A stretch of 36,933 nt of DNA from Nitrospirota bacterium (lineage in GTDB: Bacteria > Nitrospirota > 9FT-COMBO-42-15 > HDB-SIOI813), in assembly GCA_020846775.1 (NCBI GenBank), contig JADLDG010000029.1:1-36933 (forward strand), read 5' to 3'. The notes beneath the pieces were generated by a model. The model searched no databases. It saw nothing but the letters and a program-made list of their open reading frames with translations, and had not been told where the DNA came from. Positions 1 to 36,933 of this stretch are shown in pieces. The position numbers were made by a program, and so were the translations under genes. Each line of letters starts with the position of its first letter. Position 1 is the stretch's first letter.

Positions 1-1733
1 ACCTTATTTCAGTAGGTAAGGAAAAAGGCTATCTAACGTATGATGAGCTTAATAATGCCTTGCCTGAAGATTTTGTCTCCTCTGATGAGATGGATAGCAT
101 AATGATGATGTTCGGTGAGATGGAAATTGACATTGTTGATCAAATAGAAGAAGAAAATTATCAGAAACTTGTTAATGAAGAAGAGGTAGAGGAAGAAGAG
201 AAGGAAGAGAGAGATCTGAGTGTTGGGATAGCAAGGTTAGATGATCCTGTCAGGCTTTACCTGAAAGAAATGGGAGATGTATCCCTCTTAAGCAGGGAAG
301 GTGAGATCGAGATAGCTAAAAGGATTGAAGAAGGTAAAAGGGAGATTGAATCTATAATCTTTGGTATGCCTTTTACCATAAGTCAGATCGTTTTATTCGG
401 AGATAGACTGAAGACAGGTAAAGTCACACTTCATGAGTTTGTGTCTACATATGAAGAGGAAGATGTCGAGTTTGAGGAGATTGTTGAACAGGATATAGAG
501 GAGTTGAAGCACAAGACTTTGGCTGTGATTGAAAAGCTAAAAAGGACGTATAGAGAATTCAGGAATCAGCAGAAAAAAGTTAATTCCGGCACATTAAAAG
601 TGAAAGAACTTGCCAAGGCTAATTCCAAGATTTCAGCTATTAAGGCAAAGATAATTGAAGTAGTGGTTTCCCTTAATCTGAAAGCAAAGTTTATTGATAT
701 GATAGTGGAGAAGTTAAAAGAATACAATAAGGAAATACATCGCAAGGATAATGAGATTCAGGTCTGCAGCAGGAAAATGAAATGCAAGGCCGATGAGCTT
801 CCGGTAATTTTCGGTAAGATACAGGGGAATAAATTAAAATTAAAGAGACTGGCAGATAAGATCAATAAACGGGAGGAAGATATCCTGAGTTTGGAGAGGA
901 CCTGGTCTGCTGCTGTGGAATCTCTGAGATTAATTGAGAATGACGTTGTTATACCTTCACATGAACTTAAAGAGGCTGTAAAGGTATTAGAGATGGCAGA
1001 GTTACGGAGCAGGATTGCAAAGAGTGAGCTCATTGAAGCAAACCTTCGTTTGGTCGTAAGTATCGCTAAGAAATACACCAACCGCGGACTTCAGTTTCTT
1101 GACCTTATTCAGGAAGGAAACATTGGGCTGATGAAGGCAGTAGATAAGTTTGAATACAGACGTGGTTATAAGTTCAGTACCTATGCTACATGGTGGATAC
1201 GTCAGGCAATAACAAGGGCGATTGCTGATCAGGCACGGACAATCAGGATCCCTGTGCATATGATTGAAACTATCAACAAATTGATTCGTACATCAAGGCA
1301 GCTGGTACAGGAGATCGGCAGAGAACCAACTCCGGAAGAAATCGCTGCAGAGATGAAACTTCCTGTAGACAAGGTGAGGAAGGTTCTTAAGATCGCAAAA
1401 GAGCCTATTTCATTGGAGACCCCTGTTGGTGAGGAGGAAGACAGCCATCTCGGTGATTTCATTGAAGACAAAAAGGTGGTGTCTCCTCTGGAGGCAGCAG
1501 TTAAGGCAAACCTGCATGGGCAGATTGATTCTGTGTTACAGACACTTACGCCAAGGGAAGAAAAAGTACTGAGGCTGCGTTTTGGGATAGGCGAAATAAC
1601 GGATCATACTCTTGAGGAGGTCGGTCAGAGCTTTGATGTTACACGTGAAAGGATTAGACAAATTGAAGCTAAGGCCTTAAGAAAGCTGAGACACCCAAGC
1701 CGTAGTAAACGCCTCAAGAGCTTTATAGAGTAG
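1..1733 (+). CDS. rpoD: RNA polymerase primary sigma factor RpoD (5' truncated by window)
   Basis: This is the housekeeping sigma factor, which directs RNA polymerase to -10/-35 promoters. The frame is open from base 3 and reads [13 protein letters not shown], typical of sigma region 1.1, before the TTG at position 60. That TTG is therefore internal and the true start lies upstream of the window. Region 1.2 follows ([12 protein letters not shown]), then a charged non-conserved segment of roughly 220 residues. Region 2 is classical ([26 protein letters not shown], and the -10-reading [13 protein letters not shown]). Region 3 follows, then region 4 with the helix-turn-helix [20 protein letters not shown]. 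The stop codon lies 7 bp before a tRNA gene. Fully conserved; the only uncertainty is the missing N-terminus. Confidence 0.97.
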
Positions 1734-1740
1734 GATTGCA

Positions 1741-1816
1741 GGGCCCATAGCTCAGTTGGTAGAGCTACCGGCTCATAACCGGTTGGTCCCAGGTTCAAGT
1801 CCTGGTGGGCCCACCA
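1741..1816 (+). tRNA. tRNA with CAT anticodon (elongator Met or lysidine-modified Ile2)
   Basis: A complete 76-nt cloverleaf. The acceptor stem is GGGCCCA/TGGGCCC, the anticodon stem ACCGG/CCGGT with loop CTCATAA (anticodon CAT), and the T arm CCAGG-TTCAAGT-CCTGG. The discriminator A and CCA are genome-encoded. It is not the initiator: position 1 pairs with position 72, and the three G-C pairs typical of initiator anticodon stems are absent. GGGCC-type acceptor stems are common in Ile tRNAs, so Ile2(CAT), modified by TilS, is as likely as elongator Met. A small inverted repeat, ACCATG-TTTAA-CATGGT (1813-1829), starts at the CCA end and could form a trailer hairpin. The gene sits 7 bp after rpoD and is probably co-transcribed with it. 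Confidence 0.95.
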
Positions 1817-1838
1817 TGTTTAACATGGTATTATGCAG

Positions 1839-1866
1839 TTGTAAGTTTTATTATGTATGATATAAT
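1839..1866 (+). promoter_or_regulatory. Putative sigma-70 promoter upstream of the zinc-ribbon gene
   Basis: TTGTAA (1839-1844), a 16-bp spacer and a perfect TATAAT (1861-1866). The predicted start (about 1873) is only about 7 nt before the ATG at 1880, and no Shine-Dalgarno sequence is visible, so the mRNA would be nearly leaderless if this promoter is used. Confidence 0.4.
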
Positions 1867-1879
1867 TTAAAGTTCACTT

Positions 1880-2611
1880 ATGGATTTTATACAATATGAC
1901 CAGCTAAGGATTCTTGTTCAACTTCAGGATAAAGACTTCCGCATTGCAGGGATAGTAGAAAAGCAAAAGAACCTGCCGTCTATCATTGCCTCGATTAGGG
2001 GCAGCCTTGATAAAGCACAACAGGAGTTATCAGAGGCGTCTGCCGGTTTTGATTCTGCTACCAAGGAGCGAAAAAACCTTGAGAGTTCGCTCAAGGATGC
2101 AGAGACCAAGGTAACTAAACTTAAAGAGAAAATCCCTGAGATTAAGACAAATAAGGAATATCATGCACTGCTCAAGGAAATTGAGTCTGCAGGACAGGAT
2201 AAGTCTGAAATAGAAGAAAAGATATTAGTCCTGTTTGAAATGCTTGATGAATTAAAGGTAAAGCGATCAGAGAAGGAAAATGTAGTTAAGGAAGCAGAGA
2301 AGGTATTTAACAGGGAGAAGGAAGTAATTGAAAAGGATTATGAGAAACTTGCTGAAATTTTAAAGGATCTGGAATCTCAAAAAAGCGACATCGTAGCCGG
2401 TATGGATCCTAAACTTCTTTCTGAATATAACCGGCTTCTTAGTGACAAAAAGGGGTTAGCTGTCGTAACTGTGAAAAATGAGCACTGTCTTGGCTGTCAT
2501 ATGCGCGTCCCGCCTCAGGTCTTTGCTGAAATAAAAAAGAATGAAAAGATAAGCTACTGTTTAAACTGCAAGAGGATCCTCTATTGGAAACCACAAGACA
2601 CAGCATCCTGA
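1880..2611 (+). CDS. Coiled-coil protein with C-terminal C4 zinc ribbon
   Basis: A 243-residue cytoplasmic protein. Residues ~10-190 form a long charged coiled coil (K/E-rich heptads). The C-terminus is a zinc ribbon with two CxxC pairs (CLGC ... CLNC) about 25 residues apart. This matches the widespread zf-RING_7/DUF164 (CT398-like) family, which often sits beside RNase H and rnpB; members have been linked to assembly or chaperone roles, but the function is not settled. The ATG at 1880 gives the usual family N-terminus (QLRILVQLQDKD). The downstream RNase H frame begins inside its last codons, indicating translational coupling. Confidence 0.85.
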   Translation: MDFIQYDQLRILVQLQDKDFRIAGIVEKQKNLPSIIASIRGSLDKAQQELSEASAGFDSATKERKNLESSLKDAETKVTKLKEKIPEIKTNKEYHALLKEIESAGQDKSEIEEKILVLFEMLDELKVKRSEKENVVKEAEKVFNREKEVIEKDYEKLAEILKDLESQKSDIVAGMDPKLLSEYNRLLSDKKGLAVVTVKNEHCLGCHMRVPPQVFAEIKKNEKISYCLNCKRILYWKPQDTAS

Positions 2612-3006
2612 AAATCTTTACAGACGGAGTTGCAAGGGGAAATCCAGGTGAAGGTGGTTTTGGGGTAATCATTAAGGATTCTGACGGCTGCGTAATAGAA
2701 GAAGTTGGCGGATATATCGGAATTACAACGAATAATGTTGCTGAATATACTGCACTGTTAAATGCATTGAAGACCTCTTTGAAATACAATGCCGGGAAAA
2801 TTGTTGTTTACTCAGATTCAGAGCTTATGGTAAGACAGCTTAACGGTATATATAAGGTTAGAAATGAGGGTCTTTTGCCATTGTATAAAGAGGCAAAAGA
2901 ATTGACTTCCCAATTCAGGGATTTTACTATTGAACATATTCCGCGTGAAAAAAACAGAGAAGCGGATGCCCTGGCAAATAAGGCAGTGGACAGAAAGCAT
3001 TCCTGA
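2584..3006 (+). CDS. Ribonuclease HI family protein
   Basis: A 140-residue protein that cleaves the RNA strand of RNA-DNA hybrids. The four catalytic carboxylates are present: D14 (FTDG), E54 (NNVAEYTALL), D78 (YSDSEL) and D128 (EADALAN). Length and the loop after strand 1 (ARGNPGEGG) match the RNase HI subfamily often encoded near rpoD in Gram-negative anaerobes rather than E. coli RnhA, which has an extra basic protrusion. The TTG start overlaps the zinc-ribbon gene by 28 nt, with AAGAGG a few bases upstream as ribosome-binding site; no ATG lies before the first catalytic motif. The symbol is withheld because rnhA may be a separate gene in this genome. Confidence 0.88.
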   Translation: METTRHSILKIFTDGVARGNPGEGGFGVIIKDSDGCVIEEVGGYIGITTNNVAEYTALLNALKTSLKYNAGKIVVYSDSELMVRQLNGIYKVRNEGLLPLYKEAKELTSQFRDFTIEHIPREKNREADALANKAVDRKHS

Positions 3007-3060
3007 TCCTGAGTCCAAACTCTGAATAATCAATATCATAAGCTGCATTAGACAAAATGC

Positions 3061-3110
3061 TTGAAAGATTTGTGATTTGGATTTAATATTATTAAGGGCT
3101 AAGATATAAG
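3061..3110 (+). promoter_or_regulatory. Candidate promoter(s) for rnpB
   Basis: Two overlapping weak matches precede the RNase P RNA: TTGAAA-N17-TAATAT (3061-3089) and TTGGAT-N17-TAAGAT (3077-3105). The second would start transcription about 3112, some 20 nt before the mature 5' end. Neither is consensus, but the RNA needs a promoter here or read-through from the RNase H gene. Confidence 0.35.
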
Positions 3111-3130
3111 GAATTTAGATTCCAAATTTC

Positions 3131-3576
3131 GGACTAAGTAAGACAGATGATCGCTCTGTCCCGTTTCGTGGACAGGGAGGAAAGTCCGAACTCCGCAGGG
3201 CGCGGTGCTGGCTAACAACCAGTGGGGGTGACCCTAAGGAAAGTGACACATAAAACAAACCGCTAGGAAAGCCTTAATGGCTTTCACTTGTAGCTATTGG
3301 CTAATAGCTATAAGCTATTAGTGAAGATGCGAAGTATCTTCCTAGTAAGGGTGAAACGGCGAGGTAAGAGCTCACCGCTCCATTGGTAACAATGGAGGCA
3401 CGGTAAACCCCACCAGGAGCAAGACCAAATAGGGGGACGATTGAGGGCTGCCCGTCCGAGTCTCCGGGTTAGGTCGCTTAAGGTCCTGAGCAATCAGGGT
3501 CTCAGAGGAATGATCATCGCTTTCGTCCTGGTAACGGGATGGGAGAACAGAATTCGGCTTACGTCTTACTTAGTCC
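3131..3576 (+). ncRNA. rnpB: RNase P RNA, bacterial type A, with enlarged P12
   Basis: The catalytic RNA of RNase P, which matures tRNA 5' ends. The ends form a perfect 14-bp P1 helix (GGACTAAGTAAGAC with GTCTTACTTAGTCC). The conserved P4 strands are visible as GAGGAAAGTCCGAACTCC (3177-3194) and ACAGAATTCGGCTTA (3549-3563 region). Other conserved blocks are present: AAACCGC, AAGGGTGAAACGG, GGTAAGAGCTCACCG, CGGTAAACCCCACC and GCAAGACCAAATAGG. The arm corresponding to P12 (3264-3346, closed by CTAGGAA/TTCCTAG) is about 83 nt, against roughly 20 in E. coli, and carries AT-rich repeats. No protein-coding reading of this stretch is needed. Confidence 0.97.
3264..3346 (+). repeat. Repeat-rich expansion in the P12 arm of RNase P RNA
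   Basis: Inside the closing stem lie three sub-hairpins: AGCC-TTAAT-GGCT (3271-3283); an arm closed by TTCACT/AGTGAA (3284-3326); and AAGAT-GCGAAGT-ATCTT. The middle arm contains three copies of a TAGCTAT-like word and a perfect 8-bp stem, TAATAGCT-ATA-AGCTATTA (3303-3321). Confidence 0.7.
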
Positions 3577-3578
3577 GT

Positions 3579-3612
3579 AAAAAATCATCAGGGTGGGTAA
3601 TTCCCACCCTGA
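3579..3612 (-). terminator. Rho-independent terminator of the hemerythrin gene
   Basis: On the minus strand a 10-bp G/C-rich stem (TCAGGGTGGG/CCCACCCTGA, 5-nt loop) is followed by TG and then A plus six T. On the plus strand the hairpin lacks a T run, so it serves the leftward hemerythrin transcript. It abuts the 3' end of rnpB (3576) and so keeps antisense RNA out of that gene. Confidence 0.7.
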
Positions 3613-3645
3613 AACTTAATGTGCAGGTATTGACATAAGGCTACT

Positions 3646-4197
3646 TTAGGACAATTCTTTGGATAGTTGTTCAACAAGGTTAGCATACTTCTGCCAGCCG
3701 CCTTCTCCGAGTTTTTCTTTTTCAACTATCTCAAATTTCTTTAAGAGTTCTTCCTGAAACGACTCCGGCAGGATGTTATCGGCCATCATATAAAGTATGC
3801 CGTCTTCTTTAGGAATATGCTGTGACAGCAGATCCGAATAATTCCGTGCATTCTCAGCAATTGCCTTCTTGAAGCTATTATCTCCTGCAGCATATTTCTC
3901 AATACTTTCAGCTAATCCCCTTGCAAAGCTCCGCCCTTCATCATGTTCAATCAGCATCATTCCGATTGGGCCTCCCTCCCTCGGGAATCCCCTCTCTTCC
4001 ATGGCCTGGAATAGCAGGTCCTCCTCTTTTCCATGATGATAATTATCTGCAAAAGTCTTAATAAAGTCTGAAGCTTTCTTCAGTGAATCTGCAGGTACAT
4101 CAGCCCCCTGGTCTAACTTTTTGGCCACCTTTTGTAAGATGTCAAGCATCTTCTCTATCAGTCTGTGGTCTTTCTTTAGCGCCTCAGTTGCTACCAT
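3646..4197 (-). CDS. Hemerythrin HHE-domain protein
   Basis: A 183-residue soluble four-helix protein with a hemerythrin-like cation-binding fold and a probable non-heme diiron site that binds O2, NO or iron. Likely ligands are H10 (KKDHRLIE), the HH..E cluster in NYHHGKEEDLLF, H84 in LIEHDEGRSF, and HIPKEDGILY. Length and motif order match the stand-alone HHE family. The start has a strong ribosome-binding site, AGGAGGTAATAATACA-ATG. It is the last gene of the leftward block but has its own promoter with an FNR-like palindrome (4241-4283) and its own terminator, so it is probably a separate redox-regulated unit. Actual ligand (O2, NO or iron) cannot be read from sequence. Confidence 0.88.
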   Translation of the reverse strand: MVATEALKKDHRLIEKMLDILQKVAKKLDQGADVPADSLKKASDFIKTFADNYHHGKEEDLLFQAMEERGFPREGGPIGMMLIEHDEGRSFARGLAESIEKYAAGDNSFKKAIAENARNYSDLLSQHIPKEDGILYMMADNILPESFQEELLKKFEIVEKEKLGEGGWQKYANLVEQLSKELS

Positions 4198-4240
4198 TGT
4201 ATTATTACCTCCTGTTGTAAGGTGAATTTACCTATATACT

Positions 4241-4283
4241 ATCATACTATATTTGTTAGTGACATTGTATGATATTTATCATA
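4241..4283 (-). promoter_or_regulatory. Hemerythrin promoter with FNR/CRP-family-like operator
   Basis: On the minus strand a -10 candidate TATGAT occupies 4246-4241, placing +1 at 4234. A perfect 7-2-7 palindrome, TATGATATTTATCATA (4268-4283), holds the core TGAT-N4-ATCA, the spacing and half-sites of FNR-type boxes (TTGAT-N4-ATCAA). Its centre falls at -41.5 from the predicted start, the classic class II activator position. No good -35 is present, as expected for an activated promoter. Confidence 0.55.
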
Positions 4284-4323
4284 TTGCCAGACAAATTTAT
4301 GCTGGACGATTCTAAGCCAATTT

Positions 4324-5067
4324 TCACAATGGCTCTGAAATGCCGAGTCTCCTGACCATCAGAAAATGCATTGCAAGCAAACCGACAGTAATCCAGGGTA
4401 GTATTACTACATGAAAGGCAAAGAACCTTGTTAGTGCAAGCTGGCCAACTGCATCTCCCCCTTTAAGAAGATAAGTAAAATATTTTCCAAGAATGGGAAA
4501 TGTAGATGGTATCTCTGCACCTATTGTCGTTGCCCAGAATGAGACCTGGTTCCATGGCAGAAGATAACCTGTAAATCCAAAGGCCATAACAAGTAATAAA
4601 AGGGTGATCCCAATGACCCAGTTCATATCCCTCGGATGTTTATACGCACCATGAAAATAAATCCTTATCATATGTATAAGCACAGTAATAACCATAATAT
4701 TTGCTGCCCAGTGGTGAAATCCACGTACCATCCATCCAAAAGGGACATTGTTGGTGATATGGACTACACTGTCATATGCCTGATCAATAGTTGGCCTGTA
4801 ATACATAAGCAGGAGTATACCGGTTATTATATTAGTTACAAAGAGGAGGAAAGTGAAACCGCCGAAACAAAACCAGAAATTGACATGTTTTGGCACAGGC
4901 TTCTTAAGTATCTTCTGAAGGGCTGTCCTGAGATCAAGCCTGTCGTCAAGTTCACCATATAGAAAGCCGGTGGCGAGCCCAAACCAGTTAATAATCCATC
5001 GCAGGTTGACACTGCGCTCAATCTTGTCCAGCCACGTACGTCTTTTTTTTATCTTATTATTACTCAT
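4324..5067 (-). CDS. Cytochrome b6-type subunit of a Rieske/cytochrome b complex
   Basis: A 247-residue membrane protein carrying the N-terminal, two-heme half of cytochrome b. Four transmembrane helices are evident. Heme ligands are H118 or H119 with H132 on the first pair and H219 with H234 on the second. The 15-residue spacing of the last pair is the b6 type rather than the mitochondrial 14. The Qo-site half (subunit IV with PEWY) is absent from this gene and from the window. It follows the Rieske gene by 32 nt. The start lies in three tandem GCAATGAG-like copies that create two tiny overlapping ORFs just upstream; the chosen ATG is the one leading to MSNNKIKKRR. Codons 6-9 contain a run of eight A, a possible slippage site. 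Confidence 0.93.
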   Translation of the reverse strand: MSNNKIKKRRTWLDKIERSVNLRWIINWFGLATGFLYGELDDRLDLRTALQKILKKPVPKHVNFWFCFGGFTFLLFVTNIITGILLLMYYRPTIDQAYDSVVHITNNVPFGWMVRGFHHWAANIMVITVLIHMIRIYFHGAYKHPRDMNWVIGITLLLLVMAFGFTGYLLPWNQVSFWATTIGAEIPSTFPILGKYFTYLLKGGDAVGQLALTRFFAFHVVILPWITVGLLAMHFLMVRRLGISEPL

Positions 5068-5099
5068 TGCTCATTGCTTTACACTCATTGCTTCTTATA

Positions 5100-5537
5100 T
5101 CATCCCACGACTATCTTATCCCCGGTAATCTTTACATCGTAACTTGGAAGCGGACGAGGCGGCGGGCCGGCCACTACTGTCCCATTCAGATCATAAGTGC
5201 CTGCATGACACGGGCAGACGAGTCTGTTCTGTTCCGGATGCCAGTTAACTATGCATCCCAGGTGAGTACAGATAAGTGAAAGGGCATACAGCGTTTCGTT
5301 GCTCTTGATGATGCCGACCGGTTTGCCCCCGATTACAAGCTTTTTCATGCCACCTTCAGGGAGGTCGGCGGCAGGGAAAGAGACTTTATCTTCACCAGGA
5401 GGCCCTGCTGTCTTTTCCGTAGGCCATATATACCTGATACCTGCGAAACCGGATAACCCAGCTGCACAAGCGGCCCAGATACCTATCAGGACATTAATAG
5501 CTGTAGTTAAGAAATTCCGTCTTGATACTTCTTCCAT
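5100..5537 (-). CDS. Rieske 2Fe-2S protein of a cytochrome bc-type complex
   Basis: A 145-residue membrane-anchored iron-sulfur protein that would accept electrons from quinol beside cytochrome b. The N-terminus SRRNFL plus a hydrophobic helix (residues ~12-37) looks like a Tat-type signal anchor. Cluster ligands are C90 and H92 in CTHLGC and C108 and H111 in CPCHAG; C95 and C110 form the usual disulfide. The C-terminal GPPPRPLPSYDV is the conserved proline loop. It begins 6 nt after the cytochrome c stop and precedes the b6-type subunit, so the three form one complex operon. No strong ribosome-binding site is visible, which suggests translational coupling. Confidence 0.94.
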   Translation of the reverse strand: MEEVSRRNFLTTAINVLIGIWAACAAGLSGFAGIRYIWPTEKTAGPPGEDKVSFPAADLPEGGMKKLVIGGKPVGIIKSNETLYALSLICTHLGCIVNWHPEQNRLVCPCHAGTYDLNGTVVAGPPPRPLPSYDVKITGDKIVVG

Positions 5538-5543
5538 ATGTAT

Positions 5544-5990
5544 CTAATTCGTCTTATTCACTTCCCTGGCAAAAGTCCTTATATAGTGTATAACGGCCCA
5601 TCTCTGCTCCGGCTTCATGATTTCTTCCCTTGCGAACATCCTGGTTCCGTGTACACCCTTGGAGACAGAATAAAACAGCATACCGTCCGACTTATCCGAT
5701 ATCGCGGATGATTTCGTAAAGTCCCGCGGCATTGGTTTATACTTACCGATAACAGCGGCATTTCCCTTGCCGTCGCCGTGTACGCCATGGCATACCTCGC
5801 AATGACCTGTATAGAGCGCACGCCCTTCCCTTAATGTAGCCAGATTAAATGGCAGGGGGTTTTTCTTGTTTATATATTCCTGAGGATAAAAACCAGGGTC
5901 CGTAGTTGGGTCGTTTTCGGCAAAAGACATTAAAGGAAATACCAGCATCATTGCTGATACAATAAGTACCATTTTACATAGATTATTCAT
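5544..5990 (-). CDS. Periplasmic monoheme cytochrome c (class I-like)
   Basis: A 148-residue exported cytochrome with a signal peptide (residues 1-24, ending SFA-EN) and one CxxCH heme site (C64-E-V-C-H68). M118 in GTRMF is a plausible sixth ligand. The motif context (GHCEVCHGVHGDGKG) is typical of cytochromes serving bc-type or alternative complex III modules. It is the first gene of the cyt c-Rieske-cyt b set and would take electrons from the Rieske centre. It starts 19 nt after glmM with a good ribosome-binding site (GGAGGTGTTATG); no promoter is seen in that gap, so it may be transcribed from the upstream ftsH-glmM operon. Confidence 0.9.
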   Translation of the reverse strand: MNNLCKMVLIVSAMMLVFPLMSFAENDPTTDPGFYPQEYINKKNPLPFNLATLREGRALYTGHCEVCHGVHGDGKGNAAVIGKYKPMPRDFTKSSAISDKSDGMLFYSVSKGVHGTRMFAREEIMKPEQRWAVIHYIRTFAREVNKTN

Positions 5991-6009
5991 AACACCTCCG
6001 TATCTTGTA

Positions 6010-7374
6010 TCAAGTCACCCCGATATATTTATGAACTGCATCAGAAACAGTATCAATTACTTCTAATATTTCTTCGTGTGTCTCGCCCTCGACCATTATT
6101 CGAAGGAGAGTCTCGGTACCTGAGTATCTTACAACAATTCGACCCCTTCCTTCCAGCTTTTTTTCTGACTCTCTGACGATCCTGTTAAAGTCGCGCAAGG
6201 TTTCGAGCGGCTTCTTCTCTTTCACCTTGATATTGACTAATTTTTGAGGAAAAGTTTTCATGCAGGATGCCAGATCAGACAGTCCCTTTCCTGTCTGCTG
6301 CATCATCGTCAAAACCTGCAGCGCCGTTATAAGGCCATCACCTGTAGTATTGTAATCCAGGAAAATTAAGTGTCCTGACTGTTCCCCGCCGAGGTTGTAG
6401 TTGTTTTTTATCATCTCTTCCATGACATATCTGTCTCCAACCTGTGTCCTGACAACGCGTATGCCCGCTTCTTTCATTGCGATATCAAGACCGAAGTTGC
6501 TCATAACGGTTGCGACGAGTGTGTCATGAGACAACCTTCCTAATCTTTTATACTCGATGGCACACATTGCCAGCAGCTTATCGCCGTCCACTACTTCACC
6601 TTTTTCGTCAACCATTATTAACCTGTCTGCATCTCCGTCATGAGCCAGTCCGATATGAGCGTTGTGTTCTTTAACGAGACGTTGAACTGCCTCCGGATGC
6701 AGGGAACCGCACGAACGATTAATATTCACACCGTCAGGTTTATCACCAATCGTAATTACATCTGCCCCGAGTTCCCGCAATACTGTGGGTGTTATCTTGT
6801 AAGCCGCACCGTTTGAGCAGTCTATGACAACCTTGAGCCCTCCGAAGTCAAGCCCTTTCGGGATACTGTTTTTTACAAACTCGATGTATCTGCCTTCTGC
6901 ATCGTCAATCCGGAAGGCCTTCCCAAGCCCCTCACCCGTAGGTCTCAGATTGTCTGTCTCTCCAGAATCAATGAGCTTCTCAATTTCAAGTTCATGATCA
7001 TCCGGAAGTTTGAAACCATCTTCAGAGAAGAATTTAATCCCATTATCTTCAAAAAGATTATGGGATGCAGATATAACAACACCTGCATCTGCCCTGAAAC
7101 TCCGGGTTAAAAAGGCAATAGCGGGAGTCGGCATGGGACCGACGAGCAGGACATCAACCCCCATTGAGCAGATGCCGGCAGTAAGTGCGCCTTCAAACAT
7201 ATAACCCGACAGACGGGTATCCTTTCCTATTACTATCCTGTGATGGCCTACCTTATTCTTTTTCTTCTTGAAAAAATATGCCGCTGCCCTTCCCAGACGG
7301 ACAGTCATTTCGGCTGTCAATGGTTCTACGTTTGCTATACCCCTGATACCATCTGTACCAAATAATTTTCTCAT
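6010..7374 (-). CDS. glmM: Phosphoglucosamine mutase
   Basis: Converts glucosamine-6-phosphate to glucosamine-1-phosphate for UDP-GlcNAc and hence peptidoglycan and LPS. At 454 residues it has the expected length. It starts with FGTDGIRG. The phospho-serine loop is SASHN with catalytic S104; the metal loop is DGDADR; the sugar-binding loop is GGEQSGH; the phosphate-binding loop is [12 protein letters not shown]. The ATG overlaps the cdaR stop by four bases (ATGA). The cdaA-cdaR-glmM linkage is conserved across phyla, and in Firmicutes GlmM binds and restrains CdaA, tying c-di-AMP output to wall synthesis. Confidence 0.97.
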
Positions 7375-8039
7375 ATTTTACTTATCTCCACATAAACCGT
7401 AATAACCCTTTTTCCTAAAACCCTTACATTATGAAAAGGGGTGTCTATCTTGACTTCCCGGGTGAAACTGTTTTTTCTGCCGGTAATGTCTATCTCCGGC
7501 CCTTTCAGAACAGATAGTGATGTCACCTCGTACTCTGAACCTTCCACTGTAACCAGTGGCGGATTAATTGATATCCTGCGGAGTTTATATCCGGGCTCCG
7601 GCATTCCTGTAATATTAATCTGCACCTTTACATCTTTCTTTACTGAGTTAACTACATCAATCTTAATCTTTTTTGGGTCTATTCTGATTACTTCCATATT
7701 AGTGCCATGAGGAATGTTTATGTTGCTGTTATCAATAGCATAGAATCTCCCGCCTGCCTTCACCTTTGAAAGATCAAGGCTTACACTCAATTGAGTCGGG
7801 TCAAGATCTCTGAGTACATTTTGTCTTCCCCTTAATCTGACGTTAATACGGTCCTCGAAGTTCCCTATAACCATCATATCTTCAGGAATATTTTTGAGCT
7901 CAAGTGGAAGGACATAATTGACCTCAAGGGTATCTCTCATGGATATGGGGGAGATATAAAACCATAAGACAATAGCAAAAAAGAGTGAAGCAAATTTTAA
8001 GAATGCATTTTCTAATATAAGGTTCCTGATGTAACTCAT
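7371..8039 (-). CDS. cdaR: CdaR/YbbR-domain regulator of diadenylate cyclase
   Basis: A 222-residue protein anchored by one N-terminal helix ([17 protein letters not shown], ~13-30), followed by two YbbR-type beta domains facing the periplasm (~35-115 and ~130-215). The second ends in the typical INITG-PEPGY-L-ISINPP-VTVEG pattern. In known systems CdaR binds CdaA through the membrane helices and tunes its activity. Here it has two YbbR repeats rather than the three or four common in Firmicutes. It lies between cdaA (10-nt gap) and glmM (4-nt overlap). Confidence 0.9.
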
Positions 8040-8049
8040 CTTCCCTGTT

Positions 8050-8922
8050 CTACTTGTTTAATTCATCTCCGCCAATAATCCTGCTGAGTCTTTCCCTGTT
8101 TTTCTTACCTGATAGACGTTCCCCTAATCTGCCGAACCAGATGGTTTTGTCTTTTTTCTTTTCCTGCTGGAATATGTTTGTCAATACACGTCGCAACGCT
8201 GCGGTGTCGAGTTTCCTCATCATGTTCCCGTCAATGCTTACCGAGATATCTCCGGTCTCCTCGGATACAACAATAACTACTGCATCGGTCTCTTCAGTCA
8301 CACCTATTGCTGCCCTGTGCCTTGTCCCAAGGGCTTTGTTCACATCTGAGCTCAGGGTTAGAGGGAGGAAGCATCCTGCGGCGACGATACGATCTGCCTT
8401 AATGATAACAGCCCCATCGTGAATAGGCGAGTATGGCAGAAAAATGCTTGTAAGCAATTCCCTGGTTATACGCGCATCAAGTTGAATACCCATCTCTACA
8501 AGGTCTTTAAGTTCAGTGTTTCTCTCAATGACGATAATTGCCCCTATCTTTTTACTCGCCATTGATACTGATGCCTTGATTATTTCTTCAATATACTTTG
8601 ATTCCTCCATAGGGGTGAGCCTCTTTGTAAGCGGATTCTGGCCCATTTGAACCAGGGCTTTTCTGATCTCTGGCTGAAACAGGATTATAAGTGCGAGAAC
8701 TATATATGAGCCAAAGCTGTGTATTAACCAGTCGAGAGTATAGAGTCCGGCCCACCTTGATATTACAAATGTAACAAAAAGTACAACAAGGCCCATAAGC
8801 ATGTAAAATGCCCGCGTGCCCTTTATAATGAGAAATAGCCGGTAGAATACAAATGTGACAATGGCTATATCCACAATGTCCTGCCAGCGTAATTCGCTGA
8901 CCATGCCTCTAATGAAATTCAT
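8050..8922 (-). CDS. cdaA: Diadenylate cyclase CdaA (DacA)
   Basis: Makes cyclic di-AMP from two ATP. The 290-residue protein has three N-terminal membrane helices (~18-90) and a DAC domain. The catalytic DGA motif is at 169-171 (SPIHDGAVII) and the nucleotide-binding RHR motif at 201-203 (GTRHRAAIG). The C-terminal extension (~255-290) is basic. Its start overlaps the end of folP by 14 nt. Neighbours cdaR and glmM complete the canonical module. No c-di-AMP phosphodiesterase is present in the window. c-di-AMP often controls K+ transport, and a TrkA-domain antiporter gene lies 2.8 kb upstream on the same strand, an inferred functional link only. Confidence 0.96.
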   Translation of the reverse strand: MNFIRGMVSELRWQDIVDIAIVTFVFYRLFLIIKGTRAFYMLMGLVVLFVTFVISRWAGLYTLDWLIHSFGSYIVLALIILFQPEIRKALVQMGQNPLTKRLTPMEESKYIEEIIKASVSMASKKIGAIIVIERNTELKDLVEMGIQLDARITRELLTSIFLPYSPIHDGAVIIKADRIVAAGCFLPLTLSSDVNKALGTRHRAAIGVTEETDAVVIVVSEETGDISVSIDGNMMRKLDTAALRRVLTNIFQQEKKKDKTIWFGRLGERLSGKKNRERLSRIIGGDELNK

Positions 8923-9718
8923 ATCCCTCTATCGCATTCACCATCTCAACAACCTGTCTCATTTCCTTAACATCATGCACCCTGATGATATCTGCCCCTT
9001 TCATGATGGCAACCGCTACAACAGCTGCCGTACCTTCCAGACGGCCTTCAATAGCCTGGTTCAAAACTGTCCCGATGAAAGACTTCCTGGAAGGGCCGAC
9101 CAGCAGTCGGCAGCCCAGGTTTTTAAAGATATCCAGGCGCTTTATCAACAGCAGGTTGTGTGCAAGGCTTTTTCCGAAACAAATACCAGGATCTACTATA
9201 ATTTTATCTTTACTGATGCCATTGTTTGTTGCATATGCCACACGTTCCGAGAGGAAGTTGAATACATCATTTACAACATCATCATATACGGGGTTTGTCT
9301 GCATATTCCCCGGGTTTCCAAGCATGTGCATTAATACAACAGGAACATGGTGCTTACTTGCTACATGAACCATTTCCGCATCAAATCTTAATGCACTGAC
9401 ATCATTAATTATAGATGCCCCTGCCTCCAGGGCCAGCCTTGCAACACCTGATTTATACGTATCAACAGATATTGGAATCTTTACACGATTTGCCAGCGCT
9501 TCGATTACCGGTATTACACGCCTGACCTCTTCCTCAAACGGGACAGAGGCTGCTCCAGGCCGTGTTGACTCACCTCCGATATCAATAATGTCAGCGCCAT
9601 CATCTTCTAATTTAATTCCGCGGGTTACGGCCTTTTCATGATTAAAAAAAAGTCCTCCGTCTGAAAAGGAATCGGGGGTAACATTTAATATTCCCATAAG
9701 CCTGGTTTTGTTCCTCAT
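8909..9718 (-). CDS. folP: Dihydropteroate synthase
   Basis: Joins p-aminobenzoate to hydroxymethyl-dihydropterin diphosphate in folate synthesis. The 269-residue TIM barrel has all family signatures: MGILNVTPDSFSDGG (loop 1), DIGGESTRPGA (loop 2), INDVSALRFD, VLMHM, VDPGICFGKS, VGPSRKSFIG and RVHDV at the end. The start codon is ATG; the gene follows ftsH by 53 nt and overlaps cdaA. This is the usual ftsH-folP-cdaA order of many Gram-negative anaerobes and Firmicutes-like clusters. Nothing in the active-site loops suggests sulfonamide-resistance changes or pseudogenisation. Confidence 0.96.
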   Translation of the reverse strand: MRNKTRLMGILNVTPDSFSDGGLFFNHEKAVTRGIKLEDDGADIIDIGGESTRPGAASVPFEEEVRRVIPVIEALANRVKIPISVDTYKSGVARLALEAGASIINDVSALRFDAEMVHVASKHHVPVVLMHMLGNPGNMQTNPVYDDVVNDVFNFLSERVAYATNNGISKDKIIVDPGICFGKSLAHNLLLIKRLDIFKNLGCRLLVGPSRKSFIGTVLNQAIEGRLEGTAAVVAVAIMKGADIIRVHDVKEMRQVVEMVNAIEGYEFH

Positions 9719-9771
9719 GTCAATTAAATACGGTAAAACACATTAACTGAATGCGGACAAGAAATGTTTAA

Positions 9772-11571
9772 TTACACTGTTGAAGTTGTCAATCTTATAA
9801 TTTCTTCTATTTCAGGTCCATCGAGGACTTCCTTTTCCAACAGTGCCTCTGCAAGTGCCTTCAGTGTATTGATATTATCTTTAAGCATCTTCTTTGCCCT
9901 GTCATAGTTTTCCATTACGAGCCGCTTAACCTCGGCATCAATCATTATGGCAGTATCTTCGCTGTAATCCCTGTGCTGTGAAATCTCACGTCCAAGAAAT
10001 ATCTCTTCCTGTTTTTTACCAAAGGTAAGAGGGCCGAGCTTCTCACTCATTCCCCACTCACACACCATCTTTCTCGCCAGGTCAGTAGCCCGTTCAATAT
10101 CATTACCGGCCCCTGTCGTCATGTGATTCATCATCAACTCCTCAGCTGCCCGGCCACCCATCAGCACTGCTATGTTTGAATATAGAAATTCTTTTGAGTA
10201 GGTATATTTTTCGTCAACAGGTAACTGCTGTGTAAGACCAAGCGCCCGTCCCCTTGGGATAATGGTAACCTTATGGATAGGGTCTGTCCCCGGCAGAAGC
10301 TTTGCCACGAGTGTGTGGCCTGCCTCATGGAAGGCAGTGTTTTTCTTTTCCTTTTCGCTTATGAAGAGGCTTTTTCTCTCCACCCCCATCAGGACTTTAT
10401 CCTTGGCAGCCTCAAAGTCTGTCATCTCAACTGACTTCTTGTTTATCCTCGCTGCATATAGCGCGGCCTCATTGACAAGGTTTGCCAGCTCGGCGCCTGA
10501 GAACCCGGGTGTCCCTCTCGCGATCGTCTCCAGATTAACATCACTTGACAATGGTATCTTTTTTGTATGGACCTTCAGGATTTCAACCCTGCCCCGGACG
10601 TCAGGCCTTCCCACAACGATCTGCCTGTCAAATCTGCCAGGCCTGAGGAGGGCCGGGTCAAGTACATCGGGCCTGTTTGTAGCAGCGATAAGGATCACAC
10701 CTTCAGTTGTCTCAAACCCATCCATCTCAACAAGGAGCTGGTTAAGTGTCTGTTCACGTTCATCATGTCCTCCGCCAAGACCGGCGCCGCGAAGACGTCC
10801 TACCGCATCAATTTCATCAATGAATATTATACAGGGGGCATTCTTCTTACCCTGATCAAAGAGGTCCCTGACCCTTGAAGCTCCGACACCGACGAACATC
10901 TCTACAAAGTCAGAACCGCTTATGCTGAAGAACGGTACGTTTGCCTCTCCTGCAATTGCCTTTGCAAGCAGGGTTTTGCCTGTACCAGGAGGTCCGACGA
11001 TTAATACTCCCTTGGGGATCCTCCCGCCAAGTTTCTGAAACTTGGGAGGGTCTTTAAGGAATTCTATGATTTCCTGAACCTCCTCCTTGGCCTCTTCTAC
11101 ACCTGCTACGTCTGCAAAGGTAACTTTCTTGCGATCTTCAGTCAGAAGCTTTGCCTTGCTCTTGCCGAAAGATAATGCCTTGTTTCCTCCCATTTGTGTC
11201 TGTCTCATAAAGAATATCCACACAGCAACCAGGAGTATAATAGGTCCCCAGGAAAAGAGAAATGCGATATACCATGGAGTGTCATCAGGAGGTTTGACCG
11301 TAATCTTTACATTCTTAGCCCTGAGATCGGTTACAAGGTTCGGGTAATCAACTACATAAGTATTAAACTGGGCACCATCCTTCAATGTCCCTGTAATCTT
11401 TTTCTCCTTGATCACAACATCTGTAACGTCTCCTGCTTCAATCTTGTTAAGGAAGTCACTAAACACCATTTCCTTTGATGTCGGGGTTCCCTGTTGTGAG
11501 AGATAATATAAAAGAATCATTACGCCGCCAATTATTACCCATAGTCCTAAGTTCTTATAGAAAGAGTTCAT
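9772..11571 (-). CDS. ftsH: ATP-dependent zinc metalloprotease FtsH
   Basis: A membrane AAA+ protease that degrades misassembled membrane proteins and short-lived regulators. The 599 residues include two transmembrane helices (~8-26 and ~100-121) around a small periplasmic domain, Walker A GPPGTGKT (193-200), Walker B IIFIDE (248-253), the second region of homology ([19 protein letters not shown]), and the zinc site HEAGH (415-419). The C-terminal tail is short and glutamate-rich. First gene of the folP-cdaA-cdaR-glmM run, with its own promoter candidate at 11661-11690 and ribosome-binding site GGAGG in the leader. Confidence 0.98.
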
Positions 11572-11632
11572 GTCTTATTTATAATCCTCCGTATTTTATT
11601 TCAGTCAGTCATTTACGCACAACAATTCACCC

Positions 11633-11647
11633 TTGGTTATGAACCAA
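11633..11647. promoter_or_regulatory. Palindrome in the ftsH leader (candidate operator)
   Basis: A perfect 6-3-6 inverted repeat, TTGGTT-ATG-AACCAA, just downstream of the predicted ftsH transcription start. It is too short for a stable RNA hairpin and has no T run. It does not match CIRCE. The regulator is unknown. Confidence 0.3.
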
Positions 11648-11660
11648 CTAAGTATTGGAT

Positions 11661-11690
11661 AATATAACATAATTAGTTTCATATTGACAA
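11661..11690 (-). promoter_or_regulatory. Putative ftsH operon promoter
   Basis: On the minus strand TTGTCA (11690-11685), an 18-bp spacer and TATATT (11666-11661), giving +1 near 11654 and an ~80-nt leader. A perfect palindrome TTGGTT-ATG-AACCAA (11633-11647) sits at about +8 to +22, where a repressor could block elongation. Confidence 0.5.
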
Positions 11691-11708
11691 CAGCACGTGC
11701 CTGTCTTC

Positions 11709-13706
11709 TTAAACACTCTTTATCCTTAAATCAATATATTCCACTGCCCGGTCAATATCCTCTTTCGTGCCGATTAAAAGAAGGATATCTCCTTCCTTAA
11801 AGGCGAAGTCAGATGAAGGATTGTGATGGACAATATCCTTACGTTTTACGGCTATAATAGTGGCGCCTGTTTCAACCCTGAGGTTCAGCTCCCTAAGGGT
11901 GAGACCGACAGCGCCTGACGTGTCACGGATAAGATAGGTTTCAGTCTCCATCCCTTCCAGCAATTCCTGTCGTTCTGTCATTCCTTTTTGGGGAAGTGCG
12001 ATCCCCCTGAGAACGCTGTAGGAGTCTTTTCTGATGTTTTCGATATGCTCCGATATGACATTCCTCGGTGTATTATAATGATGGAGGACCCTTGAGAATA
12101 TCTCCACAGATGTTTCAAATTCTTCAGGAATGACCTCGTTGGCGCCTGAGTCTAAGAGATGGTCAACCTCAGCAACATAACGGGTTCGAACGATTATGTG
12201 AATCTCAGGATTTTCTTTTCTTGCTATTTGCACTATCCTCCTTGTTGCAGGCGCATCCGAAATAGCAATAACAAGTACCTTTGCTGAATGGATGCCAAGC
12301 TTATGAAGGATTTCTACACTTGTACCATCTCCGTAATATATAGGCTCCTGCATCTTTTTCATCTTTCTAACCGTATTATTATTCATCTCGAGTATAACAT
12401 AGGGGATATCCAGCGCCCTCAAGACCTTTGCCAGATTACGTCCGTTGATGCCAAAGCCTGTAATAATAACGTGTCCGGCCCTTTTTGAAGGAGTCGGCTC
12501 TGTCAGGTCAATCCGGCGCATCCTCATCAGCCTGTTGAACAGGGACCGGGAGATAAACCATAAGGCTGCAGGTGATGAGACACTGATGACAAAAGGAGTC
12601 GCTATCATTGTCAGCACCGAGGCAGACAGGAATATCTGATAGATCTCATCTGTTATAAGACCGGCATTTTTCCCGGCAACTGCAAGGATAAAAGAGAATT
12701 CTCCGACCTGTGACAAATAGAAGCCTGTATGAATTGAGTTCTGCAGAGATTGACCTGACAGAGATGCAGACACGGCAGCAGTAATAATCTTTATCAGGAT
12801 AATTACAACTACAATACCGGAAATAGTCCAGAGGTGTGTACGAAGAAAGCCAAGATTCAACAACATCCCTACAGACATGAAGAACAGGCCTGTAAAACTT
12901 TCTTTAAATGGAAGGATATCTGAAATAGCCTGAGCCGCATACTCAGACTCTGATATGACAATACCTGCGAGAAAAGCGCCCAGTGCAAGGGATAATCCGA
13001 ACATGGAGGTAATCAGGGCAGTCCCGAGGCATAGTAAGATAATAGTCATAAAGAAAAGCTCACGGCTTCGCGTACTGACTACCTCATGCAGTATTCGCGG
13101 AACTCCCCATGTTGAAGCAAACAGGACAATGCCGACAACAAGGGCAGCTGTCAGCATTGTAATGAGTACGTCAACGGAGCTGCCACCATTGCCTGCGAGG
13201 ACAGGGATCAGAAGCATGAAAGGCACAACACAGAGGTCCTGAAAAATGAGCATTCCTACCGACATTCGCCCATGAGGAGAGTATATCTCACTTCTTTCCA
13301 GGAGTATCTTCATCACAATAGCCGTACTGCTGAGGGATACAAGGAATCCCTCAAATATTGCCATATTGAGGTTGTGCTGAACAAACAGGGAAATAAGGAG
13401 AACTACCACAGCTATCGTCAGACCTATCTGTATGAAACCTCCTAAAAATATTGACCGGCGGAGCTTAAGCAGATTTTTTAATGAAAACTCAAGCCCTATT
13501 GTAAACATCAGTAGTATGACACCGATCTCAGCAAAGAGTTCTACGTCCCTGACATCAGATATAAGATGGGCCCCATGCGGACCAACAATGACGCCGGCAA
13601 TGAGGAATCCGACAATAGAAGATATCTTCAACCTTCCGAGGACAAACACAATTACGGCCGAGATGCAAAGGATAATTACCAGAGATTTTAGAAATTCAAG
13701 TTCCAT
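11709..13706 (-). CDS. CPA2-family monovalent cation:proton antiporter with TrkA domains (KefB-like)
   Basis: A 665-residue inner-membrane antiporter. Residues ~1-390 form the Na+/H+ exchanger-type membrane domain with about a dozen helices; the conserved FQD motif is at ~155-157 (LIFQDLCVVP). A TrkA_N/RCK domain follows, with dinucleotide motif G417-x-G419-xx-G422 (ITGFGINGRN), and a TrkA_C domain at ~580-662. This is the KefB/KefC layout, usually K+ efflux gated by nucleotide or glutathione adducts; the precise ion is not certain. TrkA_C domains can bind c-di-AMP in some species, so control by the adjacent cdaA product is possible but inferred. It has its own strong promoter. Confidence 0.92.
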   Translation of the reverse strand: MELEFLKSLVIILCISAVIVFVLGRLKISSIVGFLIAGVIVGPHGAHLISDVRDVELFAEIGVILLMFTIGLEFSLKNLLKLRRSIFLGGFIQIGLTIAVVVLLISLFVQHNLNMAIFEGFLVSLSSTAIVMKILLERSEIYSPHGRMSVGMLIFQDLCVVPFMLLIPVLAGNGGSSVDVLITMLTAALVVGIVLFASTWGVPRILHEVVSTRSRELFFMTIILLCLGTALITSMFGLSLALGAFLAGIVISESEYAAQAISDILPFKESFTGLFFMSVGMLLNLGFLRTHLWTISGIVVVIILIKIITAAVSASLSGQSLQNSIHTGFYLSQVGEFSFILAVAGKNAGLITDEIYQIFLSASVLTMIATPFVISVSSPAALWFISRSLFNRLMRMRRIDLTEPTPSKRAGHVIITGFGINGRNLAKVLRALDIPYVILEMNNNTVRKMKKMQEPIYYGDGTSVEILHKLGIHSAKVLVIAISDAPATRRIVQIARKENPEIHIIVRTRYVAEVDHLLDSGANEVIPEEFETSVEIFSRVLHHYNTPRNVISEHIENIRKDSYSVLRGIALPQKGMTERQELLEGMETETYLIRDTSGAVGLTLRELNLRVETGATIIAVKRKDIVHHNPSSDFAFKEGDILLLIGTKEDIDRAVEYIDLRIKSV

Positions 13707-13756
13707 ATGGTATTAGCTGACAGGAATAAATGTTATGGATTCCAAAGAATGTTTGC

Positions 13757-13785
13757 AGTATAGTAACATACATCCTGCCGGTCAA
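13757..13785 (-). promoter_or_regulatory. Promoter of the KefB-like antiporter gene
   Basis: On the minus strand TTGACC (13785-13780), a 17-bp spacer and TATACT (13762-13757): five of six matches in each hexamer. The predicted +1 is about 13750, giving a 44-nt leader before the ATG at 13706. Confidence 0.6.
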
Positions 13786-13810
13786 GATACATGAAATAAA
13801 ATGAAGATAC

Positions 13811-13837
13811 CCTCCCCTTCAAGGGGTCGGGAAGGGG
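13811..13837 (+). repeat. C/G-rich palindromic element in the prmC leader
   Basis: CCCCTT-C-AAGGGG followed by a second GAAGGGG, so two alternative hairpins can form. The last G-run also supplies the ribosome-binding site of prmC. Resembles the C-run/G-run dispersed repeats seen at 32016-32089; a genome-wide copy count is needed to call it one. Confidence 0.35.
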
Positions 13838-13843
13838 TTTCAG

Positions 13844-14713
13844 GTGAAACAGGCCTTAACAATCTCCAAGGCACTCAGATGTGCTGAAGGTTATCTAATA
13901 CAGCGAAATGTCCCTTTCCCATACCTGGATGCTGAATATATCCTTGCACATGTACTCGGATGCCGGCGAATGGACCTTCTGATTCACCCTGACAGGACAT
14001 TGAAAGATAATGAGGCGGAGCAATTTAATGCCTGCATTGAAAGAAGGGGCCGAAGAGAGCCGCTTCAATATATTACAGGGGAAGTAGAGTTCAGGGGGCT
14101 GTTGTTCAAGGTCAGCAAAGATGTCCTTATACCGAGACCTGAGACAGAATTATTGGTTGATGAGGCTGTTAAGAGTGTAAGTAAAAAAGGGGCCACAGTC
14201 ATGGACCTCTGCACAGGCAGCGGGTGTATTGCAGTATGCATTGCAAGAGAGCTTAATGACAGCAGGATATACGCAGTTGATATATCTGACGGGGCCCTTG
14301 CCGTAGCGAGGGAAAATGCTGCAAGGCATGAAACAGGGGAGAATATAACATTTCTATCCGGTGACTTGTTCGGAGCAATCGAAACCCTTAACCTCAAGGG
14401 TAAATTAGACGTAATAGTTTCCAACCCGCCATATGTGTCTGCAGAGGAGATGGAAGGGCTTCAGCCTGAGATAAAGGACTATGAACCGGCATCAGCGCTT
14501 TACGGCGGTACCGATGGACTTGATTTCTACAGGAGGATAGTACACGAATCACCTTATTATCTTTCATCCGGCGGATATCTGTTAATGGAGGTTGGATATA
14601 GGCAGGCATGGAGTATAAAGCGCTTGCTGGAGGAGGTGAATACCTTTAAGCAGATTGAAGTAATAAAAGATCTTAATGGGACCGATAGGATAATAAAGGT
14701 ATTATCCATATAA
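13844..14713 (+). CDS. prmC: Release-factor glutamine methyltransferase PrmC
   Basis: Methylates the GGQ glutamine of RF1/RF2 with S-adenosylmethionine. The 289-residue protein has the N-terminal helical substrate domain, then IPRPETELLV, the SAM motif DLCTGSGCIA (~121-130) and the catalytic NPPY (194-197, VSNPPYVSAEE). The GTG start is chosen because GGGAAGGGG lies at the right distance and the family N-terminus (ALRCAEGYL) follows at once; the upstream ATG at 13801 is out of frame. prmC usually follows prfA; no prfA is present here, so the gene stands alone, divergent from the antiporter. Confidence 0.95.
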   Translation: MKQALTISKALRCAEGYLIQRNVPFPYLDAEYILAHVLGCRRMDLLIHPDRTLKDNEAEQFNACIERRGRREPLQYITGEVEFRGLLFKVSKDVLIPRPETELLVDEAVKSVSKKGATVMDLCTGSGCIAVCIARELNDSRIYAVDISDGALAVARENAARHETGENITFLSGDLFGAIETLNLKGKLDVIVSNPPYVSAEEMEGLQPEIKDYEPASALYGGTDGLDFYRRIVHESPYYLSSGGYLLMEVGYRQAWSIKRLLEEVNTFKQIEVIKDLNGTDRIIKVLSI

Positions 14714-15225
14714 AATTTATATTGACAGAGTGTTAACTTTTGGCTACTCTATGCATAAGTCATGTATATTAGTGTTTATCGCCACCAATTAAACTTTATA
14801 GTGACTCAATCCGATGTTATTCAATCCCATGTTAATATCCGATTTTTTTCTTGACATTAATATATTAATTATTTATACCTATATGAAATGTTCTGTACGC
14901 GCATTTATTTATATTACTCCTTGTCTTTATCTGATTCTTAAATTTAGACTTGACAGGGTTATTTATTTTTGATAATTTTGTCCGTCATCATTGAAATCAA
15001 CATCATGATCATGGGGTTCAGCCGGTAAACCAGTCAATAGGTATGGGTACGGCGGAAATATGGAGCAGATGCTGGGAAATAAAAGAACTCAGAAGAATGA
15101 AGGACATGAAGGAGAGGGGGTGATGGTTACAGATTTGATATGTAATAACTGCATATTAGTTTACATAAGTAGAAGCACGAGTAGAAGCAGGAAAAAAATA
15201 AAAACAATTTGAGAGGAGGTAGGAG
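14714..15225 (+). promoter_or_regulatory. 512-bp gene-free region with several promoter-like sites
   Basis: AT-rich, with no convincing gene. Three TTGACA boxes face the lipoprotein gene: TTGACA-N17-TACTCT (14722-14750), TTGACA-N17-TATACC (14851-14879) and TTGACA-N17-TAATTT (14950-14978). A perfect 10-bp palindrome CATGATCATG lies at 15004-15013. A 26-codon ORF (15043-15123) has no coding signature. A direct repeat of GTAGAAGCA lies near 15170 and 15181. The gene's ribosome-binding site GAGAGGAGGTAGGAG (15211-15225 region) is very strong. Use of the last promoter would give a leader of ~240 nt; I do not recognise a riboswitch in it. Confidence 0.45.
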
Positions 15226-18138
15226 ATGAAGAAAAGAAGAAGGATTTCGAGCATGAAACCATTATGGATGGCCGGGTTTTTAGTTGTACTGTTCTCGACC
15301 ATTTTCACAATGGCAGGCTGCTCAAATGATTCAAATAAGTCTGTTACAAACCCTAATCCAGCTACATTTGAACCTAAGGGGACCATTCAGGGTGTTGTAA
15401 GAGATACTGTCACATTGCAGCCTATTGAAGGCGCTGTGGTTGATATTGGTGTGGCAAAGACCACTACTGATGCGACCGGACAGTTTGTGCTTCGTGATGT
15501 TCCGGCAACAGCTGATGCGTTGTTGGGCACTGAGGCAGATACATATTTAGTGACAGTAGACTTAAGGAAGGCAAAGAGCAGGGAGAATGGGGTGGTTGTT
15601 GTTGACAATGCCGACCCGTCCAAGAAAAAATACCCTGAGTTTGTCTACACCTATAAGGATGTCGAGTATACATCACTTAATGATTCTGCACCATGTCCTA
15701 ATTGGAACGAGGATCCAGCACAATCCGGCACTACCGGCTATGGTTATGAAGATACCGGTATAGGTGCATCCAATTGCGGCACAAATTCAACGAACCATGA
15801 TACACCGGTACACAAGCTATCGCATTCACTCCTTGTAAATGTTGGTAAGCTCGCTGCCAGTATCGAGGGTCAGGTTGCCGGTTGTGAGGGGACCCCTGGC
15901 TTCTTTTCAAACGTAAGCGGGATTTATGATGTTAAGATCTACAGCTATGATTCCAGTAATAATACAGGCAGCGGTTCGTCGGATCATCTTGTTTGGGCAG
16001 GTCTCACAGATTCAACAGGCAAGTTTACTGCCACAAATATAGAGGAACAGAGAGACGTCAAGATTGTTGTCTCCGGTCCTACTACAGATACCGGTTCAAA
16101 ACAGGCCTTTTCGGAATCAGAAACAAGGTATGAGACTACCAAATCAGATGGTGTGGTGTTGAAGCTGACAAACATACAGGCTTCGAATGCAATCCATGTC
16201 TGTTCAGTTGACGTTCATGGTCCAAGGATCATATCGGTTACACCTGAACCAGGCAGCGATCTGGCAGCAGGACCTGTATCAGTAGAAATTCAGTTTAGCG
16301 AGCCGATTGCGCAGAATGCATTCACTGGTACAACTCCTGAAGCGGTTGGCAACCTCTATGACTACATCGAGGTCTATTTTGACCAGGCCAAGGTAGGAAA
16401 TACTGCCTACACATTGTCATGGAACAGCACATTTGACAAGTTGACAGTCAGTATAGCTGATGCAGGAATTTCATCTCTCTATCATGTCAGGATCAGGAAC
16501 ATCAATGAGGTGCTCTTTGATGAAAGCGGTCTTGGAGTTGGTGAGGATGAAGGTGAAGGATTTGTAGATATGGGAGTATGTCCGGACGATGGATCTGCAG
16601 CAGCTTCGACCTGGATGACTTCTCCGTCACCGACATCTGCTGATAGCGGATCAAACGACTGTCTTGTATATTTCAGCACAAAGGGATCACAGACACCCGT
16701 TGCTCCGGTGCTCTCTTTGGTTAATGCAAGCAGCATAGATGAAGCCAATGCACGTACAGCAGTATTCGATTGGCCGCAGGCATCAGGTGCAAAGACCTAC
16801 AAGATGTACTGCCGCAAGGTACAGAAGTGGGGCACAACCGAGCAGGCACATGGCTACCTTGAGTATTCTGCAAATGTGTCCGGTTCAAGTGCAACTATTG
16901 ATTTTGGAAGTTCTGACAATGCAGTTACCTGTGATGATGTGAATAACACTGGTACCTGCTTCGACTCCAATTATGCGTGCAACTACGATTCAGGCTGCGA
17001 TTACGTAGATGATGAGTATGATGCATTTGTCGAAAACAATGAAATTCAGATTGCCTATGATTGTTATGTAGTAGGTGTAAGCGCTGATAAGACCGAAGGT
17101 GCAAAGAGCAACGTAGTCAGGGTTGCGGATACTGTTGGACCGAAACTTGTTGAGGATACTTCCGCAGTATTAGGGAAATTGTCCTGCCCTTCTACTGGCC
17201 AGGTGACAAGTGGAATTCCTACGGATATAGGCACCATTTGTGATGATCCGGACAATACTGACCTGATCACCGCAATTGTTCTTCAGTACAATGAAGAGGT
17301 CATTGAAGATGGTGCAGAGACTGCATCAAACTACACCTTCGAAAATCTTGCAACAGGTGGTACAGGCGCCGTTGATACTACTTCAGGGGCTATCCTGTAT
17401 GATCCTTCGACAAGACTGGTATTGCTGCCTCTCTCTGATCCGCTCAATTGGATAACAGAGGTAAAGGGCGTTGGCATTCCTGTGATGAGGACAGGAGCTG
17501 ATGGTATACTCCAGACTAGTATTGCGTCAGGAAGCGATGACGTGATTCCATCGTATATTGCAACAGCCGGTGGTGTTATAGCTACAGTAGCTGCCAATAC
17601 CGGACCATGCGTAGACTATGGTACAGATGCTACGTCAGATACAACCTTGTCAGGCGATGATGTGGTAGTTGGAACTGTAATTTATGCTGGTCCAGACGGC
17701 AAATGCAACAGTATTGCAAATAGCGCCAACAGTTCAGGAGACGACATTCAGGTAGTACCGGTCGGCGGATACAGCGGTGTCTGCGGTGTTGAAACTGGCA
17801 CTGACGTCGTTGAGACTGGCGATGATGTTGATACTGCCGCAACCTCCGGGTTTATTCTAACCGGCGCGAACGGTGTCTGCGATACAGCTCAAGCTGCTTA
17901 TACTGCGGCAAGCGCTACACAGACAGAGCCAACAGGCTTAAGTACCGGTCTGTCAGCTGGAATACTTCCTGGGCCGGATGGCATATTGCAGACAACCACT
18001 CCGAATGCTATTAGTGATGATGAGCTTGAGTCTGCAAGTGCTGGTACAGCAGTAAAAGTCCAGAATGTCAAGGACGTTGCTGGAAATGTAATCAGGACTA
18101 CAGGTGATGAGTTCACAGCCGGCGGAGAAGTAAAATAA
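15226..18138 (+). CDS. Large Cys-rich secreted lipoprotein with Ig-like domains and GPDG/GDD repeats
   Basis: A 970-residue predicted lipoprotein: basic n-region, hydrophobic helix and lipobox ending TMAGC at C32. Visible parts in order: a carboxypeptidase-regulatory-like beta domain (~50-115, IQGVVRD..IEGAVVDIG), a second one (~210-290), a Big_5/SbsA-type Ig domain (~335-435, PRIISVTPEPGSDL), an FN3-like domain (~495-620), then a second Big_5-like segment. The C-terminal ~220 residues carry four G[AP][DN]Gx[LC]x[TS] motifs (residues ~757, 822, 880, 916) alternating with S/T-G-D-D motifs, possibly Ca-binding. Many cysteines suggest disulfides outside the cytoplasm. Function unknown; surface or cell-wall-associated structural or adhesive role is an inference. 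A strong terminator follows, so it is probably monocistronic. Confidence 0.75.
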   Translation: MKKRRRISSMKPLWMAGFLVVLFSTIFTMAGCSNDSNKSVTNPNPATFEPKGTIQGVVRDTVTLQPIEGAVVDIGVAKTTTDATGQFVLRDVPATADALLGTEADTYLVTVDLRKAKSRENGVVVVDNADPSKKKYPEFVYTYKDVEYTSLNDSAPCPNWNEDPAQSGTTGYGYEDTGIGASNCGTNSTNHDTPVHKLSHSLLVNVGKLAASIEGQVAGCEGTPGFFSNVSGIYDVKIYSYDSSNNTGSGSSDHLVWAGLTDSTGKFTATNIEEQRDVKIVVSGPTTDTGSKQAFSESETRYETTKSDGVVLKLTNIQASNAIHVCSVDVHGPRIISVTPEPGSDLAAGPVSVEIQFSEPIAQNAFTGTTPEAVGNLYDYIEVYFDQAKVGNTAYTLSWNSTFDKLTVSIADAGISSLYHVRIRNINEVLFDESGLGVGEDEGEGFVDMGVCPDDGSAAASTWMTSPSPTSADSGSNDCLVYFSTKGSQTPVAPVLSLVNASSIDEANARTAVFDWPQASGAKTYKMYCRKVQKWGTTEQAHGYLEYSANVSGSSATIDFGSSDNAVTCDDVNNTGTCFDSNYACNYDSGCDYVDDEYDAFVENNEIQIAYDCYVVGVSADKTEGAKSNVVRVADTVGPKLVEDTSAVLGKLSCPSTGQVTSGIPTDIGTICDDPDNTDLITAIVLQYNEEVIEDGAETASNYTFENLATGGTGAVDTTSGAILYDPSTRLVLLPLSDPLNWITEVKGVGIPVMRTGADGILQTSIASGSDDVIPSYIATAGGVIATVAANTGPCVDYGTDATSDTTLSGDDVVVGTVIYAGPDGKCNSIANSANSSGDDIQVVPVGGYSGVCGVETGTDVVETGDDVDTAATSGFILTGANGVCDTAQAAYTAASATQTEPTGLSTGLSAGILPGPDGILQTTTPNAISDDELESASAGTAVKVQNVKDVAGNVIRTTGDEFTAGGEVK

Positions 18139-18219
18139 TTAACTTGCCATAAAGGCAGGTTAATCGCCACTGGCGGAATATATCAGGGGTGGGGCAAAAA
18201 TGCCCCACCCCTTTTTTTT
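18138..18219 (+). terminator. Strong rho-independent terminator after the lipoprotein gene
   Basis: GGGGTGGGGCA (18186-18196), loop AAAA, TGCCCCACCCC, then eight T (18212-18219). Two smaller hairpins precede it: an 11-bp stem at 18138-18164 with one G-U pair, and CGCCA/TGGCG at 18165-18175. The last T is immediately followed by the ATG used for the next gene. Confidence 0.9.
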
Positions 18220-19635
18220 ATGAAAATCAATCAGGATGGTTCTATTTACAACATATTGAAGATAAAAGGGAATAGGTATATTTCACATCGAAAAATATAT
18301 CTTTCCCCTTTTGTCTTATCTATTTTTGTCTTTTGCTTAATGCTTTTACTATCAGGCATCTGGGGATGTAACCGTGACCATCATCCAGTTTGGACCGTCA
18401 TGGTCTATATGGCGGGGGATAACGATCTGTCCGGCGCATTATTAAGCGATTTAGGAGAAATGGAGGCGGTAGGTACTTCACGTCTCGTTAATGTTGTGGT
18501 CCAGATTGATACGGCTGGAGGCACAACAAAAAGACTCCTGGTGAGACGGGGAAAGTCGTTTCTCATAGAAGACCTGGGAGAGAAAAACATGGCGGAGAGA
18601 CAGACCCTGACGGAATTTATCCAATGGGCCGCAGGACAGTACCCTGCAAGCCGTTATGCACTTATTTTATCCAGCCACGGGGATGGTCTGGCAAAACAGG
18701 TTTCATATTATCATCCGGAGCTGAAACAGGGGAGGATCCTGCAGGATGACACCGACGGTGTGTCCTGCTGTCTCTCAAACACGCTGGTTCGGCAGGCAAT
18801 TGAAGATGGCGGAATCTACTTTGATCTCCTCGGATTTGATGCAAGCATGATGGGGCAGACCGAGACTGCATATGAATTCAGAAACCTGGCGGATATCCTC
18901 GTTTTTTCGCAGGAGATTGGCCAGGCAAATGGGTGGGACTACACGGCGATCTTTAAAGCCCTTAAGAATGATCCATTTATAGAGGGTGAACCCCTATCCC
19001 GTGTTATAGTGGACAGCTACAGGACATTCTATGAAGAGATATTCTACCCTGGCAGCGACACGCCGGACAAGGGTAAGATCTATACTATCTCTGCAATAAG
19101 ACTGGGAAGCACTATAAATGACCTTGCCCTGGATCTGGATCATCTCGCAGCCCTCTTTATTGAAGGCCTGAGAGGAGAGGATACGGTGATACGGGGGATA
19201 TTAATGGCTGCTATTGGTGAGGCCAGAAATAATACTCAGGAGCTAAATAGCACCGCAATTCCATACATTTATGTTGATCTTTTCGATCTGATGGAAAGAC
19301 TGAGGGACAGTTTAAAACATCAGGAAACAGGAGAAGATCCTCTTTTATTAAAAGAGGTTGAAGACAGGGTAGAAGCAATTATCACAAGGAAGAATGACAG
19401 TATAATATCAGAATATCACGGAGCAGCCCGCCCAGGCTCCAACGGGCTGTCTATAACCTTTTTTAGATTGCCGGAGGCTGCTCAATACAGGCAATATTAT
19501 GAAATCTCAAGGCTTTTTGATCCCTACACAGGTGAGGGAAATCAGATCCAATTCTTCCATGATTTTCGATGGGATGGATTCTTACAGGCATATATCGAAT
19601 GTCTCGGTAATATGCACGAGACGTGCGGGATTTAG
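18220..19635 (+). CDS. Clostripain-family (peptidase C11-like) exported protein with Cys-to-Ser at the nucleophile position
   Basis: A 471-residue protein with an N-terminal hydrophobic segment (~30-48) ending in IWGC (C50), a possible but non-canonical lipobox. The C11 fold signatures are clear: WTVMVYMAGDNDL, then SSHGDG with catalytic H153, then LLGFDASMMG, where active members have DACLMG. Position 209, 56 residues after H153, should be the nucleophilic Cys but is Ser (codon AGC). The protein may be a pseudoenzyme, or use Ser. The ATG directly follows the terminator T-run, and no ribosome-binding site is visible; a later start (TTG at 18256) is possible. The gene converges on the CotH gene. 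Confidence 0.82.
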   Translation: MKINQDGSIYNILKIKGNRYISHRKIYLSPFVLSIFVFCLMLLLSGIWGCNRDHHPVWTVMVYMAGDNDLSGALLSDLGEMEAVGTSRLVNVVVQIDTAGGTTKRLLVRRGKSFLIEDLGEKNMAERQTLTEFIQWAAGQYPASRYALILSSHGDGLAKQVSYYHPELKQGRILQDDTDGVSCCLSNTLVRQAIEDGGIYFDLLGFDASMMGQTETAYEFRNLADILVFSQEIGQANGWDYTAIFKALKNDPFIEGEPLSRVIVDSYRTFYEEIFYPGSDTPDKGKIYTISAIRLGSTINDLALDLDHLAALFIEGLRGEDTVIRGILMAAIGEARNNTQELNSTAIPYIYVDLFDLMERLRDSLKHQETGEDPLLLKEVEDRVEAIITRKNDSIISEYHGAARPGSNGLSITFFRLPEAAQYRQYYEISRLFDPYTGEGNQIQFFHDFRWDGFLQAYIECLGNMHETCGI

Positions 19636-19674
19636 TATTCAAATTCCTGTTGGATGACTGCGGGACTTATTATT
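19624..19674 (+). repeat. Left inverted-repeat end of the CotH/DUF4956/VTC block, plus a degenerate direct copy
   Basis: TGCGGGACTTATTATT at 19659-19674 overlaps the CotH stop codon and is the exact reverse complement of 22714-22729. A 14/16 copy, TGCGGGATTTAGTATT, lies 35 bp to the left (19624-19639) over the stop codon of the clostripain-like gene. Confidence 0.6.
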
Positions 19675-21148
19675 TAATCAGTTTATCATGACAGAAATCT
19701 GCAGCAGTTTTTTCGCGTAAGTATGTCCACTCAGTCAATTTCCGGACAGCGGCATCATACGATTTATCATTTACTCCTTTACTTTCATACGGCGCAAGCA
19801 TATCCGCGATAGACCGGTACTGACCTGCCAACATGTCTGCTTTGAATACGCTGGTACTCATTTCGCAAAAATAATTGATATAAGTATTATAGTATGACGG
19901 ATCATCCAGTAGAAAGCGTATCAAAGGCCAATTGCTGCCGATCTCTTTCCTATCAAACGAATATCCAGCATGATCTGCGAGCACACGATTATGATCCCAC
20001 GAGATAAATGTTAACCGGCCGGTTTGTTGGTTATTATAGAGATAATAGTTGTGGGCAATGGAACCATAACTATCCCAGTGTTGAATCAAGGCGCTGACGG
20101 CAAGCCACTTGAGAAAGACGTTAACATCGAATATTGCCTCCAGTTTTGATCTCCAGACCATAGGATTATCAGTGCGTTCTGCTGAATGAAGGACCTTATA
20201 CAGTGCCTCAATGTCACTCCAATTACTCTTTTTTTTGTTGTTTTTCTTGATAAAACTCTGGCTTATGTGTTCAAAGGTTCCTTTAGCGAGATTTGCTGCA
20301 TAACCATCTGCCTTGTAAATATTGCCATTATCATCTCCAAAGAAACGCCTTATGACAGTATCGTCAGTCTCTTCAACAGCGGTGTACAAACCCAGAGTGA
20401 CAGGGGTTTCATCACCATAGTCGAGTTGGACCTCATAATAACCGGTTTCTGAAGCAACCAGTCCGGCTTCCTTCAGGATAGCATATGCTATCCTCTCCCT
20501 CATTGCTGAGTTGTCACCAAAGTTGCTTGAAAATGACAGCACCCTGAATCCATAAAATCGTTGACTCTTTACCTCGGGATGCTTGTCCTCGAAGCGGTCG
20601 AATTCCAGTTTGAACGGCAAATTTATGTCGCCTCTGTCCCAAAGATTCATCAGCGATACATTTCCTTTATAGCGTAGGCCTGCGTACTGCCAGTTTTTGC
20701 CGTTAAACTCTATTGCAGCAGGCACCCAGACTGGATTCTCTGCATTATAACCACGTTTGATAACACCGCTCGTCCTTTTTCCGGTAACATTGGGACGCCT
20801 GCCGGCCTTCAGATCTTTCTCATTCAATGGTATCCTTCGTTCACCAAACAGCCTGGTCATATTGTCCTGCATTAACTTCCAATTTTCCCGGGAAATCCTG
20901 ATCGTAAGTTGATTTACCCTGTCATGAGGAAAGACCACATCATAGTTTGGGGCGGCATTGCTGCTGTGCGCCTCTGCACTCCATCCATCCGGACGTGCGC
21001 TCTTCCTGTTTTTTCTCAGTGCCTTCTCTGCTGCTGCATTTGTCTGTCCCGGCATGTATACAATCAATGCAGAAACAACCACTGCACATAATGTTGCAAA
21101 TACGATGAACCGGCTGAGTTTCGATTGAGATAAGCCTTTCAATTTCAT
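19670..21148 (-). CDS. CotH-family protein kinase-like protein
   Basis: A 492-residue protein with an N-terminal signal or anchor helix (~15-32), so the domain is exported. CotH motifs in order: FPHDRVNQLTIRIS, LRYKGNVSL, FSSNFGDNSAMRERIAYAIL, GLYTAVEETDD, GNIYKADG, LKWLAVSALIQHWDSYG, HNYYLYNN and TFISWDHNRVLAD. Bacillus CotH phosphorylates spore-coat proteins using an atypical kinase fold; the WDHN segment holds a metal-binding Asp. Here there is no spore context. It lies 92 nt downstream of the DUF4956 gene with its own ribosome-binding site (AAGGGG). VTC-DUF4956-CotH neighbourhoods recur in many bacteria (from memory), so a role with polyphosphate or a secreted phosphorylated product is inferred. 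Confidence 0.88.
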   Translation of the reverse strand: MKLKGLSQSKLSRFIVFATLCAVVVSALIVYMPGQTNAAAEKALRKNRKSARPDGWSAEAHSSNAAPNYDVVFPHDRVNQLTIRISRENWKLMQDNMTRLFGERRIPLNEKDLKAGRRPNVTGKRTSGVIKRGYNAENPVWVPAAIEFNGKNWQYAGLRYKGNVSLMNLWDRGDINLPFKLEFDRFEDKHPEVKSQRFYGFRVLSFSSNFGDNSAMRERIAYAILKEAGLVASETGYYEVQLDYGDETPVTLGLYTAVEETDDTVIRRFFGDDNGNIYKADGYAANLAKGTFEHISQSFIKKNNKKKSNWSDIEALYKVLHSAERTDNPMVWRSKLEAIFDVNVFLKWLAVSALIQHWDSYGSIAHNYYLYNNQQTGRLTFISWDHNRVLADHAGYSFDRKEIGSNWPLIRFLLDDPSYYNTYINYFCEMSTSVFKADMLAGQYRSIADMLAPYESKGVNDKSYDAAVRKLTEWTYLREKTAADFCHDKLIK

Positions 21149-21240
21149 TATGACCCCTTTTCCTCAAGGTATGCAGGGGGAGTAATATACATGATCCTTT
21201 GTGAGTCCTGGCTTAAAGTGGTTAAATCAATCAAATATTG

Positions 21241-21837
21241 TCAGCGGCCCTGCGAATATGTCTCAGGTTCTTCGTAATAGATCTTTATTTCAGCAGTGTC
21301 TTTGACAAAGTCTATTCGCCCTATCTGTGCAAATCTTATTGGTAATCCTGTGCGTTTGCGCAGGTCATTCAGCAGGAGCTCTCTATTGTTTGGGGTAATC
21401 AGGTCAATGTTTTCGTATGTAATTTTTTTACTGACTTCAAAGCGGAACCCCCATCCTTTCTCCAGTATGAAAAGCAGGGCCACCATGACCGCGTTGGCAA
21501 TGATTACCTTGATAATGTCGCCGCTTGAGCTAAGGGCAGAATTCATCACAGGCAGGGCAATGACGATGAAGAGATATGTCATCTCCCTTATAGGTATCTC
21601 GTCTGCACGATAACGCAGTACTGAAAAAAGGGCAAACAAACCAAATCCAACCCCGATGCTCAACTCGATGCTGGTCAGTAATCCAAGTACAAAATATACC
21701 ACGGTATTGAAGGATAGAAATGTAAGTACATAATTTTTGTCACGTGTTCTGGGATAGTAAATGAATCTGACAATCAGCAGGGCGATCGCAAGATTGAACC
21801 CTGTGCCAAGTATATAGTTACCTACATTATTGAACAC
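21241..21837 (-). CDS. DUF4956 integral membrane protein
   Basis: A 198-residue inner-membrane protein with four or five hydrophobic helices in the first ~135 residues and a soluble C-terminal tail (~140-198) ending in an IKIYYEEPE strand. The central GVGFGLFALFSVLRYRADEIPIREMTYLF segment is the family's most conserved part. Function is unknown; DUF4956 genes repeatedly adjoin VTC polyphosphate polymerase genes, so it may be the membrane partner or channel of that enzyme. Its start overlaps the VTC gene by 11 nt, consistent with translational coupling. Confidence 0.85.
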   Translation of the reverse strand: MFNNVGNYILGTGFNLAIALLIVRFIYYPRTRDKNYVLTFLSFNTVVYFVLGLLTSIELSIGVGFGLFALFSVLRYRADEIPIREMTYLFIVIALPVMNSALSSSGDIIKVIIANAVMVALLFILEKGWGFRFEVSKKITYENIDLITPNNRELLLNDLRKRTGLPIRFAQIGRIDFVKDTAEIKIYYEEPETYSQGR

Positions 21838-22684
21838 TCTCTCTGCCTCCAGTCAATTTAGTGATTATACGCAAGGCAGGCTTGAAGGTGTTATGCTTGA
21901 TGCTGCGATACAGCATGGAAACGCCAATGCAGTATTTGCTGATATCTATCGGGCGGATGCACATTGTCCTCATCTGCCGGATAAAGTCCGAATTACGGTT
22001 CTCTTTTGTCTGTTTTACTTCGGCTATGACCAGATCCTTAAGAACTATTGCATCTTCATCATTGCCGAATCGCAGGTCAAGGTCCAGCGTCAATCTCTCA
22101 GGCTGATATTTACTGACTAATGTGATCCGGGAAAAATCAATACGGAGTTTGGGCTCGAGAGACCGGGTCTCTGGCCCGAGATGAGAATATATAAATTCGC
22201 TGGTTTGAGTATCCAAATTGGAGATTACTTCTCGGGTTTCAAGGCGCTGTTTGACCGTCCTATTTTTGTTTGTTTTTAACTTGACCTCCAGGAATTTTCT
22301 GTCTGTGTCAACATACCGGCGGAAGCGGACCTTATGTCTGTATCTGGCACCGGAATGGTGAAGCAGATATAGTGTGAAATGCGGGCTGTCAAAATAGAGA
22401 TTCTGATAGCTGCTCTTTTGTATACCGTCAATACTAAGCAGCCAATAGTGTTCACTCAGAGATGCTATAAACGAAACAAGTTGACTGACTTCGAGAACGT
22501 ACTTGGTTTCAATGCGATCCAGCATAGCCACATCATCCATCTGAGCCAACTCTATGGGTTCGAACCTTGAAAGATGATTATCCGGCAATGGAGTTGCCTG
22601 ATACGACAGGCCGGAAGGGCAGGAGGCCTTCTCTCCGAAGTGTGCATCGAATCTGGTGTATTTATGATTAAACTGCCTGATCAT
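21827..22684 (-). CDS. VTC-domain polyphosphate polymerase
   Basis: A 285-residue protein from ATG 22684; the open frame extends to a TTG at 22744, but that start would sit outside the inverted repeat and adds an unrelated Cys/Asp-rich stretch. The VTC tunnel residues are all visible: ETKYVL, YQNLYFDS, RYRHKVRFRRY, FLEVKLKTNKNRTVKQR, PKLRIDFSR, LTLDLDLRF, VIAEVKQ and SKYCIG. The family makes polyphosphate chains from ATP (yeast Vtc4); bacterial members are single-domain proteins lacking the SPX sensor. No signal peptide, so the active site is cytoplasmic, and the chain may pass to the DUF4956 protein. It begins about 85 nt after the TonB-like gene. Confidence 0.88.
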   Translation of the reverse strand: MIRQFNHKYTRFDAHFGEKASCPSGLSYQATPLPDNHLSRFEPIELAQMDDVAMLDRIETKYVLEVSQLVSFIASLSEHYWLLSIDGIQKSSYQNLYFDSPHFTLYLLHHSGARYRHKVRFRRYVDTDRKFLEVKLKTNKNRTVKQRLETREVISNLDTQTSEFIYSHLGPETRSLEPKLRIDFSRITLVSKYQPERLTLDLDLRFGNDEDAIVLKDLVIAEVKQTKENRNSDFIRQMRTMCIRPIDISKYCIGVSMLYRSIKHNTFKPALRIITKLTGGRESVQ

Positions 22685-22713
22685 AGAGATGTTGCTGTCC
22701 TCATTATCTTGTG

Positions 22714-22729
22714 AATAATAAGTCCCGCA
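22714..22729 (-). repeat. Right inverted-repeat end of the CotH/DUF4956/VTC block
   Basis: AATAATAAGTCCCGCA on the plus strand, i.e. TGCGGGACTTATTATT reading inward on the minus strand, identical over 16 bp to 19659-19674. It lies between the TonB-like stop codon and the VTC ATG. Confidence 0.6.
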
Positions 22730-22769
22730 ACCCCCGGGTGTCAAGGATTTTATGATGTTGCATTGAATT

Positions 22770-23816
22770 TTACGCCGGTGAAAATTCTATAGGGTATGTG
22801 ACTATGGTATTTCCGCTGTCAGGATAGGCCGGGAATTTCCATGTCTTAACCCTTTTCAGCACATCTTCTTCAAATTCTGGATCACCGACTGTGCTTGATA
22901 CTATGCGTGCGTTTATTATGGTGCCGTCAGGGGCGAGTGTGAATTCTATGGATATTATTCCCTTGAGGGTGGGATCACTCCTCAGCGCCTTTCGGTAAGC
23001 AAAATCAAGACTGCCGCGGTGTGATTTTATCACATCTTTAACAGATGCCTGGCTGCGCGTCTGCAGAAGTGTGGATTTTGAGAATGGGGATGCTGCTCCC
23101 TTTCCGGAAGGTGATATCTCCCCGGCGGTGATCGTACGCTGTCCGCTGAGTCGTCCAGGCTGACCTTTTTCGACTCCGGCTGAGACACTCCCAATGCCGC
23201 CGCTGCCTTTCAGTACCGGCTTTCCAGCTGTTGCACCGGCCTGCTGTGATCCCTTCAGCAGTTTAACCTGAGACTGGGTTATGACATCGTTTATTTCTTC
23301 TGTATTAGTCAAGTTGTTTGATCTTCCCCTTCCCTGCATTGCCTTCAGGATACCGCTGTTTTTTGCGATCTCCTTGTTTCGTTCCTTTGCCAGCCTCTGT
23401 TCCTCTTCTGCCCTCTTCCTTTCCTCCTCAGCCCGTCTTATTTCTTCAGCCTTAATCCTTTCATCTTCCCGTCTCTTTCTTTCTTCTGCGAGACGCTGTG
23501 CCTCTTCAAGCTTCTTTTTCTCCATTTCAGCATTCTTTGCCGCTGCAGCCTTTTTTAACTCCTCCTCACGCCTCTTTTGCTCTTCCAGATTACGCTGTTT
23601 TTCCCTGATCTTGGCCGGTGTTGCCGCAGGTGTTTGTACCTTCAACGGTATTTCAGTCAATTTTACAATCCTCTGCGGCTGGATTGAAATCTTTTTAAGA
23701 TCAGGTTTATATGGGATCATGACAACTAAAATGGCAAAACAAAAATATATTGCCACAGATATGGTAAGCAATCTCCTGAACAGCGCATCGCTGTTGTCAT
23801 GAATTGGCGGGGGCAT
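22770..23816 (-). CDS. TonB/TolA-like energy transducer with AgmX-type C-terminus
   Basis: A 348-residue protein with one N-terminal membrane helix (~13-35, ISVAIYFCFAILVVMI), a proline-poor linker, a highly charged K/E/R-rich coiled coil (~65-150, TolA-like), a Gly/Ser-rich linker (~165-250), and a C-terminal TonB-like domain (~260-348: YRKALRSDPTLKGIISIEFTLAPDG...FPAYPDSG..VTYPIEF). The last resembles the AgmX/PglI C-terminal domain of Myxococcus gliding proteins. It should span the periplasm and transmit force from the ExbB/ExbD motor to an outer-membrane partner. It starts 6 nt after the ExbD gene. Confidence 0.87.
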   Translation of the reverse strand: MPPPIHDNSDALFRRLLTISVAIYFCFAILVVMIPYKPDLKKISIQPQRIVKLTEIPLKVQTPAATPAKIREKQRNLEEQKRREEELKKAAAAKNAEMEKKKLEEAQRLAEERKRREDERIKAEEIRRAEEERKRAEEEQRLAKERNKEIAKNSGILKAMQGRGRSNNLTNTEEINDVITQSQVKLLKGSQQAGATAGKPVLKGSGGIGSVSAGVEKGQPGRLSGQRTITAGEISPSGKGAASPFSKSTLLQTRSQASVKDVIKSHRGSLDFAYRKALRSDPTLKGIISIEFTLAPDGTIINARIVSSTVGDPEFEEDVLKRVKTWKFPAYPDSGNTIVTYPIEFSPA

Positions 23817-23822
23817 AATGAA

Positions 23823-24311
23823 CTATTCTTTCTGAATAACGGCTAATGAGAATGTCTGGTAACCAGCCCAGGAACAGGTGTACATGACCTTCTTCAACAG
23901 GGTAAATGGTATCAACTTATCACCCATTATAATTATCTTCTTTCGGGTTCCATCATTTTCAGTATCCACTTCATTTTGTGACATCTGAACAATAAGTTCC
24001 TTTTCCAGACTATCTATACCCGGCTCACCGCTCTTTATCACATCCTGAGTACTGGCAATCTTTTTGTCTCCAAGAAAAATAGTGTCGCCGGTTATATACA
24101 CAGTCGTGGCAGGAACAGGTTTAACGGTAGATACTGATACCGGAAGTCTGACTATATCAGGTACTGTAATAGCCTCATCTTCACCAGATACATTAAATAA
24201 CAGGAAGAGCAGGATTATGGTGAAGATATCCATCAGGGATACGAGATTAAGCCCGGTATTCATCCCGAATTTATATTTATGTCTTTTTACGCGTGATGGT
24301 ACGTATATCAT
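23823..24311 (-). CDS. ExbD/TolR-family motor subunit (canonical Asp)
   Basis: A 162-residue protein with a short basic cytoplasmic N-terminus, one membrane helix (SLMDIFTIILLFLLFNV) bearing the conserved proton-carrying Asp, and a periplasmic domain. The C-terminus (IIMGDKLIPFTLLKKVMYTC) matches the family's dimerising periplasmic fold. Its start overlaps the preceding ExbD-like gene by 4 nt. Together with ExbB and the second ExbD it forms a proton-driven motor like TolQR, or like AglRQS, which likewise has one Q-type and two R-type subunits. Confidence 0.9.
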   Translation of the reverse strand: MIYVPSRVKRHKYKFGMNTGLNLVSLMDIFTIILLFLLFNVSGEDEAITVPDIVRLPVSVSTVKPVPATTVYITGDTIFLGDKKIASTQDVIKSGEPGIDSLEKELIVQMSQNEVDTENDGTRKKIIIMGDKLIPFTLLKKVMYTCSWAGYQTFSLAVIQKE

Positions 24312-24778
24312 AGTTCATTCAAGGAGATGCCTGGGAAGTGTCCCCTGACAGCGTCTATTACTTCTACAATCGTCATATACGGTATTTTGGGGCTGCTCAG
24401 GATTACCGCATCATTTTCACCAGGATACTGTTGCTTGAGTTTAGATATCAGGGGAGGCAGACCGGTTAAATCATATTTTCCGCCTGTATCCTTTTTGAAT
24501 ATCCCGAGTGTCGTTTCACCATTCAGTACATTTATCTCATCATCAAGTAATGCTATCGTAAGCCTGAATCCTGCATTCTGGTCTTTTTTTACAGCTGGAG
24601 GCGGTGTTGACTTCTGGCTGGATGCAGGAGTAGTCAGCTCTATAACTGCCATCTTTGCGAATACCGTGGTCATCAGCAAGAATGGTATCAGTATGACCAT
24701 CAGATTCAGGAATGTAATTATCTGAAGTTCGCTCTCAGAGGCAAGTCTGTGTTTTCTTGACGAAGGTTTAGGAAGCAT
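24308..24778 (-). CDS. ExbD-like motor subunit with Asn replacing the membrane Asp
   Basis: A 156-residue second ExbD homologue in the same operon. The membrane helix reads ITFLNLMVILIPFLLM, where canonical ExbD has TPFIDVMLVLLIIFM; residue 25 is Asn (codon AAT) instead of the essential Asp. The rest (a periplasmic domain ending SSPKIPYMTIVEVIDAVRGH) is intact, so this is not a decayed gene. In a mixed dimer, one proton-conducting and one silent helix could act asymmetrically (inference). It starts 5 nt after the ExbB gene. Confidence 0.88.
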   Translation of the reverse strand: MLPKPSSRKHRLASESELQIITFLNLMVILIPFLLMTTVFAKMAVIELTTPASSQKSTPPPAVKKDQNAGFRLTIALLDDEINVLNGETTLGIFKKDTGGKYDLTGLPPLISKLKQQYPGENDAVILSSPKIPYMTIVEVIDAVRGHFPGISLNEL

Positions 24779-24783
24779 ATTGT

Positions 24784-25425
24784 CTATTCTGATGTCAATA
24801 AGTTAACAAGTTTTATTGAATAGGCATCAAGAGTGTCTACTGTCTTAATAGTGCGGGATTGAATATATGAATAACAGAGCATTATTGGGATTGCCACAAT
24901 CAAACCGAATGCAGTAGTATTCATGGCCACTGAAACACCCTGAGCCAGCAGGAATGCCTTCTGGGAAGGGTCTGCTACGGCCAGAGACTGAAAAGACTGT
25001 ATAAGCCCAATTATTGTACCGAGAAGTCCCAACAGGGTTGATACATTTGCCAGTGTGGGGAGGTAGTGAGTACGTCGTTCAAGCTGTGGTATTACATCCA
25101 GCATCGCCTCCTCGAGATGATTCTCCAGTTCCTCACGCGAGTCCTTGCCAAGTTTGACAGTCTTAGCCTTTTCCAAACCGGCCGAGAGTACCTTTGGCAG
25201 GGCTGCCTCAGAAAGACTGCACTCTTTTATAGCATCTTCGATACAATTTGTCTTAATGCTCGCCTCTACCTTTGACCATAATGTGCTGCCATCAGTCCAT
25301 GTCTTTTTCAGGAATTTGAACCGTTCAATTATTATTGCTGTCCCGATTGCAAGCATAAGCATGATAGGGAACATAAAAAGCCCTCCCGCCTTGAAAAACC
25401 CTATAATGCTGAGTATTATTCCCAT
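24784..25425 (-). CDS. ExbB/TolQ/MotA-family proton channel subunit
   Basis: A 213-residue inner-membrane protein with three helices: ~15-35, ~125-150 (TLANVSTLLGLLGTIIGLIQSF) and ~165-190 (AQGVSVAMNTTAFGLIVAIPIML). The paired Gly/Thr-rich helices are the hallmark of the MotA_TolQ_ExbB domain and line the proton path around the ExbD dimer. The cytoplasmic loop (~40-120) is amphipathic. It overlaps the small exported-protein gene by 10 nt and is followed by the two ExbD genes. Confidence 0.93.
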   Translation of the reverse strand: MGIILSIIGFFKAGGLFMFPIMLMLAIGTAIIIERFKFLKKTWTDGSTLWSKVEASIKTNCIEDAIKECSLSEAALPKVLSAGLEKAKTVKLGKDSREELENHLEEAMLDVIPQLERRTHYLPTLANVSTLLGLLGTIIGLIQSFQSLAVADPSQKAFLLAQGVSVAMNTTAFGLIVAIPIMLCYSYIQSRTIKTVDTLDAYSIKLVNLLTSE

Positions 25426-25709
25426 AAACCCTCCTGATTGATAATTCCCATATCTATAAACTCAAATATCTCTTCCTTAAAGCTTCGATCATAAGGAAGT
25501 GTCTTTAGAGGTTGTCCCTCAGGATTCTTCCACCGAACCGGAAATATAACTGCAGGTTTTTCCAGCACTCCGAAAACCTGTGTTTTTTCAACAGAGATCT
25601 TTTTTTCCTCCTCTGTTTTGTCCTCGGCATATGAGTTTCCGCTGCAGAGTATGCAAATGAGGAAGATAAACAATACAGTTAGTTGTCTGATATGATTCTT
25701 ATGTTTCAT
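25416..25709 (-). CDS. Small exported protein upstream of ExbB
   Basis: A 97-residue protein with a clear signal peptide (LTVLFIFLICILCSGNSYA, cleavage after SYA) and a short mature domain of ~70 residues with no family I recognise. It contains one proline-rich turn (EKPAVIFPVRWKNPEG) and a charged C-terminus. It overlaps the ExbB start by 10 nt, so it is probably made together with the motor and could be a periplasmic accessory. It follows the large TPR gene by ~50 nt. Confidence 0.65.
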   Translation of the reverse strand: MKHKNHIRQLTVLFIFLICILCSGNSYAEDKTEEEKKISVEKTQVFGVLEKPAVIFPVRWKNPEGQPLKTLPYDRSFKEEIFEFIDMGIINQEGLWE

Positions 25710-25758
25710 CTTAAAGTACGTCCTCCCAATCTGTCATCCCGTACTTGTTCAGGGACCA

Positions 25759-28700
25759 CTATCTTACACCTGTTCTCTTCTCAAGCATATCAATCCACGA
25801 CAGGACTTCTTTCCTTTCCCCCCCTAACTTAACATATTCCTTATAATTTTTTAAGGCATCCACATATTTGCCCAGGTAAAGTTCATAAAGAATGCCGAGA
25901 TTCAGGTATGCATCGCTGAAATCAGGTTTCAGTGCAATACTCTGCTTATAATCTTCTTCCGACTTTTTGAAATCACCAGTTTCCCTCAAGGTTATTCCAC
26001 GATCATTATAACTAACGGGGTCATCAGCTAATTTATCTGATAAATCTCCGGCATATGGTTTACCTGCTTCATCCCGTTTGTATTTTGCCGGTACGAGCGA
26101 AGATAACCGTTCATAGCTTTTCTTAACCCACAAATTGTATATCCCTTCCTCGACGGTCTTCCTTACATTACCCTCATGAATTCCGATCGCCTTCTCCTCA
26201 AATGGATATGCCTGTTCTTCGAGCAGGTAGTTATACTCTTCCATCTGTTCACCGGTAAGTTCTGACGGCCTCTCAGAGGTCATGATAGCATCCTTATGGT
26301 GTTCAAATATTTCCCCCATTTTAAATGTTGCTTCTGTTGTAATCTCGCTGATTCGGTATTTTGCAGCGGCAGTATAATCGGTTAGTGTCTCTTTAAGCAG
26401 ACCTTCCTTCTTTTTAAGATTATCCTCTACGGGCCCGACTATCTTTACCTGTTCGTATAGTCGTTTTCTGTAATCACCCAGGATGAGTTGTGCCCTGGCT
26501 GCTGAGATGGTATCTCCCATAGTAGCAGATGCGCCAGCCCTTTTGTGGAGTGAAATGGTCTTTTCGTACAAGAGACGTGAAGCGGTATAATCCTTCAGTG
26601 TATCTTTATATCCGGCAGCCCGGAAAGTAAGTTCTATAAGTCTCGGACTGTCAGGAAATTCAGTTTGAAAACGGTCGAAGTTTCTTAAATAATTTTTATA
26701 CATAGTGTCAATATTACCGCTCTTTTCATAATTCAGAATAGCCTTGTACAACATATTTTCCCGAGCACTCTTCTCTTCCAATATGGAAGAAGCATTTTCA
26801 TAAATCTGTGCGGCGCTGATGTATGTGCCCCTTGATTCGAGGATCTCTCCCCATTCTGAAACAGCAACCGGTGTATATCTTGATGATGGATATCTCAGCA
26901 AGAGCAGCTGATACACATTTATTGCATTGTCCGGCTCTTTATTCTGTTCGTACAACACACCGGCATCATAAAGGGCTACCGGCGCAATGTCAGTGTCAGG
27001 AGATGTATCATAGACCTTTCTGAAAGTATCCGCCGCTTCTTTAATCTTTCCCTCAGACTTAAGACCCTCTGCCTGTTTATACAGTGAAGCTGCAAGGGCC
27101 TTTTCAAGTACCGGAAGGTCTTTCCTGTCAGAGGCAGGGACAAGAGCTATAGCCTTCTTTATCTCTTCCTCACTCCTTCCGTATGCCTCTTCCTTAACAA
27201 AACTCTCAGCGATATATCTCTGGGCAACATATCTGTTTTTTTCAGTTGCGAGCTTGTTCTCTATTAACTTCTGTGCCATTTTCCTGCTCTCTTCAAAGTT
27301 TCCCAAATTGAAGAATACCTCTGTCCCGTTTAACAACACTTCCGGAACCCTCTTATCTTCAGGAAAAGAAGATGCAAACTTCCATGAGCTTTCGCCAAAT
27401 CTCTGGATATATTCATTATCTGCCCGTATCTCTCCTGATGGCCTTGCAAGCTTTTCAAGCGAGAGGAGGGCGCTGTAGCCTGATTCCACTGCAAATGGCG
27501 ATGGACTATACTGGTATGCTACCTTCTCATATTCTGCTGCAGCCCTTTCGTAATATTTCATATCAAAAAGTATCTCTGCAAGGACGAAACTCAGCTCAAT
27601 TGATTCTGTGTCGTCCGGGAAGTTGAAGGGATATCTCTGAAGCCATGTAATAGCCTCATCAATGTCGTCTTTTTTCTTGGAAGTCCTTGCCTTTGCATAA
27701 TGAAATTTTGCCAGCTGAAAGAGGTCATTTTTGATAAGCGGCTTATTGGCCTGAACGATCTCTCTGGCCCGTTTCTGGGCATTTCTCCTGTTGGATTTAA
27801 ACCAGATGCCGTCATCTCTGTATGTTTCTATAAGCTTAATCCGTGAATTAAATGCAAGGTCTAACATATTCCCCTTTGAATATGCCTCTATGATCTTTGA
27901 ATTGAATACAGGCGCATCCTCATGATACGGATTTGTATTAATAAACGCCTCAAATATGTCTGCAGCCTCCTTAAACCTCCCTGTATCAAGATAGATGTCA
28001 CCAAGCTTTCTATAGATGTACGGTTCGTAAGCCTGGACGCCCCTTACCTTGAAATAGTTTGCTATCCTGTCAACTCCGCCCATGTAGTCAAATAAGAGGA
28101 TGAGATTCCTTATGGAGTCCCAGACCAGATCCCTTTCTATAATCAGGATATCTCCTATCTCCTCTTTTCCTGAAGGCGTCAGTTTTACATTCCGCCTTTC
28201 AAGGAGCGTCATGAATTTATCAGCAGCATCCTCGTAGTGTTTGCCTTGAAAAAGGGCCCATCCCAGTTTGTATAATGCCTTGTCGTAGAAGTTGTAATCA
28301 TCATTTCTGATTACCTGGCGGTAATATGGGACTGACTTGGTAACCTGACCAATCCCATAGTAAAATTCACCCAGCCTGAAGTATGCCTCCTGTGTATATT
28401 TGCCTTCAGGATATTCTTTAATCAGCCGCTCAAGGGTTGCAACAGAACTTTGCCAGTCCCCCTCATCCATATATCCTCGGGCTAACTGGTACAAAACATC
28501 CTCGTTGCCTGCCCTGTCAGGATATAGAGACATGATCTCCCTGTATATCCGCCGCGATCTTGAATGATCGTACTTATCCTTCTGCTGCTGATAGGTATTT
28601 TCCTCTATCTTCATATAGATGTCTGCAAGCTGGTTCATGCTGTCAGCCATTGATGCACTCTTAAAACCCCTGTTGTTTCGTATAAATTCCTCATATTCCC

Positions 28701-28866
28701 TGAGCGCATTCCAGCGATACTCGAGCGCAGCCTCATGTGGTATATCCTGAAAGGTTAGAATCTCTTCCGTGACGGAGCGGACATTACTCTCCTTCATTAT
28801 ATCCAACTTCTCTCGTGCACAGGATGTGAGGAGAAAAACAAAGAGTAAAAAAAGGATTCTAATCAT
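25759..28866 (-). CDS. Giant TPR lipoprotein
   Basis: About 1035 residues from the ATG at 28866 (the TTG two codons earlier is less likely). The signal peptide ends in the lipobox LLTSC, so the protein is probably an outer-membrane lipoprotein facing the periplasm. The rest is a series of tetratricopeptide repeats: BamD/YbgF-like pairs (YQLARGYMDEGDWQSSVATLERLI..YPEG, FRLGEFYYGIGQ), repeats throughout 130-760, and a textbook TPR pair at the end (~965-1015, RGITLRETGDFKKSEEDYKQ, DAYLNLGILYE). The gene overlaps the preceding TPR gene by 8 nt. It is likely the periplasmic scaffold of the ExbBD-TonB machine, reminiscent of TPR proteins of the Myxococcus Glt complex. Confidence 0.85.
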   Translation of the reverse strand: MIRILFLLFVFLLTSCAREKLDIMKESNVRSVTEEILTFQDIPHEAALEYRWNALREYEEFIRNNRGFKSASMADSMNQLADIYMKIEENTYQQQKDKYDHSRSRRIYREIMSLYPDRAGNEDVLYQLARGYMDEGDWQSSVATLERLIKEYPEGKYTQEAYFRLGEFYYGIGQVTKSVPYYRQVIRNDDYNFYDKALYKLGWALFQGKHYEDAADKFMTLLERRNVKLTPSGKEEIGDILIIERDLVWDSIRNLILLFDYMGGVDRIANYFKVRGVQAYEPYIYRKLGDIYLDTGRFKEAADIFEAFINTNPYHEDAPVFNSKIIEAYSKGNMLDLAFNSRIKLIETYRDDGIWFKSNRRNAQKRAREIVQANKPLIKNDLFQLAKFHYAKARTSKKKDDIDEAITWLQRYPFNFPDDTESIELSFVLAEILFDMKYYERAAAEYEKVAYQYSPSPFAVESGYSALLSLEKLARPSGEIRADNEYIQRFGESSWKFASSFPEDKRVPEVLLNGTEVFFNLGNFEESRKMAQKLIENKLATEKNRYVAQRYIAESFVKEEAYGRSEEEIKKAIALVPASDRKDLPVLEKALAASLYKQAEGLKSEGKIKEAADTFRKVYDTSPDTDIAPVALYDAGVLYEQNKEPDNAINVYQLLLLRYPSSRYTPVAVSEWGEILESRGTYISAAQIYENASSILEEKSARENMLYKAILNYEKSGNIDTMYKNYLRNFDRFQTEFPDSPRLIELTFRAAGYKDTLKDYTASRLLYEKTISLHKRAGASATMGDTISAARAQLILGDYRKRLYEQVKIVGPVEDNLKKKEGLLKETLTDYTAAAKYRISEITTEATFKMGEIFEHHKDAIMTSERPSELTGEQMEEYNYLLEEQAYPFEEKAIGIHEGNVRKTVEEGIYNLWVKKSYERLSSLVPAKYKRDEAGKPYAGDLSDKLADDPVSYNDRGITLRETGDFKKSEEDYKQSIALKPDFSDAYLNLGILYELYLGKYVDALKNYKEYVKLGGERKEVLSWIDMLEKRTGVR

Positions 28867-30055
28867 GGTCAATAAACGTCATATTACTGCTAATCTGTCC
28901 GCCGCCTTCCAACATGAGATTCTGTGCCATCCTGATTGTGGTCTCAATCGAGGTTTCAAGAAGCTGTTTTTGTAGTTTCTCCAGATGCGCAACCTCTGCA
29001 CTCTTGATGTCATCAAGTATGAGCTGCCGCTTCTTAATTGAATTTCTGATCAATGACTCAGAATCAGGATGGGTGTCCGGACCCGACTGGCCAAGGTATT
29101 CTTCCATCTGCAATAATCCCTTGTATAATCTCAGCCCGGCACTCACCTCATTATTTCCGTAGACATTGATAATGGTGGATATCTTTTTAATATCCCCCTG
29201 TTGTATCTCGATTATTAAAGCAGATATCTTTGCAGAGACATCTTTGTAATATCTAAGGGCGATACCGTTTTGCTCTACAGCCTTCCCATAGGCATTCAAT
29301 TGAGTATATGCATTTCCAATATAGGGAGCTACTTCAAGAGAATAACGGCTATTCGGGTATGATGAGAACAGAGTCTCCCAGATAACCACACTCCTTACCA
29401 ACCTGTCCATACCAGCATATGCCCATCCGAGACCAAAAAGGGCGTTTGCATAGTATTGGCTCTCTTTTGGGATCTCTAATAGATATTTAATAGCTTCATT
29501 GTACTCTTTCTTTTCGAGATGCATAAATCCAAGAGTAAGACTTGCCCTGTGAGCGAGAGCCAATGTTTGTCTCTGTCTTGCCTCTTCTTCAGCAGTCTGT
29601 TTTCTCAGGAATGACAGGACACTTCCTGTATGTTTTGACACCTCTTCAAGCAGTTTTAATGCCTCCATATTATTGCCTTTGTTCAGGCTGATCATTGCCC
29701 TGGTATAGAGGGCGAATGGGTAAACCCAGCTCTTGCTGGAAACATCATCTGCAAGTGATGCGGCAGTATCATAATTACCTGTCTTTAGAAGACAGTTGGC
29801 TGATAAATATAACGATTCAGCTAATATATCAGGGGGGGCATTATTACTAATCTTTGAAAAGGCATTGCGTGACTTCAGGTAGTCCATCTGTTCATATAGG
29901 ATCTTGCCCTTATTAAACCAGACTCTGTCAGTGTCTCCTTTAACAGGCAGAGAGAGAAATTGTGATGTGAGATCGTCTTGTCCAGCATGAGCAAAACCGG
30001 ATAGAATGTAAAGAGACAATATGATTGTTGCTATTAAGCGCGTTTTAGATACCAT
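28859..30055 (-). CDS. Exported TPR-repeat protein
   Basis: A 398-residue protein with a signal peptide (residues 1-24, LSGFAHA-GQ) and several TPR/Sel1-like helical pairs in ~40-260 (VWFNKGKILYEQMDYLKSRNAF, ANCLLKTGNYDTAASLAD, LFGLGWAYAGMDRLVRSVVIWETLF). The C-terminal ~100 residues are charged and probably coiled coil. It starts inside the last codons of the deacetylase gene (11-nt overlap) and ends inside the next TPR gene, so all three are translationally coupled. Probable role: periplasmic adaptor of the energised envelope system; exact function unknown. Confidence 0.82.
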   Translation of the reverse strand: MVSKTRLIATIILSLYILSGFAHAGQDDLTSQFLSLPVKGDTDRVWFNKGKILYEQMDYLKSRNAFSKISNNAPPDILAESLYLSANCLLKTGNYDTAASLADDVSSKSWVYPFALYTRAMISLNKGNNMEALKLLEEVSKHTGSVLSFLRKQTAEEEARQRQTLALAHRASLTLGFMHLEKKEYNEAIKYLLEIPKESQYYANALFGLGWAYAGMDRLVRSVVIWETLFSSYPNSRYSLEVAPYIGNAYTQLNAYGKAVEQNGIALRYYKDVSAKISALIIEIQQGDIKKISTIINVYGNNEVSAGLRLYKGLLQMEEYLGQSGPDTHPDSESLIRNSIKKRQLILDDIKSAEVAHLEKLQKQLLETSIETTIRMAQNLMLEGGGQISSNMTFIDHD

Positions 30056-31160
30056 AAAATGGAAAGATGTTCTCCCTGATGTAGTTTATCTTAGTTTCAG
30101 CCCATCTTTTTTCAGTGCCGTTTTCCGGTAATCCCTTTTCATGGTCACGCAGGGTGTTACCTTTCAAACCGTATTTATTAAGATTAATCTGACTTTCAGC
30201 CGGGATTTCATCATTCAGCTCAATTCCGCACATTATTCCAAATGCAAGGGTCCAGGACCTTGCTACTGCAGTTATATCATATCCACCGCCACCTAAAGCA
30301 ACCCAGGGAATCCCGAATGATCGAAATCTCTCAACCATACGGCAGAATCCATTTGTTGTAAGGTTGAGATGAGTAAGCGGGTCTGATGTCATGGTATCAA
30401 CGCCTAATTGTGTTACCATAATATCAGGTTTAAAAGCCTTGATAATAGGCGGCACGACTTCATCAAACCCCCAAAAAAAGACATCATCCCCGGTCCCGGG
30501 ATAGAAGGGTAGATTTACAGAGTAACCCTTTCCAATGCCTTCTCCGATCTCTTCAACAAATCCTGTGCCTGGAAATAGAAACTCTCCACTCTCATGGAGC
30601 GAAATGGTAAGGACCTTGTCACTATTATAGAATCCGAATTGAACGCCGTCACCGTGATGGGCGTCAACGTCAACGTAAGCGACCCTTTTGCCCTGTCTTA
30701 AGAGCTCATAGATGGCTACTGCCGGATCATTGATATAGCAAAAACCGGATGCCTTGCCCGGCATGGCGTGATGCAGACCGCCCGCAATATTAAATGCGGC
30801 GCCGGCCGCCCCTGAGGCAACCAGTCTCGCTGCCTGAATGGAAGCCCCTGCCGACAGCAGCGACCATTCATATACACCCTTAAACTTCGGGTTATCGCCG
30901 GAGCCGAAACCAAAATGGTAACATAATGACGGATCTGCGTCCTGAAGTGCGAGGGCGTTTATATAGTCTTCATCATGAAACAATGTGACTTCTTCTTTTT
31001 TCGCCGGCACTGCTTTTATGAGTTGAACGCCTTTTTCATCAAATACGTGATAAGAATTAATTAAGTCATGGCAAAGCTTTAGCCTGATCGTCTTCATGGG
31101 ATGTCCGGCGCCATAGTCATAAATGGCAAAATCCGGGGTATAAATGAATGCAGTTTTCAT
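30045..31160 (-). CDS. AcuC/HDAC-type zinc deacetylase
   Basis: A 371-residue cytoplasmic arginase-fold deacetylase that removes acetyl groups from lysines or small amides. Key residues: His dyad H130/H131 (GGLHHAMPG), zinc ligands D166 and H168 (DVDAHHGDGVQ) and D255 (QLGVDTMTSDPL), and the catalytic Tyr in LGGGGYD. It is closest in layout to AcuC, which in Bacillus deacetylates acetyl-CoA synthetase; no acetoin or acsA genes are nearby. Its 3' end overlaps the exported TPR gene by 11 nt, making it the first gene of the envelope operon. Promoter candidate at 31171-31200 would leave almost no leader. Confidence 0.93.
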   Translation of the reverse strand: MKTAFIYTPDFAIYDYGAGHPMKTIRLKLCHDLINSYHVFDEKGVQLIKAVPAKKEEVTLFHDEDYINALALQDADPSLCYHFGFGSGDNPKFKGVYEWSLLSAGASIQAARLVASGAAGAAFNIAGGLHHAMPGKASGFCYINDPAVAIYELLRQGKRVAYVDVDAHHGDGVQFGFYNSDKVLTISLHESGEFLFPGTGFVEEIGEGIGKGYSVNLPFYPGTGDDVFFWGFDEVVPPIIKAFKPDIMVTQLGVDTMTSDPLTHLNLTTNGFCRMVERFRSFGIPWVALGGGGYDITAVARSWTLAFGIMCGIELNDEIPAESQINLNKYGLKGNTLRDHEKGLPENGTEKRWAETKINYIRENIFPFYGI

Positions 31161-31170
31161 ACCTAAGGTT

Positions 31171-31200
31171 AAAATACAACAAAATAGAGTTGGTTGTCAA
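31171..31200 (-). promoter_or_regulatory. Candidate promoter of the deacetylase-TPR-Exb operon
   Basis: Minus-strand TTGACA (31200-31195), 18-bp spacer, TATTTT (31176-31171). Predicted +1 at 31164, only 4 nt before the ATG at 31160. The -35 overlaps the T-run of the oppC terminator. Confidence 0.45.
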
Positions 31201-31222
31201 AACGGCTCTTCTAATTGAGCCG
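31198..31222 (-). terminator. Weak terminator after the OppC-like permease gene
   Basis: Minus-strand hairpin CGGCTC-AATTAGAA-GAGCCG followed by TTTT. The stop codon of the permease lies in the loop. Six base pairs and four T make it modest. Confidence 0.45.
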
Positions 31223-31999
31223 GTCATGCATGGCATCACCCAGTATGTTGCATGCCAATACTGTGATGAATATGGTGATGCCGGGAAATATCATTAGGTG
31301 AGGGTAAAACCTGAGCGCTGCCCAGCCGTCATTGGCAAGGACACCCCAGCTGCTGAACGGAGGTTCCAGACCTATTCCGACAAAACTCAGCGTAGATTCA
31401 GACAGTATGGCAGCAGGTATACGGAAGGTCATTGTCACGATAAGTAATCCGCTAAGACATGGCAGGATATGGCGAAATATGATCCTGCTTTTATTTGCCC
31501 CTACAGCTTTTGCTGCCTCTATGTAAGATAATTCCTTGATCCTGAGGACCTCTCCACGAACTAATCTTGCGACACTTACCCAGCTTACGAGGCTAAGTGC
31601 AATGAAAATCCCCCAGAACCCCCTGCCGATAACAACTGTAATGAGGATTATGAGCAGCAAATCAGGAATCGCATAAAGGACATCAACTATGCGCATAAGT
31701 GCGTGATCTATCCATCCCCCTTTGTAACCGGATATTGCTCCATAGGCAGTTCCCACGGCAAGGGCAACAATTGAAGTGAGGAGGCCTATGGAAAGTGATA
31801 CACGTGCCCCGTAAATCAACCTGCTAAGAAGGTCCCTGCCAAGGTTGTCAGTGCCGAGGATGTGTACCATGTTTGGAGATTGAAGTATTGCAGTCATGTC
31901 CTGTTGATCATAGGGGTAAGGGGCAAGCCACGGGGCCAGGATGGCGGTAATGGCCGCAAGAATTATTACTGTGAATGCTATTATAGTTGTAAGTTTCAC
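31211..31999 (-). CDS. Oligo/dipeptide ABC transporter permease (OppC/DppC-like), start altered by an insertion
   Basis: A 262-residue inner-membrane permease: an N-terminal helix (~5-26), HILGTDNLGRDLLSRLIYGAR typical of DppC, five more helices, and the EAA loop SYIEAAKAVGANKSRIIFRHILP that docks on the ATPase. It is about 30 residues shorter than E. coli DppC at the N-terminus. The current start is GTG with only a weak AAAGG upstream. Deleting the 133-bp repeat segment upstream joins ATG-AAT-TTT-CGA in frame to the GTG, so the ancestral start was probably ATG one base after the oppB-like stop. No ATPase gene follows. Confidence 0.92.
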   Translation of the reverse strand: MKLTTIIAFTVIILAAITAILAPWLAPYPYDQQDMTAILQSPNMVHILGTDNLGRDLLSRLIYGARVSLSIGLLTSIVALAVGTAYGAISGYKGGWIDHALMRIVDVLYAIPDLLLIILITVVIGRGFWGIFIALSLVSWVSVARLVRGEVLRIKELSYIEAAKAVGANKSRIIFRHILPCLSGLLIVTMTFRIPAAILSESTLSFVGIGLEPPFSSWGVLANDGWAALRFYPHLMIFPGITIFITVLACNILGDAMHDRLN

Positions 32000-32138
32000 T
32001 CGAAATAGCCTTTCAAATCCCCCCTGCCCCCCTTTTCTAAAGTGGGGTAACTAAATTCCCTCTTTGAAAAAGGGGGATTAAGGGGGATTATTTTCATGTA
32101 TCTTTGTGAGCCCACGGCTCATGACAGTTCACTCGAAA
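31995..32138. repeat. C/G-rich MITE-like element flanked by an 11-bp direct duplication
   Basis: The direct repeat TTCACTCGAAA occurs at 31995-32005 and 32128-32138. Between them (122 bp) are two imperfect inverted arms, 32016-32037 (AATCCCCCC..CCCCCCTTTTC) and 32066-32089 (GAAAAAGGGGGATTAAGGGGGATT in reverse sense), and a small hairpin GAGCC-CAC-GGCTC near 32108-32120. No ORF. Similar C-run/G-run repeats are dispersed in many Nitrospirota and deltaproteobacterial genomes (from memory). Confidence 0.7.
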
Positions 32139-32145
32139 ATTCATA

Positions 32146-33066
32146 CTATTGCCTGACCCTCGGATCAAGAATAGAATACAGGATATCCACTATTATGTTA
32201 GCCAGCACAATCATGACAGCATATACAATGGTTACGCCCATGATCAGCGGATAGTCCCTGTTTATTACTGCTGTTACAAAGTATTTGCCCATACCCGGTA
32301 TTGAGAATATGTATTCTATTACGAATGACCCTGTTATAAGACCGGCCAGCAGCGGTCCTGAGAATGTTACTATTGGTGATATTGCATTCTTTAATGCATG
32401 TTTGAAAAATATAGATCTGACCGGCAATCCCTTTGCATAACATGTACGCAGATAATCTTCCTTAAGTATACTAATGAAGCTTGCCCGCATGACCCGTGCC
32501 ATGTAGGCGGCAGGCGCTGCAGCAAGGGACAGGGCAGGGAGTATGGCATACCTCCATCCCTCCCAGAGAGCAGGTGGAAAGATACGAAGGGTATGAGACA
32601 ATATCAGGATTAATATGGTTGCAAGGACGAAATGCGGGATTGATACACCTCCTATTGCCATCATCATGCTTGCCTTATCAATCCATCCATGCTGTTCCTG
32701 TGATATGGCGGAGATGATGCCTGCGGCCACCCCAATCAAAATCGACAGGATAAATGCAAGAAGGCCTAATTCAATGGATGCCGGTAATGTGTCGGCAATT
32801 ATATTGCTCACAGTCCTGCCGGTATATTTATATGAAGGTCCCAGGTCTCCCTTCACTAGACTTAAGAGATAGAATATATATTGTTCTGATAAAGGTCTGT
32901 CAAGATAATACTTCTGCTCAATATTGGCCTTGATCTCAGGGGGCAGTTGTTTCTCCTCATCAAACGGACCACCAGGCACTGTGTGCATGATGATGAATGT
33001 GATGGTGGCTACGGCCCACAGGACCGGTATACCCCAGAATAGTCTTTTAAAGATAAATTTAAGCAA
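32146..33066 (-). CDS. Oligo/dipeptide ABC transporter permease (OppB/DppB-like)
   Basis: A 306-residue permease of the expected DppB length. Signatures: N-terminal FIFKRLFWGIPVLWAVATITF, HTVPGGPFD, six membrane helices, and the EAA loop DYLRTCYAKGLPVRSIFFKHALKNA. It ends LDPRVRQ, the usual DppB tail. It starts one base after the binding-protein stop, so the two are tightly coupled. Substrate is peptides or a related solute such as nickel or oligosaccharide; not resolvable here. Confidence 0.95.
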   Translation of the reverse strand: MLKFIFKRLFWGIPVLWAVATITFIIMHTVPGGPFDEEKQLPPEIKANIEQKYYLDRPLSEQYIFYLLSLVKGDLGPSYKYTGRTVSNIIADTLPASIELGLLAFILSILIGVAAGIISAISQEQHGWIDKASMMMAIGGVSIPHFVLATILILILSHTLRIFPPALWEGWRYAILPALSLAAAPAAYMARVMRASFISILKEDYLRTCYAKGLPVRSIFFKHALKNAISPIVTFSGPLLAGLITGSFVIEYIFSIPGMGKYFVTAVINRDYPLIMGVTIVYAVMIVLANIIVDILYSILDPRVRQ

Positions 33067-34668
33067 TTATTTTTTTATCCACACATCCTTAAAGTGAATA
33101 ATATCCATTGCGTTTGGTTTGAAGCCTTTGACATATGGCTTCACCATCAGATTCTGTACATTCTGAAACAATGGCATTATGGGTACATCTTCCTCAGTCA
33201 ATATTATCTGTGCCCGGTCGTAGAGTTTCTTACGTCCTGCCATATCCTTTTCAATGACTGCTGCATCTACTAATCTATCATATTCCCTGTTTTTCCAGTG
33301 AGTGCGATTGTTGCCGCTGTTGGATGTAAAGAGGTTCATGAAATTGTCGGGGTCAGGATAGTCTGCCCCCCACCCCAGACGAAATATCGGTGGCGTGTTA
33401 TTTTGCAGTGTCTTTAGAAAGACCTTCCACTCCTGATTATCGAGCATGACATTTATATTCAGATTTTTTTTCCACTGCGCCTGCAGGTTTTGCGCGATCA
33501 GCAGGTTCTCCGGGTTAGTACTGAACACAGCAGTGACAGCAGGAAAACCCTTCCCCTCCGGATAACCGGAGTCCTTCAATAATGCCTTTGCCCGCTCCGG
33601 ATTAAAGGTCAGACCGGCAGATGGATTATATGCAGGCATTCCTTCAGGTATCCATGAGGTTGCAGGCAATTCTCCTCCTTTAAGGATTTCCGGAAAGACC
33701 GTTCGGTCTATTGCCATAGAGAATGCCTGCCGTATCCTTCTGTCATCAAACGGAGGTCTCTCAACATTGAATCCATAGTAGTATCCTCGTAAGATCGGGT
33801 GGCGGATATACTCCCTGTGATTTTTATAAGAATGTATAGCAAGCGGCGGCAGTGATACAATATCAAGACCGCCAGTTTCATATAGTGTCAGAGCGGTCGT
33901 ACTCTCACCGATAACATAAAATCGGACTGCATCAAGCCTGGGGCGTCCGCCAAAATAATTCCTGCTGGCAGTGAGTGTAAGGCTGTACTCATGTCTCCAC
34001 TCGCTGAGGTTAAATGGACCTATAGTGACGATATTACCCGGTTCTGTCCATCGGTCACCATATTTCTCAACAATATCTTTACGCAGAGGGAATGTTGCCG
34101 TGAATGCGGTTATACTGGGGAAATAGACGACAGGCCGCTTCAGCCGGACCTGTAATGTTGTTTCATCGAGGGCAGTTACCCCCAGAAGTGATGGGTCCTT
34201 TATCTGGCCGCTGTTATATTCATAGGCATTTTCTATGTCATACAGAAAATATGCATATTGAGATGCCGTAGCCGGATTGAGCAGCCTTTTCCATCCGTAC
34301 TCAAAGTCATAGGCAGTTAACTTTCTGCCGTCACTCCATCGGACAGAATCCCGGATGGAAAATATGTAGGTCCTTCCGTCACCGGATACACTCCATTCGC
34401 TTGCCACGGCTGGCACCGGTTTCAGATCCCTATCAAACTGTGTCAAACCCTCCATTATATTCTCAATTATGCGGATGGAGATGCTGTCAGTTGCAAGGTT
34501 CCAGTCAAGCGTAGGTGGCTCTGAGGATACAGCCATCCTGAATACATTGTGGTCTTTATCCCGCTTACCCGTTGTACATGATAATGTGGAGAGTACAGGT
34601 AATAAAAGAGACAAACATATAATATACCGGGTATTTAGATTTTTTAAAAACATTTGTCGGGAAGACAT
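33067..34668 (-). CDS. Peptide ABC transporter substrate-binding lipoprotein (OppA/DppA-like, SBP family 5)
   Basis: A 533-residue lipoprotein: signal peptide with lipobox TLSC at C31, then the family-5 solute-binding fold. Motifs seen: FRMAVSSEPPTLDWNLATD, WSDGRKLTAYDFEYGWKRLL, FNVERPPFDDRRIRQAFSMAIDR, and RLGWGADYPDPDNFMNLFTS, the last typical of oligopeptide binders. First gene of the operon, with ribosome-binding site GGAG before the ATG at 34668, and a candidate operator 50-72 bp upstream. In Gram-negatives it would be anchored to the periplasmic face of the inner membrane. Confidence 0.95.
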   Translation of the reverse strand: MSSRQMFLKNLNTRYIICLSLLLPVLSTLSCTTGKRDKDHNVFRMAVSSEPPTLDWNLATDSISIRIIENIMEGLTQFDRDLKPVPAVASEWSVSGDGRTYIFSIRDSVRWSDGRKLTAYDFEYGWKRLLNPATASQYAYFLYDIENAYEYNSGQIKDPSLLGVTALDETTLQVRLKRPVVYFPSITAFTATFPLRKDIVEKYGDRWTEPGNIVTIGPFNLSEWRHEYSLTLTASRNYFGGRPRLDAVRFYVIGESTTALTLYETGGLDIVSLPPLAIHSYKNHREYIRHPILRGYYYGFNVERPPFDDRRIRQAFSMAIDRTVFPEILKGGELPATSWIPEGMPAYNPSAGLTFNPERAKALLKDSGYPEGKGFPAVTAVFSTNPENLLIAQNLQAQWKKNLNINVMLDNQEWKVFLKTLQNNTPPIFRLGWGADYPDPDNFMNLFTSNSGNNRTHWKNREYDRLVDAAVIEKDMAGRKKLYDRAQIILTEEDVPIMPLFQNVQNLMVKPYVKGFKPNAMDIIHFKDVWIKK

Positions 34669-34714
34669 TATACTCCATTAAATCCCCGCCTAAAAGTGAT
34701 ATTTCTGTGTCAAC

Positions 34715-34740
34715 AGTATACAGACTTGATTAGTCTGTAT
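34715..34740 (-). promoter_or_regulatory. Opp operon -10 with overlapping palindromic operator candidate
   Basis: Minus-strand TATACT (34720-34715) predicts +1 at 34708, 40 nt before the ATG. A perfect 9-5-9 inverted repeat ATACAGACT-TGATT-AGTCTGTAT (34718-34740) fills the spacer and overlaps the -10; the -35 is poor. This is the geometry of a repressor or activator site. Regulator unknown. Confidence 0.45.
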
Positions 34741-35026
34741 ATTCATATAGTTACGATTTTTTTCAAATAAAGACGTTCTAAAATGGCTCTTTTTTCTACA
34801 AAAAGCTGATATGTCTTATAATATAAAAAGGTCACCCGTAACCACTATATATATGGATAAATTGCGATAGCAACTCAATGTATTGTACCTAAAGTCCAAT
34901 AATTGATTTGGCATGTCTATTGCGAAATATGTCTAATTGATTTAACTGTGTAAATATTACTAACCGGAGAGCAAAGGAGCCTATATGAGATACTAACATT
35001 TAACTTGAGGAAGGACCTCATACAAC
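34741..35026 (+). promoter_or_regulatory. Leader of the secreted repeat protein gene, with sigma-54 promoter and mini-ORF
   Basis: The gene-free stretch 34669-35026 is AT-rich. Besides the sigma-54 site (34908-34924) it has TATAAT at 34817-34822 without a good -35. A three-codon ORF, ATG-AGA-TAC-TAA (34985-34996), follows AAAGGAG (34973-34979) at ideal spacing. The true gene's ribosome-binding site AAGGA sits in the loop of a hairpin TGAGG-AAGGA-CCTCA (35006-35020). Confidence 0.5.
34908..34924 (+). promoter_or_regulatory. Putative sigma-54 (RpoN) promoter
   Basis: TTGGCATGTCTATTGCG: the invariant GG (34910-34911) and GC (34922-34923) are separated by exactly 10 bp, and the flanking bases fit YTGGCACG-N4-TTGCW at all but two positions. 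Predicted start near 34935, about 90 nt before the ATG at 35027. Enhancer sites were not identified. Confidence 0.6.
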
Positions 35027-36933
35027 ATGAATTTAAACAACTTGGACCTGGATAACATGAAATATCACGTATGGAACGTGGTCAGGAACTTCCAGAGACT
35101 AGTATCTAAAACACAAGGCTTGATTTGTCTGGTTTTGTTGCCTATGGTGCTGATTGTCTCAATAAATGAGGCAGATGCATCAAAAGTTCAGGTAACTGAA
35201 CCTGGCCAATACGCTAACATACAATCTTCTGAAATACCTCAACCGCCACAGCCGCCTTTCGATCTGTCCAGAATCATAGATAAAGCGAATCATATGGTAC
35301 AGGTCAATCACCGCACACCTGATAATTATTGGGTCGAGGATCCCGCTTACCGGGTAGAGTTTACCCCTGATGCTATAACTTACTACCAGAAACAGAGTGA
35401 ACATGGCAAAAAGGATAACAGACTGCAATTCCGGTTGGTATCTATTAAGGCAGCAGATAAACTGTTTTCTCTAAACGGTTCATCATCTTTAATATCTGAG
35501 GAAAACAGTGTCACCTATTTAAGGACTCCTCATGTAAAGGAAATCTATGAGGTCAGGAAGGACGGGGTTGAGCAAAGCTGGGTTATAGAAAGAGCCCTTG
35601 CAGACAAGACAGGAGACCTGATAATTCATGGAGAGCTGAGCACGCAGTTATCTCACAGGAGTAATGAAAATGGAGGAATTGACTTTTTCAGTAAGGATGG
35701 TGAATATGTTACCTCTTATGGCAAGGTTGTCGTTATAGATAATTCCGGGAAGAGGATTACTCTGTCACCACAATATGAAGGATCACGCCTGACAATTACA
35801 GTCCCTGAGAAATGGTTAAATGAAGCGGACTACCCTGTTATTGTAGATCCGGTCCTGGGTGCAGACATCCGTGTAGATAACCTTGCAACGACAGACAATT
35901 ATCCTGCCATTGCCTTTGATGGGACCAACTATCTAATTGTATGGCAATCGGGTACCCCGAATGCAACCGGGACAGGAACCACTGCCATTCGAGGGGTGAG
36001 GGTGAGCAATGCCGGAACAGTCCTTGATGCCACCCCGCTGACTATTGGAGATACGGCAAACAGAGATGATGAGTTCCCATCTGTAACCTATGACAATCTC
36101 AATTCAAGATTTATCGTAGTATGGATGATGTGGAATGACACAACTGCACCTGTTACTACTGCTCATATATACCGGAACACGGTCACGACAGCAGGCGTAA
36201 TTGGAACTTCCACTGCTATTCTTACCGGTACCAATAGGATCCTGGCCTATCCGACAGTGGCCTGTTGCGATCTCAATAACAATTACTATGTGGTCTACGG
36301 GCGCAATAGTGCTACAGGAGCAACCAGCTTCAATGCATTTTGGGGGCAGACATATAACAGGAACACCCATGCAGCAGCAACTGCCTCTAACCCTACAGCA
36401 ACGGTAAGCAGCGGCACTATCACCCCCAATACTGAGCCAAGGTCTGCACCGAAGCTCTATTCCCTCTCCACCACCAAATATCTCCTCACATGGGAGACCT
36501 TCGGGGTGGATACTAACGGTGATATTTCGGCCAACCTGCTTACTGCTACCTCCACTCCGACTTATACCTGGGGAACGCAGGTATCAGTAGCAAATACGGC
36601 AGCCACACTTCAGCGTTATCCTCGCGCAGCCTTTGATGGGGCAAATGCCCTGATCGTTTATCAACAGGGGGCGACTACGTCCGCGGATATATACGGCAGG
36701 TTTGTGACCCCTGGCGCCGCTAACCTGACCCTTGGGGCTACAGTAGCAGTATCCACTGTAGCAGGGAGCGGCCAGATGTATCCGGATGTTGCATATACAG
36801 ACGGAACCTGTTCAGCCACACCGATAAGCCGCTACCTTGTTGTATGGCAGGACTACCGCAATAATGCGACTAATCCTGATATATACGGGGCCCCTATGAA
36901 TACTGCCGGGACAGTTGAAACGGCAGTTGCAGT
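35027..36933 (+). CDS. Large secreted protein with WD/NHL-like beta repeats (3' end outside window)
   Basis: The frame is open from the ATG at 35027 to the end of the window (635 codons, no stop). A hydrophobic segment (GLICLVLLPMVLIVSINEADA, residues ~34-54) looks like a long-n-region signal peptide; ATG 35057 is an alternative start. Residues ~100-280 resemble the N-terminal domain that precedes SBBP-type repeats, ending in the hallmark YPVIVDPVLG. After that come repeats of ~65-75 residues built around YPAIAFDGTNYLIVWQ, FPSVTYDNLNSRFIVVW, YPTVACCDLNNNYYVVY, YPRAAFDGANALIVYQ and YPDVAYTDGTC..YLVVWQDYR, followed by an IYG...AG(T) segment. They probably form beta-propeller blades. Function unknown; a surface or secreted structural role is inferred. 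Confidence 0.75.
   Translation, partial: MNLNNLDLDNMKYHVWNVVRNFQRLVSKTQGLICLVLLPMVLIVSINEADASKVQVTEPGQYANIQSSEIPQPPQPPFDLSRIIDKANHMVQVNHRTPDNYWVEDPAYRVEFTPDAITYYQKQSEHGKKDNRLQFRLVSIKAADKLFSLNGSSSLISEENSVTYLRTPHVKEIYEVRKDGVEQSWVIERALADKTGDLIIHGELSTQLSHRSNENGGIDFFSKDGEYVTSYGKVVVIDNSGKRITLSPQYEGSRLTITVPEKWLNEADYPVIVDPVLGADIRVDNLATTDNYPAIAFDGTNYLIVWQSGTPNATGTGTTAIRGVRVSNAGTVLDATPLTIGDTANRDDEFPSVTYDNLNSRFIVVWMMWNDTTAPVTTAHIYRNTVTTAGVIGTSTAILTGTNRILAYPTVACCDLNNNYYVVYGRNSATGATSFNAFWGQTYNRNTHAAATASNPTATVSSGTITPNTEPRSAPKLYSLSTTKYLLTWETFGVDTNGDISANLLTATSTPTYTWGTQVSVANTAATLQRYPRAAFDGANALIVYQQGATTSADIYGRFVTPGAANLTLGATVAVSTVAGSGQMYPDVAYTDGTCSATPISRYLVVWQDYRNNATNPDIYGAPMNTAGTVETAVA

Follow-up and report, generated by a model that had tools for sequence, protein, structure and literature searches.

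A 146-bp segment separating two ABC permease genes in the 36,933-nucleotide stretch of Nitrospirota DNA analysed here (the window) belongs to a multicopy repeat family. Judged from sequence comparison, and with a probability of roughly 0.8, it is a non-coding palindromic insertion element that carries its own Shine-Dalgarno (SD) sequence and start codon and that was inserted at RTGA. The evidence comprises copy number, shared ends, the coincidence of one end with start codons, SD content, empty orthologous sites at RTGA overlaps, and the exchange of internal cargo.

Anatomy of the element between oppB and oppC

The transporter genes and the parts of the element are arranged in the window as follows.

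31211-31999, minus strand: oppC-like ABC permease gene (Pfam PF00528, PF12911)
31997-31999, minus strand: GTG with which the oppC-like gene starts, located at the element's right end (12 upstream in-frame codons without a start; relatives start at the equivalent position)
31995-32140, minus strand: full repeat copy of 146 bp, with TTCAYYCGAAAAT at both ends in + orientation (own-genome matches cover query 36-181)
31995-32008, minus strand: right-end module CTATTTCGAGTGAA, family consensus TATTTTCRRRTGAA (94 motifs versus 1 reversed in 1.11 Mb of the congener G001; per-genome counts)
32009-32014, minus strand: SD-like GAAAGG, 9 nt 5' of the GTG (sequence; SD energies at corresponding G001 ends)
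32015-32089, no strand assigned: cargo, a C-rich/G-rich palindrome (shared with further families of the phylum, there also without the start-codon frame)
32090-32140, minus strand: R module, ATTTTCGAGTGAACTGTCATGAGCC-GTG-GGCTCACAAAGATACATGAAAAT, a self-complementary stem-loop (RNA fold of -14.3 kcal/mol for the window R; recurs in other copies)
32107-32121, minus strand: inner R hairpin, TGAGCC / GGCTCA (folding)
32128-32138, no strand assigned: 11-mer, second occurrence, within R (common to other copies; not a target duplication)
32141-32144, minus strand: ATGA immediately past the oppB stop, the putative original start, giving ATG-AAA-CTT after removal of 31996-32140 (empty-site comparisons and the oppC start of G004, ATG-AAA-CTA)
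32146-33066, minus strand: oppB-like ABC permease gene (Pfam PF00528, PF19300)

Read in the direction of the genes, the right end consists of an SD sequence, ATTTTCRR and RTGA, in which RTG starts the next gene; the inner CATGAAAAT and ATTTTCRRATG are inverted, and the outer ends are direct repeats. On the + strand, TTCA is located at both edges of the element, and a hairpin immediately precedes the right-hand one. Positions 31500-32700 of the window matched no Rfam model at E <= 1. As had been proposed, oppC now starts at the GTG on the element edge, and none of the 12 in-frame codons preceding it in the window is a start codon; similarly, oppC begins in six relatives at the codon equivalent to this GTG (VKLS in G001, MKQT in G003, MKLS in G004, MKHK in G006, MKRN in G007, and MKKN in G008).

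The original prediction for this locus described the insertion of a 122-bp MITE-like element, with an 11-bp target duplication, and a later shift of the oppC start from an ancestral ATG-AAT-TTT-CGA to the GTG. Much of its description is borne out: the 11-bp direct repeat TTCACTCGAAA (31995-32005 and 32128-32138) is 100% identical at a distance of 133 bp, the C/G-rich stretch between the two 11-mers is palindromic (DNA fold of -26 kcal/mol, z = -4.0 versus shuffles), removal of 133 bp fuses TAG-T-ATG-AAT-TTT-CGA in frame with GTG-AAA-CTT, and the segment is indeed an insertion-type repeat of a multicopy family. The exact repeat and the in-frame fusion favor such a history; however, the 11-mer is common to copies at unrelated loci, where identical termini stand at both ends, whereas a target duplication would vary from site to site, and none of the six relatives possesses the MNFR extension that the upstream ATG would add. 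The 11-bp target duplication is rejected on account of these shared termini, the scenario as a whole is very improbable, and the 11-mer is, judging from the other copies, the element's own end rather than an insertion scar. The 16-codon reading frame from the upstream ATG exists, but it is not a gene remnant, because it runs through the element's conserved ATTTTCGAGTGAACTGTCATGAGCC. Likewise, the one-base spacing attributed to the oppA/oppB pair is in fact zero, with the oppA stop TAA (33069-33067) abutting a TTG at 33066, with which the oppB-like gene seems to begin.

Copies, start codons and cargo

A search of the window's own genome (G000; 2.7 Mb in 136 contigs) with positions 31960-32180 as the query gave 47 matches in about 40 places, the long ones spanning query positions 36 to about 181, that is, 31995 to 32140. 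TTCAYYCGAAA stands at both ends of copies at unrelated loci, and TTCAYYCGAAAAT occurs 21 times, compared with 0 matches for the reversed control. Of the 30 best copies, the window's copy included, 19 have a long codirectional ORF that begins with the terminal GTG or ATG, and several of the remaining 11 have a start within about 30 nt. Ten element-started ORFs were tested by Pfam and are ordinary genes whose first domain begins within 1-19 residues: rfbD-type, cobA-like tetrapyrrole methylase, DUF4147 kinase, lexA, uvrD-type helicase, recX, ispD, alr (alanine racemase), aspS-type (aspartyl-tRNA synthetase), and thiE (thiamine phosphate synthase). A solitary end motif without cargo (L066, G000:C16:26298-26310) stands at the start of a gene that appears fabH-like by eye, and resembles what an excision scar would leave. 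Elsewhere in this genome, one copy (L028, G000:C22:36798-36916) lies within a fused gene, by eye of the CoA-dehydratase/activase type, the frame of which stays open through the copy, over 915 codons of the stretch retrieved; the orthologous gene in G001 (L151) lacks the element.

Going by per-genome counts, only one Nitrospirota family is rich in the end motif. Ten genomes of that family, to which the window belongs, have 20 to 449 occurrences of ATTTTCRRRTGAA each (27 in G000, 178 in G001, 217 in G003, and 449 in G007), and 31 others of the phylum have 0 to 10, with controls at 0 or 1 per strand. A stricter R pattern found only two Nitrospirae metagenome-assembled genomes in the GTDB species set, from which records near the window's own were possibly left out.

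The association with start codons was quantified in G001, read as 1.11 Mb of stretches, the genomes being draft or metagenome-derived. In these stretches, ATTTTCRRRTGA occurs 94 times and the reversed motif once; the R hairpin follows 35 of the 94 (array-internal or left ends), and the other 59 are terminal. An ORF of at least 60 codons with its frame closed upstream begins at 40 of the 59 terminal ends, compared with 10.5% of random RTGA, and a simple gene call places exact starts at 37 of 65 terminal ends, the two counts being based on different filtering of hairpins and genes. By that gene call, 30 of the 37 lie between codirectional genes and a few terminal ends lie between convergent genes; about a third of terminal ends are off start codons. 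SD pairing is strong, at -4.5 kcal/mol or better, for 92% of terminal ends; the corresponding shares are 56% for called starts and 25% for random sites. The three bases (RRR) before TGA also follow position among the 94 motifs, being mostly AGG if R then follows (AGG-type in 17 of 29 R-followed motifs) and mostly GAG at a terminal start codon (GAG-type in 31 of 65 terminal ones).

Three unrelated cargo types occupy the same frame in G001, namely palindromes that are C-rich, of the CGTCATTCCCGCG type, or terminated by CTTTGTGGTAAATAACGG; furthermore, the congeners G000 and G001 carry different cargo at the orthologous lexA, ispD and oppC starts. Arrays of the form R-cargo-R-cargo-end are present between oppB and oppC of G001 and G003, and internal deletions are present in several copies. 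In other families of the phylum, the C-rich cargo is also found without the frame, and the few copies inspected there (G011, G020) are off starts. The R loops of G001 (e.g., L115, L139, L147) are often enlarged by an extra palindrome, CCCTTCGAC...AGCTCAGGG, which results in nested palindromes. In contigs C23, C121, C131, C140, C146 and C192 of G003, element matches begin no more than about 150 bases from the start of the contig, as though assembly had been broken by the repeat. In addition, the oppB-oppC gap at L034, L035, L036, L038, L039, L040, L041 and L043 holds other repeat-like or palindromic sequence, and across many relatives this junction seems to be a collector of repeats in the phylum.

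Empty and filled orthologous sites

Several orthologous junctions are found both with and without the element. At ubiU-ubiV, the empty sites of G002, G004, G005 and G006 show the overlap GGGAAA-ATGA-AA (GGRAA-ATGA in detail), and the filled site of G001 reads GGGCAAG-TGA-[GCCGTCATTAGCC...TTAGGAGTATTTTCGAG]-TGA-AACTATC. At the junction of clpB with its neighbor, G000 is empty and reads GAGATTATTTTCAGG-TGA-CTCCAATA (in short form, AGG-TGA-CTCC), ClpB ending in ...EIIFR and the next gene beginning with GTG-ACT; G001 is filled, AGG-TGA[element]TGA-ACCGGC, with the same ClpB end. For accC-thiE, it is G001 that is empty (AGATGAATCC; GGCAG-ATGA-ATCC) and G000 that is filled, and recX and some other junctions are also empty in one congener. 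A paralogous glycerate-kinase-type locus of G000 (L196) is empty as well.

Element-free orthologues have ATGA or GTGA stop/start overlaps, and those with the element have TGA at both edges; TGA is the sole sequence consistently present on both sides when empty and filled sites are compared. A target duplication of the kind expected of a MITE is seen here over 3 bp only (TGA), and the outcome of a duplication-free cut-and-join at TTCA would be indistinguishable. Co-variation of the fourth base after TGA at the two edges, inspected by eye as a sign of a longer duplication, gave no consistent pattern. The left end of the element is placed loosely because many copies carry an extra ATTTTCRRR on that side; at clpB, ATTTTCRRR is native coding DNA. 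In the window, excision from TGA to TGA (145 bp, 31996-32140) would give TAG-T-ATG-AAA-CTT, matching the ATG-AAA-CTA of G004, and the one-base gap to oppB may be ancestral, with the start ATG-AAA-CTT.

Proposed mechanism, alternatives and known repeats

In the proposed mechanism, the element has the gene-strand order TGAACC-RTCATGAGCC-loop-GGCTCA-CAAAGGTNCATGAAAA, interchangeable palindromic cargo, and SD-NN-ATTTTCRR|RTGA, and copies would arise through insertion at RTGA, typically in an ATGA or GTGA overlap in which the upstream stop is also the downstream start. TGA would then flank both sides, the left TGA stopping the upstream gene and the right RTG starting the downstream gene, and the SD carried by the element would drive downstream initiation, by which both genes would stay translated though moved apart. 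Movement of this DNA by transposition is probable, RTGA appears to be the preferred target, with selection against other sites perhaps explaining part of the bias, and the element's SD presumably drives translation in vivo. It is proposed more tentatively that a dedicated mobilization system recognizes RTGA overlaps and places interchangeable palindromes there to serve as preformed translation initiation regions, such that a noticeable share of genes, essential ones included, would start inside a mobile element.

The bias toward starts could be partly due to selection, because a frame-keeping insertion at an overlap is harmless and others are not. Taken to its full extent, this explanation holds that insertion is unbiased at any TGA(A) and that the start association results from the loss of gene-breaking insertions, those at RTGA overlaps being harmless via the element's SD; such an account falls not far short of even odds. 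It is consistent with the copies away from starts, with the shortness of RTGA as a target, with the copy L028, through which the frame of a fused gene stays open, and with the fact that starts already constitute 19-28% of tolerated sites (in G001, 402 called starts versus 1670 non-coding RTGA, 19%; 210 versus 541 for RTGAA, 28%). However, the observed 62-68% at starts exceeds this tolerated-site null, and the additional match ATTTTCAGG at clpB points to a preference for a longer target.

Two further explanations bear on whether, and by what means, the element moves. One is spread by an IS200/IS605-type (Y1) enzyme, which would cut the opposite strand after TTCA and leave no genuine target duplication. 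Such spread would account for TTCA at both + strand edges and for the hairpin that immediately precedes the right-hand one, and 8 of the 13 genomes searched have Y1 genes; it is nonetheless unlikely, as no Y1 locus is flanked by the R module and G007, with its 449 end motifs, gave 0 Y1 matches. The Y1/RAYT candidates of G000 and G001, a single Y1 gene in each, were rejected as sources, not being flanked by R. Among R/right-end pairs 0.45-4 kb apart in 1.1 Mb of G001, no convincing autonomous long copy was recognized, and neither a transposase nor an autonomous relative was found in that 1.1 Mb or at the Y1 loci. A conserved cis-regulatory RNA leader, maintained by selection and not mobile, would equally possess a stable stem-loop, a position between cistrons in fixed orientation toward the downstream gene, and an SD adjoining the start. 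Yet the empty orthologous sites within the genus and the different cargo of sister species at the same gene lead to its rejection, and the internal deletions, tandem arrays, unrelated downstream genes and lack of an Rfam match reduce it further, to a quite improbable alternative.

Regarded as an insertion element, the repeat resembles the bacterial MITEs (Correia, ERIC, RUP and others; PMC10969869), which are likewise short, non-coding, palindromic and multicopy (here 146 bp in about 40 places) and show insertion differences between relatives. It differs from them in that its ends are direct more than inverted (TTCAYYCGAAAAT at both ends), no related IS was found (1.1 Mb of G001, Y1 loci), and it supplies an SD and a start codon, with a single frame for three unrelated cargos; the terms "start codon" and "ribosome" are absent from the review of MITE effects cited above. 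REP sequences (GTAG- and CGTC-tagged; PMC3733652) may overlap gene ends, GTAG termini often supplying the stop TAG, and CGTC REPs are without a known transposase. One cargo here begins CGTCATTCCCGCG, a possible likeness to the CGTC type; however, the frame around the cargo provides a start codon and SD as well as a stop, the unit is longer and composite, and the flanking of a Y1 transposase gene by repeats, as in GTAG-type REPs with RAYT, is not seen. Rickettsia palindromic elements similarly fit into genes without destroying them, as L028 does in reading through in frame, but they insert inside ORFs, whereas the present family is mainly intergenic at stop/start junctions, with one in-frame case. 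Integron gene cassettes also form head-to-tail arrays of different units split by a palindromic site, comparable to R-cargo-R-cargo, but the units here are without ORFs.

In the open-access literature searched, no description was found of a repeat family that supplies an SD and a start codon at stop/start overlaps. ATGA overlaps at operon junctions are usually regarded as closed to insertions. An element inserting at such overlaps with a TGA duplication and its own ribosome-binding site would, if the proposed reading is correct, show mobile DNA living in dense operons; coupled genes would become independently initiated, and start-site annotation in these genomes would systematically depend on repeats. 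Differences between species at orthologous junctions are many, and the effect on translation is directly testable.
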